Source of the DNA: Phycisphaerales bacterium UBA2421
GTDB lineage: Bacteria > Planctomycetota > Phycisphaerae > Tepidisphaerales > Tepidisphaeraceae
NCBI GenBank assembly: GCA_002343075.1
Contig: DDRH01000051.1
Span: forward strand, 107,111-171,110
Length of the DNA: 64,000 bases
Reading direction: 5' to 3'
The notes under the pieces are model-generated. The model searched no databases and was not told the origin of the DNA. It saw only the letters and a list, made by a program, of their open reading frames with translations. Positions 1-64,000 of the stretch are shown here, one piece after another; within the stretch, counting starts at the first letter, position 1; the number at the start of each line of letters is the position of its first letter. Made by a program: the position numbers and the translations under genes.

Positions 1-1
1 G

Positions 2-385
2 ATACTCCCCCCCGCCGGTGACACCATCACCGTGGCCAACGGCTTTGACAACCGCTCGCCCAGCGGCGGGCTTTATCTGCTGGACATCAACGCCGACACG
101 CTCGGCCAGGGTGGGGTTGACGATGTTGTCTATGACGACCCTGATTTTCCAGGCCCCAGAGGTGTCTACACTATCACAAGCACGCTGGTCAGCGGTACCA
201 ACGCAACCGGGCAGCTTATCGTGCTAACCGACCGGCTAAGCAGCACGCCCGGGCAGTTTGGCCCCCGCACGCAAACGCTCACAACCGAAAACCCAACCGC
301 GACAATTCAGGTCAACCTCACCGACTCAGATGTTAATCAGATCCAGCGCCTCTCACGAACGCAGGGCGCAAAGCGAAAACGCTAA
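2..385 (+). CDS. C-terminal end of a large secreted protein (partial)
   Basis: The reading frame is open from the first bases of the window to a TAA at 383-385, so this is the 3' end of a gene that begins outside it. The visible 127 residues are rich in T, S, D, G and N, with beta-strand-like alternation (for example GLYLLDINAD and VYTITSTLVSG), and end in a basic tail (AKRKR). This resembles the repetitive extracellular adhesin-type proteins common in planctomycetes. There is no PEP-CTERM signal at the end and no recognisable catalytic motif. The function is unknown. Confidence 0.6.
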   Translation: MLPPAGDTITVANGFDNRSPSGGLYLLDINADTLGQGGVDDVVYDDPDFPGPRGVYTITSTLVSGTNATGQLIVLTDRLSSTPGQFGPRTQTLTTENPTATIQVNLTDSDVNQIQRLSRTQGAKRKR

Positions 386-415
386 GTCGTTCTGCTTCAA
401 CAGTTTATCAAACGG

Positions 416-1192
416 TTACTGCCGAGTCGGCGATGCCAGCGTCTGCTTCATCCATGTCGCAAGCTGCTCGCGATAACCGGCATTCGCCTGCGGCCAGTTG
501 CGGATGCGATGCTCCGCACCCTCCAACGTGACCAGATCGCTCTTCACCCCAAGATCACTCAGCCGCTGGTGCAGATGCGCGCTTTGCGCATGCGGCACGC
601 TCTGATCGTGCGTGCCGTTCATCAGCAGGAACGGCGGCAGACCGGGCACGACGTGATTGATGGGCGAGATACGCCATAGCGTTTCGATGGTCTCAGCATC
701 GGCGACTTCTTTTCCCAGAAGCTGTTGCAACGAAGGGCTAAGCCCGCCGCGACGAAAGTTGTCCAATACATGATCGGTGGGCGCGGCCAGCAGCGCGACC
801 GCGGCGATATTGGGGGAGCGATCGATCACCGCAGCGTGACACGCCAGGTGCCCGCCGGCGCTGTAGCCGATTAGCCCAAGCCGTGACGCATCGGCACCGT
901 GCTCGGCAGCGTGCAGGGTGACCCACGCAATGGCCGTCTGCACATCATCCATGCACGCCGGCCAGCGATGCTTCGGTGCCAGGCGATACTCAATTGAGAA
1001 CACCACCAGCCCCGCATCGGCAAGTGCATCCAGGAATGGCAGGTCATCGCGCCGATTCCCTCCCGTCCATCCCCCGCCGTGAATGACAACCACCGCCGCG
1101 TGCGGCCCGGGCGAGCCAGCGCGCGGCGGTCGCACATCAAGCAAGAGCGACTCGCCGGCGATATTGGCGTACTCAATCTCCTTGATCGTCAT
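416..1192 (-). CDS. alpha/beta hydrolase (esterase/lipase, HSL/BD-FAE-like)
   Basis: A 258-residue alpha/beta hydrolase, probably a carboxylesterase acting on acetylated or short-chain ester substrates. It carries the HGGG oxyanion-hole motif at residues 38-41 and the nucleophile elbow GYSAGG with Ser111. Asp196 (in NGTHDQSVP) and His228 (in EGAEHR) complete a plausible catalytic triad. There is no signal peptide, so it is probably cytoplasmic. It lies 21 nt downstream of the pectate lyase gene on the same strand, so the two may be co-transcribed. A role in de-esterifying pectin fragments is possible but is inferred only from that position. Length and motifs fit the family well; the substrate is unknown. 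Confidence 0.85.
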   Translation of the reverse strand: MTIKEIEYANIAGESLLLDVRPPRAGSPGPHAAVVVIHGGGWTGGNRRDDLPFLDALADAGLVVFSIEYRLAPKHRWPACMDDVQTAIAWVTLHAAEHGADASRLGLIGYSAGGHLACHAAVIDRSPNIAAVALLAAPTDHVLDNFRRGGLSPSLQQLLGKEVADAETIETLWRISPINHVVPGLPPFLLMNGTHDQSVPHAQSAHLHQRLSDLGVKSDLVTLEGAEHRIRNWPQANAGYREQLATWMKQTLASPTRQ

Positions 1193-1212
1193 AAGTCCCT
1201 GGTAGTCATAAG

Positions 1213-2604
1213 TTACAGTGCTTTCAGTGCTCGCGCGGCAAGCTCGTTGAGATAAATTTCCAGGTTGCTATAGCCTGTCGCCAGATCAATCATTGCCGCA
1301 TCGGCGGGATCGTTTGCGTCAAGTACCCCGCCGCTGGCTTGTTCCCATTCGTCCGGCATGCCATCGCGGTCGCTATCGAGGGGAGGATCGGCCGAACTCA
1401 ACGCGGGCCAGCCGCCCACCTCGCTCTGGGAGTTGATCGGCTTGCCCGTGCCTTCGGCAACGTCCTTCAAAATGCGCATATCGACCGCATCTCTCCTTGG
1501 AGCGACCGCCCCGGCGAATCTGGCCACCCGTTTGGCCGCCTCAATGGCGGTATCGGTGCGGATCGGGGAGCGCATGTCCACCGGCTCAGCCAGCAGACAT
1601 TTCTCGGCGGTCGGCATCTCTCGCTTTGAACCATCGGAGGCGACACCCGCACGGTATCGCACCGCCGAGGGGTTATCGGCCAGCACATCATGACGCCCCT
1701 CGATCACATTTCCGTGGATATACGCCCGGGCATCATCGGCCCATAGCTCAAACACAGCGCGGTTGTCGCTCTTAAATGTCGGTCCTGGTTTGAAGTAGTT
1801 GTTAACGAAATTGAAATCGTCTCCCTCCCCGCCGTAGGCCGGCCCGCTGTTGTAGACGAGATTGTTGCGGCAGTCGATCAACCCGCGCCCCGTTTTGAAG
1901 TATCCGATTCGGGGTGCCCGGCTGACGGCATGGGCAATCAGGTTGTGGTGGAAACTCCCCCCGCCGTGTTTGCGGCCATCCCATCCCGTCGCATAGCCGT
2001 GCGATCCTTTCTTGTGCACAGACTCGGCAAGTGGTTCAGAGAGAATGCACCACTGCACGGTGACATTCCCACTTTCCCTCACAACATCATTGAGCGAGTC
2101 GGTGGACCAACTGAGCGAGCAATGGTCGATGATGACGTCTTTTGACCCCCAAACGGTTACCGCATCCTGCTCGACACCGAGTTCATCGCCCGGTCTGACC
2201 CTCAAGAACCTGACGATCACATTCTCGGTGTCGCTGATAAAGAGCTGCCCCCCGCGCAGACAAATGCCGTCGCCGGGCGCACTTTGCCCAGCGATGGTGA
2301 TATTGCGCTGAGAGATCGTCAGCCGGGACTTCAGATTGATCGTACCGCTGATGCAAAAAACGACGATGCGATTGGGCTTACTTACGGCGTCGCGCAAGGA
2401 GCCGGGACCGTCGTCGTTCAAGTTGGTTACCTGATACGTCTCCCCACCGCGACCACCAGTTGCACCGGCACCGAAGCCTTCGGCACCCGGAAAAGCTGGT
2501 GCAGAAGGCACTTTGGCAGCGGCAAGGGCTGCTTCGGCTGCAACAGCCATGACTAGAATGCCGACCTGGACCGCTCTCGTTGGAAGATTCCGCCGCAATC
2601 CCAT
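1213..2604 (-). CDS. secreted pectate lyase-like protein (polysaccharide lyase family 1)
   Basis: A 463-residue secreted parallel beta-helix protein. Residues 10-30 form a signal peptide (hydrophobic, Ala-rich, ending around AAAKVPSAP). The mature start FPGAEGFGAGATGGRGG and the following LNDDGPGSLRDAV are hallmarks of bacterial PL1 pectate lyases, as are the strand repeats around NITIAGQSAPGDGICLRGG and VRFLRVRPGDE. The C-terminal SDRDGMPDEWE is a calcium-loop-like segment often seen at the end of planctomycete PL1 enzymes. It probably cleaves polygalacturonate by beta-elimination outside the cytoplasm. An esterase gene follows directly. The ATG at 2604 is the start that includes the signal peptide. 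PL1 assignment is good; exact specificity is unknown. Confidence 0.85.
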   Translation of the reverse strand: MGLRRNLPTRAVQVGILVMAVAAEAALAAAKVPSAPAFPGAEGFGAGATGGRGGETYQVTNLNDDGPGSLRDAVSKPNRIVVFCISGTINLKSRLTISQRNITIAGQSAPGDGICLRGGQLFISDTENVIVRFLRVRPGDELGVEQDAVTVWGSKDVIIDHCSLSWSTDSLNDVVRESGNVTVQWCILSEPLAESVHKKGSHGYATGWDGRKHGGGSFHHNLIAHAVSRAPRIGYFKTGRGLIDCRNNLVYNSGPAYGGEGDDFNFVNNYFKPGPTFKSDNRAVFELWADDARAYIHGNVIEGRHDVLADNPSAVRYRAGVASDGSKREMPTAEKCLLAEPVDMRSPIRTDTAIEAAKRVARFAGAVAPRRDAVDMRILKDVAEGTGKPINSQSEVGGWPALSSADPPLDSDRDGMPDEWEQASGGVLDANDPADAAMIDLATGYSNLEIYLNELAARALKAL

Positions 2605-2756
2605 ATCAGAAGCCTACCGCGCGGCGGGCGTTCTATCGATGCAACTTTGCGTGTGGTTATTGTCGAATGTGGGAAAATGCTCCCGGGCGGAAGTTGCGGG
2701 GTTCGACCCATTTGTGCCGATAACCGTAGAAGGACGAAGAGAGTTGGGAGAATGCG

Positions 2757-3206
2757 ATGCCGCCGGTAATTGTGCAGATCAAACGACTCGCCAACGGGCA
2801 AAATCTGCCGCTTCCCATGCGGATGACCGAGCACGCCGCCGGATTTGATATCGCCGCCGCGGTGGAAGCGCCGACCGTGCTTCTGCCGGGCGAGATCAAG
2901 CTCATTGCCTGCGGATTTGCCCTGGCAGTCCCCGCGGGATTTGAGGCGCAAGTCAGGCCTAGATCAGGACTTAGCAGCAAGCATGGCGTGACCATGATCA
3001 ACGCGCCCGGAACCATCGACGCCGACTACCGAGGCGAGGTACATGTGCCGCTGATCAACCATAGCAAGGTCCCATTCACGATTGAGCGCGGTATGCGTAT
3101 CGCCCAAATGCTGATTTTGCCCGTGCCGGACGTATCGCTGCAGGAAGTAACTGAACTAGACGAAACCGCCCGCGGCAACCGCGGGTTCGGGCACACAGGC
3201 AACTGA
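2757..3206 (+). CDS. dut: dUTP diphosphatase
   Basis: A 149-residue homotrimeric-type dUTPase that hydrolyses dUTP to dUMP and pyrophosphate, limiting uracil in DNA and feeding thymidylate synthesis. The five family motifs are visible: AGFDIAA near the N-terminus, RPRSGLSSKHG, GTIDADYRGE with the catalytic Asp, RIAQML, and the C-terminal RGNRGFGHTG arm. Length matches the family. The ATG at 2757 has a good ribosome-binding site (GGGAG, 7 nt upstream). It is transcribed divergently from the pectate lyase and is followed by ftsK on the same strand. Confidence 0.95.
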   Translation: MPPVIVQIKRLANGQNLPLPMRMTEHAAGFDIAAAVEAPTVLLPGEIKLIACGFALAVPAGFEAQVRPRSGLSSKHGVTMINAPGTIDADYRGEVHVPLINHSKVPFTIERGMRIAQMLILPVPDVSLQEVTELDETARGNRGFGHTGN

Positions 3207-3310
3207 TGAAAGGACGGAGGATGGCAGCAAACCGATGATCCGGAAGAGCCTTGCGCAAAGAGCGCGCCGGCCGCTTCATTCATCCCAGCTGTTCTATCCT
3301 TTCCATAAAA

Positions 3311-5824
3311 ATGGATCGTTCCACCAATCTTTTTCGCAACACTTTCGTAATCGCGGCAGCGGGTATCTGGGTATTCTTGCTGCTCGCGCTGGGCAGCTTT
3401 AGCCCGACAGACTGGCCCAGCCACGCCGTCTACCCACACCCGGCCGACACCAGCAACCTCTGCGGAAAAATCGGCTCGCTCGTTGCCTACTACTGCTTCC
3501 TGGCCATCGGCCAGGGGGTGTTCCCCGTGCTGTTTTTCAGCGGGGTGGCGGTGGCCATGTGGCTGTTCAAACATCGGGTCGGCGATATGTGGCTGCGCGT
3601 CATTGGACTCACGCTTCTCACAATCGCCTTTGCGGCAGCGGTGCATCACCTCAAGCCCGGAAGCATGACTGGCCTGCCCGAGGGCCACGGTGGTATCCTG
3701 GGCATCACCGCAAGCTCGTTTCTGCAAAGCCACTTTAGCACAACCGGCACGCGACTGGTGCTGGTCATTGCCATTCTAGTGGGTCTGTTCCTCGCCGCAG
3801 ATGATCTGGTCCTCCGCACCCCCGCCGCGGCGATTGGAGCATGGCACGAAGTGCGGGAACGCGCGCCCAACGTGAAGTTTAACTTCAGTTCTCTACCGAA
3901 ACTGCCCTCGCTTCCTTCGTTTCGAACCAAGGATTCGGTCAGCCCGATGCTCCGACCAAGGGGTTCGGCCCAAGATCGAAAAGGCAGACGCGTGGTTGAT
4001 GAATCTGACGACGACACACTCAACGCACCGGTGCTCTTGGAGCGTGAACCAAGGAACAAGCCCAAACTCGCCCCCATCGAGCTGGATTACGACAACGACG
4101 ACCCCACGCCCATCGCCACCGACGCATCGTTTGACGATGACGATGCGCCATCCGAGCGCGCGACAATTCCTGAACGCCAACCCGGCTCGGCTGTTTCAGC
4201 GACGGATGACGACGATCTGAAGAACACGCCGGTCGAAGAGCCAAAGCGCGAAATCAAGGTCAAGCTCCCACAACTCATCAAACCCCGGCAAACCGCCCCC
4301 CCGCCGCCAAAAGAGCTTGGCGACTATGCGATGCCCGGTTGGGAGTGCCTCGCCGACGCCGAGCATGGCTACGCGGCCAGCCAGGAACGCTTCGTCCGCG
4401 AGCAGGCGGCGATTCTTGAGCAGACACTCAAAGAGTTTGACATCGAAGCGCATGTGGTCGAGATCGACACCGGCCCGGTCATCACCATGTACGAGATTGC
4501 GCTCGCACCAGGAATCAAGGTGAGCACGATCGCTGGCTTGAGCAACGATATTCAGCGTGCCCTGAAGGCCGAGACCGTGCGCATCGTCGCGCCCATCCCG
4601 GGCAAGAGCACGGTGGGCATCGAAATCCCCAACGCGCAGAAGGAAAAAGTGCGCTTCAAAGACCTGATGCAGCAGGCACCTGAAGCAATCAGTAAACAGA
4701 CCATCCCGCTTTACCTCGGTAAGGACGCCAGCGGGGAACCGCTCATCACCGACCTTTGCGCCATGCCCCACTGCCTCATCGCTGGCACAACGGGGTCGGG
4801 AAAATCGGTCTGCATCAACACGATCATCATGTCGATCATGTACATGCAGCGGCCGGATATGGTGAAGCTCATTTTAGTCGACCCGAAAGTGGTCGAAATG
4901 GCCCCATTCAAAGACATTCCGCACCTGATGTGCCCGGTCATCAACGAAGCCCCGCGTGCCACGAGCGTGCTGGAATGGGCCACGCAGAAAATGGACGAGC
5001 GCTACGACCTGCTCGCCGAGGCTGGCGTGCGCAACATCAAGGGATACAACAGTTTAACGCTTGACGAGTTAAAGGAACGCTTTGAGCCGACCAATGAAGA
5101 GGAAGAAGCGAAAATTCCGAAGAAACTGCCCTATATCGTCATCATCGTCGATGAGTTGGCCGACCTGATGATGACCAGCGGCAAGGAAGTTGAGAACCAC
5201 ATTGTGCGCATCGCGCAGAAAGCCCGCGCAGTCGGCATTCACCTGGTGCTTGCAACGCAAAGACCGCAGGCAACTGTGGTTACGGGGCTGATCAAGGCGA
5301 ACATGCCGTGCAAGATCTCGTTCAGAGTATCGAGCAAGATGGACAGCCGGATCGTACTCGACCAGAACGGCGGCGAAGTGCTGCTGGGACAAGGAGATAT
5401 GCTCTTCCTGCCCCCCGGCGCAAGCAAGCCCACGCGCGGACAGGGCACATACATCGACGATAAGGAAATCAAAGACAGCGTGAAGCTGGTGAAGAGCCTG
5501 GCCGAGGCGCAGTACGAACCCGAGTTGGTGCAAATCAAGGCCGCCGGCACGGGGGATATCGATGAAGAAGCCGCAAAGGATGACCTTTTCGATGCGGCGG
5601 TCCGCGTGGTGCTCGAAACCAAGCGCGGCAGCGTGAGCCTGCTGCAGCGCCGACTGACCATCGGCTACGCCCGCGCGTCGCGCCTGATCGAAGCGATGGC
5701 CGCAGCGGGCATTGTGGGCGACTACAAGGGTTCACAGGCCCGCGAGGCGATGATCACCGTAGAAGAGTGGGATGCACTCAAGTCCGCCCAACAACAAGAC
5801 GCCGCGGACGGGATGAGCGTTTAA
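3311..5824 (+). CDS. ftsK: DNA translocase FtsK/SpoIIIE
   Basis: An 837-residue FtsK/SpoIIIE-family ATP-driven DNA translocase acting at the septum during chromosome segregation. The N-terminus holds about four transmembrane segments (residues 10-160). A low-complexity acidic/Pro linker follows (about 200-340), then the motor: Walker A GTTGSGKSV near residue 492, Walker B IIVDELAD near 610, and LATQRPQ. The C-terminal winged-helix gamma domain is also present (RRLTIGYARASRLIEAM). The frame opens at a TTG (3251), but ATG 3311 starts directly before the first membrane segment and is preferred, although no strong ribosome-binding site precedes it. A hairpin lies just after the stop. Confidence 0.93.
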   Translation: MDRSTNLFRNTFVIAAAGIWVFLLLALGSFSPTDWPSHAVYPHPADTSNLCGKIGSLVAYYCFLAIGQGVFPVLFFSGVAVAMWLFKHRVGDMWLRVIGLTLLTIAFAAAVHHLKPGSMTGLPEGHGGILGITASSFLQSHFSTTGTRLVLVIAILVGLFLAADDLVLRTPAAAIGAWHEVRERAPNVKFNFSSLPKLPSLPSFRTKDSVSPMLRPRGSAQDRKGRRVVDESDDDTLNAPVLLEREPRNKPKLAPIELDYDNDDPTPIATDASFDDDDAPSERATIPERQPGSAVSATDDDDLKNTPVEEPKREIKVKLPQLIKPRQTAPPPPKELGDYAMPGWECLADAEHGYAASQERFVREQAAILEQTLKEFDIEAHVVEIDTGPVITMYEIALAPGIKVSTIAGLSNDIQRALKAETVRIVAPIPGKSTVGIEIPNAQKEKVRFKDLMQQAPEAISKQTIPLYLGKDASGEPLITDLCAMPHCLIAGTTGSGKSVCINTIIMSIMYMQRPDMVKLILVDPKVVEMAPFKDIPHLMCPVINEAPRATSVLEWATQKMDERYDLLAEAGVRNIKGYNSLTLDELKERFEPTNEEEEAKIPKKLPYIVIIVDELADLMMTSGKEVENHIVRIAQKARAVGIHLVLATQRPQATVVTGLIKANMPCKISFRVSSKMDSRIVLDQNGGEVLLGQGDMLFLPPGASKPTRGQGTYIDDKEIKDSVKLVKSLAEAQYEPELVQIKAAGTGDIDEEAAKDDLFDAAVRVVLETKRGSVSLLQRRLTIGYARASRLIEAMAAAGIVGDYKGSQAREAMITVEEWDALKSAQQQDAADGMSV

Positions 5825-5829
5825 GGCAG

Positions 5830-5848
5830 CACGGGCGTCCCGCCCGTG
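5830..5848. repeat. perfect inverted repeat (hairpin) after ftsK
   Basis: An 8-bp perfect stem (CACGGGCG / CGCCCGTG) with a 3-nt loop lies 6 nt after the ftsK stop. A short mixed pyrimidine run follows but no T tract. It may act as a Rho-independent-like stop or mRNA 3' end. Alternatively it is a copy of the short GC hairpins that recur in planctomycete genomes; only one copy was seen here. Confidence 0.5.
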
Positions 5849-5992
5849 TCTTTCCCTGCCATTACCGTCTGCCGAATTGCGCATTACGACATCGGGCGCC
5901 ATTCTCAGTACTAGTGCCGACATCGACAATTTGAAACTGTTTCGCCGGCGCGGCGTCCCTATGGCGGGCCAATCAAAACAAGGGAACGCCTG

Positions 5993-7615
5993 ATGCAACC
6001 GATCCAATCACTCGACCGCCGACTGATGCTTTTCGCCGAACTCGTCGGCGAGTTCGCTTTTTTTCGAACGCTGGAGGTCACCGGCACGGCTGGCGACGAT
6101 GTCATCCGCATTGAATACAACAATGCTGGCGATCGGTACGTGGCGACGCTCAACGGCAGCTCGATGGACTTCGACCCGCTCGCGGTCTTCGCCGTCCGGG
6201 TCGAAGCCGCCGCCGGGAACGACTCGGTGTTCGTCGCCACGCGCGACGGCGGCGGCGCGGGACGCGGGGCCGAGGTTTTCGGCGGGCCGGGCAACGACAC
6301 GATCGTCACCACCGCCGGCAGCGACATCCTCCGCGGGGAGGACGGCGACGACTCGCTTGATGCCGGTCGCGGTGCCGACCAGCTCGTCGGCGGCGACGGC
6401 GACGACCAGCTGTTCGGCCGCGCCGGCCACGACCGGTTCGACCCCGGCACAGGCACCGACTTAGTCGACGGCGGGTCGGGCCGCAACCGCGTCTCCTACG
6501 GCGACCGCAGCGACGACCTGTCGCTCTCGCTCGACGGTGTCGCCAACGACGGCGCGGCAGGCGAGAACGACAACCTCCTGCGCATCCAAGACATCACCGG
6601 CGGCAGCGGCGACGACTCGATCGTCGGCAACGGCGGGATCAACGAGCTGAACGGCCTGCTCGGCGCCGACACCCTTCGCGGCCTCGGTGGAGGCGACTCC
6701 CTCAACGGCGGCGGCGGCGGGGTCGAGGATGCGACCGGCGACGACCTCGTCGACGGCGGGAGTGGCGATGACAAGTTAACCGCCGGCGAGGGCGACAACA
6801 CGCTCGTGGGTGCCGCCGGCGACGACCAGATCCGCGACAACACTGCCACCGGCGGAAACGACTCCGTCGACGCCGGATCCGGAAACGACACTGTCAGCTA
6901 CGGCCTCGGCCGCGACACGATCTTTGGTGGCAGCGGGAACGACCGCATCCTCGGCGGCGCGGGCGACGACGGCGACCTGCTCGACGGCGGCGGCGGCGAC
7001 GACAGCTTCACGCCGTCGAGTTCGTCGCCCGACACCATCCGCGGCCAGGCGGGCGACGACGTGATCCGCGCGTTCTTCGCCGACGGCAACCCGGCGACCT
7101 CGTTGTCCGGCGGCAGCGGAACCGACCGCCTGCTGCCTAGCATCGGTTTCGGGACAGCCATCGTGCGCATCTCGCTCGACGGCTTCGCCAACGACGGCTC
7201 GGCCGTCGACGGCGGCACAAGCAACGTCGCCGCCGATTTCGAGGCCATCCTGGCGCCAAACAGCACCGCCGACCTCTTGATCGACGTGAGCAGCCTAGGC
7301 GTCGGCGTGAGCGTGACCGGCGGCTTCGGCGACGACGTTCTGACCGGCGGGACGTCCAACGACGTCCTCGAAGGCGGCGAGGGCGACGACTCGCTCGTCG
7401 GCAACGCCGGCGACGACGTCCTCCGCGGCTTCACGGGCAACGACACCCTCACCGGCGGCCCCGGCCTCGACAGCTTTAACGGCGGTCGGGGAAACGACGT
7501 GTTGAACGCCGCCGATGGCGAGGCCGACACCGTCAACGGTGCCCAAGGCCTCGGCGACACCGCGGACATTGACGAACTGCTGGATACGCTGATCCGTGTT
7601 GAATCGACGACGTGA
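5993..7615 (+). CDS. secreted RTX-like calcium-binding repeat protein
   Basis: A 540-residue extracellular protein. Almost the whole length after residue 70 consists of hemolysin-type calcium-binding nonapeptide repeats (variants of GGSGDDxLxGG, for example LDGGGGDDSF, FGGSGNDRI, LEGGEGDDSL). The N-terminus (QSLDRRLML) resembles the short LExRxLL-type leader of large planctomycete surface proteins rather than a classic signal peptide. No protease or lipase domain is present, so it is probably a structural or adhesive surface protein. The ATG at 5993 is preceded by GGGAA 8 nt upstream. Very GC-rich with strong codon bias; no type I secretion genes are nearby. Confidence 0.8.
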   Translation: MQPIQSLDRRLMLFAELVGEFAFFRTLEVTGTAGDDVIRIEYNNAGDRYVATLNGSSMDFDPLAVFAVRVEAAAGNDSVFVATRDGGGAGRGAEVFGGPGNDTIVTTAGSDILRGEDGDDSLDAGRGADQLVGGDGDDQLFGRAGHDRFDPGTGTDLVDGGSGRNRVSYGDRSDDLSLSLDGVANDGAAGENDNLLRIQDITGGSGDDSIVGNGGINELNGLLGADTLRGLGGGDSLNGGGGGVEDATGDDLVDGGSGDDKLTAGEGDNTLVGAAGDDQIRDNTATGGNDSVDAGSGNDTVSYGLGRDTIFGGSGNDRILGGAGDDGDLLDGGGGDDSFTPSSSSPDTIRGQAGDDVIRAFFADGNPATSLSGGSGTDRLLPSIGFGTAIVRISLDGFANDGSAVDGGTSNVAADFEAILAPNSTADLLIDVSSLGVGVSVTGGFGDDVLTGGTSNDVLEGGEGDDSLVGNAGDDVLRGFTGNDTLTGGPGLDSFNGGRGNDVLNAADGEADTVNGAQGLGDTADIDELLDTLIRVESTT

Positions 7616-7649
7616 GCGCTCAGCCGCAAACGAAATCAGCGAACGAAAG

Positions 7650-8195
7650 TTAAGGCGCGCGCAATCCGGTCCAGAGTTCGATGTACTTTTCCTTGACGTA
7701 TGGGTTGAGTTGATCTGAAAATTCGAGCTGAAGATCTAAAATCTGAATCAACTCAACGACATCGGCAAAATCTTTGAGGCGACTCACGCCCCCCGTCAGT
7801 CCCGAGGCTAGTTTTAGCTCGACTAGCGAGGCAAGCCCGAGATATCGCACGCCGCCAATATCAGTTGCCGCCTGGGCAGGATCGGGAAACGCAACCGGCT
7901 TCGGCTTGCCGTCGCCTGGATATTGGCCTGCAACGAGAAACTCAATGCGAACATTGCTGCTGGTGTCACGCAGATTCTTGCTTCCGGCAAATGGCTCGAC
8001 ATAACCAAGCCCCGAAAGCTTATCATGTATCGTTTGCAGTCCTTCAGACGTGACAAGAATATCTACGTCGACTGTGGTTCGATTGTAGCCGTGGGCAACC
8101 AGCGCCATGCCACCGGCGACCGCGTACGGTATCTGCAGCGCGTCCAGCATTGCACTGATCCTTAACAGCGTCTCAAAGACGGGCCCTTCACTCAT
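7650..8195 (-). CDS. small nucleotidyltransferase-fold protein
   Basis: A 181-residue protein with the minimal nucleotidyltransferase motif: VAGGMALVAHG, then RTTVDVDILV with two Asp metal ligands. This resembles AbiEii/MNT-type or DUF6036-like enzymes. I chose ATG 8195 because GAGAGG lies 6 nt upstream. The frame also opens at ATG 8261, where a TATACT box (8269-8274 complement) is only 8 nt upstream and fits better as a -10 element for the mRNA. Such proteins may adenylylate tRNA or partner toxins, but no obvious cognate toxin lies beside it. It follows csrA-purN by 118 nt on the same strand. Function unknown beyond the fold. Confidence 0.75.
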   Translation of the reverse strand: MSEGPVFETLLRISAMLDALQIPYAVAGGMALVAHGYNRTTVDVDILVTSEGLQTIHDKLSGLGYVEPFAGSKNLRDTSSNVRIEFLVAGQYPGDGKPKPVAFPDPAQAATDIGGVRYLGLASLVELKLASGLTGGVSRLKDFADVVELIQILDLQLEFSDQLNPYVKEKYIELWTGLRAP

Positions 8196-8313
8196 CAAGA
8201 ACCTCTCGGCTGCCAACATGGCGATTGATCCACCCTGCCGCACAACATCGTCGTACACCATGATATTCAGTATACCACTCTGAACCCGCCAACTGGAATC
8301 AAAAGCGAATCAT

Positions 8314-9159
8314 TCAAGCTCTGTTTGGCGCATCGACATGCACCCTCCGCCCCTCCACCCGCAATTGCCCCCGTTGAAAAAGCCGGATGGCCTCGGGGTA
8401 GGCGATGCATTCCTGTTCGAACACACGGGCGGCGAGGGTTTTGGCGGTGTCGTCGGGCAGGACCGGGCAGGGGCGCTGCAGGATGATCGGGCCGGTGTCG
8501 TAGCCGTTATCAACAAAATGCACCGTGCACCCACTCACCTTGCACCCGGCGGCCAGCACGGCCTCGTGTACCTTCTGGCCATACATGCCCTTGCCGCCGA
8601 AGCAGGGCAGGAGCGACGGATGGATGTTCATCACGCGTCCCTCCCAATGCTCGGGAACTTTGATGAGCGAAAGCCACCCGCCGAGCAATACCAGCTCGGC
8701 ACCGGAGTGTTCAACACGCGCGAAGATCTCGTCGCTGTAGGCATCGATATCGGCAAATGCCGCGCGCTCAACAATCGTATTCGGCACCGATGCGCGGGCG
8801 GCGCGTTCGATGCCGATGAGGCCCGGCCTTGAACCGATGACCAGATTCACCCTTGCGTTCAGCGACTTTGCGGCGATGCGATCGAGGAGATTTTGCAGCG
8901 TTGTCCCACCACCGCTGACGAGTACTGCGAGCGAAGCCGGCCGCACCGGATTGGTTCCGGTCAGATCACCCGGCTGCAACGTGGCAGCCGATCGGTTTTC
9001 GGCCTGAATGGCCTCGTAGACTTCGTGCCGGTGCACGCTGATCGATTTCGGGGCCTGTACGCCCAGCCGAACTTTGTCACCTCGAATGTCGACAACGGTG
9101 ACAATGACCTGCTCACCGATCATGATCGACTCATCCTTGTGTCGAGAGAGAACCAGCAT
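8314..9159 (-). CDS. purN: CsrA-PurN fusion: RNA-binding regulator joined to GAR formyltransferase
   Basis: A 281-residue protein with two complete domains. Residues 1-55 are a full CsrA/RsmA RNA-binding protein (starts MLVLSRHKDESIMIG, has GDKVRLGVQAPK and the RNA-contacting VHRHEVYEAI with Arg44). After a linker of about 20 residues, residues 76-275 are phosphoribosylglycinamide formyltransferase. That half has VLVSGGGTTLQNLL, the catalytic Asn178 and His180 in MNIHPSLLP, and Asp221 in GYDTGP. PurN transfers a formyl group from 10-formyl-THF to GAR in purine synthesis; CsrA binds GGA motifs in mRNA leaders. ATG 9159 has AGGGGG upstream, inside the hairpin of a repeat element. The open frame extends to 9429, but that extension is non-homologous and includes translated repeat. 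No frameshift or stop separates the domains. It follows ileS by 148 nt. Confidence 0.9.
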   Translation of the reverse strand: MLVLSRHKDESIMIGEQVIVTVVDIRGDKVRLGVQAPKSISVHRHEVYEAIQAENRSAATLQPGDLTGTNPVRPASLAVLVSGGGTTLQNLLDRIAAKSLNARVNLVIGSRPGLIGIERAARASVPNTIVERAAFADIDAYSDEIFARVEHSGAELVLLGGWLSLIKVPEHWEGRVMNIHPSLLPCFGGKGMYGQKVHEAVLAAGCKVSGCTVHFVDNGYDTGPIILQRPCPVLPDDTAKTLAARVFEQECIAYPEAIRLFQRGQLRVEGRRVHVDAPNRA

Positions 9160-9170
9160 TGTTTCTTTCC

Positions 9171-9210
9171 CCCTCTCTCGGCACTCCGGGAGAGGGCCGG
9201 GGTGAGGGTT
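9171..9210. repeat. palindromic dispersed repeat, copy 1 (upstream of csrA-purN)
   Basis: A 40-bp element with an imperfect palindrome at 9171-9196 (CCCTCTC...GAGAGGG arms) followed by GGCCGGGGTGAGGG. It matches the element at 14839-14878 at nearly every position outside the loop. On the minus strand its hairpin arm contributes the AGAGGGGG ribosome-binding site of csrA-purN, and its loop contains GGA. Confidence 0.8.
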
Positions 9211-9307
9211 CTTACGGGCGATCATGAAACTGCCACGGATTGCGCCGGGGCCACGGGCGACACAGTGATGGTGCGCAAGGCTCGCAACCCACCAGGCCAA
9301 AAGTATC

Positions 9308-12300
9308 CTAGCTCCCTCCCGGCGCGTCGGCGGTGGTGCCCTCGCCCATCGCCGATGCATCACGCAACGATAGTTCTGGCTGCGCGGCGTTCTGTCCCAC
9401 ATCCGGGCGGCGCTTCCAGCTTCTCGCACACACCTTGTATTCGTTCCGACGATCGATCACCTTCACAACCACCGCTGGGCCTTCCGGGCATTTCTCCGCG
9501 AAACTGTGAAAACCCGCCCCAACCAGGTCTTCCAGATCGCTGCCGTATGCCTGCAGCTTGCGTCGTAGCACATCATCATCCACCATATATACTACTTCTG
9601 CATCAAGTGCTTTGTTCAGTCCCGCTTCCTTCTTCAGTTGATCCAACTGCTGCAACGCGTCATCACGAAGCTGCATCAGCAGGTTCCATTCTTCACGCTG
9701 ATCGTCACTCACGCTGCTTCCACTGACCTGCGGGAGCGACGCAAGGTGGACGCTCGGCAGCGACTGTTCCCCAGCCGGTTTGTGTGGAATGTACTCCCAC
9801 GCCTCATCGGCGGTGAACACGGCCATGGGGGAAAGAAGCTTTGTGAGTGCAATCACCATTTGATGCATCACCGTCTGACTCCGCCGCCGGGAGGGCGAAT
9901 GGGGGGCATCACAATAGAGCCGATCCTTCATCGCGTTGCCGTAGACAGCACTCACTTTCACGCTGCAGAAATCGTAAAGCAACCTAAAGGCGCGGTGCAA
10001 CTGGTAGTTATCGTACGCAGCTACCACCCCCTGAATCAGCGAATCAAGCTCGGCCAGCGCCCATCCATCAAGACTCGATTGCGGCACATTCTGCGCGTCG
10101 GTCGCCGGGTTGAAGTCGTATAGATTACTCAACAAATACCGCAATGTGTTGCGAATCTTTCGATACTTATCACCAAAATCCTTGATCAACTGCGGCGACG
10201 CTGCCATGTCGCCTTCAAAATCGAGCTGGCAGACGAACAACCGCAGCAAATCGGCACCGTGACGCTCAATTTCCTGCGTCGCGGTGACATATTCCTTGTC
10301 GCTCTTGCTCACCTTCGTGCCATCAGGTTTGACGATGAACCCGTGCGTGAGAACTGCCTTAAACGGCGGCTGGCCGGTCGCGCCCAGCGCCGGCAGCATC
10401 GAAAGCTGAAACCACCCGCGATGCTGGTCGGAGCCTTCGAGATACAAATCGGCGGGGTAATGCAGATAGTCGCGCTTCTTGAGCACCGCGTTCCAACTGC
10501 TGCCGGATTCGAACCAGACATCAAAGATGTCTTTCTCTTTCCGCAGTTTGTCCTTGGGAAACTGCGGCCCCGGATCGTAATCGCCCAATAACTCCGCGGG
10601 CGAGTCGGTGAACCAGGCGTCGCTCCCCTTCTCGGCAAACCGCTTGGCAACGGCGCGCACGCTCTCCGGCGTGAGCAGCGGCTCGCCCTGCTCGTTGTAA
10701 AATACCGGGATCGGCAAACCCCAGGCCCGCTGCCGGCTGACGCACCAGTCGGGACGCGTTCCTAGCATTGCATGCAATCGATTTCGTCCCCACGCCGGGA
10801 TAAACGTTTCAATGTATCGAGGATCCTTGAACTCAAGTGGAGACTCGACCTTTCGGAAGGACTCACGAAGCTTCGCAGCAGCTTGAGACGCGATTCGCTG
10901 CGTTGCGCTTTCTAACGGTTGCGTTTCATCAAACTGCACGGAACGCGTGGCGCGCGATCGTAACGATAATCGCAGGTAGTTAGCTGGCTCAGCAACTGAG
11001 AGAAACTCTTTATCCAATGCCACAAACCACTGCTCCGTCGCGCGCGAGATCGTCTTGCGTTTGCTCCGCCAATCATGCGGGTAGCTGTGACTGATGACTT
11101 CGCTCGCCAGCAGCACATCCAACTCGCGCAGCTTGTCGATGATTTTCGGATTGGCTTCCCACACGCTCAAGCCCGTCAGCCATTCAGGAACGGTGGCATC
11201 GAACTTGCCATGGGCCATCACGGGGCAATAGATTTCCACGCCGTGCGCCATGCAGGTGGCGTAGTCGTCCTCGCCGTGCCCGCCGGCGGTGTGGACTAAG
11301 CCGGTGCCGTCGGTCGTGGTGACGTAATCAGCCGGCAGCAAAGGACTGACGCGCCCCGCGAACGGGTGCGTATACTTCACGCCTGCCTCGATCAGTTCTT
11401 TCCCGCCGATGGTCTTCAGCACGCTCACATCGCTCACACCGGCGCGCCCTGTGAATGTCTTCTCCACCAGCGCCGCCGCCACCACGCTAACGCGTACCTT
11501 GCCGTCGCGCGTGTATTTCACCAGTGCGTAGTCCACCGTCGGGTTCGCCGCGATGGCCATGTTCGCAGGCAGCGTCCACGGCGTGGTTGTCCAGATCAGA
11601 TAGCTGATCGCCGCGTTCTCGCGCACGTCAAACTTGCTCTTGAACAGCCCCGGGTTCTCCACCGGAAACTCGACATACACGCTCGGGTCTTCCACGTCCT
11701 GATATTCCAACTCGGCATCGGCCAGCGCGGTCTGGTTTTCGATCGACCACTGCACCGGCTTCAGTTGCTTGTACACCAACCCCGCAGCAACAAAGTCGGC
11801 GAACACTTCCAGTGTCGACGCCTCATACTTCGGCGCCATCGTCATGTATGGATTGTCCCACTCGCCCAAAATGCCCAGCCGTTGAAACTGCACGCTCTGG
11901 ATCGCGGCAAACTTCTCCGCATGCGCGAAGCACCGCTGGCGGATCTCCAGCGTGCTCATCTCGCGGATGTTTTTGCCTTCCTTCTTCACCTGTTCCTGCA
12001 CCACATGCTCGATCGGCAGGCCGTGGCAATCCCAGCCGGGCACGTACGGCGTTTGGAAGCCCTGCAGGCTTTTGAAGCGCAGAAAGACATCCTTCAGCGT
12101 TTTGTTCGTCACATGGCCGATGTGAATATCGTTATTCGCGAACGGCGGGCCGTCATGCAGAATCCATTTGGGCGCGTTCGCCCGGTGCTGCATCAGCTTT
12201 TCGTAAAGCCGCATCTCCTGCCACTTCTTGAGGCGCGCCGGCTCGTTCTGCACGAGCTTGGCCTCCATCGGAAATGCCGTCTGTGGCAGATTCAGCGTGT

Positions 12301-12352
12301 CCTTGTAGACGTTTTTCGGCTTCGACTCGGTTGGTTTCGCTTCGGTACTCAT
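9308..12352 (-). CDS. ileS: isoleucyl-tRNA synthetase
   Basis: A 1014-residue class I aminoacyl-tRNA synthetase that charges tRNA-Ile. The HIGH motif is at residues 77-80 (DIHIGHVTNK) and KVSKS is near residue 680 (GTKVSKSDKEY). An editing CP1 domain lies between them (WTTTPWTLPANMA). The C-terminal zinc-finger region known from E. coli IleS is recognisable (CARSW, DVG, ELSLRDA), but only Cys975 remains. The positions expected for the other three cysteines are Ser978, Ser995 and Asp998, so zinc binding is probably lost. The start codon overlaps the end of the MATE pump gene by 4 nt (ATGA), which indicates translational coupling. csrA-purN follows downstream. Confidence 0.95.
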   Translation of the reverse strand: MSTEAKPTESKPKNVYKDTLNLPQTAFPMEAKLVQNEPARLKKWQEMRLYEKLMQHRANAPKWILHDGPPFANNDIHIGHVTNKTLKDVFLRFKSLQGFQTPYVPGWDCHGLPIEHVVQEQVKKEGKNIREMSTLEIRQRCFAHAEKFAAIQSVQFQRLGILGEWDNPYMTMAPKYEASTLEVFADFVAAGLVYKQLKPVQWSIENQTALADAELEYQDVEDPSVYVEFPVENPGLFKSKFDVRENAAISYLIWTTTPWTLPANMAIAANPTVDYALVKYTRDGKVRVSVVAAALVEKTFTGRAGVSDVSVLKTIGGKELIEAGVKYTHPFAGRVSPLLPADYVTTTDGTGLVHTAGGHGEDDYATCMAHGVEIYCPVMAHGKFDATVPEWLTGLSVWEANPKIIDKLRELDVLLASEVISHSYPHDWRSKRKTISRATEQWFVALDKEFLSVAEPANYLRLSLRSRATRSVQFDETQPLESATQRIASQAAAKLRESFRKVESPLEFKDPRYIETFIPAWGRNRLHAMLGTRPDWCVSRQRAWGLPIPVFYNEQGEPLLTPESVRAVAKRFAEKGSDAWFTDSPAELLGDYDPGPQFPKDKLRKEKDIFDVWFESGSSWNAVLKKRDYLHYPADLYLEGSDQHRGWFQLSMLPALGATGQPPFKAVLTHGFIVKPDGTKVSKSDKEYVTATQEIERHGADLLRLFVCQLDFEGDMAASPQLIKDFGDKYRKIRNTLRYLLSNLYDFNPATDAQNVPQSSLDGWALAELDSLIQGVVAAYDNYQLHRAFRLLYDFCSVKVSAVYGNAMKDRLYCDAPHSPSRRRSQTVMHQMVIALTKLLSPMAVFTADEAWEYIPHKPAGEQSLPSVHLASLPQVSGSSVSDDQREEWNLLMQLRDDALQQLDQLKKEAGLNKALDAEVVYMVDDDVLRRKLQAYGSDLEDLVGAGFHSFAEKCPEGPAVVVKVIDRRNEYKVCARSWKRRPDVGQNAAQPELSLRDASAMGEGTTADAPGGS

Positions 12353-13791
12353 GGTGTTTCAACAATCAATTCAAGACCGGGAACTTTATCCGAACAGGGC
12401 GTCGGGTTCGAGGCCGCCGTCGGTGTGTGCAGGCGAATCTGCTTCCACCCGCCCAGGATGAAACGAATCATCAGGAATGCACCCAGGCACAGGCCATAGA
12501 AACACGTAATCGCCCACGGGCCGATCGCGCCGTATTCCGGCCATTGCTTCGCCACCACAAACCCCCCGCCGACGCTGATCGTCCACACCAGCACCGCCAG
12601 CACGATCGCAGGCACCAGCGTATCGCCCGCGCCGCGCAGCGCGCCGTGATAGACGACATACATCGCATCAAAAAACTGATACAACGCCATCATGATCAGA
12701 ATCGTCCCGCCCAGCGCGATCACCCGCTCATCGGCGGTGAAGAAGCGCATCAGGTCGTGGCGGAAGATCACCATCAGCGCGCCGCACGTCACCATGTACA
12801 TGCTGACGATCACAAACCCCAGGTGCGCCCGCCGGGCGGCTTTGTCGTGTTCGCCGGCACCGATGTAACGCCCCACCAGCGCCGTCACCGCCTGGCCGAT
12901 GCCCACTGCCGGCATGAAGCTGACCATCATGAACCGGAACGCATAGTTCTGGGCCGACATCGTCGCCGTGCCGAACGTGCCGACCACCACCACCATGAAC
13001 GAACTCCACGCCGCCACCTCCGCCACCGTGCTCAGGCCCGCCGGCGAGCCGATGCGCAGCAGCGACTTAAACATCGGCCACTGAAAAGCGCCATCGAACG
13101 CGTGATACATCCTGCCGATCAACGACCGCGCGATGAACGCCCACATCACCGTCAGTTCCACCACCAGCGAGATGTTCGTCCCCCACGCCGCCCCGGCCAC
13201 GCCCAGGCGCGGGAAGCCGAAGTGCCCGTAGATCAGCACATAGTTCGCGCCGATGTTGGCGATCACCGCTGCGATCGTCGCCCACATCACCACCGCCGGC
13301 CGGTTTACCGCGGTCAGAAACTGCGCGGTCGCCGTGCTCGCGAGCTTGAACACCGCAAAGCTGATACAGATCTGGAAGTACGTCGCCTCCAGCGCCGCCA
13401 GCCTCGGCTCATGCCCGAACGCATCAAACAACGGCCGCGCCAACGGGAATGCCGCCATCGCCGCCAACCCATATAGCACGGCAAACCACAGCCCCTGCCA
13501 CAAATACCGCCCGCAGGATGCATGATCGCCGCGACCAAAGCTTTGGCTGGCCAGCGTGTTGACGATCAGCAGACAGCCGAAGCCGAACGCGATGATCGTC
13601 CAGACAAACTGCCCCGCCTGCCCCGCCGCCGTCGCCGCCATATCGCCGACGAGGCTCAGCATGTACGTATCCGTAAACTGCAGCACCACATACGAAGAAA
13701 ACTGCGCAATCATCGGCAGCGCCAGCAGGATCAACTCCACGCTGGGCCGGCGATTGGATAACGCAGCAGGATTTGACGTTCCACCAGCCAT
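12349..13791 (-). CDS. MATE-family efflux transporter
   Basis: A 480-residue polytopic membrane protein with about 12 transmembrane segments and MATE/NorM-type sequence, including TDTYMLSLVGDMAATA near the N-terminus and repeated two-half architecture. It exports drugs or other cations in exchange for Na+ or H+. I chose ATG 13791, with GGAAG 8 nt upstream; the frame also opens at GTG 13800. Its stop overlaps the ileS start by 4 nt. Upstream, in order, lie a promoter, a 19-codon ORF and an intrinsic terminator, so expression of the pump and of ileS may depend on readthrough. Substrate unknown. Confidence 0.9.
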   Translation of the reverse strand: MAGGTSNPAALSNRRPSVELILLALPMIAQFSSYVVLQFTDTYMLSLVGDMAATAAGQAGQFVWTIIAFGFGCLLIVNTLASQSFGRGDHASCGRYLWQGLWFAVLYGLAAMAAFPLARPLFDAFGHEPRLAALEATYFQICISFAVFKLASTATAQFLTAVNRPAVVMWATIAAVIANIGANYVLIYGHFGFPRLGVAGAAWGTNISLVVELTVMWAFIARSLIGRMYHAFDGAFQWPMFKSLLRIGSPAGLSTVAEVAAWSSFMVVVVGTFGTATMSAQNYAFRFMMVSFMPAVGIGQAVTALVGRYIGAGEHDKAARRAHLGFVIVSMYMVTCGALMVIFRHDLMRFFTADERVIALGGTILIMMALYQFFDAMYVVYHGALRGAGDTLVPAIVLAVLVWTISVGGGFVVAKQWPEYGAIGPWAITCFYGLCLGAFLMIRFILGGWKQIRLHTPTAASNPTPCSDKVPGLELIVETP

Positions 13792-13816
13792 AACAACCAC
13801 TTCCGTACAAGACCCG

Positions 13817-13851
13817 AAAAAACAAGAAACCCCAAAGCCGCGGCTTCGGGG
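13817..13851 (-). terminator. intrinsic terminator between the 19-codon ORF and the MATE gene
   Basis: On the minus strand a 9-bp GC-rich stem (CCCCGAAGC / GCTTTGGGG, one G-U pair) with a 4-nt loop is followed by TTTCTTGTTTTTT. It ends only 26 nt before the MATE start, so it is placed like an attenuator rather than an operon end. Confidence 0.8.
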
Positions 13852-13884
13852 TCGTTGGTCTCACACGCGTCAACACGACAAGCC

Positions 13885-13944
13885 CTAAGCGCAGCCACCT
13901 CCGGCGACGGCGATAATCGGAATAATGTCAATGTAGGGCTTCAT
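13885..13944 (-). CDS. putative isoleucine-rich leader peptide (19 aa)
   Basis: A short ORF encodes MKPYIDIIPIIAVAGGGCA: five Ile in seven consecutive codons (5-11), then a Gly run. It has a ribosome-binding site (AGGAA, 9 nt before ATG) and a plausible promoter 32-59 nt upstream of the ATG, and is followed 33 nt later by an intrinsic terminator. MATE and ileS follow. This is the layout of amino-acid attenuation. Codons 2-3 (AAGCCC), the stop region (GGGCTT, 13880-13885 complement) and the terminator 5' arm (AAGCC) could pair alternatively, although these helices are only 5-6 bp. Alternatively it is a free-standing micropeptide or modified-peptide precursor with its own terminator. Too short for homology to be judged by eye. 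Confidence 0.55.
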   Translation of the reverse strand: MKPYIDIIPIIAVAGGGCA

Positions 13945-13975
13945 CGTGATAATTTCCTGAAGTACGTAGATCGGC

Positions 13976-14003
13976 ACTCTACCGCGAGAACTAAAGTTGT
14001 CAA
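13976..14003 (-). promoter_or_regulatory. candidate sigma-70 promoter for the leader-MATE-ileS unit
   Basis: On the minus strand a perfect -35 box TTGACA (13998-14003) and a -10 box TAGAGT (13976-13981) are separated by 16 nt. Transcription would start around 13968, giving a short leader with the ribosome-binding site of the 19-codon ORF. Confidence 0.5.
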
Positions 14004-14027
14004 ACCCGATCCTGGGAAACAGACCGA

Positions 14028-15074
14028 TCACGCTGCCAGCAGCCGCGGCAACTCTGTTTCAATTGCCGACTTCCGTTCGATCATCCGCGCAACATCATAC
14101 TTCCCCCGCCCCTCGCTCGGCTGGGCATTCATTGCCTCCAGCCACCGATCGCGCAGCTCCCGCGCCGCCGACGCCAACCTCGGATCGCACGCGCGCTTCA
14201 CCCGCGGGGCCCTGGGCTTGGGCGTCCTGGCCAGCGCCGTCTCCGGCAACGGCTCCCCCGGCGCCGGAATATCAAACATCAATCCATTGCGGCGAAGAGA
14301 GTGCTGAGGACTGAGTGCTGCGGACTGAGCGGATTTCAACTGGCGTCGCTTCTTGGGCCTCGACTCAGCACTCAGTCCTGAGTCCTTGGCACTCTCGCTG
14401 CCCGGCAGCACCAACGGCTTGGCATCGCTCCAATGCGTGCCCGGTGGAATCGGCAGCACGATGCGATCCTCGCGAATCGATCCACCCGCCGTCTTGCTCG
14501 GAAACCACCACGGCGTCGTCTCATCGCCGGAACGAATCCGCTTCTGCCAGAAAATATGTACGCGCGGCGAACCCTTCGGCCCCTTCGTCTCACTACCCGC
14601 GCGAAACGCCAGCGGCACAAAACCCATCGCTTCCCAGAAGTGATTGGCTGCAATGTCCTGCGCGCACCAGCAACAATAAAGCTTGCACCCGTAAGCGCTG
14701 CGCTCGAACTGCGCCTTGAGCAGCGCCGCACCGATGAACCCGCGCTGCTTACCCGGCGCAACGTTCAACTGATAAATGATCCCCACATCATCGCGCTTGA
14801 AGTACTGGTCGTTGCCAATCAGATAGCCGACTCTTACTCCCTCTCCTGGTACTCCGGGAGAGGGCCGGGGAGAGGGCTCTTCTGCCACAAGCACATGCCC
14901 CAACTTAATCTTCCCCGCAAACGTCGCCGTCGGCATCCAGCCGACTTGCTTCGTGTGCAACTTCTGCAATGAATCCAGAAACGGAATGTCATCCATCGTG
15001 CCGGGGCGAATGTTGATCGGCACGCGCGGCTCGGGAAGCGCGACCGGCGAAGTTGAAACGACAATCTCGCTCAT
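14028..15074 (-). CDS. GNAT-family N-acetyltransferase carrying two repeat insertions
   Basis: A 348-residue protein. Residues 15-175 fit a GNAT acetyl-CoA-dependent acetyltransferase: INIRPGTMDDIPFLDSL, then GIIYQLNVAPGKQRGFIGAALLKA as the acetyl-CoA binding turn, then ANHFWEAMGFVPL. Between the first strands a Pro-rich stretch (PSPRPSPGVPGEG) is simply the translated palindromic repeat 14839-14878. A second inverted repeat (14297-14396) is read through near residues 227-260. Both keep the frame open. ATG 15074 (MSEIVVSTS) is preferred over the upstream frame, which is translated repeat. The C-terminal third has no recognised domain. The substrate is unknown, and the inserted loop may or may not allow folding. 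Confidence 0.7.
   Translation of the reverse strand: MSEIVVSTSPVALPEPRVPINIRPGTMDDIPFLDSLQKLHTKQVGWMPTATFAGKIKLGHVLVAEEPSPRPSPGVPGEGVRVGYLIGNDQYFKRDDVGIIYQLNVAPGKQRGFIGAALLKAQFERSAYGCKLYCCWCAQDIAANHFWEAMGFVPLAFRAGSETKGPKGSPRVHIFWQKRIRSGDETTPWWFPSKTAGGSIREDRIVLPIPPGTHWSDAKPLVLPGSESAKDSGLSAESRPKKRRQLKSAQSAALSPQHSLRRNGLMFDIPAPGEPLPETALARTPKPRAPRVKRACDPRLASAARELRDRWLEAMNAQPSEGRGKYDVARMIERKSAIETELPRLLAA
14297..14396. repeat. inverted repeat pair inside the GNAT gene
   Basis: Arms at 14297-14329 and 14363-14396 both begin (in opposite orientation) with GAGAGTGC and contain GGACTGAGTGCTG-type repeats of the actcagcactcagtcc family. They are separated by 33 bp. The element is translated in frame as a Ser/Lys/Arg-rich segment of the GNAT protein. 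Confidence 0.7.
14839..14878. repeat. palindromic dispersed repeat, copy 2 (inside the GNAT gene)
   Basis: Same 40-bp element as 9171-9210, with the shared core ACTCCGGGAGAGGGCCGGGG. It forms a near-perfect 26-bp palindrome at 14839-14864. Translated on the minus strand it gives a Pro/Gly-rich peptide of the PSPRPSPGVPGEG type. Confidence 0.8.
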
Positions 15075-15093
15075 GATCAATCCAAAGAGAATC

Positions 15094-15174
15094 AACCACA
15101 GAGACACAGAGCACACAGAGCCAGTAATCAAAACCAGAATCTCTTCTCTCTGTGCCCTCTGTGCCTCTGTGGTT
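15094..15174. repeat. palindromic intergenic repeat (aaccacagag family)
   Basis: Left arm 15094-15120 starts AACCACAGAGACACAGAG. The right arm 15148-15174 is nearly its reverse complement and ends CCTCTGTGGTT. The 27-nt centre is non-palindromic. It fills the gap between the GNAT gene and the gene ending at 15185. Repeats of this sequence type are dispersed in several bacterial phyla and are MITE- or REP-like. Confidence 0.75.
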
Positions 15175-15184
15175 CAATCCGAAT

Positions 15185-15892
15185 TCACGCCGCCATCCGC
15201 AGCTCCACCGGACTGGCCTGTCCCAATCCACCTTGAATATTGGTGGTCACCGGAATGCTCACCGGCCCAGTCTCAGTCTTGCGGTTGAACCACGCTGCAC
15301 ACACCCAGATCTGCGCGCCGTTGGCCACGGTTTCGGGGAAGACGATCTGATGCGTCGTCTTGGTCGTCGTGCCGTCGAACGCCCACAGCGTCGGGTCGGT
15401 CGGGTACGTGTTGCCGACGTACGTGTAAACGCTCGCCCCCAGCACGCCCGCCGGCTTGCCGCGCTTGCTTGATTCGCCGTCTTCGCGAATCTTGATCGTC
15501 ACCGTTCTGCCGGTCACCGAAACAATCGTGAGCGCCGGCCGAACCGTCGGCGGCGGTTGCGGGCTGCGCTGCTTGCGCACCGTGATCTTCAGCTCGCGCC
15601 GCTGATCGTCGGTCAGCGAAGGATACGATTGCACGATGCGCACCAGTTCGCGCGCATATTCCGAAAGCGCCTTCTTCGCTTCATCCTTTATCGTGATGTT
15701 CGGCGGCGTGCGCGTGTTCGGGTCATACGACGTCTGATACGCCGTCGCGAACGCGGTGTGCCTGGTCGTGTAATCGGTCGCCTGCTGCTGCGTCAGACCA
15801 AATCCCGCGCCTTTGGTCGAGTTGATCAACGCGTTGAAATTGACCGACCACGCAAGCAACTGCGCATCGCGGACCGGAAGAAAACTGGCCAT
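15185..15892 (-). CDS. conserved hypothetical protein (planctomycete type)
   Basis: A 235-residue protein without a signal peptide. The first half is helical (RDAQLLAWSVNFNALI, then GLTQQQATDYTTRHTAFATAY). The second half looks like a fibronectin-type or other beta-sandwich domain (ALTIVSVTGRTVTIKIRE, WVCAAWFNRKTETGPVS). I recognise the architecture as a common hypothetical in planctomycetes but know no function. ATG 15892 has AAGGA 7 nt upstream; the frame extends further upstream without a ribosome-binding site. It is flanked downstream by a palindromic repeat and upstream by the Mrr-type nuclease on the opposite strand. Confidence 0.7.
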   Translation of the reverse strand: MASFLPVRDAQLLAWSVNFNALINSTKGAGFGLTQQQATDYTTRHTAFATAYQTSYDPNTRTPPNITIKDEAKKALSEYARELVRIVQSYPSLTDDQRRELKITVRKQRSPQPPPTVRPALTIVSVTGRTVTIKIREDGESSKRGKPAGVLGASVYTYVGNTYPTDPTLWAFDGTTTKTTHQIVFPETVANGAQIWVCAAWFNRKTETGPVSIPVTTNIQGGLGQASPVELRMAA

Positions 15893-16077
15893 GATGAAGT
15901 CCTTTAGAACAAAGTTCAGCGGACCTCGTTCCACGCGAAGCATTCCGCCGGAACTCGCCGCTTCATTCGGAACATTCGGCATAGGTTGACGGGGGGTTAA
16001 TGAGATTTGTCTCACTCGCAGTGTTTTCGATAAACTTCGAACTAAACCGGACCAACCAGCTTGAACTGAGATGCGCA

Positions 16078-16926
16078 ATGAAATACGAACTTCAAGGAAT
16101 CGACGATTGGCAGGCTGGGGAGACTCAACTGCTGCTCAAGGACAAGGTTTTCATTCGACTCGCAACGATTCCTTGGGCTAGGGAGAAACGATCGACGCTA
16201 TGGTTAAATCCCAGGGATATCGCCAACGTCCCGGCGGCAAAATTGAGCACTCTTTCACTAATGCCGGAAGAGAAACTACCAACCTTCGATGCGGTTGAGT
16301 TGCAAACGGTGATAGCCACCGTTGTCATGAATACCAAGAGGATTCAGGCTCTCGATCGCAAACCGTTTACATATATTTCCGATTCGTACAGACGCGTTGC
16401 TAAGATTTCGGACCTCGTTCTCAAGGCTGTTGTGCTGCCTGGCGAGAAGACGAGCGAAGGGACGATGGTTGAAGCGGTTGCGATTCCATGGTTTGAAATC
16501 CTCAAACTGCTGCAAGAGAACCCCAACCTCGCGTTCGAAATCCCGGCTCGGAAATGGGAGGAAATTATCGCTGGGGCCTACAAGAAAGCCGGATTCGACA
16601 ATGTTATCTTGACACCGCGCAGCGGTGATTTAGGACGAGATGTCATCGCCGAGAAAATCGGGCTCGGCACCGTGCGAGTGATTGATCAGGTCAAGGCATA
16701 CAAGCCGGGCCATCTCGTGACAGCCGATGACGTTCGCGCCCTGTACGGAGTGCTGATGGCTGATGACAGATCATCAAAGGGGTATTTAACCACCACTTCC
16801 GATTTCGCCCCGAAACTGCGTGACGATGCGCTGATAAAACCACTGATTCCGGGGTCGCTGGAACTGATTAACGGAACGGAGCTCCTAAAGCGTCTGGAGT
16901 TCTTATCAGGCACGAAAGCGCTGTAA
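16078..16926 (+). CDS. Mrr-type restriction endonuclease domain protein
   Basis: A 282-residue protein. Residues 150-280 match the Mrr catalytic domain of the PD-(D/E)xK superfamily: WEEIIAGAYKKAGFD, then GDLGRDVIAE with the metal-binding Asp, then VIDQVKAYKPG as the QxK half of the active site, then ADDVRALYGVL and GYLTTTSDF. The N-terminal 150 residues have no recognised domain and could be a recognition or regulatory module. Mrr-type enzymes cut modified or foreign DNA. Its third-position GC is visibly lower than that of the flanking housekeeping genes, and it lies beside a caspase gene between palindromic repeats, which suggests an acquired defence island. Confidence 0.8.
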   Translation: MKYELQGIDDWQAGETQLLLKDKVFIRLATIPWAREKRSTLWLNPRDIANVPAAKLSTLSLMPEEKLPTFDAVELQTVIATVVMNTKRIQALDRKPFTYISDSYRRVAKISDLVLKAVVLPGEKTSEGTMVEAVAIPWFEILKLLQENPNLAFEIPARKWEEIIAGAYKKAGFDNVILTPRSGDLGRDVIAEKIGLGTVRVIDQVKAYKPGHLVTADDVRALYGVLMADDRSSKGYLTTTSDFAPKLRDDALIKPLIPGSLELINGTELLKRLEFLSGTKAL

Positions 16927-16953
16927 GTCGCCAGCGACGCGGAATTGTCTGGG

Positions 16954-17163
16954 CTAATCGCGCGTAAGTTCGGAGTCGGCGCTTACTTGGGCGGAGTTTT
17001 CTACAGAAAACTCGGAATCGGCGCGCGAATACTCCGGATCGGCGCGCGCTTTCTCGGGGTTGGCGTGAGAAATCGCCGAATCGACGCACGAATACTCGGC
17101 GTTGGCGAGCGAAAAGTCGGCAACAGCGCGGGAAAACTCTGATCCAGCGCACGACATTTTCGG
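16954..17163. repeat. degenerate 21-bp tandem repeat array (about 10 units)
   Basis: The gap between the Mrr and caspase genes holds about ten head-to-tail units with a 21-bp period and an approximate consensus ATCGGCGCGCGAATACTCGGC. The best-conserved units are at 17017-17121. Because 21 is divisible by three, both strands stay open, giving spurious heptapeptide-repeat ORFs (for example SRADPEY-like on minus). There are no spacers, so it is not a CRISPR array. Confidence 0.8.
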
Positions 17164-17328
17164 ACCGTCGCCCGAAGCGCAGGGTGCCGTCGTACTCGAC
17201 GCACCAAAGCGACACCGATCTAGATGCCGCCCGAATCAACGCGCTGCGCGAAATGGTGCGGCGAGTACGCCGCACCCTACGAAACTGCAGGACTATTTCG
17301 TAGATGGCGCACATTGATATGATCAGGC

Positions 17329-19071
17329 ATGCCTACAGTCGAGTACAATCCAAAATACGACAGAAGTTGCGCGTTAGTTATTGGAATCAACGCTTACTCG
17401 AAAGCCCCACCATTGCGGTTCGCTTGCAACGATGCAACCGTCGTAGCATCCCAACTTAAAGAACGCTTTGGATTTCCGGCGGACGACGTGGTGCTTTTGC
17501 TAGACGCCGACGCAACGCTTGAGCGGATTCGCTCAGAGATGGCAAGCCTCGCGCGAAAGACATCAAAAGACGACAGGGTCATCTTCTTCTATGCGGGGCA
17601 TGGTCACACGGTTCGGGGGAACAGGCGCGAAGCTGGATTCCTTGTGCCCGTGAATGGTACCGGCGACGACACTTCCTCGCTGCTGCCCTGGGACGAGCTA
17701 GTCAGCGCCGGCAATCTCATCCAAGCGAAGCATGTTCTTTACATCATGGATGCGTGCTACAGCGGTCTGATTTCGATGAGAAAACTCGCGCCAGGTTCCG
17801 CGCGCATCGCTCGCGACATGCTTTCGCGATATTCCCGCCAATACCTAACTGCGGGAAAGGCTGATGAGGTAGTTGCGGATAGTGGAGGACCTCGCCACGG
17901 TCACTCGATTTTCACTGGTCATCTTCTGGACGCCATGGGTGGTGCCGTCGCCTCGAGTGATGGTCTCGTCACAGCAAATGCCGTCATCGCGTACGTGTAC
18001 GACCGGGTCTCTAAGGACCCAAACTCGGGCCAGACGCCGCATTATGGTTGGCTTGACGGTGATGGCGACCTTTTCTTCACGGACCCGATGATCGATGCGG
18101 ATCCGACGAAACCGAAGGACGATCAGAATCAATTGGTGGAAGTCCCCGCTGACCTGACTGCACCTGCTGAGACTCCGGAAGGGATGACGCTCATGGACCA
18201 AGTCAAAGAGCGGTTGTCAGAACAACGACATCGAATCCAGCTTAGCGATCTCATCGCGCGCGAACTCCGAGCGACGCAGCGAATGCTCGGTGAAGAGAAT
18301 TTTCCGACCCAAGGTGGAGAGGCAAGCCACGAGGAGTTTGCCGCAAGGCTCGACAGTTACGAGAAGTCGATGGCAAACGTGTTGCGGATCGGCGTATTGC
18401 TCGGACGTTGGGCGGAAGACTATCACCAGTCCGAGATTCGACAGCTCGTTCACGCGTTAGCGGGTCAAATTGAAACTCGTGGCGGACTGGTAATCTACCT
18501 CGCGCTTCGATCTTATCCGATGCTACTGACGTTGTATGCCGCAGGAATCGCCGCCATCGAGGGCGAAAATTACCGCGCTCTTAACACATTCTTTTCGACC
18601 AAGGTCGTCGACCATCGCCGAGGCGGCGCTAAGCCTGTGTTAGTGACCACAGTTGAGGCCATTCTGGATGTCGACCGTACAGATGCTTTCAAGCGGCTCC
18701 CTGATTTTCAGCAGAAGTACGTTCCTCGCAGCGAGTATCTTTTCACGCGAATACAACCAATCGTTGAAGACGTTCTCTTTCTCGGCAGCAGGTATGAGTC
18801 GCTGTTCGATCGGTTCGAGGTCCTCTACGCGCTGAGCTATCTCGACTTGGACATCGACTCACACGGATGGGCTCCCCCCGGTCGGTTCGCTTGGAAGCAC
18901 TCTAGCCGGGCAGGAGACAGTAGCCCGTTCGTGGAAATTCTCTTGGAAGCAACGCAACAACGCGATGAATGGCCACCCATTCGCGCCGGAATGTTCGGAG
19001 GGTCGGTCGAACGATTCTTAATGCTCGCCGAAGCATATAAAGCAAAACTAGACAAGCTCAATTGGTGGTAG
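17329..19071 (+). CDS. caspase-family (peptidase C14) protein with a novel C-terminal domain
   Basis: A 580-residue protein. Residues 10-260 are a caspase/metacaspase domain: CALVIGINAY, CNDATVVASQL, the catalytic His91 in FFYAGHGH and the catalytic Cys143 in MDACYSGL. The rest (about 285-580) is mostly helical, with RIGVLLGRWAEDYH and LALRSYPMLLTLYAAGIAAI. It has no domain I can name with confidence. From memory it resembles a module found behind other prokaryotic immune effector domains. There is no signal peptide. Prokaryotic caspases often act as death effectors when activated by partners. Its neighbour is an Mrr-type nuclease, and the codon usage differs from that of the surrounding core genes. 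Confidence 0.85.
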   Translation: MPTVEYNPKYDRSCALVIGINAYSKAPPLRFACNDATVVASQLKERFGFPADDVVLLLDADATLERIRSEMASLARKTSKDDRVIFFYAGHGHTVRGNRREAGFLVPVNGTGDDTSSLLPWDELVSAGNLIQAKHVLYIMDACYSGLISMRKLAPGSARIARDMLSRYSRQYLTAGKADEVVADSGGPRHGHSIFTGHLLDAMGGAVASSDGLVTANAVIAYVYDRVSKDPNSGQTPHYGWLDGDGDLFFTDPMIDADPTKPKDDQNQLVEVPADLTAPAETPEGMTLMDQVKERLSEQRHRIQLSDLIARELRATQRMLGEENFPTQGGEASHEEFAARLDSYEKSMANVLRIGVLLGRWAEDYHQSEIRQLVHALAGQIETRGGLVIYLALRSYPMLLTLYAAGIAAIEGENYRALNTFFSTKVVDHRRGGAKPVLVTTVEAILDVDRTDAFKRLPDFQQKYVPRSEYLFTRIQPIVEDVLFLGSRYESLFDRFEVLYALSYLDLDIDSHGWAPPGRFAWKHSSRAGDSSPFVEILLEATQQRDEWPPIRAGMFGGSVERFLMLAEAYKAKLDKLNWW

Positions 19072-19189
19072 CGAACCAATCGCTCAATCTGGATTCGCGT
19101 TTGATACATGGAGCCGGTAAACCGTTTGCTCTCGATTCTCCATACGCTCCGTCGACAAGCTCGGGATCTAAAATGCCGATACTTAAAGC

Positions 19190-19462
19190 ATGTTGGCGCT
19201 TTCAATCCGCCAACCGTACGCCGAGTTGATCCTTCGTGGCATCAAGACGATTGAGTTTCGGTCGCGGCCGACGCGGCGGATTGGGGAGCGGTTTTATATC
19301 TATGCGGCCAAGGCGAAGGCCAAGCTGCCGGTGTGGTCGGACGATCTGGCGGTGCCGGGGACGAACACCGGCGGGCCGCCGCTGTCACTTCATGCATCCA
19401 ATCGAACCACGAAGCACACCAAGGCTCGAAGCAACAGCCTTCTGCCTATCCACCCTTTTTAG
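19190..19462 (+). pseudogene. ASCH-domain protein fragment interrupted by a repeat element
   Basis: The first 60 or so codons (MLALSIRQPYAELILRGIKT, IEFRSRPTRRIGERFYIYAA) are a typical ASCH/PUA-like RNA-binding fold start. The frame then runs into a palindromic repeat at 19404, and the predicted peptide becomes translated repeat (RTTKHTKA). A complete ASCH protein needs roughly 50-80 more residues; no continuation exists before lpdA ends at 19548. Most likely a gene truncated by repeat insertion or by a deletion at the repeat. Confidence 0.7.
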
Positions 19463-19540
19463 TGCCCTTCGTGCCCTTGGTGGTTAACAACTCTTTCGCA
19501 TTTCTTGGTGCCCTTTGTGCCCTTCGTGCCCTTCGTGGTT
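19404..19540. repeat. composite palindromic repeat (aaccacgaag family)
   Basis: An inverted unit spans 19404-19487: the left arm reads AACCACGAAGCACACCAAGG, the right arm ends GCCCTTGGTGGTT. It is followed by a second half-unit at 19503-19540 (GGTGCCCTTTGTGCCCTTCG, then GTGGTT). It separates the broken ASCH gene from the lpdA stop and may act as the transcript end of both. Confidence 0.75.
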
Positions 19541-19547
19541 CACCCGC

Positions 19548-20948
19548 TTACAGATGGATCGCCCGCCCGCCCGCGACGCCGGCGGATTCCATTACTGCTT
19601 CGCTGAGCGTGGGGTGCGGGTGCATGGCGGTGATGATTTCTTCCTCGGTTGCTTCCAGTTGCTTGGCCAGCACAAGCTCGGCCAGCAGTTCGGTGACATT
19701 TTCGCCGATCATGTGTGCGCCGATGAGTTCGCCGTACTTGGCATCGAAGATGAGTTTCACAAACCCCTCGGTCTCCCCCGCCGCCAATGCCCTGCCGCTG
19801 ACGCTGAAGGGGAACTTGCCGACGCGGATATCGCGCTTGGCTTCGCGGGCCTTTTTCTCGGTCAGCCCGAGCGACGCCACTTGCGGATGGGTATAGGTGC
19901 AGCCGGGGATGGCGTTGTAATCAATGCTGTGGACTTTAAGCCCGCAGATGTGCTCGACGCAGTGGACGGCTTCATGGTGGGCCACGTGCGCCAGCCACGG
20001 CGGGCCGATGACATCACCCATGGCCCACACGTTCTCGATGTTGGTGCGGTAACTCTTGTCAACCTTGATGTGGCCCTTCTCCAACGCAAGGTTGACGCCT
20101 GGCGCGATGAGGTCATCAAGGTTGCCCGCCACGCCGACGGCCATCAGGCACACATCGGCCTCGATGGTGATGGGGCCTTTTGGTGTGGCGACGGTGAGCT
20201 TCACACCGTTCGGGGTTTTCTCCACGCGGTCGGTCTTGCTCTTGGTGTAAATGTTGATGCCGCGCTTGGCGAAGCTGCGTTCAAGTTGAATGGAGCAATC
20301 TTCATCCTCGATCGGCAGGAGGTGATCGAGCAGTTCGATAATGTGTACTTCGGTGCCCATGGCGTTGTAGAAATCGGCAAACTCGCAGCCGATGGCACCG
20401 GCGCCGATGACGGCCATCTTCTTCGGCTGCTTTTCGAGAGTCATCGCCTCGCGGCTGGTGATGACTGTCTTGCCGTCAAGCTCCACGCCGGGCAGCGTGC
20501 GCGGCTTGGCACCGGTGGCGATGAGAATATGCTCGGCAGTGAACTCGGCGGTGGTGCCGTCGTTCTTCTTCACCCTGACCTTGTGCGCGCCGGCGAGTTG
20601 GCCGACGCCGACCTCGTGCTTCACTCCATACTTGTTAAACAGATGCGCGATGCCCTTGGCGAGCTTCTGCGCGATCGCCCGGCTGCGCGCGATGGGTTTG
20701 GCGAAGTCGATTGTGAGGTTGTCGTAGGAAATGCCCCACTCGCCGGCGTGATCGCGCACTTTGCGGACGAACGCGCCGGCGTCGAGCAGGGCCTTGGTGG
20801 GGATGCAGCCCCAGTTGAGGCAGGTGCCGCCGAGGTTTTCTTTTTCGACGCAGAGGACGCGCTTCTTAAGCTGCGCCCCGCGAATAGCCGCCGCGTAGCC
20901 CGCGGGGCCGCCGCCGATGACGATGATATCGAAGTTGTAGGTTGGCAT
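19548..20948 (-). CDS. lpdA: dihydrolipoyl dehydrogenase (E3)
   Basis: A 466-residue FAD-dependent disulfide oxidoreductase that reoxidises dihydrolipoamide on E2 with NAD+. The FAD-binding GGGPAGYAAAI is at the N-terminus. The redox-active disulfide is in GGTCLNWGCIPTKALL, the NAD-binding GAGAIGCEFA is central, and the C-terminal dimer interface carries the catalytic HPHPTLSE. It serves the pyruvate dehydrogenase complex encoded just upstream on the same strand, from which it is separated by two oppositely oriented genes. It may also serve other 2-oxoacid dehydrogenases. Confidence 0.95.
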   Translation of the reverse strand: MPTYNFDIIVIGGGPAGYAAAIRGAQLKKRVLCVEKENLGGTCLNWGCIPTKALLDAGAFVRKVRDHAGEWGISYDNLTIDFAKPIARSRAIAQKLAKGIAHLFNKYGVKHEVGVGQLAGAHKVRVKKNDGTTAEFTAEHILIATGAKPRTLPGVELDGKTVITSREAMTLEKQPKKMAVIGAGAIGCEFADFYNAMGTEVHIIELLDHLLPIEDEDCSIQLERSFAKRGINIYTKSKTDRVEKTPNGVKLTVATPKGPITIEADVCLMAVGVAGNLDDLIAPGVNLALEKGHIKVDKSYRTNIENVWAMGDVIGPPWLAHVAHHEAVHCVEHICGLKVHSIDYNAIPGCTYTHPQVASLGLTEKKAREAKRDIRVGKFPFSVSGRALAAGETEGFVKLIFDAKYGELIGAHMIGENVTELLAELVLAKQLEATEEEIITAMHPHPTLSEAVMESAGVAGGRAIHL

Positions 20949-21016
20949 AGGAACGGTGGATTGTATGTTGGTGCGAATGACTTGTCATTCGATGCCGGCG
21001 TGGCAAAATAAGCAGG

Positions 21017-21232
21017 ATGGAGAGTGAGACAAAGAAAATTCCTCCTGAATGGCTCGCCGAGTTTGAGGCGGCAGCGCGCCGGCCCCTGCATCTGCGATGG
21101 AAGTACGCATTTATCAAGACGTATAAGCCGGTCATGGATGACGCGAGTTTCCGCTCATTTGATACCATGCGCGATTACCGCCACTGGTGCGAGCAACACC
21201 TGCCGAAATGGTTGGGCTATGGGCATCTTTGA
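21017..21232 (+). CDS. hypothetical protein upstream of nucleotidyltransferase
   Basis: A 71-residue helical protein (KIPPEWLAEFEAAARRPLHL, then DTMRDYRHWCEQHLP). It overlaps the start of the next gene by 14 nt, so the two are translationally coupled and probably function together. No family recognised. The pairing with a small nucleotidyltransferase recalls two-gene toxin-antitoxin or MNT/HEPN-like modules, but no HEPN motif is visible. The TGA at 21230-21232 lies inside the next gene. Confidence 0.65.
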   Translation: MESETKKIPPEWLAEFEAAARRPLHLRWKYAFIKTYKPVMDDASFRSFDTMRDYRHWCEQHLPKWLGYGHL

Positions 21233-21689
21233 ATACCGTCAAGCCGAAGAAATACGCGACGCTTTCAGTCGTTACGGCGTGCGGTACCTGTTTCTGGGAA
21301 AGTCCGGCGCCATCTTACTCGGCTATCCGGATACGACGCAGGATGCTGATCTTTTCATGGACAAATCTCAGGAAAATGGCGCAGCTGCCGTGAATGCACT
21401 TCGAGAACTTGGGTTTGCGCTGTCCGACGAACAGGCAGCCGAGATCATCCACGGTAAAGATTTCGTTCAGTTAAAGAACGGCCCGTTCGACCTCGACCTG
21501 ATTTTCGCGCCCGATGGAATTGAGAAGTTTGAAGATGCGTGGCATCGCCGATCTGAAGTGCAGGGCTTTCCGGTATGCAGCATTGACGACATCATTGCCA
21601 GCAAGCGGGCAGCGAATCGCCCGAAAGACCGCGAGTCGATTGTCCGTCTGGAGAGTTTCCGCGACTACATTCGATCAAAACACGATTGA
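21219..21689 (+). CDS. small nucleotidyltransferase-fold protein
   Basis: A 156-residue protein with a nucleotidyltransferase core: YLFLGKSGAILLG, then TTQDADLFMD with the Asp pair. The third acidic position is probably in PFDLDLIF, followed by SIDDIIASKRAANRPKD as in DUF6036/AbiEii-like enzymes. The glycine motif is GKSG instead of the usual GG, so activity is uncertain. ATG 21219 is preferred because the frame upstream lacks homology and overlaps the 71-aa gene. It was inserted between the ACT gene and lpdA on the opposite strand. Its stop codon lies within an 18-bp tandem duplication. Confidence 0.75.
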   Translation: MGIFEYRQAEEIRDAFSRYGVRYLFLGKSGAILLGYPDTTQDADLFMDKSQENGAAAVNALRELGFALSDEQAAEIIHGKDFVQLKNGPFDLDLIFAPDGIEKFEDAWHRRSEVQGFPVCSIDDIIASKRAANRPKDRESIVRLESFRDYIRSKHD

Positions 21690-21711
21690 CACTCAAAACA
21701 CGATTGACACT
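21676..21711. repeat. 18-bp perfect tandem duplication across a stop codon
   Basis: The unit CAAAACACGATTGACACT occurs twice in a row (21676-21693 and 21694-21711). The first copy contains the TGA of the nucleotidyltransferase gene. The duplication adds no coding sequence. Confidence 0.9.
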
Positions 21712-21740
21712 CTGCCGACTCAGGCCTCCACTGCATCGGA

Positions 21741-22121
21741 TCACTTGATCGCAAATCCGGCCTTGCGCAGCGCTTCGGTCGCTTCTTTCACGTTCACATC
21801 ACGCACCATGATGTGATCGGTATCGTGCGTGCTGATGGAGATGATCGGCACGTTTACATCTGCCAGCACCGCCGAGAGCTTGGCGAGGATGCCCACCAGC
21901 CCGAAATCCAGCGGGCCGACGACCTTGAAGCAGCGCCAGCCTCGCTCGACCTTGTTCACATCGCGTGGGACGGCGGACTCGTCGCAGATGATCGACAGTT
22001 CTTCCTCGGTTTGCGTGAGCGAAAAAAAATCGCCGCTGAGCCACCACGGCCCGGGCCACTGGTTCTTCTGAAACCGGGCGATGGCCATTTTTTGAGGGAG
22101 GATGGTGAGGGTGAGGTTCAT
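21741..22121 (-). CDS. ACT-domain protein
   Basis: A 126-residue protein of two ACT-like halves. The second half, FKVVGPLDFGLVGILAKLSA followed by ISISTHDTDHIMV, is typical of CASTOR/ACT_7 amino-acid-binding proteins. Such proteins sense amino acids allosterically. It follows pdhC by 84 nt on the same strand and may be co-transcribed with the pyruvate dehydrogenase genes. A regulatory link between amino acids and that complex is inference from position only. Confidence 0.75.
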   Translation of the reverse strand: MNLTLTILPQKMAIARFQKNQWPGPWWLSGDFFSLTQTEEELSIICDESAVPRDVNKVERGWRCFKVVGPLDFGLVGILAKLSAVLADVNVPIISISTHDTDHIMVRDVNVKEATEALRKAGFAIK

Positions 22122-22205
22122 TTCGCTGCCCTAACGAGTGATGACTAACGAGCACCGCGTAAGTTGACCGCTACTTTTGGCGATACTCATTACTCTATCG
22201 CAGTT

Positions 22206-23588
22206 TCACACGAGCATCATCCCCGGCTCTTCCAAAAGTGCCCGAAGCGTCTTGAGGAAATCGGCTGCGGCGGCGCCGTCAACGACGCGGTGGTCGCTGG
22301 AGAGCGTGACGCTCATGATGGTGCGAGCCACGATTGCATCACCCCGGACGACGGCGCGCTTTTCTGCGGCACCGACTGCGAGAATCGCCACTTCCGGCGG
22401 GTTAATGATTGCGGTGAACTGCCTGATGCCGTGAGTACCGAGGTTACTCACCGTAAACGTAGCGCCGGTCATTTCGTCCTGCTTTAGCTTCTGGGCTCGG
22501 GCACGATCAACAAGGTCGGCCGAGCGGGCGCGGATCTCCGCGAGGCCCATCTTGTCGATATTGCGCAGGACCGGGACGATGAGGCCGTTTTCCAGTGCCA
22601 CTGCCATTCCAAGATTGACATCGCCATAGCTGGTGACTTCGGCGGTCTGGCCGTTGTAGTGGCTGTTGAGCGACGGATGCTTCAGCAACGTCATGGCAAC
22701 AGCCTTTGCGACGAAATCGCCCACGCTCAGCCGCACGCCGGACTTTTCGAGGCTCTTGTTGACGCGTTCCCGCAAGCCGACAAGTGATTCGATATCGATA
22801 TCAACGGTTTCATAAAAATGCGGCAGCGTCTGCATCGACTGCTGCAGGCGGTTGGCGATCGTCTGGCGCATCTTCGTCATTGCGGTGACGGTCTTCTCGC
22901 CGCTGGCGACCTTGGGGGCAAACGAGCGGAGATCGGCCGCGGCCTTCGTGCGTTGCGAGTCGCCTTCGGGCGAAGAGCCGGATATCGCAGCACCCGACCT
23001 GGCACCGCGCTTAAAGCCTAAGACGTCTCTCTGAATGATGCGCCCGCCGGGGCCTGAGCCGGTGATACTCGCGAGTTCGAGGCCATTTTCTTCGGCGATT
23101 CGCCGGGCGAGCGGCGAGGCGAAGATGCGCCCCCCGTTGCTGCCGTGACCATTACCACCTGCCTTCGGCGGCGCAATGGTGGCGACGGAAGCGGTGGCGG
23201 GTTCTTTCTTGTGGGGATCACCCAGGCTGGCCGGTTCAGCCTCGATCGATAGCGGATCGCGAATCTCGGCTTTGATCTGGGCTGACGTCGCCGGGGCTTT
23301 TTTGGGTGCGCCCGACGCGTACCGCTTTTTCACCTCGCCTGGATCTTCCTTGGCACTGGCCACCACCGCGATCGACCCGCCGACGGGGACCTTGCTGCCC
23401 TCGGGCGCAAGGATGACGGCAATCGTGCCGGAGTCAAATGACTCCATCTCCATCACTGCTTTGTCTGTCTCAACATCAGCGACTTTCTCACCCGATTTCA
23501 CTTTCTCCCCTTCCTTCTTATACCACTTGACGACGGTGCCTTCGGTCATCGTGTCCGAAAGCTGGGGCATGGTGATTTCGCTTGGCAT
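22206..23588 (-). CDS. pdhC: pyruvate dehydrogenase E2, dihydrolipoyl acetyltransferase
   Basis: A 460-residue E2 core enzyme of a 2-oxoacid dehydrogenase. It has one lipoyl domain (residues 1-80; lipoyl Lys in ETDKAVMEME). A Lys/Ala/Pro-rich linker leads to a peripheral subunit-binding domain near residue 150 (ASPLARRIAEENGLELASITGSG). The catalytic domain ends with HRVVDGAAAADFL, containing the active-site His and Asp. ATG 23588 (MPSEITMPQLSDTM) is the homologous start; the frame upstream is unrelated. Located downstream of pdhB by 87 nt. Confidence 0.93.
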   Translation of the reverse strand: MPSEITMPQLSDTMTEGTVVKWYKKEGEKVKSGEKVADVETDKAVMEMESFDSGTIAVILAPEGSKVPVGGSIAVVASAKEDPGEVKKRYASGAPKKAPATSAQIKAEIRDPLSIEAEPASLGDPHKKEPATASVATIAPPKAGGNGHGSNGGRIFASPLARRIAEENGLELASITGSGPGGRIIQRDVLGFKRGARSGAAISGSSPEGDSQRTKAAADLRSFAPKVASGEKTVTAMTKMRQTIANRLQQSMQTLPHFYETVDIDIESLVGLRERVNKSLEKSGVRLSVGDFVAKAVAMTLLKHPSLNSHYNGQTAEVTSYGDVNLGMAVALENGLIVPVLRNIDKMGLAEIRARSADLVDRARAQKLKQDEMTGATFTVSNLGTHGIRQFTAIINPPEVAILAVGAAEKRAVVRGDAIVARTIMSVTLSSDHRVVDGAAAADFLKTLRALLEEPGMMLV

Positions 23589-23675
23589 AGTTGCTGATAG
23601 CCGATCGCTGTTAGCCAAAAGCGGCGATCCAGACAGTTCTGGACTCGGCGATCGGCTTACCGCTTTCCGCATCTC

Positions 23676-24659
23676 CTATCGATAACAGACATCCTTCACC
23701 GCAGCGATGACTCGTTCTTCGCTGGGCATCATCGCTTCTTCAAGGTAATGATTGAAGGGAACGGGTATCTCGTCCGAGTGGACATGAGCGATGGGCGCGT
23801 CAAGGTAATCAAAAACGCGTTTGTACACGCTTGCCATAATGGCTTGACCCATCCCACAGTAGCCGTAATCTTCATCCACGATCACGCAGCGGCCAGTTTT
23901 CTGAATGGATTGCACGAGGGTTGCCGTGTCCAACGGCCGCAAGGTGCGCAAATCGATGAGCTCGACATCGACCCCTTCATCGACCAATGACTTGACCGCT
24001 GCACGAGTAACGCGCTGCATCGTTCGGCCATAGCTCACCACGGTGACTTCCGAGCCTTCCCGCTCCACATTCGCCACGCCCAGCGGCAGCAAAAACTCCG
24101 GATCATCAGGGACTTCCGAAGTCTCGTTGAGCATTTTCTCGCTCTCAAGGAAAATGACCGGGTCGTTGCACCGGATGCTTGATTTAAGCAAACCCTTGGC
24201 ATCGTAAGCGGTCGATGGCGAGACCACGATGAGCCCCGGGATGCGCGCATAGATTGTTTCAACGCGGTGACTGTGCGTCGCACCCAGCTGATGGGCAATT
24301 CCGTTTCCACCGCGGAAGACGATCGGCACCTTGTATTGTCCGCCTGACATGTAACGGACGTTGGCGGCGTTGTTGACGATCTGATCGAGGCACACCAGTG
24401 TGAACGACCAACTCATAAACTCGATGATCGGCCGCAGCCCCATTGTCGCAGCCCCAACACCGAGCCCGGAAAACGCGGCCTCGGAAATGGGGGTATCAAA
24501 CACGCGGCGAGGGCCAAACTTTGCGAGCATTCCTTCGCTCACTTTGTACGCACCGTTGTACTGAGCCACTTCTTCACCCATGAGGAACACGTTTTCATCG
24601 CGCTCCATCTCTTCGGTCATTGCGGCTCGCAGGGCTTCTCGAAATTGGATAACTGGCAT
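23676..24659 (-). CDS. pdhB: pyruvate dehydrogenase E1 component, beta subunit
   Basis: A 327-residue E1 beta subunit that pairs with PdhA to decarboxylate pyruvate with thiamine diphosphate. Typical features are FREALRAAMTEEMERDENVFLMGEEVA, EAAFSGLGVGAA, and the transketolase C-terminal domain with VDLRTLRPLDTATL-like sequence (here LIDLRTLRPLD). I chose ATG 24659 (MPVIQFREAL), as is usual for the family; an in-frame ATG lies 12 nt upstream. A small unrelated gene separates it from pdhA. Confidence 0.93.
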   Translation of the reverse strand: MPVIQFREALRAAMTEEMERDENVFLMGEEVAQYNGAYKVSEGMLAKFGPRRVFDTPISEAAFSGLGVGAATMGLRPIIEFMSWSFTLVCLDQIVNNAANVRYMSGGQYKVPIVFRGGNGIAHQLGATHSHRVETIYARIPGLIVVSPSTAYDAKGLLKSSIRCNDPVIFLESEKMLNETSEVPDDPEFLLPLGVANVEREGSEVTVVSYGRTMQRVTRAAVKSLVDEGVDVELIDLRTLRPLDTATLVQSIQKTGRCVIVDEDYGYCGMGQAIMASVYKRVFDYLDAPIAHVHSDEIPVPFNHYLEEAMMPSEERVIAAVKDVCYR

Positions 24660-24696
24660 TGTTTTTCTCATTGCACGGGCGGCATGCCCATGTCTG

Positions 24697-24963
24697 TTAG
24701 CTAGTTGCAGCCGGGCAAGACGCTCGCGTTACATCAAGCACGTTCATGAGCCTCAATTGCAACGATGTTGTAAAGCTGAATCGTAACAGAACCCATTCGG
24801 GCCGGAGGACGATCACGACGTCTTCTCCGAACGCAATCCAATGCGGGCTAGGCACGTGGTATCGATCGCCGCTCGCAGTAACGATCGTAAAAGGCACGAA
24901 CGGCTGGGCAAACTGCGCCTTGCTCAACTCTTCCTCAAAATCCAGTTGTTCTGGTTCAGACAT
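24697..24963 (-). CDS. small conserved hypothetical protein between pdhA and pdhB
   Basis: An 88-residue protein whose centre, QPFVPFTIVTASGDRYHVPS followed by PHWIAF, matches a small beta-rich family of unknown function that occurs widely in planctomycetes (PFxPFxI..., then HP). It lies 6 nt after pdhA and 37 nt before pdhB, so it is part of that transcript. Its place inside the operon may be chance insertion, since the family is otherwise found in varied contexts. Confidence 0.65.
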   Translation of the reverse strand: MSEPEQLDFEEELSKAQFAQPFVPFTIVTASGDRYHVPSPHWIAFGEDVVIVLRPEWVLLRFSFTTSLQLRLMNVLDVTRASCPAATS

Positions 24964-24969
24964 GGCAAA

Positions 24970-26025
24970 TCACGATCCGTACGGATACGTCTCCGCCAGG
25001 ATATCATCGAACCGATCATCCAATTCCGGATGCGGGTCACTATCGGCTTTGGCAATGGCCTCATTCACGGTCGCCGCAATCTCTTCCGCGGCTGTTTCGA
25101 GCCATGGGTCATCAACCAGCTTTTGCTCGCGCAGTCTGGCCTCGTAGAGCGTGATCGGGTCGCGCGCCTTCCACTTGTCGGCCTCTTCCTTGGGACGATA
25201 CTTCAATGGGTCGCTCATCGAGTGCCCGCGGTAGCGATAGGTGTTCATCACCAGGTAGCTCGGACCCTCGTTGTTTCGTCCGCGTTCCACTGCCTTGCCG
25301 ATCTCAGCAATGGCAATATCCAAATCCATCGCATCGACATTGCGCGCCGGCATGTTGTAGCCTGCGGCGCGCTGCGAGAGATCGGTTACGGCGCTGTGGC
25401 GCTCCACTTGGGTGCCCATCGCCATCAGGTTATTTTCAACCATGAAGATGCATGGGACCTTTAGAAGCGACGCCATGTTCAATGCTTCATTATGAGTCCC
25501 CTGGTTGATAGCACCGTCGCCAAAGAGGCAGAAAGTAACCCCTGAGTTCTTCTTGTACCATTGCGAAAATGCAAACCCCAGCCCAAGCGGGAGTTGCCCA
25601 CCGACAATGCCATGTCCGCCGTGGTTGCCGGCTTCTGCGTCAAAGAAGTGCATGCTGCCGCCCTTCCCTTTGCTGCAGCCGGTCGCCTTGCCGAATAGTT
25701 CTGCCATTGCCGGCTTGGGATCCATCCCCAGTGCAAGCGAATGCCCGTGACAACGATACCCGTTAATGAGAGCATCAACGCCCTTACGAAAATGGGCGGC
25801 AATAGCGACGGCGATAGCTTCCTGCCCGCTGTATAAGTGGCAAAAGCCGCCGATCTTCTGTCCGGGCTTCGTATATTCCTGGTAAGTGCGTTCTTCAAAC
25901 CGACGGATGAGCATCATCATCCGTAAACGGGCGCGCTCCACCTCGCCTTTGCTTCCCTGACTGCCCGACTTGGCACCCTGGGTATTCGTAACTTCTTTAG
26001 GCTCAACCGCTTGTGCTACGGCCAT
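24970..26025 (-). CDS. pdhA: pyruvate dehydrogenase E1 component, alpha subunit
   Basis: A 351-residue E1 alpha subunit. The thiamine diphosphate motif runs from GDGAINQGTHNEALNMAS to MVENN. Upstream are GYRCHGHSLALG and the phosphorylation-loop-like YRYRGHSMSDP. ATG 26025 has GGAGAG 7 nt upstream and follows a plausible untranslated leader; the frame extends to 26190 but without homology. First gene of the pyruvate dehydrogenase unit (pdhA, small hypothetical, pdhB, pdhC, ACT). Confidence 0.94.
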   Translation of the reverse strand: MAVAQAVEPKEVTNTQGAKSGSQGSKGEVERARLRMMMLIRRFEERTYQEYTKPGQKIGGFCHLYSGQEAIAVAIAAHFRKGVDALINGYRCHGHSLALGMDPKPAMAELFGKATGCSKGKGGSMHFFDAEAGNHGGHGIVGGQLPLGLGFAFSQWYKKNSGVTFCLFGDGAINQGTHNEALNMASLLKVPCIFMVENNLMAMGTQVERHSAVTDLSQRAAGYNMPARNVDAMDLDIAIAEIGKAVERGRNNEGPSYLVMNTYRYRGHSMSDPLKYRPKEEADKWKARDPITLYEARLREQKLVDDPWLETAAEEIAATVNEAIAKADSDPHPELDDRFDDILAETYPYGS

Positions 26026-26149
26026 GTTCACACTCTCCGTCGATGTAGTGAATCGATCGATTAGATGATAGCGCACGGTCAGCGCACCAGCCATCCGGAT
26101 GCGAAAAAAACAGTGTAGTACATTCCCCGGAAGTTGAAAAGCAGGACCA

Positions 26150-27427
26150 TTAGATGATCGGGCAGGATTTTGACCTAAATCGCGCGCCACTCTGCCCCCG
26201 GCGGCGACATGCTGCCGTCCCGGTAACTGCTAAAAACACAGCCATCGAAGCGGGTTCGGGGATGGCGACCGACGCTGATAATCGATACTGGCCAATATCA
26301 CCCACCAACCCATGACTCCGAACCGCGATAAAATACTCGCCTTCGGGGAGGCTGAGCGTGAAAGACTCACCGAGAGACGCGGTATCACGGTCAACAATCA
26401 GATCGCCCGAGAGATTGTAAAGTGAGAGCGCCGCATCCAGCATGGCCTCATAGGGCGCGACGCTTAGCACCACCGCGAGCAAACCACCTGAGAAATCGAG
26501 GCTAAAGTAATCGACGTCAGTCCGCCGGGTTATAACACCCTCTGCAGCCCATTCGCCGTCGACAAACGCCAGCGCCGACGCAGTAGCGGGGGTGTTTCCG
26601 TGGTCGTCAGCGCGGAATCCAAAGCCGTTAATCTCTTCATCTCCGAGATGATTGACGTCGTTCTGGATCAACGTGGAAAGCACTGTCGGCCCTTGCCACC
26701 ACAGACCCCGCTTTCGATAGCTGGAGCCCATGATCGGCGCCTTCTCATCATCGCCACGATTGTATTCCGAGACGTATGTGGTGCCGTTCCAGTGGCTCTG
26801 GTGCAGAAGTCCGAAGCCATGGCCCGCCTCGTGCGCAGTCGCCGCGGTCACAAAACTTGCGTGGAGGGGGTCGGCCGGGAGCAGATTGCCAGAAAAGACA
26901 TACGCGGTATTGGGATCAACCCCCGTAAACCCGCCGAGATACGCCACCCCGCCAGCAAGGCCAAACCAGCTTCCTGTCCCGCCGATGACAATGCGATACG
27001 ACTCGAAGTCGATCAGCGGGCCGGGATTGATCGTCGTCACATCGACATCAAACGGCGAAAACTTCTCTGACACACCCTGCCATATCTCGTCAATATAGCT
27101 CAATTCGGTCGGAGTAAACGTGGTCGGATCATTATCGAGAGAGTATGCCGGAGTTGCTCCCGGCGATAATGTCCCCCAGGAACTCGTGAAATCACCATCA
27201 AAATCGAGATAGAGTTTTGCCCGCGCGCTGGGCCGGCTTGAAAGCACGGGAACGGACAGTGGTCCGCCTGCTTCGCTAAACAAAAACTGCGGGCCAAGTA
27301 ATTCCCCGCCAGTCGGCAGGAGCGAGGCATGCAGCGCGTTTCCACCAGCACCGCACCTTGCGCACGCCGCCGCGATCGGCACAGCCGTCAGAGTTGCTAC
27401 AACCGATACTGCGATACAGATTCGCAT
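26150..27427 (-). CDS. secreted metzincin-type protease with PPC domain and PEP-CTERM anchor
   Basis: A 425-residue exported protein. A signal peptide covers residues 1-22. A metalloprotease domain follows, with the extended zinc motif HEAGHGFGLLH (His199, Glu200, His203, His209), as in metzincins. Near residues 285-385 is a beta-sandwich resembling a bacterial pre-peptidase C-terminal domain (VDYFSLDFSGG, YNLSGDLIVDRD, GEYFIAVRSHG). The end is a PEP-CTERM sorting signal: IPEPASM, a hydrophobic stretch, then CRRR. Such proteins are recognised by an exosortase and attached to the cell surface or exported. No exosortase is in this window. Confidence 0.82.
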   Translation of the reverse strand: MRICIAVSVVATLTAVPIAAACARCGAGGNALHASLLPTGGELLGPQFLFSEAGGPLSVPVLSSRPSARAKLYLDFDGDFTSSWGTLSPGATPAYSLDNDPTTFTPTELSYIDEIWQGVSEKFSPFDVDVTTINPGPLIDFESYRIVIGGTGSWFGLAGGVAYLGGFTGVDPNTAYVFSGNLLPADPLHASFVTAATAHEAGHGFGLLHQSHWNGTTYVSEYNRGDDEKAPIMGSSYRKRGLWWQGPTVLSTLIQNDVNHLGDEEINGFGFRADDHGNTPATASALAFVDGEWAAEGVITRRTDVDYFSLDFSGGLLAVVLSVAPYEAMLDAALSLYNLSGDLIVDRDTASLGESFTLSLPEGEYFIAVRSHGLVGDIGQYRLSASVAIPEPASMAVFLAVTGTAACRRRGQSGARFRSKSCPII

Positions 27428-27519
27428 AGGGTGGCGTTGAACGTCAAAACATGATGCGCCACGTCTACCAGGAAAGCCACAAAAATCTGGTTATCGTCTG
27501 CATTGGGCGACAAAAAAAT

Positions 27520-28188
27520 TCACGCGACAAGATATCCACCCCGCTCCAGGTATGCGAGAATCTGTTCTGCGGCCTTCTCTGCGGGGGTGGCTTCAGTGTC
27601 AATGATGATCTCAGGCTTCACAGGCGCTTCGTACGGGTCATCGATGCCCGTGAAACCCTTGAGCTCTCCGGCCCGGGCCTTTTTATACAGCCCCTTCGGA
27701 TCGCGCGCTTCGGCGGCTTCCAGCGAGACATTCACATAGACTTCGATGAATTCACCCGGCTTGCATGCAGCCCGGACTGCATCACGATCCTTTCGGTAAG
27801 GGCTGATGAAACTGGTGATCGCAATGACACCCGCATCGGCAAACAGTCTGGCCACTTCACCAATCCGGCGAATGTTCTCCATCCGGTCGTCTGTACTGAA
27901 CCCCACGCCAAAACGCTTGGCAGCGTCCTCGCTATAGCCGGATTTCTCCATGAGCGACTTGGGGTCTTTATTCAAGCCAAACCGAACATTATCGCCGTCG
28001 AGGCGGTAGGCGCTCTTGCCCTTGTGCAGCAACATCTGCTCCAGAATGCATGCGATGGTCGACTTTCCGGACGCACTCAGGCCCGTCATCCAAACCGTCA
28101 CGCCTTTTTGGTTCAGCAGCTTCTGACGCTCGTCACGCGTCACCGCTCCTTCGTGCCAGGTTATGTTCACCGATTTCTGGTCAGCCAT
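27520..28188 (-). CDS. cysC: adenylylsulfate kinase
   Basis: A 222-residue APS kinase that phosphorylates adenosine 5'-phosphosulfate to PAPS. The P-loop GLSASGKST is at residues 36-44, then [21 protein letters not shown], and [22 protein letters not shown], all diagnostic. It is the last gene of cysK-VOC-cysC, with only 3 nt after the VOC gene stop. PAPS could serve sulfate assimilation or sulfation of extracellular polysaccharides, the latter because planctomycetes handle sulfated glycans. No sulfotransferase is in the window. Confidence 0.95.
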
Positions 28189-28191
28189 GAT

Positions 28192-28527
28192 TCACTTTCT
28201 GTTGGACAACTGAAAAATGTTCCCCGCGGGATCCTTCCCGTCGCAAAGTTTGAGGCCCGGCCCCGCACCAGGATCACGCCCCATTTTGACCCCGCGAGCC
28301 ACTAACTCGCGGCGCGCGCCGGACACGTCTTCGACATAAAAACAGAACTTGTTTCGGCAGGCCGAGGCTTGTCCAGAATGCAGTGACAGCCGGGCGTCTC
28401 CAGCATCGAAATCGACAAACCCTGGCTCGCGCGTAAGCACCTTCAGGCCGAGTTTTCGCTCATAGAACGCGGCGACCCCTTCGACATCTTCTACAAACAG
28501 CATGATGCGGCGAAGTTGAAGGTGCAT
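28192..28527 (-). CDS. VOC-family (glyoxalase-like) protein
   Basis: A 111-residue single-repeat vicinal-oxygen-chelate fold protein (RRIMLFVEDVEGVAAFYERK at the start, GLKLCDGKDPAGNIFQL at the end). Family members bind a metal and act as lyases, dioxygenases or resistance proteins. It lies 9 nt after cysK and 3 nt before cysC, which implies one transcript. Its role in the sulfur unit is unknown. Confidence 0.8.
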   Translation of the reverse strand: MHLQLRRIMLFVEDVEGVAAFYERKLGLKVLTREPGFVDFDAGDARLSLHSGQASACRNKFCFYVEDVSGARRELVARGVKMGRDPGAGPGLKLCDGKDPAGNIFQLSNRK

Positions 28528-28536
28528 GCGCTAATA

Positions 28537-29499
28537 TCACTCCTGCTCAAACAACGCCGTTGAAAGATAGCGTTCGCCGAAACTGCACATGATTGTAACG
28601 ATCGTCTTGCCCTTATTCTCGGGCCGGGCTGCCACTTTCGCCGCCGCGGCGATGTTTCCGCCGCTGCTGATGCCGGCAAAAATTCCTTCTTCCTTGTGCA
28701 GGCGGCGTGCCCAGGCAAATGCCTCATCATCCGAAATCTGCACGACTTCATCGACAATGCTGGTATGAAGATTATCGGGCACGAACCCCGCGCCGATTCC
28801 CTGCACTTTATGGCGGCCGGGCTGGATGGGTTGGTTTGCCATTTTCTGAGTAATCACCGGGGACGCGACTGGCTCAACGGCAACTGCCTTAAACTCCGGC
28901 TTTCGCTTCTTGATCACCTCCGCCACGCCGGTGATCGTCCCGCCGGTGCCCACGCCGGCAACGATGAAATCGACGTTTCCGGCGGTGTCGGTCCAGATTT
29001 CCTCGGCCGTGGTCTTATGATGGATCGACGGGTTGGCTGGGTTCTTAAACTGCTGGGGAATCCACGACTTCTTATGCTCGCTCGCCAGTTCCTCTGCCCG
29101 CGCGATCGCTCCCCGCATGCCTTGGTCTGCGGGCGTGAGCACGAGTTGTGCGCCAAGCGCTTTGAGCAAGCGCCGTCGCTCAATCGACATGCTCTCCGGC
29201 ATGGTGAGGATCAGCCGATATCCTTTCGCTGCCGCAACAAACGCCAGCGCGATGCCCGTGTTCCCACTGGTAGGCTCGATGATAACCGTGTCGCGGTCGA
29301 TCAAGCCGCGCGACTCGGCATCTTCAATCATTGCAGCGCCGATTCGGTCCTTGACGCTGCAGCACGGGTTCAGAAACTCACATTTAACCAGCACCCTGGC
29401 CTGATCCCCTGGAATAATGCGATTCAGGCGCACGAGGGGCGTTCCGCCGATGGCGTCGGTGATTGACTCAAAAACACGGCCGATGGGGGGACGGGGCAT
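28537..29499 (-). CDS. cysK: cysteine synthase A (O-acetylserine sulfhydrylase)
   Basis: A 320-residue PLP enzyme making cysteine from O-acetylserine and sulfide. The PLP Lys50 is in [11 protein letters not shown], the substrate loop is TSGNTGIAL, and the phosphate-binding GTGGTITG is present. The usual NPGGSVKDR reads NPCCSVKDR here, with two Cys beside the active site. It heads the cysK-VOC-cysC unit. GAGGAG lies just upstream of ATG 29499, and a promoter-like sequence is at 29537-29565. Confidence 0.94.
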
Positions 29500-29536
29500 T
29501 GATTACTCCTCAAGTTACGTCCAATTCTCTTATTAA

Positions 29537-29565
29537 CCTATAGTACTATCTGATTAAACTTTCAA
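29537..29565 (-). promoter_or_regulatory. candidate promoter and palindromic operator of the cysK unit
   Basis: On the minus strand, TTGAAA (29560-29565) and TATAGG (29537-29542) are 17 nt apart. The perfect palindrome ATAGTACTAT (29540-29549) overlaps the -10 box, a position suited to a repressor. No regulator gene is adjacent. Confidence 0.45.
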
Positions 29566-29634
29566 GCTCCAGCGCGACCCGTCTGTGGCTACGATCGCAA
29601 TCTGTCCGATTACACTCCTCCCCACGATGCAAAA

Positions 29635-30645
29635 TCAACCTCCTACGAACCGATCATATGCCTGTTGCGCCTTCACGAGGTCAGTCGTGCCCTGCACAAT
29701 CGCCCTGCCGTCGGGGAAGATCGTCAATTGAAGCGCATCGGGCGTGCACAGCTTGATAAAGAACTGACTTCGCTCAACGGTCGCGACCGCCGTCAGGCGC
29801 GCTGCGAGTGACTGGAGGTTGACGACGGTGTGTGCCGGCGCGCGAATCTGTACAGCGTCGCGCCCACACAAACTGGCCACACGATGGCCGACGTGATCTA
29901 GAAATGTAAACGCCCGCTGTACGCAACAAGGGCAATCGGCGCGCTTTCCAGCAGAGACATCAATCAACCTCACCTGCTGATCCCACGCGTCCAGTCTCAG
30001 CAACCGGAGCGGCGGCGGGCGATCGACCAGCACCCGGATTGCCAGGACGGCCTGCCACGACGCGACCAAGCCCGCAACACTCGCTAAAACTCCGACGGTA
30101 TCGCAAGTTGGCAATTCCCCGGCCGAGGGCGGCTCTGGAAAGATACACCGCAGGCATGGCCCGCCGGGCAGGATCGGCATGACGCGTCCCTCCACGCCCA
30201 CACACGCGCCATACACCCAGGGTTTGCGGAGCTTCGTCGCAACATCGTTCATCAGGAAGCGCGTCACAACATTATCCGTGCCATCCAGCAGCAGATCCAC
30301 ATCGCCCGCCAGCGCCTCAATCTCTTCTGCGCCAACATGCACTATATGCGGCTCAATCGCGACCCGGCTATTCACCCGATTTAGCCGGTCTGCGGCGGCG
30401 ACAGCCTTGGGAACATGGGCCAGGGCATGCGACTCATCGAACAACGTCTGTCGTTGCAGGTTTGATTCTTCGACGATGTCCCGATCAGCAATGCGGATGA
30501 ATCCCACGCCGGCGCGGCAGAGTTGTTCTGCGATGACAGTTCCCAGCGCGCCGCAGCCAACGAGCAGCACGCGACCCGCCGCCAAACGCGACTGGCCGTC
30601 AATGCCGATTTGCGGGAGAAGGAGTTGCCTTGAGTAACGCGACAT
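29635..30645 (-). CDS. ThiF/MoeB/HesA-family adenylyltransferase (E1-like)
   Basis: A 336-residue E1-like enzyme that adenylates the C-terminal Gly of a small sulfur-carrier protein (ThiS or MoaD type). It begins with the canonical YSRQLLLPQIGIDGQSRL. The nucleotide-binding GCGALGTVIAEQL and DRDIVEESNLQRQTLF follow, then DGTDNVVTRFLMND, and two Cys pairs for zinc (CLRC and CPCC). The C-terminal 80 residues (CGRDAVQIRAP, FPDGRAIVQGTTD) resemble a MoeB/ThiF tail without a rhodanese domain. No carrier or thiamine/molybdopterin genes are adjacent, so the pathway cannot be assigned. Confidence 0.88.
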   Translation of the reverse strand: MSRYSRQLLLPQIGIDGQSRLAAGRVLLVGCGALGTVIAEQLCRAGVGFIRIADRDIVEESNLQRQTLFDESHALAHVPKAVAAADRLNRVNSRVAIEPHIVHVGAEEIEALAGDVDLLLDGTDNVVTRFLMNDVATKLRKPWVYGACVGVEGRVMPILPGGPCLRCIFPEPPSAGELPTCDTVGVLASVAGLVASWQAVLAIRVLVDRPPPLRLLRLDAWDQQVRLIDVSAGKRADCPCCVQRAFTFLDHVGHRVASLCGRDAVQIRAPAHTVVNLQSLAARLTAVATVERSQFFIKLCTPDALQLTIFPDGRAIVQGTTDLVKAQQAYDRFVGG

Positions 30646-30688
30646 CGCTTTATCAATCGACTATAGTCGAGAAGAGAAAGAGGAACCT

Positions 30689-31090
30689 ATGCCCGCCGAC
30701 ACTAAAGACATTCTTGCACACGCGGAAAAGCTGGGACAAATGCTCGTCGATCATCCAGCGGTGGAGAAGTATAAAGCAGCTCAGAAGGCCATTGCCGACG
30801 ACACGGACGCCCGCAGCCTGATGGGGGACTTCAACCGCATGATCGAAGCACTTGCCCGGCAGGAACAGCAAGGATTGAGCATTACCGACGCCCAACGACT
30901 TTCGCTTGAGGCCTTGCAGACCAAACTTGCATCCAACATTAAGGTCAAAGCGATGAACATTGCGCAGATGGATTTCATGGACCTGCTCCGAAAAGTGAGC
31001 GAGAGCTGGCAGAAACCCCTCGGAGGGGCGATGGGCGGCGCGGCAGCGGAGTCTGCGGCGCGACCCGGCCCGCAGATTGTGGGTGCCTGA
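30689..31090 (+). CDS. YlbF/YmcA-family regulator
   Basis: A 133-residue helical protein of the Com_YlbF family (AEKLGQMLVDHPAVEKYKAA, DFNRMIEAL, FMDLLRKVSESW). In Bacillus, YlbF, YmcA and YaaT form a complex that influences RNase Y activity; outside Firmicutes the role is unclear. AGAGGAA lies just before ATG 30689. It is convergent with dapA, which ends 10 nt away. Confidence 0.8.
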   Translation: MPADTKDILAHAEKLGQMLVDHPAVEKYKAAQKAIADDTDARSLMGDFNRMIEALARQEQQGLSITDAQRLSLEALQTKLASNIKVKAMNIAQMDFMDLLRKVSESWQKPLGGAMGGAAAESAARPGPQIVGA

Positions 31091-31099
31091 CGCCCAAGC

Positions 31100-32008
31100 T
31101 CAAACGCTATTGTAAAGCCCTAGCTCTTTGAGGAGCGTTTCCAGCCGCACGCGGGTCGGGTCAGAAACTGGCACCAACGGTAGGCGAAGGTGCTCCTGAA
31201 TCACTCCTATCATTTCCAGGGCCGCTTTGACCGGCCCGGGGGAGCTTTCGATAAAATTGGCCTCCATCAAAGGCTGCAGCTTGAAATGCAGTTGGCGCGC
31301 ATTCTGCCACTCACCCTGCAGGCAAAGTTCGCAGAGTTCGCTCATGAGCCGCGGCGCTTCATTGCTCGCCACGGAAACGACACCCTCCGCACCCAGCGCC
31401 ATCAGCGGAAATGTCATCGCGTCATCCCCGCTGAGAACGGCAAAATGCTCGGGGCGATTGCGCAGGATCGTTCCGATCTGGCCGATATCCCCGCTGGCCT
31501 CCTTCACTGCCGCAACATTTCTAACCTCGTTTGCAAGTTGTAGCGTCGTTGCTGGAAACATGTTGCAACCTGTTCGGCCGGGCACATTATAGAGCACAAT
31601 GGGCAGGTTCGGTGCCGCGTCTGCAACGGCCTTGAAATGCGCCAGCATGCCCGACTGCGTCGGCTTGTTGTAATAGGGCGCGACAACCAGCGCGCCATCG
31701 CAGCCGAGCCGGGCGGCGTCGCGCGTGTACTGCACCGCAGAAGAGGTGCTGTTGCTTCCCGTGCCGGCAATCACCTTGGCGCGGCCATTGGCCTGCTGCA
31801 GCACAATCTTGATGATGCGTTGATCTTCCGCTTCACTGGTTGTGGCACTTTCGCCCGTCGTGCCACACGGAATCAACAGCTTTACCCCGCCGGAAATCTG
31901 ATAATCAACCAGCTTCCGCAGCGAAGGCTCATCGATCGACCCATCGGCCTGAAACGGCGTTACCAGCGCAGTCGCGCAGCCTCGCAGCCAGTCTACTTTC
32001 ATCGCCAT
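31100..32008 (-). CDS. dapA: 4-hydroxy-tetrahydrodipicolinate synthase
   Basis: A 302-residue TIM-barrel aldolase condensing pyruvate with aspartate semialdehyde for lysine and diaminopimelate. Diagnostic parts: ATALVTPFQADGSID, PCGTTGESAT, the catalytic Tyr in LYNVPGRTG, and the Schiff-base Lys in AAVKEASGDI. Its ATG overlaps the dapB stop by one base (TGATG) behind GAGGTGAG, so the two are coupled. An in-frame ATG two codons later (32002) is also possible. Confidence 0.95.
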   Translation of the reverse strand: MAMKVDWLRGCATALVTPFQADGSIDEPSLRKLVDYQISGGVKLLIPCGTTGESATTSEAEDQRIIKIVLQQANGRAKVIAGTGSNSTSSAVQYTRDAARLGCDGALVVAPYYNKPTQSGMLAHFKAVADAAPNLPIVLYNVPGRTGCNMFPATTLQLANEVRNVAAVKEASGDIGQIGTILRNRPEHFAVLSGDDAMTFPLMALGAEGVVSVASNEAPRLMSELCELCLQGEWQNARQLHFKLQPLMEANFIESSPGPVKAALEMIGVIQEHLRLPLVPVSDPTRVRLETLLKELGLYNSV

Positions 32009-32727
32009 CAGCTCACCTCCTTTGGCAAGATGTCGTCCATGATGTGATCAAACTCAAAAACGCCTGTCTTTCCGACAATCCAACCGGCGGCGAGAACTGC
32101 GCCGTCGGCAAACCCTTCCCGATTTCGCGCCGTGTGCGTGAGCAACACCTGGTCGACCCGGCTATCAAACCCGACCCGATGCGTTCCCGGAATGTGACCC
32201 GCGCGAGTGGAAGCAACATCAATTCTACGCTTCACAGCACGTTCGACGATGTGCTTCAGCTTCACCGCGGTGCCTGATGGGGCGTCTTTCTTTCGGGAAT
32301 GATGCTGCTCTTCGATAAGCGGCTCATACCCCTCGACCGCAGCGAACATGCGCGAAGCGACCTCGGCGACGCGATAGAAGACGTTCACGCCAACCGAAAA
32401 GTTAGCCCCGAAGACCATGGCACCGCCGGCGCGATCGATGATCAATTTTGATTGATCAAAATCGGCAGCCCAACCCGTCGTTCCGACGACAATGGGCCGC
32501 CCGGCAGCAGCACAGGCAGTAACATTGGCCAAGACCGCGCCCGCTGAAGAAAAATCGATGGCGACGTCAGCCAAGGCAAGCTGTTGAACCAAGGTTGCAT
32601 CTGCAGGTCGGTGAGAACTCGTTACAGTCAGGCCGACAGTGTGCCCCGCAGCCCTAGCCCGATCGGCGATGAGTTGCCCCATTGCGCCATAACCGAGTAA
32701 TGCGATTTTGAGTGGCCCTTTGCGCAT
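32008..32727 (-). CDS. dapB: 4-hydroxy-tetrahydrodipicolinate reductase
   Basis: A 239-residue NAD(P)H-dependent reductase, the step after DapA. The N-terminal GYGAMGQLIADRA binds the dinucleotide. The catalytic region is EEQHHSRKKDAPSGTAVKL, and the substrate loop reads FSVGVNVFYRVAE. Gene order is dapB then dapA with a 1-nt overlap, giving coordinated supply of diaminopimelate, which fits a planctomycete that has peptidoglycan. Confidence 0.94.
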   Translation of the reverse strand: MRKGPLKIALLGYGAMGQLIADRARAAGHTVGLTVTSSHRPADATLVQQLALADVAIDFSSAGAVLANVTACAAAGRPIVVGTTGWAADFDQSKLIIDRAGGAMVFGANFSVGVNVFYRVAEVASRMFAAVEGYEPLIEEQHHSRKKDAPSGTAVKLKHIVERAVKRRIDVASTRAGHIPGTHRVGFDSRVDQVLLTHTARNREGFADGAVLAAGWIVGKTGVFEFDHIMDDILPKEVS

Positions 32728-32832
32728 TCAATCATCTCATCGTAGAGGTACGGAGTGAATTGGCCAAACTTCGCCACACAAAATCATCGGTGGCCTTCCG
32801 CGACAGTACTTACATAATTTGTGTAAGATCAA

Positions 32833-33864
32833 GTGGTGAAACTGTATCCACGAATTCAGGTTGCGTCTTGCATTGCCATCGCCTTGACGAGCATCGCTGC
32901 CAGCGAGCCGACGATCCTTGTTCCCCCGGAATCGGCGCAAATCCGCGAGGGGTATCGCCTGCTCGGGCGCGTCTGGGTTCGTCCCACGGGACGATTTCAG
33001 TTCTCACAAATTCTGAAGGCGGACATCAATCAGTCGCGTCTACAAATTTTGATCGAGCCGGACGACGCGTGGAAACCCAGGCTCATCAACGCACGGCGAG
33101 TGATAGCGGAGGCGGATCGGGATCAATCACTCTGGTGGATGATGTTCACGCAAACCACGCAGCTTGTTCCACCTGCCCAGCGCGGCGCGACGATGGTTAT
33201 GATGCCTGCAGCAGATTCTGGCCCCGCGACGAACGCGGCGTTGCAACTTTCGGGCGTCACTGTCGCGCCCGGCGGAGTGATTCTGCGCGGCACGGGTATG
33301 GTCGACGCGCTGTATGTCAATGTCGAGTATCGCGCCGACGCCCAAGGTCGATCCCCGCGGCTAACCATTGCCGATGCAAACAACAAGGGCTTTGATTTTG
33401 TGGGCGAAGATCTGGTGGATCTGCTAGCGAAGGATGCCGCCGTCGTGCGCGCGTACCTCTCGCCGTTGCTTCGGGAATTGTCGGGACGAGATCTGTTGAT
33501 GCCACGCGCCGCCGATGTCTATCGCGCATTTCAGGAGATCGAACCTTCGCCCGAAGAAGAGAGACGGTTTGCCGAGCTTCTGCGGGAGCTAGCGAGTGAT
33601 GTGGCCTCCGTACGTGCAGCCGCTTCCGACCAGCTTCGCAATTCCGGCACTGGAATGGTGCTTGTAGCGGTTCGGACCGATCTCTCCAGACTTCCGCCGG
33701 GGCTTGCCACGCAGGTTCTAATTCTATTGGAAGAAAACAGCTTCGGGGAGACATCTGCAGAGAAGTTGCGAGCCGACTATCAATGGCTGCGCGCACTGGA
33801 CACATTTCCCGACCGAAGAGTGAGGGATTTGTCACGAGAATTGCTTGCAGAGTTTGTAGACTAG
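32833..33864 (+). CDS. secreted hypothetical protein
   Basis: A 343-residue protein with an N-terminal signal peptide (hydrophobic core IQVASCIAIALTSIAASEP). The first domain (residues 30-190) is beta-rich, and the last 130 residues are helical (RRFAELLRELASDVASVRAA, then RDLSRELLAEF), possibly a HEAT-like scaffold. Start is GTG 32833 or the next GTG codon. It is transcribed divergently from dapB. No family recognised; the overall form is common among planctomycete periplasmic hypotheticals. Confidence 0.7.
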   Translation: MVKLYPRIQVASCIAIALTSIAASEPTILVPPESAQIREGYRLLGRVWVRPTGRFQFSQILKADINQSRLQILIEPDDAWKPRLINARRVIAEADRDQSLWWMMFTQTTQLVPPAQRGATMVMMPAADSGPATNAALQLSGVTVAPGGVILRGTGMVDALYVNVEYRADAQGRSPRLTIADANNKGFDFVGEDLVDLLAKDAAVVRAYLSPLLRELSGRDLLMPRAADVYRAFQEIEPSPEEERRFAELLRELASDVASVRAAASDQLRNSGTGMVLVAVRTDLSRLPPGLATQVLILLEENSFGETSAEKLRADYQWLRALDTFPDRRVRDLSRELLAEFVD

Positions 33865-33901
33865 GGTTGCGGCTGAGCCCGCCTAACTGTTGCACGAACG
33901 A

Positions 33902-34318
33902 CTAGACCGCTTTCATCCCCTCCGGCGGGAGAAGCAGGACGGGGATCTTTGTGTTTTTGATCAGCTCAACCGGAACATTTCCCGCTAGCAACCGCGCAAA
34001 AACATTCTTCCCGGTCAGCCCGAGAACGATAAGAGTGATCTTGTTTTCGGCTGCAGTATTGATGATGGCGCGCGCTACGTCGTCGCTGAACATGAGCAAG
34101 GTCTGATTGGGCACGTTGCGGGTTGAAAGCCCATCGGCGAGGATGCGAATCGCCGCTTCGCCGTCGGCTTGTTCCTGCTCGCGCATCTGCCCACCGCTGG
34201 GCCTACTCACATGGATGCACAAGACCTCGGCACTCAACCGTCGGGCGAGGTCGGCAAGCGGTTCGACCACGCGTTGCGCGGCAAAAGTCGATGAAACTGC
34301 GACGAGAATGCGGCTCAT
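33902..34318 (-). CDS. universal stress protein (UspA family)
   Basis: A 138-residue single Usp domain: RILVAVSSTFAAQRVVEPLA at the start. Near the end the ATP-binding loop reads VLGLTGKNVFARLLAGNVPV, then KIPVLLLP. The usual G-2x-G-9x-G-S/T pattern is partly altered (GLTGKNVF...GNV), so nucleotide binding is uncertain. It overlaps the rdgB stop by 4 nt (ATGA) and is the last gene of the rph-lipoprotein-rdgB-usp unit. Confidence 0.85.
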   Translation of the reverse strand: MSRILVAVSSTFAAQRVVEPLADLARRLSAEVLCIHVSRPSGGQMREQEQADGEAAIRILADGLSTRNVPNQTLLMFSDDVARAIINTAAENKITLIVLGLTGKNVFARLLAGNVPVELIKNTKIPVLLLPPEGMKAV

Positions 34319-34935
34319 ATCAGCATTCCCTCAGCCAGATGCGCTTCGATGAGCGCGCTCATCCGCCTCAAGGCTCTGCCCCGGTGGCTGATCCGGTGCT
34401 TTTCATCCGGATGAAGTTCCGCGGTGGTCATTCCCAATTCGTCAATCATGAACAGCGGATCATACCCGAAACCTCTGAAACCACGCGGAGAATCGACGAT
34501 TTTGCCTTGCATTGTGCCATGCGTGGTCAGAATCACGCTTCCAAGTGGGTTGCAGAGGGCCAGCACGCAGCAAAACCGGGCAGAACGATCGGTGCAACCC
34601 GCCATCTGGCGCAAAAGTAGCGCGTTGTTAGCCGCATCTCCATCCCCGGCAGAGTTCATCAACGCCCATCGCGCCGAATGAACCCCGGGCTTGCCACTGA
34701 GTGCTGCAACTTCAAGCCCGCTGTCGTCGGCCATCGCCCACACGCTCAGCGCCTTAGCGTAGTATGACGCCTTCAGCATCGCATTCGCGCGAAATGTCAG
34801 CCCAGTCTCCTCCGGCGGCTCGACATTCGGATGGGCAGACAGGTCATCCCACGAATAGCGATCATCGCCAAGCATCTCGCGAAACTCTCGCGCCTTGCCG
34901 ATATTGGTAGTAGCGACCAGAAGCCTCGGTTTCAT
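34315..34935 (-). CDS. rdgB: XTP/dITP diphosphatase (RdgB/HAM1)
   Basis: A 206-residue Ham1-like pyrophosphatase that removes non-canonical purine nucleotides (XTP, dITP). It begins RLLVATTNIGKAREFREML. It has DDSGLEVAALSGKPGVHSARWA and ends with GFGYDPLF and HRGRALRRM, all diagnostic. Its ATG overlaps the upstream lipoprotein gene by 4 nt. Linkage with rph, two genes upstream, is a widely conserved arrangement. Confidence 0.94.
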   Translation of the reverse strand: MKPRLLVATTNIGKAREFREMLGDDRYSWDDLSAHPNVEPPEETGLTFRANAMLKASYYAKALSVWAMADDSGLEVAALSGKPGVHSARWALMNSAGDGDAANNALLLRQMAGCTDRSARFCCVLALCNPLGSVILTTHGTMQGKIVDSPRGFRGFGYDPLFMIDELGMTTAELHPDEKHRISHRGRALRRMSALIEAHLAEGMLI

Positions 34936-36029
34936 TGCCCAATGCTCCGCAGCCTGCCGACGCCGGGTTGCTCGGCCGGCACGGTGAGTTGAAATGGTTC
35001 GCCCTGCATGCTTGGGTCGGTCAATGGCGAGGCCACCGCCTGGGGAATCGGAACGACAAAGCTATCGGCGGGCTTTAGGATTTTCTTTCCTGTGACAGAA
35101 TCGGTCATTTCCAGAATCTTGACCTCGCCGTTAATCGCATGCTCGGGAAATCTTCGCATTGTCTCGCGAAGCTGAGGATCTACCACAATTGGCTTGCTCT
35201 GCACCACCTGCACGGGCTTGTTCTGGTTGTCGCGCAGATTATCCGCAAATGCCTTAGGCAGCGGCTCTGTAGACTTGAGGAATGATTGCTCGGGATTGCC
35301 GTCGATGTTTGATCTCAGCTCATCGCGTCGAATGGCCGAGTCGGGAAACGCGCCCACGCAAACGCTGCTGGTCGTGTCGCCATGATAGTAGTACGCCTCA
35401 ATCCCCTGGGCACGCGCGTCACGCACCGCGCTCACCGCCGCCTGTTTACGATCGACGCTGCCCGTGTATGCACCAATCTGCAGCGTATAAGATCCGCGAG
35501 CATTAATCAGGTTCCATTCCGGCGGGGCTATGGGGTCGGGCGAGTCGAGGCCGACAAAAAATGCGAACTTAAACGGGCGGTTTCCCAACTGATCGGCCAA
35601 CGCATCAATCCGTACGCGGTCGGTCTGGGCGCGTTTGCTGTCAGGGTCATTTGTAAGGTTGAAGCTTTTGTAGAATCCGTAGTAGATGGTGCTCTGGCCC
35701 TCGCCGTGAACGGTGTACCAATCTTTGAGCTGGGTTTGCGATTTCAACTGGTCGCAAACCGAGTTGGCCCGTTGGACGTGGCCGGCACCTGCGACGGTCT
35801 GGCAATAGATAGTCCACTGTGCGCCTGCGGGCGGGGTGGGCATTCCTGAAGGTGCAGCTGCGACCGGTACCGCGCGGTCGGCGGCTCGCGGAGCGTGAAT
35901 TGCTCCGCCGGCATTGCTGCCCTCGAATGTTGCGCCAGCATTTGATGGCACGGCTGGCGACGTTCTCGCCCCGCCGCCGCAGCCGGCGACTGTCGCGAGC
36001 AACGCGATTGCTATGAGTGTTAGCCGCAT
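34932..36029 (-). CDS. lipoprotein with SPOR-like repeats
   Basis: A 365-residue lipoprotein: the signal LIAIALLATVAGC gives a lipobox Cys at about residue 17. Two segments have the look of SPOR or similar alpha/beta sandwich domains (QWTIYCQTVAGAGHVQRANS; SYTLQIGAYTGSVDRKQAAV, then IEAYYYHG). SPOR domains bind denuded septal peptidoglycan, so a cell-envelope or division role is possible. ATG 36029 has AAGGAA upstream; the frame extends to 36080 but that part precedes the signal. It sits between rph and rdgB. Confidence 0.75.
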   Translation of the reverse strand: MRLTLIAIALLATVAGCGGGARTSPAVPSNAGATFEGSNAGGAIHAPRAADRAVPVAAAPSGMPTPPAGAQWTIYCQTVAGAGHVQRANSVCDQLKSQTQLKDWYTVHGEGQSTIYYGFYKSFNLTNDPDSKRAQTDRVRIDALADQLGNRPFKFAFFVGLDSPDPIAPPEWNLINARGSYTLQIGAYTGSVDRKQAAVSAVRDARAQGIEAYYYHGDTTSSVCVGAFPDSAIRRDELRSNIDGNPEQSFLKSTEPLPKAFADNLRDNQNKPVQVVQSKPIVVDPQLRETMRRFPEHAINGEVKILEMTDSVTGKKILKPADSFVVPIPQAVASPLTDPSMQGEPFQLTVPAEQPGVGRLRSIGQ

Positions 36030-36080
36030 GGTCAATTCCTTGGTGCTAAAACATCGCTGTCTGAGTGCGAACGAGGTCAT

Positions 36081-36890
36081 CTACTGCATCATCTTCAACA
36101 GTTGCCGACATCCCGCGGTGGCGAGATCGGTCAACCGCCCAAGTGCTGCAGGATCAAACCCCTGGCCATTCTCTGCCGACGCCTGCACTTCGACAAACTT
36201 TCCGGCACCAGTAAAAGCGACATTCATGTCCACATTCGCTCGTACGTCATCATCATAATGCAGATCAAGCCGGGGTTCGCCATCAACCAGTCCAACGCTC
36301 ACCGCCGCAAGCTGATCCACGAGTGCACGGTCTGGCGCGTACAGGCTCGCATCAAACCTCGGTTTGACGGAGTCGTTAACCGGTGCGATATCGTCGCCGA
36401 AGTTGGCGCGACCACCCGTCGGCAGGATCATACCCGGAACATCGCGATAGCTCCTCGGAAGCTTGGCAATGGCATCGCGTAGCGCCAGAAAGCCAGCGCA
36501 AATACTGGCCGTACGAGTCCCGCCGTCGGCCTGTAGAACCTGGCAGTCGATTGTGAGCGAGTGCGGGCCGATCTTTGTAAGGTCCACCACAGCGCGCAGA
36601 CTTCTTCCGATCATCCTCTCGATTTCGGTGCCGCGACTGTCGGTGTGACCGGCGCGCGGCCAGTTTTTTCGAAATGAGACGCATCCGGGCAGCATGATGT
36701 AGTTGGCAGTAACCCACCCACCAGGTTGGTCGTCTTTCATCCACGGTGGCAGCTCTCGCACCAGGCTGGCGGTGGCAAGAATGATCGTCTTGCCCTGCTC
36801 CCATAGCACGCTCCCTGCCGGTGCCGCGGTAAACGCACGGGTGATTTTGATCGGTCGAAGTTGATCGTTTGATCGTCCGTCTGTTCGCAT
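36081..36890 (-). CDS. rph: ribonuclease PH
   Basis: A 269-residue phosphorolytic 3'-5' exoribonuclease that trims tRNA 3' ends. It starts with RTDGRSNDQLRPIKITRAFT. GSVLWEQGKTIILATASL and RGTEIERMIGRSLRAVVDL follow, with the phosphate-binding and catalytic region in DCQVLQADGGTRTASI and DLHYDDD. I chose ATG 36890, the third codon of a frame that opens at GTG 36896. First gene of the unit with the lipoprotein, rdgB and usp genes. Confidence 0.94.
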   Translation of the reverse strand: MRTDGRSNDQLRPIKITRAFTAAPAGSVLWEQGKTIILATASLVRELPPWMKDDQPGGWVTANYIMLPGCVSFRKNWPRAGHTDSRGTEIERMIGRSLRAVVDLTKIGPHSLTIDCQVLQADGGTRTASICAGFLALRDAIAKLPRSYRDVPGMILPTGGRANFGDDIAPVNDSVKPRFDASLYAPDRALVDQLAAVSVGLVDGEPRLDLHYDDDVRANVDMNVAFTGAGKFVEVQASAENGQGFDPAALGRLTDLATAGCRQLLKMMQ

Positions 36891-36940
36891 CAACACAAGT
36901 ATACTCTGACGAGGTGCGACGGTGAAACTCCCTGAGTTTC

Positions 36941-38446
36941 TCAGGTCTGTGCTGGCTCGTCAGAGCGAAGGTCGATCGGGTCGGGTGTGTCAGGGTCGCG
37001 GATGACGATGGTGCCAGCCATGACATCTCCGAGCCTCTGCCGGAGCGGCGAAAGAAAGATGAGCAGCAAGAGCGGCGAACCCGGCACGACATCGATCACG
37101 CGAACCAGGTTTCTCAGTAACAGCGACGATCGCTTCGGGGGCGTTCCATCCACTCCCACCACGCGCAGCCGACACGCGATCTTTCCCACTGTCCTGCCAA
37201 ACACCATTTCCATGGTTGTAGTGTAGCACAGATAGGATATTGCCCCCGCGGCGAGATAGAGAAGTGTGGTCTGATCGGCCAGCGCCTCGGCAGCGGCATC
37301 GCGATCAAGCAGCGAGACGCGCCAGAGTGTGACAATGATGAGTGGAAACAAGTCAATCATTCCCGCAACAAACCGCCGGGCGAATGGAGCAAGCTCTACA
37401 TGAATCGCTGCCGAGGCTTCGGACTCCGCTTCTGACCGAAACACGGCACTGGAAAGCAGCACTGCAATTAGCGCCATGAGCAGGATCGACCAAATGCTCA
37501 TCGGCTTGTGGACGGGGGGCAATCGGCCGAGGTTGACCGGCTTCCCCGCGGCTGTGCCGTCAAGGGTGAAGGACTGTTCACTCAGCCTATCGCCGGCGGC
37601 GGTCAGCAGTCGCAGATGGCCGGAAAAATAGGCCGTCGTCTTACTGGCGGCATCGCGCAGGCTCGAGTCGGCCAACAGTGGAACCCCAATGCCCCAGGTG
37701 TCGCGAAGTAAACGCACCTCGCCGGCGGACCCTGCAGCGGCGATCCAGATCGTCGGCACCGCGGTGCCCGACAACAGTCGAAAGTCGTCGATCGCAAACG
37801 ATGTCTTCAGAGTCTCCACCCCAGTCCAGTCGCCGCTGCGGCGCAGACGGGTAAAGCTGATCTCCCGAGGAGCCGTCTGCCATGCAATCATCGGCCTGTT
37901 ATCAAACATCCCGGTCGACAAGCGTGAGTCATTCCGTGCTTCGGCAGGGACAATCGCCCGTGGTTCCCAGCCGTTTCCGGTAAACAGGTAAGTCTGCATC
38001 TGCCCCGGTTCAACCCGCGGCTGGGCTGGCTGGGTGCTTGCGTCAAGTCGGTTGATTGGGACACCCACCGCCCAGAGGGATTGATCGTCACTCGTCAGCG
38101 CACGCAAAATCGCGCCGTCGGGCAAGCCCGGCCCTCGACTACTACCCCCTGGCCAGACCAGAAGCCACGATTGATCGTCCATGAGCACCGCGGCATCAGC
38201 GTGCCGATGCGCGATATCGCGAACACGACCTCCCACCACGGCAACGCGCTGCCAGGGGACACCGCTGGAAACATCGCGCATGCGAATCTCGGTGCGCAGG
38301 GAAGTGGCGCTACGCTCCCCGGGTTCGAGCACCTGTGCGACCCAGTATCGGCTCTCGCTCGCCGCAGACAGCACTTCTCGCTGTGCCGCGGTGGCTGAGG
38401 TGGCACAAAGCAGGATGAACAGGCTAACGAGCGGGCGATTGATCAT
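36941..38446 (-). CDS. RDD-family membrane protein with periplasmic beta domain
   Basis: A 501-residue protein. Residues 1-20 form a signal peptide. A long extracytoplasmic region with propeller-like repeats follows (GRVRDIAHRHADAAVLMDDQSWLLVW). After one transmembrane segment (SIWSILLMALIAVLLSS) comes a C-terminal RDD domain (ARRFVAGMIDLFPLI, FGRTVGKIACRLRVV, RQRLGDVMAGTIVI). RDD proteins are implicated in transport or Na+/H+ exchange. ATG 38446 overlaps the upstream lipoprotein gene by 23 nt, so they are coupled. Confidence 0.8.
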   Translation of the reverse strand: MINRPLVSLFILLCATSATAAQREVLSAASESRYWVAQVLEPGERSATSLRTEIRMRDVSSGVPWQRVAVVGGRVRDIAHRHADAAVLMDDQSWLLVWPGGSSRGPGLPDGAILRALTSDDQSLWAVGVPINRLDASTQPAQPRVEPGQMQTYLFTGNGWEPRAIVPAEARNDSRLSTGMFDNRPMIAWQTAPREISFTRLRRSGDWTGVETLKTSFAIDDFRLLSGTAVPTIWIAAAGSAGEVRLLRDTWGIGVPLLADSSLRDAASKTTAYFSGHLRLLTAAGDRLSEQSFTLDGTAAGKPVNLGRLPPVHKPMSIWSILLMALIAVLLSSAVFRSEAESEASAAIHVELAPFARRFVAGMIDLFPLIIVTLWRVSLLDRDAAAEALADQTTLLYLAAGAISYLCYTTTMEMVFGRTVGKIACRLRVVGVDGTPPKRSSLLLRNLVRVIDVVPGSPLLLLIFLSPLRQRLGDVMAGTIVIRDPDTPDPIDLRSDEPAQT

Positions 38447-39416
38447 CGATACGAACCACATTCGAGACGCCCGCATTGTCAGCATTCGGCCCGGGGAAGC
38501 GAATCGACCCCTCGCGTGGCACGCCGTTGTTTTCCAGCTTCAGTTCGTTCAGGCTCAGTTTCAGTTTGGCCTGTCGATCGGGAAACAGCAGGTCGTACTC
38601 GGTGGCAACGAATGCATTTGTCTCCCCAACCTGTTGATGCTTCGACAAGTAGGCCCGCAGCACAATCCGGCCATCGACGTCGAACAACAGTACCAACCGC
38701 GGATGCTTGGTCTCCCGGTCATACCACACTTCCTTCTGAGCGACCCACTTCGACTGCGCCCTGACAATCCAGACGAACATGTACGCATCTGCGTCGTTGT
38801 TGAACCGCATCACCGGCGCCGGCTCACGCGTGAGGTCGGTATTGAGGTCACCGACGGCCAATACTTCAGATAGCAAATCAGGTTGAATCGGAATGAGTGC
38901 TGAATCGGCCGTGGCGAGCTTCTCGAAACTGCCCCACCACATGGTGTCCGCTTCAGGGCGCACAATCATCCAATACTCATCGCGCGTTGTACCAAGCTCA
39001 AAAATCTGTCCGGCGATGTCCTTCTTCCCGACCAGCCGAAACTCGCTCGGTTTGCGGACCAGGATGGTTGCCGAGCCATTCACAAACTGAGATCGCCCTC
39101 GATCGGAAAATGTCGCCTCAAAGTCGCCTTTGGCCCACAGCGTCGGAAGCTGGCCATTGTTGTTGTTGATGGCGCCAACGACGTCAATCAAAGTCTCCGT
39201 CACACCAAAATAGCCTTCAGGCTGGCTCGCTGAGGGCGAACCCTTGCAGCCGAGCAGGTGGGTGCAGGCAATCACGCACAGACAAGGCCAGCAAAAACCA
39301 AGCCGAAGAAGCCGGGCCGCGATCACGGCCGTCCGCAGCGCTGAGGGGCTGGGAAGACACAGATCGGCAGTGAACGCGCCTCGTCGCGGATGATGTAATG
39401 AAGGTCGTGCTTCCAT
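38424..39416 (-). CDS. lipoprotein, LolA-like outer-membrane sorting fold
   Basis: A 330-residue lipoprotein. The lipobox LLGC lies at about residue 57, preceded by a long hydrophobic stretch. An in-frame GTG at 39326 would give a normal-length signal, but ATG 39416 has the better ribosome-binding site (GGGGAG). The mature part is a curved beta-sheet of LolA/LolB type (AKGDFEATFSDRGRSQFVNG, SEFRLVGKKDIAGQIFELG, WVAQKEVWYDRE). It may carry lipids or lipoproteins. Coupled with the RDD protein downstream. Confidence 0.7.
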   Translation of the reverse strand: MEARPSLHHPRRGAFTADLCLPSPSALRTAVIAARLLRLGFCWPCLCVIACTHLLGCKGSPSASQPEGYFGVTETLIDVVGAINNNNGQLPTLWAKGDFEATFSDRGRSQFVNGSATILVRKPSEFRLVGKKDIAGQIFELGTTRDEYWMIVRPEADTMWWGSFEKLATADSALIPIQPDLLSEVLAVGDLNTDLTREPAPVMRFNNDADAYMFVWIVRAQSKWVAQKEVWYDRETKHPRLVLLFDVDGRIVLRAYLSKHQQVGETNAFVATEYDLLFPDRQAKLKLSLNELKLENNGVPREGSIRFPGPNADNAGVSNVVRIDDQSPAR

Positions 39417-39467
39417 CGCTGTGTCTCCCCTTCTGTTGCTTCTGTATTCATTCGGGCAGGCATTCAG

Positions 39468-39983
39468 CTAGAGTTCGCTGTTCAATATCTGGCCAATCTG
39501 CTGCGTGACTTCTCCGAGTTGATCTTCTGTAAGCCTTGGGTCGATCATTTCGCAGGGCTTATCGCGGCCCTTGAGTTTGACGGTCCAGACATCGTGGTTC
39601 TGATCATGCCGTGAGGTTTCATAACTGAGAAGTCTCTTTCGCATTAAGATCAACCCTAGCACAAATCGAAAGCTCACCTTCGGCGGTTCCTGAACATCGG
39701 AGAGGCGCTCGAACAATTCGCAGAGCACCGTATCATCGACGAATAGCTTCTTGACTTTATTCGGTTCAGGCATAACCGCCTGCCAGAATGCGACGAGGCC
39801 ATCCTTTGCAAAGTCGTCCCAAGCCGCCGTTGCGATATCGAGACGTTCGAAGCCGAGCGGCGACTCGCGTAGTGCGGCCATGAACTTATCGCCGGGCGAG
39901 ATGTCGGCGCCGCTTATGGCGCATTTACCAAGCGGCTTGCCAAACTCGTAAGTTCCCTGTCGTGCGGGTGCTGCGGTGGACAT
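39468..39983 (-). CDS. conserved hypothetical protein
   Basis: A 171-residue soluble protein. An N-terminal treble-clef-like start (CAISGADISPGDKFMAALRE) leads to a conserved helical region (VSFRFVLGLILMRKRLLSYE, then WTVKLKG). I recognise it as a planctomycete conserved hypothetical with no assigned function. It stands alone between the lipoprotein and a small zinc-ribbon gene on the same strand. Confidence 0.65.
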   Translation of the reverse strand: MSTAAPARQGTYEFGKPLGKCAISGADISPGDKFMAALRESPLGFERLDIATAAWDDFAKDGLVAFWQAVMPEPNKVKKLFVDDTVLCELFERLSDVQEPPKVSFRFVLGLILMRKRLLSYETSRHDQNHDVWTVKLKGRDKPCEMIDPRLTEDQLGEVTQQIGQILNSEL

Positions 39984-40017
39984 GATCTGGGCTTAACCTC
40001 CGTGTTTTCAAACAACC

Positions 40018-40290
40018 TCATTCTATCACAAACGACCGGGATGCAGTACCGCCGGGGCCTACAATAAAGCGGACGCGTTTGCCACACTTGGGGCAGGCAC
40101 CATCGTACCGCCGACCATCTTCGCTGCGGTAAATCCTCTGATAGACACTACAGCATGCAAACATGGCTTGAAGAAATGGCCGCGCCTCGCCGCGCGCCAA
40201 GATTTCCGCACGGTTCGATCCGGAGCTCAAGCCGCCGGAGTTTCGAGTGGTTGAAAGATCGAGCTTGTAATCTCTCGGGTCGGAAGGCAC
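40018..40290 (-). CDS. small zinc-ribbon hypothetical protein
   Basis: A 90-residue protein with four Cys suitable for zinc: FACCSVYQRIYRSEDG followed by CPKCGKRVRF. Start is GTG 40290, 4 nt after the cyclodeaminase-like gene, so it is co-transcribed. Function unknown; the ribbon suggests a nucleic-acid or protein contact role. Confidence 0.65.
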   Translation of the reverse strand: MPSDPRDYKLDLSTTRNSGGLSSGSNRAEILARGEARPFLQAMFACCSVYQRIYRSEDGRRYDGACPKCGKRVRFIVGPGGTASRSFVIE

Positions 40291-40294
40291 AGGT

Positions 40295-40906
40295 TTACCC
40301 GTTCTCGATCCGATTCCAGATCAATGGAATCAGGTCACCGATCTTGCGCACACACCGGTGCTGCAAAACTTCGCACCAGCTTCGAAACTGTTCACGATCA
40401 GTCGCCGGCAAGTCCTCGTTGAGATTGACGCGAACGTTATAGGTCCCGCAACGGACCGTCGCCATCGCCAATTCGGCGCAAACTGCCAAATCGCTCAAAA
40501 GCCATCGGTTGGCAATCGGAGCGGCTTTAACCGCCTGGTCCAACACCGCCGCCGCTGTGGCAGCGATCGCTTGCGGGACGCGAATCGCCGTCAGTAACGC
40601 AGCGGCCAATTCGTCGGGGCCCGCCCCGCCCTTCTTCAACGCCTGCGACGCTTCAAATGCCAGTTGATCTTCGGCTGCCAGTTGAAGCATCATCATGCGG
40701 GCGGCCGTCAGGTGCCTGAGCGATGATTCAAGCGCCGGCTGGCACGATTCAAGACCCTTTTTTCCGACGCTGTAGTTGACTGCCATCTCCCCAATCGCCG
40801 CTGCCAGTGCGCCCACGACGCCCGCCACCGCGCCACCGCCGGGGGTTGGTTGCTTTGCGGCGACTGCCGCCACGAACTCGGAGAGGTTGGTCGAGGAAGA
40901 GGTCAT
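40295..40906 (-). CDS. cyclodeaminase/cyclohydrolase-family protein (FTCD-like)
   Basis: A 203-residue helical protein homologous to formimidoyltetrahydrofolate cyclodeaminase. It has the diagnostic folate-binding PTPGGGAVAGVVGALAAAI, then NYSVGKKG, and DQLAFEASQALKKG. It probably makes 5,10-methenyl-THF from formimidoyl-THF or performs a related one-carbon step. No histidine-degradation genes are adjacent. Part of a run of minus-strand genes with short gaps. Confidence 0.82.
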   Translation of the reverse strand: MTSSSTNLSEFVAAVAAKQPTPGGGAVAGVVGALAAAIGEMAVNYSVGKKGLESCQPALESSLRHLTAARMMMLQLAAEDQLAFEASQALKKGGAGPDELAAALLTAIRVPQAIAATAAAVLDQAVKAAPIANRWLLSDLAVCAELAMATVRCGTYNVRVNLNEDLPATDREQFRSWCEVLQHRCVRKIGDLIPLIWNRIENG

Positions 40907-40930
40907 GGTCTTAAGCGTCGGTTGGTGCCA

Positions 40931-41431
40931 TCACCCCGGTGTACCCTCATCTTCCGTCTCAATTTCGTGGAGGTAGGTCAACGCCCGCTCCAGCTCATTT
41001 TTTAAGTGCCGGACTCGAAGCAAGCTTTTCACGCGCGTCAGCAACTCGAATTTATTGACAGGCTTGCTAACAAAATCGTCCGTGCCACACTCGCTTGCCT
41101 GCTCGATATCACCCAGTTCATTCAGCGCTGTGACCATCAAAATCTGGATGTCGCGCGTTTTGGCGTCGGCCTTGAGAGTTCGGCAAACCTGAAAGCCACT
41201 CATCCGCGGCATCATGATGTCCAGCAAAATCAGGTCCGGGTTATGCGCCTTGACCGCGTCCAGTGCCTCGACACCATCAACTGCAGTCACAAGTCTCACG
41301 GGAAGTGTTTCGAGGAATGCCTGAAGCAGTTCCAGATTCTGCGCGTTGTCATCTACAATGAGCACCGTCGATTGGGGCAAAAAGCTCTCGTGGCTCGGAT
41401 TGGGATTGGGTGGGGTTTGCTGTTCTGTCAT
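40931..41431 (-). CDS. single-domain response regulator
   Basis: A 166-residue receiver-only protein. Acidic pocket Asp27/Asp28 (VLIVDDNAQN), phospho-acceptor Asp71 (LILLDIMMPRMSGF), Thr in MVTALNELG, and Lys in DFVSKPVNK. A helical tail (LKNELERALTYLHEIE) could be a coiled-coil output or dimerisation element. No histidine kinase is adjacent. Its ATG overlaps the preceding gene's stop by 4 nt. Confidence 0.9.
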   Translation of the reverse strand: MTEQQTPPNPNPSHESFLPQSTVLIVDDNAQNLELLQAFLETLPVRLVTAVDGVEALDAVKAHNPDLILLDIMMPRMSGFQVCRTLKADAKTRDIQILMVTALNELGDIEQASECGTDDFVSKPVNKFELLTRVKSLLRVRHLKNELERALTYLHEIETEDEGTPG

Positions 41432-42156
41432 GCTTGTAACTCTCGCGGTAAGAATTTCAGTGATCGATACAATGCACGATCAAGCTCAACTCGGCTTGCC
41501 TTCAATCGGCGCATCAACCGGCGGAGGTCATCGGGGCGGTCAACGTCGTCCCACATTCCGGCATGCCGGACATCATACCCTGCCTTCTGTGCCCGTGCGA
41601 TAACCTGTGACGCTTCACGCCCGCTCGACCACTCGATATCTCTAAACAGGGTGGCGGCGTCCACACCCGCACCAAGCCCCACGCTCCAGAACCCGCCATC
41701 GCCCGCGGCACCGATGACAACTGTGCCTTGCTTCACCAGACGCATCGCATGAATCAGTGTTGCATCAGGTACATCAGGGCTATCAACCCCAATGAAGAAT
41801 GGCCGAAATGGCAACGGCGACTGGAGGCGCGATGTGGCGTCGATCAGCCGTTCGCCCAGATCGCCGGAAGCTTGCGGCTCGATGACCCCAAACAACTCCC
41901 GAGGCAAGAGCGCGGCAAACGGCAGCACCATCTCAGGCGGATCCGCAAATACGACTGGCAGCGCGACCCTAAGTGAACTAACACGCCGAATCCAATGACG
42001 AATGAACACGGTTTGCACCCGCGCCGCCTGTTCGGGAGTCAACTTCGGCGTCAGCCGCGTTTTCACTGTGCCGGGCGTCGGATACTTCGCCATTATCGTG
42101 AGACGAAGCACTGCGCTAATCTGCTCGAAGCTCGGGTCTTGGCACTTTCTATCCAT
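41428..42156 (-). CDS. TIGR04282-type glycosyltransferase (DUF2064)
   Basis: A 242-residue nucleotide-sugar transferase-like protein of the DUF2064 family (sometimes named arsenosugar biosynthesis glycosyltransferase). Diagnostic: MAKYPTPGTVKTRLTPKLTP, GDLGERL, FFIGVDSPDVP with the DxD-like Asp, and AAGDGGFWSVGLG. ATG 42156 is chosen because it overlaps the upstream epimerase stop by 8 nt; the frame opens further upstream without homology. The substrate is unknown; no arsenic genes are nearby. Confidence 0.82.
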   Translation of the reverse strand: MDRKCQDPSFEQISAVLRLTIMAKYPTPGTVKTRLTPKLTPEQAARVQTVFIRHWIRRVSSLRVALPVVFADPPEMVLPFAALLPRELFGVIEPQASGDLGERLIDATSRLQSPLPFRPFFIGVDSPDVPDATLIHAMRLVKQGTVVIGAAGDGGFWSVGLGAGVDAATLFRDIEWSSGREASQVIARAQKAGYDVRHAGMWDDVDRPDDLRRLMRRLKASRVELDRALYRSLKFLPRELQA

Positions 42157-43018
42157 TTGATTCACGCAGCGGCTTGTCGATTTTGAAGATACCCCGAAGG
42201 AAATCAAAACTCTTCCGCGCGGCCGCATCAGGGTCGGCGGTCTCGGTGTAAAGCTCAACTGTTGCAAATTGGTCGAAACCGATCGCATCGAGTGCTGCGG
42301 CAAGGGCCTCCCAATCAAGCATCCCTTCGCCGGGGATGGTGTGATAGTGCTTCCGCCCCGGCAGATCTTCGACGTGCAGATTCCAGATGCGACCGGCTAG
42401 CGATTGCACCACATCGCTGATGCGCTCGCCCATCACTACACTGTGCCCAATGTCCAGATTTGCCCCCAGGCGGGCACTGCCGAGCCGGTCGATCCACTCG
42501 CTCAACTCGGTTACATACTCAATGAAAAGCCCCGGCTCGCACTCAATGCCGACATTCACCTCAAGTCGTTCAGCGACATCGAGCACAGGCTTAATCGACT
42601 CCGCAAACTGCCTCGCCGCCCGCGCCGGCGGCATTCCGCCAAGACAGCGCCCGCTGGTGATGCTAATGGCGGGCGCGCCAATCTTGCGCGCAAACTCTAA
42701 TGTCTTTAAAATCATCCGCACGCGATCGGCACGATACTGCTCGACTGGGCTAATGAGACTAGGCTCAAAGTACGGCTCCGGCGGAGCGTGTCGCCAATAG
42801 CCAAAGCTGCAGTTGGCATTCACATTGCTCACACGCAACCCCGTCTCATCCAAGGTGCCACATAGCCCCCGGATAAGTGCGTCGTCAATCTGATCGGGAT
42901 ACGCATGGGGGACGTCTGCCAAAATCTCAACACCGGCAAACCCCGCCCAGGCAATCGATCGAACAGCGGCGTCAAGGGAAAACCGGGTGAATGCATTGGT
43001 ACTGAACGCGAGAAGCAT
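42149..43018 (-). CDS. sugar phosphate isomerase/epimerase (AP-endonuclease-2-like TIM barrel)
   Basis: A 289-residue TIM-barrel protein: STNAFTRFSLDAAVRSIAWA, GFAGVEILAD, then metal ligands in VGIECEPG, GANLDIGHS and LHVEDLPGRKHYH, ending VELYTETADP. Family members are xylose-isomerase-like epimerases or isomerases. Coupled to the DUF2064 glycosyltransferase and response regulator by overlapping codons, so a small sugar-metabolite pathway is likely. ATG 43018 is the homologous start. Confidence 0.82.
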   Translation of the reverse strand: MLLAFSTNAFTRFSLDAAVRSIAWAGFAGVEILADVPHAYPDQIDDALIRGLCGTLDETGLRVSNVNANCSFGYWRHAPPEPYFEPSLISPVEQYRADRVRMILKTLEFARKIGAPAISITSGRCLGGMPPARAARQFAESIKPVLDVAERLEVNVGIECEPGLFIEYVTELSEWIDRLGSARLGANLDIGHSVVMGERISDVVQSLAGRIWNLHVEDLPGRKHYHTIPGEGMLDWEALAAALDAIGFDQFATVELYTETADPDAAARKSFDFLRGIFKIDKPLRESNG

Positions 43019-43215
43019 CGATCTCGATCGTACGGAATTCATCAAAGGCAGCAACTTCGCGCAAGGCGACGACAGTAACCAGCCTGCGCCATGCCGTGCA
43101 GCGGCCCTCCAATACCTCTGCTCTCGCCCTTCGGACCGCGGCTTCCGAATCGCACATCTGCTTGCTTGGAAATCCGGATCCGCTTACAACCTTCAGGTGA
43201 CTGGAGGAACGGTTT

Positions 43216-43632
43216 ATGTCGCTCAATTCTCGGCTGGCAATCGCTTTATCACTCGCAGGTACCGTCTTCTTGGCCGCGGGGTGTTCAAATCAGGCTTCGG
43301 AGCAGACTGCTAAGCGCGAAACCGATCGCGTGGCGATGCAGATTGAGGATCTCACCACGCAGCGGAACGTGCTGAAGACCGAACTCGACCGCGTAAAGCA
43401 AATCGCCGGTCAGGCGCAGCGGGACCTGTCTGTTGCGCAGACACAGTTGCAACAAGATCAGGCAACGCTAGCACGGGCTAATTCAGATCTTGCGGCCGCT
43501 AAGCGGGAACTCGCAGACGCTCAGTCGCAACTCGCTGATGCACGGTCGAAAATGCAGTCGCATGCCGCACCCGTGCAAGCAGAAGGCCGCAGCCTTAGCG
43601 CGCCGTCCACACAGCCAAATCACAACAAGTAA
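43216..43632 (+). CDS. coiled-coil lipoprotein
   Basis: A 138-residue lipoprotein: the signal AIALSLAGTVFLAAGC ends in a lipobox Cys. Residues 35-115 form a continuous coiled coil (VLKTELDRVKQIAGQAQ, LARANSDLAAAKRELADAQ). It resembles Lpp-like or spacer lipoproteins. ATG 43216 has a strong ribosome-binding site (GGAGGA). An EamA transporter follows 21 nt later. Function unknown. Confidence 0.75.
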   Translation: MSLNSRLAIALSLAGTVFLAAGCSNQASEQTAKRETDRVAMQIEDLTTQRNVLKTELDRVKQIAGQAQRDLSVAQTQLQQDQATLARANSDLAAAKRELADAQSQLADARSKMQSHAAPVQAEGRSLSAPSTQPNHNK

Positions 43633-43653
43633 GCCGCAGGGTCACTCGCGTCA

Positions 43654-44568
43654 ATGCCGACACTCGCCGCCGCACACTCGCGCGACTCGCAGCGCGCCGC
43701 CGGCGTGATGATGCTGTTTGCCTGCGCAGCGCTGTGGAGCCTGAACGGCCTGGTGGTAAAACTAGCTAAGGCTGATCCGCTCGCCTTCGCCGGGCTGCGT
43801 AGTGCCATCGCGGCGGGATTTGTGCTTTTGTTTGTTGGTTTTTTCACGGGGAGTCGCCCTCGGTTCTGGCCAATGCTCGCGAGTGTGGTGCTTCACACAT
43901 TAATGGTTGGGTTCTTCATTGCCGCAATCACACTCGGTAAGGCGGCAAGCGGCGTGATTCTGCAATACACAGGCCCGGCGTGGGTCGCTCTCATTGCCTG
44001 GGGCCTGCAAAAGCAGAGCATCGGCCGTCGCACCATCCTCGCGGTCGGGCTGACAATGATGGGCGTCATTGTGATGCTCGTGGTGCCGATGATGCACGAA
44101 GCAGCGTTCGACCCCATCGGGCCATTTTGCGGGCTGCTCGCCGGTTTGGCCTTTGGCGGCCTTGTGGTAATGCTTGAAAAGGTCGACCGCGACTCCGGTG
44201 GGGCTAACCCCATTCTCATCATTTTCATCAACAACGCGGGTACGGCCCTGATCCTGGTTCCTTTAGCCCTCGCGTATGATCGATTGCATGTCTCGGCGTA
44301 CCAGTGGCAGCTGCTGATCTTCTGCGGCATTGTGCAGCATGCTCTCGCGTACCTGCTCTTTCAGTTAGGCCTGCGACGGGTACCACCCGTCAGCGCTTCT
44401 TTGCTCATTTTGCTCGAGCCTCTGCTCAGCCCCACCTGGGTCGCAATCTTTGTCGCAGAGTATCCCTCAAAATGGGATTTGATCGGTGGCGCCGCCATTT
44501 TTTCGGCTCTGATCCTCGAAGCGACAGGAAGAAAACGCGCCGAAAGTGTGAACATTGCGGTCGATTGA
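43654..44568 (+). CDS. EamA/DMT-family transporter
   Basis: A 304-residue membrane protein with about ten transmembrane segments in two EamA repeats (ALWSLNGLVVKLAKADPLAF; ALAYLLFQLGLRRVPPVSAS, then LEPLLSPTWVAIF). Members export amino acids or other metabolites. The conserved PxxSxLxLLEP-like segment is present near the end. Substrate unknown. Confidence 0.88.
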   Translation: MPTLAAAHSRDSQRAAGVMMLFACAALWSLNGLVVKLAKADPLAFAGLRSAIAAGFVLLFVGFFTGSRPRFWPMLASVVLHTLMVGFFIAAITLGKAASGVILQYTGPAWVALIAWGLQKQSIGRRTILAVGLTMMGVIVMLVVPMMHEAAFDPIGPFCGLLAGLAFGGLVVMLEKVDRDSGGANPILIIFINNAGTALILVPLALAYDRLHVSAYQWQLLIFCGIVQHALAYLLFQLGLRRVPPVSASLLILLEPLLSPTWVAIFVAEYPSKWDLIGGAAIFSALILEATGRKRAESVNIAVD

Positions 44569-44584
44569 ACGATACTTCTGATAG

Positions 44585-45283
44585 ATGGCGTATCTGATTT
44601 TTGCAGATCGCAAAGGGGAGCTGGCACGACATCAACTGGTCGGTCCGGTAACCATCGGTCGGTCGAACGAGTGTTCGATCGCGGTGCATGATGCGCTGCT
44701 GTCCCGCAAGCATTGCAAGATCGAACGCGTGCTCGACGGCTGGGTCATAGAAGACCTCGGCAGCAAAAACGGCACGCAGATCGACAATCACCCTGTGGCA
44801 CGCCGGACACTGCTCGACGGGGACGTGTTGCAGATGGGTCGTACCCGGGTCTGCTTTCGAGCGGGCGCGTTCGTACCTGCCCCACCGGTAAACCGCCCTG
44901 CTGACATGCGGCCGCTTGATCCGATCGAGGCGCTCGCGGGCACGGTTGCAGGGTTTCGCATGGAGTTGGAACCGGCCATAGATACTACTCACTTCCCAAC
45001 ACCGCAGCCCAAGCCCGCCGAACCCAACACCCCAAGCGTGCTCGAGGCGCAGTCGTTGATCACCGGGCTTTCGAGCAGTTCCTGGGATGAGCTCTCAGCA
45101 CGCACCGGCCTGCCACCCGGCCGAGAAACACGCAGGCGCCCAAAAGTCAGCGTCAATGACGTCATCAGTACTCGCCCTGCGGTCCGATCTTTCGGACGGA
45201 CAAAGCGCCGCTGGCTTCTTCGACTCGCGGGCGCAATACTGACGATTACAGTGCTCGCGATACTTATCGCGAAGGCGCTATAG
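44585..45283 (+). CDS. FHA-domain protein with C-terminal membrane anchor
   Basis: A 232-residue protein. Residues 15-90 are a forkhead-associated domain that binds phosphothreonine peptides (GRSNECSIAVHDALLSRKH, then DLGSKNGTQID). A Pro-rich linker follows, and a single transmembrane helix at the end (LLRLAGAILTITVLAILI). It probably sits at the inner membrane with FHA in the cytoplasm, reading Ser/Thr kinase signals. No kinase is adjacent. Confidence 0.85.
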   Translation: MAYLIFADRKGELARHQLVGPVTIGRSNECSIAVHDALLSRKHCKIERVLDGWVIEDLGSKNGTQIDNHPVARRTLLDGDVLQMGRTRVCFRAGAFVPAPPVNRPADMRPLDPIEALAGTVAGFRMELEPAIDTTHFPTPQPKPAEPNTPSVLEAQSLITGLSSSSWDELSARTGLPPGRETRRRPKVSVNDVISTRPAVRSFGRTKRRWLLRLAGAILTITVLAILIAKAL

Positions 45284-45311
45284 ACCTAGCCGTCATTCAA
45301 TCCCTGCCAGT

Positions 45312-47078
45312 GTGACAACACGGCGGGTGTCTGGTATCGATGGCAGTCGCTTGAAAGACTCGTTCAACCCCAACTCCTCCGCCACCCCTCAGCAGCCGCT
45401 TATTGCAATCGTGGCGATCTTGCTCGGGATTGCGATCAATCTGGTGGTGAGCGGCTACCAGTTTGGATTGAGCAATCACTCGGTCTACCTGATTGATGCA
45501 CTCCGGAAAAACGATCCCGGACTACTTGCGAACGACTGGTTTTACACACAGACGTTGCAATACCACAGCGCATTCGGCTGGATGACCGCAGGACTGTTAC
45601 GGACGGGTTTACTCGAACCGGCATTTGCGCTCATCTACGCAATGCTCCTCGTGGTCTTTCATGTTTCGTGGCGCGGCATCGTCCAGCGGCTGGGCGGGGG
45701 CAACGATGCTTACCTGCTTTCTGTGGTGCTGTATTTCATCTCGGCTGGCGGTATTGGCCTGGGAACCTACCAGTTTTTTCAGGACTCATGCGTGCTGGCC
45801 AGCAACATCGCCAACGTAGCGATGTTTGCCGGCGCGGCAGCGTTCATTCACGGGCGCCTGATCCTGGCGGGGATGTGCCTGGGTGTCTCGGGGCTATTTC
45901 ACTTGAACCACGCCGTCGTCGTGCCAGTCCTCTGGCTTGCGATCTCCCTCTATGAGAATCGGCTGGCTGTTTCGCGATGGCTACGACCCATCTACCTCAC
46001 TGCCACCACGCTCGCCGCAGTTGGATGCGCCGTGAACGTAATTCCGTCTGCGATGGCGAAACTCAGCCATCCTGGGCATCCGATCCCGCTCGAACAATTT
46101 GTGGACTGGTACGCGGCGCTCCGCCATCCGCATCACTATCACCCGGCTAGCTGGCCCTGGGTCATCTGGCTCGCGTTTTGCTTTTGGATCCCGCCGGGGC
46201 TGGTGGGGATGTCCTTGATCCGCACGGAGTCGCGCGACAGAACCGCCGCCGTCTTGCTGTCGATTTTGGTACTCCAGGTAATCGCACTGTGTTTCGCCGG
46301 TCTTTGGTATGTCAGTGAAACCCTGGTACAGATGAGTCTGTTTCGGTTCAGCATTATCGTGCATCTGCTGCTGGTGGTCTTCGCTGCGGTACTCATGACG
46401 CGTTGGAAGGCAATGGTATGGGCGCTTCCAGCATGCCTGATCTTTGCAGCGGGCGTGCTTTTGCTTTCTCCATTTACCGACATTGCCCGAGCACGAGCAG
46501 GATCGATCATCATGCTGGTAGCGATGGGCTTCGCACCGATGGTGGTATTGTTAAGCCGCAAGCGAGCATGGCCGGCGATTGCGTCGGGCATGCTGGTTAC
46601 GGGGCTGCTTCTCGCAGGATTTGACCGAATCACCGGGCTTTCGCGCCCGCTGGTCAAGGTGGATGAGGACTACCGCGCGCTCTGCGCATGGGTAGCCGAC
46701 TCCCGAAACACAGACCCTGCCGGGGTGTTCTTAGTTTCGCCGGTCGATGAGGATTTTCGATGGTTCGCCAAGCGGGCAATTGTCATTAACTGGAAGAGTG
46801 TTCCACAACTGGCAGGCGAGTTGCCCGAATGGCACGCGCGCATGGCCGCGGCATTGGGATGGGAGACTCTCGACGCCCTCCCGCGAGGGTCATACTTGCT
46901 TGCGCAGGACGCGATGCGGTCGCGATATGAGAAGGTTGACGGCAGTGCGCTGTTCACGGGCGCACGGCGATATGGCGCGCAATATGTAGTTGCGGTGCGA
47001 AGTCTCGGGAGCGAGTTTGAGCCGTACCGAGTCGGCCCCGCATTCGGCAGGTATTTACTGTACAAAGTCTCGCGATAG
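45312..47078 (+). CDS. polytopic membrane protein (glycosyltransferase C-like)
   Basis: A 588-residue protein with about 11-12 transmembrane segments (for example LIAIVAILLGIAINLVVSGY, ILVLQVIALCFAGLWYVSE). The first loop, NDPGLLANDWFYTQT, resembles the catalytic-side loop of GT-C-type or DUF6798-like membrane proteins. The C-terminal 150 residues are soluble (YRALCAWVADSRNTDPAGVF, then DEDFRWFAKR), as in Wzy/PMT-related proteins. Start GTG 45312. It precedes the glucuronokinase gene by 13 nt, so a sugar or polysaccharide role is plausible. Confidence 0.65.
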   Translation: MTTRRVSGIDGSRLKDSFNPNSSATPQQPLIAIVAILLGIAINLVVSGYQFGLSNHSVYLIDALRKNDPGLLANDWFYTQTLQYHSAFGWMTAGLLRTGLLEPAFALIYAMLLVVFHVSWRGIVQRLGGGNDAYLLSVVLYFISAGGIGLGTYQFFQDSCVLASNIANVAMFAGAAAFIHGRLILAGMCLGVSGLFHLNHAVVVPVLWLAISLYENRLAVSRWLRPIYLTATTLAAVGCAVNVIPSAMAKLSHPGHPIPLEQFVDWYAALRHPHHYHPASWPWVIWLAFCFWIPPGLVGMSLIRTESRDRTAAVLLSILVLQVIALCFAGLWYVSETLVQMSLFRFSIIVHLLLVVFAAVLMTRWKAMVWALPACLIFAAGVLLLSPFTDIARARAGSIIMLVAMGFAPMVVLLSRKRAWPAIASGMLVTGLLLAGFDRITGLSRPLVKVDEDYRALCAWVADSRNTDPAGVFLVSPVDEDFRWFAKRAIVINWKSVPQLAGELPEWHARMAAALGWETLDALPRGSYLLAQDAMRSRYEKVDGSALFTGARRYGAQYVVAVRSLGSEFEPYRVGPAFGRYLLYKVSR

Positions 47079-47091
47079 AGTCAGGGATACT

Positions 47092-48093
47092 ATGATTATC
47101 ACGCAACACGCGCACGCCCGGGCAGGATTGGTCGGCAACCCATCCGACGGTTACTTTGGCAAGACAATCTCGTTCATCATCCGCAACTTTTCGGCCACCG
47201 TGTCGCTGTGGGAGAGCCCCCATTTTGAGATCATCCAAAGCGAGGGCGATCTTTCAAAATATGAAAGTCTCGACTCCTTCCTGCGCGATCAGAAGCTCTA
47301 CGGCTACTACGGCGGGGTGAGATTGATGAAGGCGGCAGTGAAGCGGTTTCATCATTATTGCGAACAGCAGGGTCGCGAACTCGATCGCAGAAGTTTCACC
47401 CTCACCTACAAGACAGACATTCCAAGGCTGGTTGGGCTAAGCGGATCGAGCGCAATCGTCACGGCGACCATGCGCGCCCTGATGGAGTTCTATAACATTG
47501 AAATCCCACAGCATTATCTGCCCACCCTGGTGCTTTCTGTCGAGCGCGACGAGTTGGGCATCAACGCCGGACTGCAGGATCGCGTGATTCAGACTTATGA
47601 GGGTATGGTCTACATGGATTTCGAGCGCACTCAGGTTGAGTCGCAAGGTTATGGAAAGTATGAACCGCTCCGCCCGCCAAAGCCCCCCCCGATCTATGTA
47701 GCATTTGACCCTCAGCGGGCGGAGATAAGCGATGTGCCCCACCGCAATCTTCGCGAACTGTGGAACCGCGGCGACGCTGGGGTGGTTGCCGCGATGCGAA
47801 AACTGAGCGACCTAACCGATGCGGGAAGGAAGGCGATCATGGCCGCCGATTGGGGCGAGTTGGGAAGGGTGATCGACGCCAACTACGCGGTACGCCAATC
47901 AATCATGAACATTGCCCCTGAAAATCACCGCATGGTGGAGACCGCGAGAAGCGTCGGTGCCAGTGCGCACTTCAGCGGCAGCGGCGGCGCAATCTGTGGG
48001 CTTTATCGCGACGGCAAACACTACCAGGATATCGTCGACGCGCTGGCAAGCATTCGCTGTACGACGATTCGGCCCATGATCTTCGATGCGTAG
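47092..48093 (+). CDS. GHMP kinase, plant-type glucuronokinase homologue
   Basis: A 333-residue GHMP-family sugar kinase. It follows the plant glucuronokinase pattern closely: ARAGLVGNPSDGYFGKTISF at the start, YGYYGGVRLMKAA, the phosphate-binding RLVGLSGSSAIVTATMRAL, ELGINAGLQDRVIQTYEGMV with MDF after it, and a C-terminal FSGSGGAICGL. Glucuronokinase phosphorylates D-glucuronate at C1. The next gene is a GalU-type uridylyltransferase, which could turn the product into UDP-glucuronate. ATG 47092 matches the homologous start. Another 1-phosphate sugar acid could be the true substrate. Confidence 0.75.
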   Translation: MIITQHAHARAGLVGNPSDGYFGKTISFIIRNFSATVSLWESPHFEIIQSEGDLSKYESLDSFLRDQKLYGYYGGVRLMKAAVKRFHHYCEQQGRELDRRSFTLTYKTDIPRLVGLSGSSAIVTATMRALMEFYNIEIPQHYLPTLVLSVERDELGINAGLQDRVIQTYEGMVYMDFERTQVESQGYGKYEPLRPPKPPPIYVAFDPQRAEISDVPHRNLRELWNRGDAGVVAAMRKLSDLTDAGRKAIMAADWGELGRVIDANYAVRQSIMNIAPENHRMVETARSVGASAHFSGSGGAICGLYRDGKHYQDIVDALASIRCTTIRPMIFDA

Positions 48094-48127
48094 GCGCGGC
48101 GTCGTCTGGTTCTCAGAGTATGAATCT

Positions 48128-48134
48128 AAGGAGG
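48128..48134 (+). promoter_or_regulatory. strong ribosome-binding site deciding the galU start
   Basis: AAGGAGG lies 6 nt before GTG 48141. It falls inside the frame that would begin at ATG 48120, so the GTG is the better start. Confidence 0.75.
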
Positions 48135-48140
48135 TTTTGC

Positions 48141-49046
48141 GTGGCCGTCGAAGCGAACAGCGAGTCGAAACCGTCAGCGATTACAAAGGCGATTATCCCT
48201 GCTGCTGGCTTTGGCACGCGCATGCTGCCTGCGGCGAAAGCTGTGCCTAAAGAGATGCTGCCGGTGCTGGACAAGCCGACGATTCAGTATGTGGTTGAAG
48301 AGTCGGCCGCCGCGGGGGCGGTGAATGTGGCAATTGTTACCTCAAGAGAAAAGAAGGCCATTGAGGATCACTTCGACCGCTTTCCCGAGTTGGAGGCGCG
48401 CGTCGCCGCGGGCGGCAAAGACGCGTATCTGCGGTCTATCAATGAGCTTATGTCGAAGGTGCGCTTCACTTCGGTTCGCCAGCGCGATCAACGCGGCTTA
48501 GGCCACGCGGTGTTGCAAGGCAGGGATCACGTCGGCGCTGAACCGTTCTTATGCCTGCTGGGCGACACAATATTCAGTGGGGCAGACGTGTCGCCGGCGC
48601 AACAGTTAATCGATGCCCACCGCCAACTCGGCACCGCAGTCATCGGCTTGCAGCGGGTGGCAGCGGATCGAGTGGACCGCTACGGAGTTATCGCTGGCGA
48701 CACGACCGCCGATGGGTTGATTCGCATCACCGATCTCATCGAAAAGCCCAGCAAAGACAAGGCTCCGAGCAACCTTGCCATCGCGGCGCGATATCTGCTG
48801 ACCCCTGCGATATTCCAATGCATCGACCTGGTTAAGCCAGGCAAGGGTGGCGAGATCCAACTGACAGACGCGCTCAAGCTACTGCTCGCTCGTGAACCAA
48901 TCCACGGAGTCGTTCTACAGGCCAAGCGACACGACGTCGGTGACCCAACCGAGTGGCTCAGAACAAACCTCATATTCGCACAGCGCGATCCACTAACCTG
49001 GAACTCACTTAAGCCAACACTCAGTGAGTTGATGAATGAGTCATGA
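48141..49046 (+). CDS. galU: UTP-glucose-1-phosphate uridylyltransferase (GalU-type)
   Basis: A 301-residue nucleotidyltransferase: AIIPAAGFGTRMLPAAKAVP with the signature and KEMLPVLDKPTIQYVVEE; then RQRDQRGLGHAVLQ, LCLLGDTIF, and the DVGDPTEWLRTN end. It forms UDP-glucose or, given the kinase directly upstream, possibly UDP-glucuronate from glucuronate-1-phosphate. Start is GTG 48141 (see the ribosome-binding site). A strong terminator follows at 49173. Confidence 0.9.
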   Translation: MAVEANSESKPSAITKAIIPAAGFGTRMLPAAKAVPKEMLPVLDKPTIQYVVEESAAAGAVNVAIVTSREKKAIEDHFDRFPELEARVAAGGKDAYLRSINELMSKVRFTSVRQRDQRGLGHAVLQGRDHVGAEPFLCLLGDTIFSGADVSPAQQLIDAHRQLGTAVIGLQRVAADRVDRYGVIAGDTTADGLIRITDLIEKPSKDKAPSNLAIAARYLLTPAIFQCIDLVKPGKGGEIQLTDALKLLLAREPIHGVVLQAKRHDVGDPTEWLRTNLIFAQRDPLTWNSLKPTLSELMNES

Positions 49047-49121
49047 AGTCATCCTCATCGTCTTGTCAAACGCGCCCTACGTGCGCATCAGACTCGGCGC
49101 GCAAATTGTGGCAACATGCTC

Positions 49122-49149
49122 TTGACGTCTTTCAATACTGCGATATGTT
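49122..49149 (+). promoter_or_regulatory. weak promoter-like sequence before the galU terminator
   Basis: TTGACG (49122-49127) and TATGTT (49144-49149) are 16 nt apart. A transcript from here would be about 60 nt and end at the terminator, a possible small RNA. Equally it may be chance. Confidence 0.25.
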
Positions 49150-49172
49150 TCTTGTGTTCAGAAAAGTACTCC

Positions 49173-49217
49173 AACGGGTCGGAAGTGGTGGCTCCCTTCC
49201 GGCCCGTTTTCTTTTTT
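49173..49217 (+). terminator. intrinsic terminator after galU
   Basis: A 13-bp stem (AACGGGTCGGAAG / CTTCCGGCCCGTT, one G-U pair) with a 10-nt loop is followed by TTCTTTTTTT. It ends the plus-strand unit and lies before the convergent dnaE end. Confidence 0.85.
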
Positions 49218-49259
49218 TCGAACAGTACACATCGGTGAGGGGGTGGGTGAGGGCGTGCT

Positions 49260-52200
49260 TCAATCGGCTGCATCAAACTGCATTTCGGCATCATCCTCGC
49301 TGGAGAGAACAGGTTCTGCCTCGATCAACTCGTCCGCAAACAGCTTCTGCTGCTCAAGCCGTTTTACGCGTGCGTTACCTTCGCCGACCACAGTCGTGCT
49401 GCCCGGCCCGAGTAACTTGTCGGCGGCGGCGACGAGGCCCATCGTCGGCTTGACCGAGAAATCCTTACCGAGCGCGATGACCACGCGGTTGCTTTCGGCG
49501 GAGGAAATCTGCACGAAAGTTCGCAGTTTCCCTCGATGCTGGTGGAGAAGCGGCTTTAGCTCTTCAAGCTTAGCCGGCGTATGCCGGATGCGGTCCACGC
49601 GAATCGCCACCGCGTTGGCGAATCGCGGAACCGATTCCTCGATCGAAACAACCTCGTTTACCACAAGACTGGGAGTCTCCCGGCGGCGGTCTACTTTACC
49701 CCGTAGAAAGAGAATTGATTCATTGGCAATCAGTCCGGGATGCTTCTGAGACACCTCTGCGAAAGTATCGGCAAAAATGACCGCGTCGACTTGCCCCTCC
49801 ATATCCTCCACCGTCAGCATCGCCATTGCCATACCGGCGCTTCGTCCGGTTTTGGTCACGGTCTTCTTCACGCGCGTGATCATCCCGCCGAGCGTTACCT
49901 CGCGTCCTTCCGACATGTGCATGATGTCCCGGGTGGTCGCCGAAGTGAATTGCTCGATCATCATCTGATGCTGAAGAAGCGGATGGCTAGTGATGTAAAA
50001 TCCGAGCAGTTCCTTCTCAAACTTCAACAACTCGGAGTTGGGCAATTCCTCCACGTCAGGAAGACCCGCCCCCAAGCTGCTGCTCGGCAAAGCCGCCCCT
50101 GCGGATTCGCCGCTAAACAATCCGATCTGTCCCGATCGCTTGTCAGTTTGTGCCTGCTGCCCCATTTCTACGGCCTTATCCAACACCTGCAAAAGCGGCG
50201 CGCGCTTTGGCGAAATCCCAGCGAATGCGCCGCACTTGATGAGTGCGTCGATTGTGCTCTTCTGCACCGTTCGTAAATCGACTCGTTCGCAGAACTCGTA
50301 CAATCCCGTGTACGCCCCCCCTTTCGTGCGTTCTTCTATGATTGACTCCACGGCCTTCTCGCCTACGCCCCGCACTGCCATTAGTCCAAAGCGAATAACA
50401 CCCCCAGTAGCCGAGGTGGTGGCGGGATTACCTGGCTCGCTGAAGGGCTTTCGTGTCTTCGGCCCTACTTTGCCGCTTGGCCGCTTTGGCAACTCGGTAC
50501 TCGCCGAAAAAACCGGCGTGAAATCCTTCTCCGAAACATTTACATCAGGTGGCAGTACTGCGAGCTTCATCCGCCTCGCCTCTTCGATGTATTCCACCAT
50601 TTTGTCGGTGTTACCCATTTCGTACGTCAGCAATGCGGCCATGTACTCGAGCGGATGATAGGTTTTCAGGTGCGCAGTCTGAAACGCGATCACAGCGTAC
50701 CTTGTGGAGTGGCTCTTGTTGAACCCGTATCCGCCGAACTTCAGAATCAGGTCGAAGATCTCCTCGGCTTTACCTTTGCTCACGCCTTTATTCATCGCAC
50801 CCTTGATGAAATCGGGCTTAAACTTGGCGATCACATCGACCGTCTTCTTGCTGATAGCCTTGATCAGCTTGTAGGCGTTGCTCAGCTCGATCCCGCCGAG
50901 TTGATTGAAGATCTGCATCACCTGCTCTTGATAGACCATGATGCCGTACGTTTCCTGCAGAATGGCATCCATGATCGGATGCACCTCAGGCACGGCCTCC
51001 TTACCATGCTTGCGAAGGCAATATGACGGGATCAATTCCATCGGCCCCGGTCGATAGAGGGCGTTGGCGGCAATCAAATCTTCCAGACGATCTGGCTGCA
51101 TCTTCATCAGCAGATCCTGCATGCCGCCCGATTCAAACTGGAATATGCCCCTGGTCTCTCCGCGGCAGAACAGGTTAAGCACTTCCTTGTCCGCCAGATC
51201 GACTTTCTCAATATCGATATCGACATGCCTTGTCTGCTTCACCAGCCCCACCGCACGCGTGATGACGCTCAGGGTGCGCAGGCCCAGAAAGTCCATTTTC
51301 AGCAGGCCGCATTTCTCGCTGATCGGGCCTTCAAACTGGGTGAGAACGTTATCATCTTTATCCCGGCACAGCGGGATAACTTCGTCCAACGGCTGGTCGG
51401 CGATGATCACCCCCGCGGCGTGCACGCCCGAGTTGCGACACATCCCTTCCAGCTTCTTGGCGATCGTAATCACTTGGCGAATCATCGGATTCTCGTCGTG
51501 CAGCTTTCGCAGTTCGGGCGTCTGAGCGATGGCCTTGTCGAGCGTCATCCCGGGTGAAGGAGGAATGAGCTTTGTCAGCGCATCGATTTCCTTAAGCGGC
51601 ACACCCATCACCCTGCCTACATCCTTGCATGCGGCCTTCGCAGCCAGTGTGCCAAAGGTGATAATCTGCGCGACATGCCCGTATTTCTTCCGCACATAGT
51701 CGATCACGCCAGCCCGGCCGTCCTGGCAGATGTCGATATCAATATCGGGCATCTCGTTACGGGAAGGGTCCATGAATCGCTCAAATAGCAAGCCGTATCG
51801 CAGCGGGTCGACGTTACAAAGACCGAGCAGATAACCCACCATCGTCCCGACGCCAGATCCCCTCGCGCCAACTGGAATTCCATTCTGCCTCGCAAAATTG
51901 CAGAAGTCCCAGACAATTAGAAAGTAGGAGCAAAACCCCTTCATCGCGATAATCTTCACCTCGTATTCGAGGCGGTCGCGGATTGCCTGGCTGACGTCGC
52001 GAGTTCCGTATCGCCAATCAAGGCCCTCTTCGCAAAGATCGCGCAGATATTGCTCGTCGGCCGGAATTCCCCCGGAAGCCGGCCGATCGTCCATGCAGGC
52101 AACGGCTGTGGATCCAGTCGACGAAAGACCCTTCGACACGCGCGCCGGCACCTGGTAGACCGGAGCGTATCGCCTGGAAAAATCAAGCTCCAGATTGCAC

Positions 52201-53021
52201 ATAGCCGCGACGCGTGCCGTGTTGGCGATCGCGCCGTCATACTGCCCCAGCGCCGCGGCCATCTCGGCGGGTGATTTCAGGTAGAGCTCAGTAGGGTACT
52301 TCATCCGATTCTCATCGGAGAGCAGCTTGCTCATGCTGATGCAGCACAGCACGTCATGTGCAAAGTGATCTTCCTCCTGCAGAAAATGGACGTCGTTAGT
52401 CGCGACCATTCCCAAGCCGAGTTTCCTGGCGATCTCAGCCAACTCTGGGTTGGCCTCGTTTTGCTCCCTCACATGCTTCTGAACTTCAATGTAAAAGCGT
52501 TCCGGACCAAAAATCTCTGCATACGTTTCAGCAAATGCTCGAGCTCTCTTCGGATCGTGTTTGAGAATGGACGAAGCCACCTCCCCGCCGAGGCAGGCAC
52601 TGGTGCCGATCAGACCCTTGCTGTGAGCGCGCAGTACCTCCTTGTCAATGCGGGGCTTATAGTAAAACCCCTCTCGGTAGGCGATTGAACTTAGCTTGAT
52701 CAGGTTGCGGTAGCCTTCGAGGTTCTCGGCCAGCAGCAGCAGATGAAACGCCGCCTCGCCTGCATTGCCGCTCGGGGTGGATCGATCACGACGGTCGCCG
52801 GGGGCCATGTAGGCTTCCATGCCTAAGATCGGTTTGATGCCTTCCTTTTTGCACTCGTTAAAGAACTCGATGACACCATACATGCAGCCGTGATCGGTAA
52901 TCGCAATCGAGTCCATTCCCAGGGCTTTCGTGCGCTTTACGAGGTCGGGAATCTTGTTGGCACCGTCGAGCAGGGAGTAATGCGTGTGAACGTGAAGATG
53001 AACAAACTTTGGCTCCGCCAT
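49260..53021 (-). CDS. dnaE: DNA polymerase III alpha subunit
   Basis: A 1253-residue replicative polymerase of the DnaE1 type. The N-terminal PHP domain begins VHLHVHTHYSLLDGANKIPD, with TDHGCMYGV. The polymerase active site is PDIDIDICQDGR near residue 423, with further conserved GARGSGVGTMVGYLLGL and FNKSHSTRYAVIAFQTAHLK. A helix-hairpin-helix region and an OB fold (EGREVTLGGMITRVKK) follow. ATG 53021 (MAEPKFVHLH) is the usual start; the frame opens 7 codons earlier. Insertions relative to E. coli occur near residue 300 (SSTGSTAVACMDDRPASG) and after residue 880. Confidence 0.95.
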   Translation of the reverse strand: MAEPKFVHLHVHTHYSLLDGANKIPDLVKRTKALGMDSIAITDHGCMYGVIEFFNECKKEGIKPILGMEAYMAPGDRRDRSTPSGNAGEAAFHLLLLAENLEGYRNLIKLSSIAYREGFYYKPRIDKEVLRAHSKGLIGTSACLGGEVASSILKHDPKRARAFAETYAEIFGPERFYIEVQKHVREQNEANPELAEIARKLGLGMVATNDVHFLQEEDHFAHDVLCCISMSKLLSDENRMKYPTELYLKSPAEMAAALGQYDGAIANTARVAAMCNLELDFSRRYAPVYQVPARVSKGLSSTGSTAVACMDDRPASGGIPADEQYLRDLCEEGLDWRYGTRDVSQAIRDRLEYEVKIIAMKGFCSYFLIVWDFCNFARQNGIPVGARGSGVGTMVGYLLGLCNVDPLRYGLLFERFMDPSRNEMPDIDIDICQDGRAGVIDYVRKKYGHVAQIITFGTLAAKAACKDVGRVMGVPLKEIDALTKLIPPSPGMTLDKAIAQTPELRKLHDENPMIRQVITIAKKLEGMCRNSGVHAAGVIIADQPLDEVIPLCRDKDDNVLTQFEGPISEKCGLLKMDFLGLRTLSVITRAVGLVKQTRHVDIDIEKVDLADKEVLNLFCRGETRGIFQFESGGMQDLLMKMQPDRLEDLIAANALYRPGPMELIPSYCLRKHGKEAVPEVHPIMDAILQETYGIMVYQEQVMQIFNQLGGIELSNAYKLIKAISKKTVDVIAKFKPDFIKGAMNKGVSKGKAEEIFDLILKFGGYGFNKSHSTRYAVIAFQTAHLKTYHPLEYMAALLTYEMGNTDKMVEYIEEARRMKLAVLPPDVNVSEKDFTPVFSASTELPKRPSGKVGPKTRKPFSEPGNPATTSATGGVIRFGLMAVRGVGEKAVESIIEERTKGGAYTGLYEFCERVDLRTVQKSTIDALIKCGAFAGISPKRAPLLQVLDKAVEMGQQAQTDKRSGQIGLFSGESAGAALPSSSLGAGLPDVEELPNSELLKFEKELLGFYITSHPLLQHQMMIEQFTSATTRDIMHMSEGREVTLGGMITRVKKTVTKTGRSAGMAMAMLTVEDMEGQVDAVIFADTFAEVSQKHPGLIANESILFLRGKVDRRRETPSLVVNEVVSIEESVPRFANAVAIRVDRIRHTPAKLEELKPLLHQHRGKLRTFVQISSAESNRVVIALGKDFSVKPTMGLVAAADKLLGPGSTTVVGEGNARVKRLEQQKLFADELIEAEPVLSSEDDAEMQFDAAD

Positions 53022-53105
53022 GGGAACGAGAATACCGGACATGCGTCAAATGAAAAGCTGACCGCGTTCGGTTTCTACAGCACTCCGGAACGACGAGCGC
53101 GCAAC

Positions 53106-54953
53106 TCAGGCTTCGGCTCGGAGCAGTGCTTCTTCCCGATCGTGGATAAACTGGTTTGAGTAAAGCTCGAAGTACCGACCGCGGGCGGCGATGAGCGAGC
53201 GATGATCGCCCTGCTCCACGATGCGGCCGCCGTCAATGACGATGATCTGGTCGGCATTTCGGATGGTGCTGAGGCGATGTGCGATGACGAACGAAATGCG
53301 CCCCTCAAGCACTGTCTCGACTGCCGTCTGAATATCGCGCTCAGTTTGCGTATCCACGCTGCTCGTTGCTTCGTCCATCACAAAAATCTGCGGATCGGCC
53401 AGCACAGCGCGCGCGAGCGCAATCAACTGTTTCTGGCCGGTTGAAAGTTGATTGCCACCCTCGCCCACTCCGGCGAGATAGCCGTCCTGAAACTTCTCAA
53501 TGAACGAGTGAGCGTTCGTCAACCTCGCCGCCGCCTCTACTTCCGCGTCGGTTGCATCGAGCTTCCCGTATCGGATGTTCTCCCGAATCGGCCCGCTGAA
53601 CAGGTGCGGTTGCTGGAGCACCATGCCGAGGTTGCCGTGGAGCCATCGCAGCGACCGCTCTCGGTAGTCGACACCGTTGATGAGAATCTGGCCAGAAGTA
53701 GGCTCGTAGAATCGACAAACCAGCGACACAATCGTACTCTTTCCGCCGCCTGTGGCACCGACCAGTGCAATGGTCTCCCCAGCCTGAACGATAAGACTAA
53801 AATTGTGTAGTACGGGTTGACCTTCCTTGTACTCGAATGACACATTTCGAAACTCGATAGTTTCGATTCTCTCCGGGTAGCCATCGATTGCCACGTCTCC
53901 GCTCCGCAGGTTGATTGCAGCGGCGATGCGCGACTTCACTTGCGGCGAATCCTCGATGACCAGCGGCTCATCCAGTAGACCCTGAATTCGCTCCGCCGAT
54001 GCCTGCGCGCTCTGAACCATGGTGAGCGTGTTGGCCAGTTCCTGCGCGGGCCCCTGCAGATTGGCCGCATACTGCAGAAAAGTCACCAGCAGTCCCAAGC
54101 TGATTGTCTGATTAATCACATCCAGCCCGCCGGCCCAGAGCGCCAGCGCAATACCCAGCGCGCAAATGCTCGTGACCATAGGCATGAACACCGCCGAGTA
54201 AATGGCGCTCTGCATCGAATGCCGGTACATCGCTGCGGTCTGGTCGGCAAACTCGCGCGCGTTCTGATGCTCGCGCACGAGCGATTTCGTCGTACGCACA
54301 CCCTGCAGCGCCTCATTGAATGCTGCGGTCAGCTGGCTGTTGGTTTTCTTGATGCGCCGATTAGCCTTCAGCAACCGCCGTTTGAAGAACCATGTTGTGA
54401 AAAACAGCAAGGGCGCAACCAGGCAGACGATCAGCGCAAGCCGCCAGTTTAACCAGAACATCACTCCCGCCATGAGAGAAATCGTGGTAACACCCCACAC
54501 AATGTCCAGGGTGCCCCACGCCGCTACGCGCGAGAGGCTGCTGCAATCGCTTGTCAGCCGTGCCATTAGCCACCCGACCGCCCGCCGGTCAAAGTAGCTG
54601 AATGGCAACTCTTGCAGTTTATCAAAGGCAGCCGTGCGAACGTCCGCACAAACGCCAATGGAGATTGCGCCTGCGGCAAGAATGAAGAGGAAGACGCACA
54701 CCGAAAGGAGTGCGCATGTGGCGACATACGCAATTGCCCATCTGGCAAGAGCGCCGTCGGGTGTGCGAATGGCGTCGATCACCTTGCCAGTGATGAACGG
54801 CAATGCAACATCGCAAACCGACAGAGTCACTGCGAGGAGGACTAACCCAGCCACCTTCCGCTTGAACGGAAACACAAACTTCGCTAGCTTGCGCCACAAC
54901 GCCAGGTTGATCTGCTGTCCCTTGAAATCTTCTTCTTCCAGTTCGCTTGCCAT
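53106..54953 (-). CDS. ABC exporter half-transporter, subunit with canonical ATPase site
   Basis: A 615-residue half-transporter: six transmembrane segments (residues 25-330) then an ATPase domain. Walker A is GATGGGKST, the signature is LSTGQKQ (degenerate), Walker B is IFVMDEATSSVD with the catalytic Glu, and the H-loop is FVIAHRLST. It follows the second half-transporter gene by 54 nt, so they form a heterodimeric exporter. I chose ATG 54953; the frame also opens at GTG 54965. Substrate unknown (drug, lipid or peptide). Confidence 0.9.
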   Translation of the reverse strand: MASELEEEDFKGQQINLALWRKLAKFVFPFKRKVAGLVLLAVTLSVCDVALPFITGKVIDAIRTPDGALARWAIAYVATCALLSVCVFLFILAAGAISIGVCADVRTAAFDKLQELPFSYFDRRAVGWLMARLTSDCSSLSRVAAWGTLDIVWGVTTISLMAGVMFWLNWRLALIVCLVAPLLFFTTWFFKRRLLKANRRIKKTNSQLTAAFNEALQGVRTTKSLVREHQNAREFADQTAAMYRHSMQSAIYSAVFMPMVTSICALGIALALWAGGLDVINQTISLGLLVTFLQYAANLQGPAQELANTLTMVQSAQASAERIQGLLDEPLVIEDSPQVKSRIAAAINLRSGDVAIDGYPERIETIEFRNVSFEYKEGQPVLHNFSLIVQAGETIALVGATGGGKSTIVSLVCRFYEPTSGQILINGVDYRERSLRWLHGNLGMVLQQPHLFSGPIRENIRYGKLDATDAEVEAAARLTNAHSFIEKFQDGYLAGVGEGGNQLSTGQKQLIALARAVLADPQIFVMDEATSSVDTQTERDIQTAVETVLEGRISFVIAHRLSTIRNADQIIVIDGGRIVEQGDHRSLIAARGRYFELYSNQFIHDREEALLRAEA

Positions 54954-55007
54954 GGCCCGTCTCACTCTTAGGTTTCATCGCTACTCAAGTTAGAAGATAC
55001 GATTCGC

Positions 55008-56837
55008 TCACCTGGCAGATTGCAGTGCAGACCGCTTGTCCGAGCGACAATCTCGAAGGTCATCCTCCAAAGCCGTCTGGATCTGCCACAGCCGTCGGTA
55101 AAGACCTTCGGTGGTGACAAGCGACTGGTGATCGCCCCGCTGCACAATCCTGCCATGCTCAATCACCAGAATCTGGTCCGCATGCATTAGCGTGCTCAGG
55201 CGATGGGCGATCAGGATGGTCGTGCGCTTGCCCCGCCGGGCGCGAAGTCCTTCGAGAATCTGCGCCTCGGTCTCCGTATCGACGGCACTCAGGGCATCAT
55301 CAAGAATCAGGATCGGTGCCTCGTGCAGCAGCGCCCGCGCGATGGCGACGCGTTGCCGCTGCCCACCGGAAAGCGTGATTCCTCGCTCACCTATCACGGT
55401 GTCGTACTGTTTCTCAAACGCACTGATCGACTCATGCACCGCGGCCATGCTTGCCGTTTCGACGATCTCGCTTTCGCCAGCGGTCGGCCGGGCAAACCGG
55501 ATGTTCTCCTTGATACTCCGACTGAACAGAAACGGCTCCTGCATCACCACCGCAATCCGGGCGCGCACCGCAGCCTGATCGATCGTCGCGATATCGACCC
55601 CATCGATACGAATCGCGCCCTTCTGCGGGTCGTAAAATCGCATGAGCAGGTGGGCGATTGTGCTCTTTCCAGCACCACTCGGGCCGAGCAGCGCAAGTGT
55701 CGTCCCCGGCGCGACGGTGAAGGTGATACCTTCCAGCACATTCGACTCGCGGTGCGCAAACGTCACATTTTCAAATTCAACCGCGCCGTCGCAAGCATCG
55801 GGCAAGAGTGCCGGGGTCGGTGGGGGCTGCTCAACCGCGGTCTGCAAAATCTCATCGATGCGACCGATGGCAACGCTCGCCTTACCAAGTTCGGCAATCA
55901 CCCGGCCCATATGCCGCACGGGCCAGATATAAAGCCCGCTGCACATTAGGAACGTAACGAGCGCGCCGACTGTCATCGCGCCCGATTGCACCCTGCCTGC
56001 CCCTACCAGGAGAATGAGGGCCATCTGGCCAAGGCACATAAAGTCGCTCATTGACCAGTACGCGGCCAACACCTTGAGCACATTCCAGTCTTTTTCGAGT
56101 CTTTGAGCATTCTTGAGTTGGAATTTTGACCGCTCAAAATCCTGTCTTGCAAACGCGCGCACAACTCTGATGCCGGTCAGGTTTTCCTGAATGGTAGTGG
56201 TCATCGCGCCATCGGCTTCATCGAGCGCCTTGAAGGTAGTTCGAACACGCGCAAAGAAGACGATCGCAAATGCAACCACCACCGGAAGCACCGCGATGGC
56301 AACCAGGGCCATGCGCGAGTCGAGCCAGAAGAGGATGGGGATTGCGGTGAGCAGGAGAATCGAGGCGCGCAACACCTCGAGCACCTGATCGGCGTAAAAC
56401 AACCGGACGGTCTCGACGTCAGTGCTGCACCGCTGAACGAGATCGCCCGTCTGAGCGCGGTCGTGCCAGGCAGTGGGGAGACGCTGCAAGTGGTTATATA
56501 ATCGGTCGCGAAGCTGCCGGGCAATTGTCTCTGCGGTCGACGCGCCGATTCGCATCTTTCCGAATGTGAAGATGCCCCCGAGCGCAGTAGCAAACACAAT
56601 CGCCGCCGACACTGGCCAGAGATGCGCCCGGAGCCATGCCCGGCCGCCTGCAAATTCGATCAGTTTGGATGAGAGGCTCGACACCTTGTCCCCGAGGATC
56701 GAGTCAATCGCGATGCCGACGAAGAGGGGCTGGCCATAGAGACACAACGTCGCCGCGAACAGCACCGCCGTCGCCAGAACATACCGCCATCGGTGCCCAC
56801 GGGTGAGTTCCAATAGTAATCGCGTTTGTGATCGCAT
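55008..56837 (-). CDS. ABC exporter half-transporter, subunit with degenerate Walker B
   Basis: A 609-residue half-transporter: transmembrane domain (residues 15-320) and ATPase domain with Walker A GPSGAGKST, signature LSGGQRQRVAIARA, and H-loop LIAHRLST. In Walker B (LILDDALSAVD) an Asp replaces the catalytic Glu. This matches heterodimeric exporters such as TM287/288 and BmrCD, in which one of the two sites does not hydrolyse ATP efficiently. First gene of the pair. Confidence 0.92.
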   Translation of the reverse strand: MRSQTRLLLELTRGHRWRYVLATAVLFAATLCLYGQPLFVGIAIDSILGDKVSSLSSKLIEFAGGRAWLRAHLWPVSAAIVFATALGGIFTFGKMRIGASTAETIARQLRDRLYNHLQRLPTAWHDRAQTGDLVQRCSTDVETVRLFYADQVLEVLRASILLLTAIPILFWLDSRMALVAIAVLPVVVAFAIVFFARVRTTFKALDEADGAMTTTIQENLTGIRVVRAFARQDFERSKFQLKNAQRLEKDWNVLKVLAAYWSMSDFMCLGQMALILLVGAGRVQSGAMTVGALVTFLMCSGLYIWPVRHMGRVIAELGKASVAIGRIDEILQTAVEQPPPTPALLPDACDGAVEFENVTFAHRESNVLEGITFTVAPGTTLALLGPSGAGKSTIAHLLMRFYDPQKGAIRIDGVDIATIDQAAVRARIAVVMQEPFLFSRSIKENIRFARPTAGESEIVETASMAAVHESISAFEKQYDTVIGERGITLSGGQRQRVAIARALLHEAPILILDDALSAVDTETEAQILEGLRARRGKRTTILIAHRLSTLMHADQILVIEHGRIVQRGDHQSLVTTEGLYRRLWQIQTALEDDLRDCRSDKRSALQSAR

Positions 56838-57181
56838 TAGAATCTTCCGTCACATTCTGAATCCACCCGAACGTCGAAGAACCCGGACGCCCGATCGTAA
56901 CCTACGCTGCAATAAAGAGATAAGTGCCCGGGGTAGCGCGGAACCATCACCTGTTGGGGCATGGCTACTCGCGCAGCCGCAGTACGCCGCTGACGCTCAA
57001 GGAGCGAGGGGAGAGTGATGTGTCATGCTCGAAGCATAATTTGCGTCCCGTCTTGTGACCAGAGCAATGTAACGCGGTTCACGCTGATAGCAAGCGCAAA
57101 TGTCAGGACGCCGAGCCCTTACTCCAGTCGATCAGCACTGACCGTAGTGCGGCGCGCGTTGTTGACGATACACTCTCCGGC
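56838..57181. other. intergenic region between the ABC exporter and polX
   Basis: 344 bp between divergent genes. It contains a small palindrome (ATGCTCGAAGCAT, 57023-57035) and no ORF with a ribosome-binding site. Promoters for both directions are expected here, but none stands out. Confidence 0.5.
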
Positions 57182-58954
57182 ATGTCGCTCAATCACGATC
57201 TCTCCGATCTTTTCAAAACGTTCGCCGCGGTGATGGAAATTAAGGGAGAATCAGTGTTTAAGGCGATCGCGTTTACGAAAGTCGCGCGCGTCCTGAACGA
57301 CATGACGTTCGACATCAGGACAGCAGTGGAGCAGGGCACGCTCGATGGGATCGAAGGCATCGGCAAGAGCAGCCGGGCAATCATCGAAGAGTTCGTCCGA
57401 ACGGGAAAAAGCCGCGACTTTGAGGAAGTTGCCGCAACCGTACCAAAGGGTCTCATACCGATGCTCGATATTCCGGGGCTTGGACCCAAAACGATCGCTC
57501 TGCTCTGGCGTGAGCGCAACATCACAAGCGTTGAGGAGCTAACCAAGGCGATTGCCGATGGAAGATTGGCTGGGCTAAAGGGTGTCGGCGACAAGAAGAT
57601 CGAGCAGATCAGCCAGGGAATCAGTCTCCGCGAGCAGGCCGGTAAGCGGAGCGGCATCGGTGAAGCGCAACTGGTCGCCCATGCCTTCCTTGCGCGCATC
57701 AGGGCGCTACCTGGGGTCGCGCAGGCCGATCTTGCCGGCAGTCTTCGGCGCAGAAAGGAAACGATCGGCGACCTGGACATCGTTGCCAGCGTCACAAATC
57801 TGCAGGCCATGGAATCAATAAGCCAGGCCTTCACAAGACTCGACGGTGTGGCGCGGGTGCTCGGCCAGGGCCTGACCAAAGCCAGTATCCTTACAGAGCG
57901 CAACCTGCAGATTGACCTGCGCATCGTGCCCCACAATCATTTCGGCGCAGCCATCCAGTATTTTACCGGCAGTAAAGAACACAACGTAAAGCTGCGCGGG
58001 CTAGCGCTCGCCAAGGGCCTTACGCTGAACGAGTGGGGTCTGTACAAGGCGAAGGAGTACGAGCAAGCGAAAAAGGAAACGGGCCAACCCCCGGAGTTAG
58101 AGCCGTGTGCCTCCAAGACCGAGGCTGACATTTACAGAGCCTTGGGACTTGAATACATCGAGCCAGAACTGCGGGAAGACAGAGGTGAGATTGAAGCTGC
58201 GGCGGAGGGCAAACTGCCTGTGCTGATCACGCGGGCCGATATTCGCGGCGATTTGCACACTCACACCACCGCCAGCGACGGTGTCAACACCATCGCGGAG
58301 ATGGCAGAGGCTGCAAAGAGACTCGGCTACAAGTTCCTGGCAATCACCGACCATAGCAAGAGTCAGGTAGTCGCCAATGGCCTGACTGCGGATCGGCTCC
58401 TAAATCATGTTGAGGCAATTCACAAAGCCGCCGTCAACATCGAAGGGATCAGGCTGCTGGCGGGCTGCGAAGTCGACATCCTTGCTGATGGTTCGCTGGA
58501 CTTTGATGAGTCGATTTTGAAGGAACTGGATTTTGTCGTGGCCTCGCCGCACGTCGCATTGCGGCAGGACCGCGAAAAGGCAACCGCTCGAATCGTGCGC
58601 GCGATTGAGTCGCGCTACGTCAATGTGATCGGCCATCCGACGGGCCGATTGATCAACCAGCGCGAGGGGCTGCCGCTCGACTTCAGCCGTATCTTCGCCG
58701 TGGCCGCGGCGACGGGGACTGCTCTGGAGATCAACTCGGGTTACCCACGACTGGATCTCACCGACACCGTAGCCCGCGCCGCAGTCGAAGCCGGCTGTGT
58801 ACTTTCAATCAACACGGATGCCCACTCGGCGGAACAACTCGACGGCATTTTTTACGGCATCCAGGTTGCCCGCCGGGCGTGGGTGTCGCCGAAGGATGTA
58901 ATCAACTGCATGACGACCGCGCAGTTAGATAAGTTCATTAAGCGGAAGCGCTAA
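57182..58954 (+). CDS. polX: family X DNA polymerase with PHP domain
   Basis: A 590-residue bacterial PolX for gap-filling repair. Helix-hairpin-helix modules are at residues 50-150 ([29 protein letters not shown]). The polymerase palm has [18 protein letters not shown] with the metal Asp pair and further Asp in LQIDLRIV. The C-terminal PHP 3'-exonuclease domain ([23 protein letters not shown]) ends with [10 protein letters not shown]. It converges with the HD hydrolase, overlapping by 4 nt. Confidence 0.94.
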
Positions 58955-60234
58955 TCGACACTTGCAACCGCTGCAGCGACAGCATCGCGGTAGTCTGCGA
59001 GCACATGAATCCGCCGAAAAATCAGTTGCTTGCTGAATGACATCGCCGCCGGGCTGATTGCGGCAAACTCAATGACGGTGCCGTTCGGTTCGCATACGAG
59101 GATTTCGCTACCCGACTCGCCGCTGGCAGGGTTGTAAGCCTTATAGGGTGTGTCTGCGACTTCGTCGAAGAACATGTCGTACGCCGGGTCGCCTCCGGCA
59201 GCCCGCACCGCCTCGAACGCCCGCTTTACTGCCTGCGCGGCATCCGGGAGTGCGACGCGTGACAGGTCAATCGTTTTGTACAACCGCCGGTAAAGCAGGC
59301 CGCTACACAGCCGCGCTAATACAGCATCTTCGCATCGCGTCCATTCCTTGAAACAGTGCAGCACGGCGATGTCATCAAGATCAACAAACTCGTAGTTGGA
59401 TAAAGTCTGGCCCAGCAAGGTCTTGCATACGCAGTGCTCGCGCGATGGCCAGTTGAGTCGCCCCTGCACCGCAAGCCGGCGCGCCCGCTGCAGCGCGAGC
59501 TTAACCATTCCCTCCGCCGAGCGAACTACCTTGTGGAAGTAGACGTTGCGATACATGTGATACCGGGCCTGCAGATACGCCTCGACCGCGCTTACGCCCT
59601 TCCACTCCACAGCGAGTCGATTCGATTGCGTGTCAATCGTGATCGCCTGCAGCAGCCACCGCAAATCGTAGTCGCCATAGCGGCTGCCGGTCATCAGGTT
59701 ATCACGAAGCAGGTAGTCAAGCCGATCCGCGTCCAACTGGCTCGAAAGCAAATCATGATAGAAGTTCGGCGGCGAATCATGCCCCAGCAATGCCACCACC
59801 CGCGCCGGCAGAGTGGTGTCATGCTGACTAAGAATTCGATTCACCTCGCTGTCCTGATGCAAAATAACTCGTTGCGTAACCAGTTCGTGATTCACCTCGC
59901 TGACTCGCTCAAACACATGGCTAAACGGCCCATGTCCAAGATCGTGGAGCAATGCAGCTATCACGCAGGCGAGTCGGTCATCGGGATCGATCTGGTGCGA
60001 CTCACCCAGGCGGCTGAGCATCCGCCGGGCTGTTTCCATCACACCCAAGCTGTGGCTGTACCTCGAATGATCGGCACCAGGATAAGCCAGCGACGCCATG
60101 CCTAACTGCCTGATCCGCCGCAGTCGTTGAAACTCCGTGGCGTTGATAAGGTTGAAGAGAAGCAGGTCTTCTGACCGCTCCGTGCGAAACGCAATGACGT
60201 CGTGGACAGGATCGCGAATGAGCTTTTCAGGCAT
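58951..60234 (-). CDS. HD-domain phosphohydrolase (dGTPase-like)
   Basis: A 427-residue HD-superfamily protein: IRDPVHDVIAF at the start, FQRLRRIRQLGMASLAYPGA, HSRYSHSLGVMETARRML (first His), then the HD pair in ALLHDLGHGPFSHVFE, and DRLDYLLRDNLMTG. This is the family of YpgQ/SAMHD1-like dNTP triphosphohydrolases; some members act on other nucleotides. ATG 60234. It overlaps polX convergently at the stop codons. Confidence 0.87.
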   Translation of the reverse strand: MPEKLIRDPVHDVIAFRTERSEDLLLFNLINATEFQRLRRIRQLGMASLAYPGADHSRYSHSLGVMETARRMLSRLGESHQIDPDDRLACVIAALLHDLGHGPFSHVFERVSEVNHELVTQRVILHQDSEVNRILSQHDTTLPARVVALLGHDSPPNFYHDLLSSQLDADRLDYLLRDNLMTGSRYGDYDLRWLLQAITIDTQSNRLAVEWKGVSAVEAYLQARYHMYRNVYFHKVVRSAEGMVKLALQRARRLAVQGRLNWPSREHCVCKTLLGQTLSNYEFVDLDDIAVLHCFKEWTRCEDAVLARLCSGLLYRRLYKTIDLSRVALPDAAQAVKRAFEAVRAAGGDPAYDMFFDEVADTPYKAYNPASGESGSEILVCEPNGTVIEFAAISPAAMSFSKQLIFRRIHVLADYRDAVAAAVASVD

Positions 60235-60306
60235 GATTATACCGCCGACGGCTTATCGAAGTGAGCAGTATAATCGAAGGGGGTCTATAAACGATAAACT
60301 GATTGA

Positions 60307-61779
60307 TCAGAGCACGATTCGGCCGGCACCCTGACGGTCTACCGACCCCTCGTGCGGAACATGAGAGCGTGACTGATTGAGCAATCGCTTATGGAGCGCG
60401 TGTAGTTCACGATCGCGGTTTTCGCGGGCGAGTGACGCACCGTGGCGGGCCGCTGCGGCTCCAAGGCGGTGGGCCAGTTCGCGGTCGTCGTGCCATTGTC
60501 GCATGACCCTAGCGAAATCCTCGACCAGGCTCTCACTCGTCGTATCTTTCTGCAATGGCACTCTGTAGCCCGCATCGTCGGGTACGAGAAATCGGGGGGA
60601 AAGATGATCGAGCGTTAGGACAGGCAGCCCGAGCGTGATCGCTTCCACAATAAGCCCCGCCGAGTCGCGCAAGACGGGATGGATGAGCGCATCCGAGTTG
60701 GCCAGTTCGGCAATGCACTGCGTATAGGGCATTTCACCGAGGAACTTGACACGATCCTGCAGACCCAGTTCGCTTGCGAGCTTTACGAGTCGCTCTTGTT
60801 CATAGCCGCCGCAAACATGCACATACTCGGCATTCTCAAGCTTCGCTTTGGCAAAAGCGCGCAAGACAAGATCGTATCGCTTCCAGTAGATCAAGCCGCC
60901 GCCAGAAATAAACCGAAACTTGCCCGGTCGACGCAACTCACGAGCGCCAAGTAACTCGGGCGGCATCTGCACCGCGATGCCACTCATGAGTTCGACTCGC
61001 TCAACGCCCACCTCGCGAAGCCGGTCCGCACTCTCATATGTACTCGCCAGCGCAAGATCGACAGAACGTACAGTCCTGCGAAACAGCGGATCACGAAGGC
61101 AGATCCAGCGGGCGATGCTACGCGCCGACTCAAGCAGGCGATTGCTCCAGCCGATCCTGCCGGCAAAACGACGATCCATGAGTTCGCCCGCCCCAATCGG
61201 TCCCCACACAAACTTCACACCTCGCCGAGCCAACGTGGTGGCGGCGGTGGTCATCCACCAGCGCATCAGGGACACATGCTGCACGATGTCAAAATGATGC
61301 TCACGGTGAAGTCGTCGAAGCACCCGCGCCGCAGCAAACTGCCAGAGGTAGTAATAAAGATTGAACGCCAGATAGCTTCCTGAGAGGAGCCACTCAAGGC
61401 CGGGCATCGAAACGTACGAAAAGTGAATCGGAAAATTGGAGGGATACTTCTGCAGATACGCATCGTTGGGCTGTCGGTGCGACGCGTGGACCACCGCCCA
61501 GACAGGTTGCGACCGCGACATTTCGTGAACAAAGCTCCAGCCGACCCCCGGCTCCGACCCGCGGTAAGGCTCGCAGGCAAAAGCGACGAATACCACCTTT
61601 GGGGGAGCTTCCCTCGAAGAACTTCCTTCGGATGGCTCAGCTGAATTGTCGGCGGCGTCCGGCATATCTACGATATCGGCCACCGCGGGGCGACGGGCAA
61701 CAAGATGTGCAGCAATATTCCTTACTTTGCTCGCTGTTCCCCGCCAAATCTGCGCGCTAAAACCGCAGTTATCAGACAT
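60307..61779 (-). CDS. GT4-family glycosyltransferase
   Basis: A 490-residue retaining glycosyltransferase with GT-B fold. The N-terminal domain begins near VVFVAFACEPYRGSEPGVGW. The C-terminal nucleotide-binding domain has FRFISGGGLIYWKRYDLVLR, KFLGEMPYTQCIAELANSDA and the catalytic-type motif LRDSAGLIVEAITLGLPVL (E-x7-E region). The frame opens at TTG 61797; ATG 61779 is preferred, and later ATGs such as 61665 would remove a non-conserved leader. It directly follows the sugar transferase gene, so it acts in exopolysaccharide or lipid-linked glycan synthesis. Confidence 0.85.
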   Translation of the reverse strand: MSDNCGFSAQIWRGTASKVRNIAAHLVARRPAVADIVDMPDAADNSAEPSEGSSSREAPPKVVFVAFACEPYRGSEPGVGWSFVHEMSRSQPVWAVVHASHRQPNDAYLQKYPSNFPIHFSYVSMPGLEWLLSGSYLAFNLYYYLWQFAAARVLRRLHREHHFDIVQHVSLMRWWMTTAATTLARRGVKFVWGPIGAGELMDRRFAGRIGWSNRLLESARSIARWICLRDPLFRRTVRSVDLALASTYESADRLREVGVERVELMSGIAVQMPPELLGARELRRPGKFRFISGGGLIYWKRYDLVLRAFAKAKLENAEYVHVCGGYEQERLVKLASELGLQDRVKFLGEMPYTQCIAELANSDALIHPVLRDSAGLIVEAITLGLPVLTLDHLSPRFLVPDDAGYRVPLQKDTTSESLVEDFARVMRQWHDDRELAHRLGAAAARHGASLARENRDRELHALHKRLLNQSRSHVPHEGSVDRQGAGRIVL

Positions 61780-61797
61780 CGTTCCATCGGCTGACAA

Positions 61798-62955
61798 CTA
61801 CTTCGCGCCCCGCCGCAGCAATACGGCAGGAATCGTCTGCAGAATGAGCGTGATGTCATGCCACAGTTTCCGGCGCTTGATGTAACGAATGTCCATCCGC
61901 GCCCATTCATCAAACGTCACCCGGCTGCGGCCATGCACCTGCCAGATGCAGGTCAGACCCGGCGCAACGTCCAATCGACGCTTGTGCCATGGGTCGCACG
62001 CGTCAGCCTCGCTAACAGGCAGTGGCCGCGGGCCGACTATCGACATGTCGCCTTTCAGTACATTAAACAGTTGCGGCAACTCATCGAGACTTGTCTTGCG
62101 AAGAAAATGACCAATGCGAGTCACGCGAGGGTCATTGGTTATCTTAAATGCCGGGCCGTCCTGCTCATTGAGCTTGGCAAGCTGGGCCTTCATCGCTTCA
62201 GCGTCGGCGCGCATCGTGCGAAACTTATAAATCTGAAATGGCCGGCCACCAATTCCGGCCCGCTTCTGCTTGAAGATGACCGGGCCTTTCGGATCGGTCA
62301 TCTTGATTGCCAGCGCAACCACGAGCAGCACAGGCGAGAGCACCACAATACCCATGCCAGCGGCGATAAAATCGACGACTCGCTTCCAGAAAGGCGTTCG
62401 CTTCACGAATAGCTGCGAGAGAGACTCGATCGGAAAATCGTCCGAAGGAGGAATCGTGTCCTGCATGGGCGTCTCGTAGTCAGCCATGTGCAGGGGCGCG
62501 TTTCGTGGGTTGTGACGGCGCAGTACCTCAGAGCGACTGGAATTGCCCCCTTCTTCTTCGCCGGGGGTCCACGCAGACGGATAGGCGTAAACCATGCAAA
62601 TCGGGTCAAGCCCCTTGGCTTTCGCAGCGGCGCAAGTCCGCCGGGCGAAGTACCATGCTCCGGCGGCGTCGGTATCGGGCAGAATGCACGCAATCGCATC
62701 ATCGTCGTAACGCCCCACTTCGTCGGTGGTGCGGGCTGCGTCCAGACAGAGTCGTGCGAGACGCAGAACGGTCCACTCGCCATCGCCGGTGCGCAGTCGA
62801 ATGACGACTAGCGAAAACTCGCGAGCGTGACGGTCAGCCCGAGCCCGCTCGCGCTGGAGCAGGCCAGCTACTTGGCGGGGCGTGTAGAGGTCACGCAGGG
62901 ACCGAAAATCTTCGATCGCCGCGGGCGATGATACTGTTGTCAACCCCAGTCTCAT
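61798..62955 (-). CDS. polyprenyl-phosphate sugar transferase with degenerate GGDEF domain
   Basis: A 385-residue fusion. Residues 45-130 look like a GGDEF-type nucleotide-cyclase fold (FSLVVIRLRTGDGEWTVLRL, then EVGRYDDDAIACILPDTD), with the signature reading GRYDDD, so it is probably inactive and perhaps regulatory. Residues 185-385 are a WcaJ/ExoY-type initiating sugar transferase: KRVVDFIAAGMGIVVLSPVL (membrane), FKQKRAGIGGRPFQIYKFRT, SLDELPQLFNVLKGDMSIVG, PGLTCIWQVHGR. It would start exopolysaccharide assembly on undecaprenyl phosphate. ATG 62955 has AAAGG upstream. Confidence 0.88.
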   Translation of the reverse strand: MRLGLTTVSSPAAIEDFRSLRDLYTPRQVAGLLQRERARADRHAREFSLVVIRLRTGDGEWTVLRLARLCLDAARTTDEVGRYDDDAIACILPDTDAAGAWYFARRTCAAAKAKGLDPICMVYAYPSAWTPGEEEGGNSSRSEVLRRHNPRNAPLHMADYETPMQDTIPPSDDFPIESLSQLFVKRTPFWKRVVDFIAAGMGIVVLSPVLLVVALAIKMTDPKGPVIFKQKRAGIGGRPFQIYKFRTMRADAEAMKAQLAKLNEQDGPAFKITNDPRVTRIGHFLRKTSLDELPQLFNVLKGDMSIVGPRPLPVSEADACDPWHKRRLDVAPGLTCIWQVHGRSRVTFDEWARMDIRYIKRRKLWHDITLILQTIPAVLLRRGAK

Positions 62956-63390
62956 GATCAGCCTTTCTTCCCTCGCACATGCCCGAGAAAAACGCGCCTC
63001 AAACCCAGCGCGCAGTCCCTACCGTGCCAATGTGACATTGCCCATATTCACCGGGCCATGTTGCTTCACATCTGGCAGACGGCATTCGTCTCAGACTCTT
63101 ACTTGAGTGCGCCGCTAAAACGAGCCAGCGCGCGTGACGTGCTGCATTTTCTCCAGCGTTTTAACCCATGGCCCCTCAGCCTTGGGTCAACCGTCACTCC
63201 TCGCGGGATTCTTCGCGTGCTGACAATCAACACGCGCCGAGCAGAATCCCGGCTTCTCCGTCAAACACAATCTCACATTGGATAACGAACGCTCCCAGGA
63301 ACGCTCGCTCAATTGGTCGGTCCTATGTGTTATCGGGTTTACTCTCTGCCGTCAACCTAAATCTTTGATCGACTGATTGAAGCAGTGAGT
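62956..63390. other. intergenic region between sugar transferase and BY-kinase genes
   Basis: 435 bp with no ORF preceded by a ribosome-binding site and no hairpin of note. It probably holds the promoter of the sugar transferase gene and the 3' end of the kinase transcript; I see nothing else supportable. Confidence 0.5.
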
Positions 63391-64000
63391 TCATCTGTCG
63401 GAGGACGAGATAGATGACTCGCTATCTAACATCTTGTCATTACTGTATTTATCGGACGTGGACGGCCGGCTCGGAAGCGAATACTGGCCCCCGGAAGCGT
63501 GGTGACCATTTACAATAATTCCCAAGACTCGGCATCCAACACTAAGCAAACCATCCCGAGCGGCGGCGGCGGAACGGCGGTTGCTTGCGCCGCTGCGGAT
63601 CACCAGGATCGCTCCTTCGCATGCAGCAGCGATGATGCGTGCGTCGTCGGCGGCATCAATGGCGGGAGAATCGATCAGCAGCACGTCGTACCGACTTGAA
63701 AGGCTCTCCAAGACATCGGTAAACATTGATGTGTTCAGCAACTCCGAAGCATTCGCGGGCACTTCGCCTGCTGGCATCACGTGCAGATGCTCAATTGTCG
63801 TCCTGCGGATGGCACGATCGTTCGCCTCACTGCTCGAAAGCAAATCGACAAGCCCTACTGCATCGCTCACGCCAAAAATACGATGCTGGACCGGATCGCG
63901 CAAATTGGCGTCGATCAACAACACATTCTTGCCGCTCTTAGCGAGCGCAATGGCCAGATTGCTGGCAACAGTTGATTTCCCCGCCATCTGCTCGGGCGAA
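63391..64000 (-). CDS. BY-kinase/ParA-like exopolysaccharide ATPase (partial, C-terminal part)
   Basis: The frame runs off the right edge of the window. The visible 203 residues are a Wzc/CpsD-type bacterial tyrosine kinase domain: Walker A ending QMAGKSTVASNLAIALA, then NVLLIDANLRDPVQHRIFGV, and Walker A'/B in YDVLLIDSPAIDAADDARII. The C-terminus (KYSNDKMLDSESSISSSDR) is Ser-rich with a single Tyr, so it does not form a classic Tyr cluster. It belongs to the same exopolysaccharide region as the two preceding genes. Confidence 0.85.
   Translation of the reverse strand, partial: SPEQMAGKSTVASNLAIALAKSGKNVLLIDANLRDPVQHRIFGVSDAVGLVDLLSSSEANDRAIRRTTIEHLHVMPAGEVPANASELLNTSMFTDVLESLSSRYDVLLIDSPAIDAADDARIIAAACEGAILVIRSGASNRRSAAAARDGLLSVGCRVLGIIVNGHHASGGQYSLPSRPSTSDKYSNDKMLDSESSISSSDR

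Follow-up and report, generated by a model that had tools for sequence, protein, structure and literature searches.

The window analysed here, a 64,000-nucleotide stretch of a Phycisphaerales genome (bacterium UBA2421), encodes a CsrA domain and a PurN domain in a single open reading frame at 8314..9159 on the minus strand. Translation of this strand from ATG 9159 to the stop at 8314 gives 281 amino acids plus the stop and contains zero internal stops; frame 1 of the plus strand over the same coordinates is interrupted by a stop. The preliminary description had placed the gene correctly at these coordinates without naming a strand, which is the minus strand. The CsrA domain (8992..9159, minus strand; residues 1-56) includes L4, R6, V42 and R44, which we take to be the RNA-contact residues of CsrA. 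It is followed by a linker derived from the native CsrA tail (8938..8991, minus strand; residues 57-74) and by the PurN domain (8314..8937, minus strand; residues 75-281 plus the stop), in which N178, H180 and D221 are presumably the catalytic Asn, His and Asp, by analogy with E. coli PurN.

Each half of the protein exceeds a curated equivalog cut-off, and the claim that one ORF holds a complete CsrA and a complete PurN is thereby borne out. The NCBIfam CsrA equivalog (PRK01712) matches residues 1-57 with 90.2 bits (cut-off 73) and the PurN equivalog (TIGR00639) matches residues 76-268 with 173.6 bits (cut-off 150.1). The corresponding Pfam matches cover residues 1-52 (CsrA, 82 bits against a cut-off of 27) and 77-258 (Formyl_trans_N, 148.5 bits against 26.1), and among solved structures CsrA chains cover residues 1-55 and PurN chains about 77-275. 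An AlphaFold monomer model has a mean pLDDT of 67.2 and a pTM of 0.61. It is poor in the CsrA part (block means of 37-62 pLDDT over residues 1-60), where a monomer cannot settle the fold, and has a low-confidence stretch in the linker (residues 58-71).

The frame extends upstream of the ATG, to 380 residues from stop to stop, and the family start MLVLSR coincides with ATG 9159. The database copy of the protein (P0002, 269 amino acids) begins instead at Met13 (9121..9123, minus strand) and therefore omits the first strand of CsrA. Because residues 1-12 are CsrA-like, with L4 and R6 kept in all 18 fused rows that cover this stretch, we consider ATG 9159 the better start and judge the Met13 start to be wrong. 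Within the linker, a codon listing contains no ATG, and GTG codon 72 (8944..8946, minus strand) is the sole candidate internal start immediately ahead of PurN.

The leader of the gene contains, upstream of the start codon, a piece of a short dispersed repeat of the CCTCACCCCGGCCCTCTCC type (9189..9207, minus strand) that recurs in the window at 14857-14875 (minus strand) and occurs at seven places in the genome with at most one mismatch, against none for the reversed control. Compared with shuffled versions, the leader shows no excess folding (z -0.06; 89 of 200 shuffles fold equally well or better). The hairpin pattern was unmatched, and we make no claim of hairpin-based autoregulation. Elsewhere in the window, a 540-amino-acid ORF at 5993-7615 (plus strand) has many GGxGxD-type repeats and resembles, by eye, an RTX calcium-binding protein.

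Distribution and conservation of fused proteins

The preliminary description had proposed looking for the CsrA-PurN architecture among Phycisphaerae proteins. A full-length search (best 120 of 7985) returned 22 fused clusters besides the window's own, at 54-74% identity, and a search with the alignment of fused proteins returned 24 other full-length CsrA-PurN clusters (best 120 of 6802; 8000 candidates scored). In the latter, fused proteins score at least 420 bits and the first unfused protein 374. A search with CsrA only yielded two further fused proteins, both truncated (P0197 and P0212), and one fused protein, P0012, already carries a double name in one source. Because the architecture recurs in 24 other full-length clusters drawn from several public sources, CsrA-PurN is a genuine protein type, with chance and sequencing artefact excluded. 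No CsrA-PurN or CsrA-deaminase protein was found in the literature searched (titles and the starts of abstracts). The two domains are known and, as far as this literature goes, the architecture is new, in agreement with the earlier impression that it had not been described.

Both halves retain their key residues, as had been claimed for the window protein. In the fused alignment R44, N178, H180 and D221 are each kept in 23 of 23 rows, the last three aligned with those of solved PurNs, and V42 is kept in 22, with Ile in the remaining row. I51 is present in all 23 fused proteins and N55 in 22, position 7 is variable, and in the CsrA tree the branches of several fused CsrAs are long. Mean pairwise identity among the 18 rows with a full N-terminus is 70.2% for CsrA and 64.6% for PurN compared to 46.0% for the linker, which indicates that both domains are under constraint. 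Linker length ranges between 19 and 53 residues. In relatives, stand-alone CsrAs often finish in a tail such as AAQVKPEDLSG, and the fused proteins retain a version of it (AATLQPGDLTG in the window) with PurN after it.

Whether the fusion arose once or repeatedly was addressed with a PurN tree of 98 rows (23 fused, 72 unfused and three RNase H-fused). Of 97 unfused database proteins, 52 were entered; four fell to the domain cut and the rest were left out by sampling. Of the 29 loci L117-L145, 23 were entered, as six did not pass the motif or length cut, and P0236, P0237, P0197 and P0212 were not in the tree. The fused rows form six groups: the window protein with P0003-P0005 (support 100/91), P0006, a six-member group, a nine-member group, P0009 with P0010, and P0008. 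The tree requires six changes of the fused label, of which well-supported branches force only two, and a single fused clade costs 43.5 log units and is not rejected (AU p 0.069). A CsrA tree (66 columns; 25 deaminase fusions out of 30 listed were included) does not resolve the branching. The fusion may have arisen once, with later losses, or several times, and we claim no number of origins.

Among the genomes examined, the fusion is rare, and we know it here from protein databases. Names carried by close unfused PurNs suggest that the host falls within Tepidisphaeraceae or near it. CsrA is present in 26 of 26 genomes of the family. In the 25 other than the host, the best CsrA (22 of 25 read) lies in a frame of 84-203 codons, which is too short for both domains. 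PurN was matched at 1e-40 in 22 of the same 25 genomes (none from G001, G018 or G153), and the match ranges listed for 20 of them (G011 and G016 excluded) all start at residue 55 or later. A CsrA-PurN fusion was seen in none of the 25 and is therefore no general family trait. In the class sample, 365 of 397 genomes match the fusion query at 1e-40 and CsrA was found in 377. Among the class matches listed, the weak end excluded, only the window's own spans residues 1-281; three start at residues 33-34 (G045, G297 and G380) and one starts at residue 16 (G276) and carries an RNase H motif. A scan of genome contigs with the fused alignment used two PurN motifs, kept the best 80 loci and is a poor test of named genomes. 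A motif search of the loci recognised PurN in only part of them, and CsrA shared its frame in no copies other than the window's own. By tblastn, CsrA accompanies PurN among the scanned loci only in these copies (L001, L003 and L116). Adjacent but separate csrA and purN genes did not occur among the scanned loci, and the route to fusion was not seen there.

CsrA-PurN belongs to a wider pattern, in which CsrA also precedes deaminase and GNAT domains. Among the best 120 of 350 proteins in a search with the CsrA part (lengths of about 155-491 amino acids), 74 are CsrA alone and the partners of the others are a cytidine/deoxycytidylate deaminase (30), PurN (8, the window's own included), a GNAT acetyltransferase (5: P0179, P0183, P0193, P0199 and P0232), FliW (2) and an AraC helix-turn-helix plus GyrI-like region (a single example, P0213); Pfam was rerun on one deaminase protein, one GNAT protein (P0179) and the AraC/GyrI protein. 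The preliminary statement that CsrA normally stands alone accordingly needs qualifying, since related bacteria fuse it to other domains as well. Within the family, fusions of CsrA to a cytidine/cytosine-type deaminase occur in 10 of 26 genomes, nine read directly (L147-L155, in G015, G005, G022, G001, G012, G013, G006, G019 and G020) and the tenth, G023, judged by coordinates that share one frame. Each of the ten genomes additionally has a CsrA in its own shorter frame. One database protein, P0122, consists of two tandem CsrA copies in 192 amino acids. PurN also has another N-terminal partner in other families of the class, where RNase H lies ahead of it (L135:1477-2589, minus strand, and, by motif, L130 and L134).

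CsrA, PurN and FliW in the host genome

The host assembly (4.47 Mb in 67 contigs) is 91% complete and might therefore have missed a fliW or a stand-alone csrA. A check for a stand-alone csrA in this 91%-complete genome, suggested in the preliminary description, found no canonical one; the genome contains a single full CsrA match, which is the fusion, plus a weak partial one. The latter is a 139-amino-acid ORF (L158:1496-1915, plus strand, on contig C17 of the host, G000) whose translation scores 34.7 bits in a protein scan (cut-off 27). It resembles a split and expanded CsrA and has Gln at the R44 position. It adjoins UbiE-like, UbiX-type flavoprotein and UbiA-like genes, and similar two-part CsrA-like matches occur in three other genomes (G002, G008 and G019).

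The fusion is also the only protein in the host genome over the PurN cut-off. The runner-up (126.5 against 150.1) is PurU-like and has an ACT domain, and the best match to PurT is below its cut-off (164.3 against 502). A cytidine/deoxycytidylate-type deaminase is present, unfused. The genome encodes flagellins, and the 91%-complete assembly contains no match to FliW (PF02623).

In relatives, csrA sits in a flgL-fliW-csrA-flagellin cluster. At the 30 csrA loci read (22 from the family and eight from the class), a FliW-cluster gene was found at 26, a FlgL-cluster gene at 25 and a flagellin-cluster gene at 23; one locus was confirmed with Pfam, which gave FliW, Flagellin_N and, on the FlgL-like piece, Flagellin_C. 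The host carries flgK and flgL on contig C57 (FlgL TIGR02550, 207 bits against 127). Beyond flgL, the remaining 2.1 kb of this contig show neither fliW (tblastn) nor CsrA (genome-wide search), and neither gene lies beside the flagellins on contigs C63 and C32. The simplest interpretation is that fliW and csrA were lost from the flgL locus, although the assembly is incomplete. Because the fusion is the sole canonical CsrA found, and the cluster that houses csrA in relatives appears here without fliW or csrA, the fusion probably serves as the working CsrA of the cell. Planctomycetes are listed in the conclusion of PMC4682653 as one of the groups that may use FliW.

Function of the fused protein

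We favor, with a probability of roughly 0.7, a bifunctional CsrA-PurN that took over from a lost flagellar-locus csrA. In such a protein the N-terminal domain would pair with a second chain to form the usual CsrA dimer, which would bind GGA-type sites in mRNA, and the C-terminal domain would be the cell's GAR formyltransferase in purine synthesis. A flexible linker that seems to have grown out of the native CsrA tail would tether PurN, so that a CsrA dimer would bear two enzyme heads. The flagellar-locus csrA would have been lost along with fliW, with the fused copy taking its place. Since one protein would supply both canonical CsrA and PurN, the amounts of the two would be tied.

Alternatively, the single ORF could give rise to two products, with internal initiation in the linker or proteolysis freeing PurN, and the fusion would then mainly couple expression. 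The loosely conserved linker is consistent with this possibility, as are GTG72 just ahead of PurN and the linker Met of another clade, in which seven of nine proteins carry Met-Lys some nine residues upstream of the PurN core, resembling an old purN start. The linker of the window protein lacks an ATG, however, and its nearest relatives (P0003-P0005) have no Met at the linker end before PurN, and we regard separate products as possible but unlikely.

The earlier suggestion that the protein is an allosteric sensor, in which PurN substrates or products alter RNA binding by CsrA, draws on the position of the enzyme. According to the relevant part of PMC7829508, which also lists R44 as an RNA-contact residue, FliW binding in C. 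jejuni requires V51, N55 and the C-terminus of CsrA, beside the R44 RNA pocket. PurN is joined at this same end, in a genome in which, at 91% completeness, FliW was not found. A linker of 19-53 residues with loose sequence speaks against rigid coupling, and we consider a sensor improbable. A broader proposal, that PurN replaces FliW as a built-in ligand-dependent switch and that CsrA serves as a plug-in N-terminal module for PurN, deaminase and GNAT alike, strikes us as doubtful too. Were PurN such a switch, purine and one-carbon status would directly set CsrA activity; were CsrA such a module, metabolic enzymes would control, or be controlled by, RNA.

It is very improbable that the CsrA part is a mere dimerisation or expression tag for PurN that has lost RNA regulation. 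The variation at position 7 and the long branches of several fused CsrAs might be read this way, but R44 is invariant in the 23 fused rows, L4 and R6 are kept wherever they are covered, and conservation of the CsrA domain equals or exceeds that of PurN. An assembly or sequencing artefact that joined two genes has next to no probability: the draft state of the assembly and the absence of the fusion from every other family genome examined could have hinted at one, but the 24 full-length clusters of the same architecture from several public sources already refute it.

Comparison with known CsrA and PurN systems

The fusion shares with CsrA/RsmA (PF02599; TIGR00202, PRK01712) a score over the family cut-off and the residues L4, R6, V42 and R44. 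CsrA/RsmA is normally a small separate protein, whereas here one open frame continues through PurN and CsrA forms the N-terminal part of an enzyme. Relative to PurN (TIGR00639), the fusion exceeds the equivalog cut-off and keeps N178, H180 and D221, and differs by the CsrA in front. PurN-type enzymes are also known in fused form from eukaryotes, and trifunctional GART entries are among the solved-structure matches.

Known controls of CsrA are sRNA decoys and FliW. In the FliW-CsrA pair the partner is a separate protein, whereas in CsrA-PurN the partner is an enzyme joined covalently, in a host genome in which FliW was not found. FliW relies on the C-terminal side of CsrA, as far as the C. jejuni findings in PMC7829508 extend; in CsrA-PurN that end carries PurN. 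If CsrA occurs solely as part of a biosynthetic enzyme in a cell whose genome yielded no FliW, it would link metabolism directly to mRNA control.

Further parallels are the CsrA-deaminase, CsrA-GNAT and CsrA-AraC/GyrI proteins, which have the same layout of CsrA, native tail and second domain and differ in the partner. CsrA-deaminase coexists with a stand-alone csrA in the family, whereas no stand-alone canonical csrA was found beside CsrA-PurN in the 91%-complete host genome. That CsrA recurs ahead of several enzymes suggests that these bacteria have a set of enzyme-linked CsrA proteins that is little explored.
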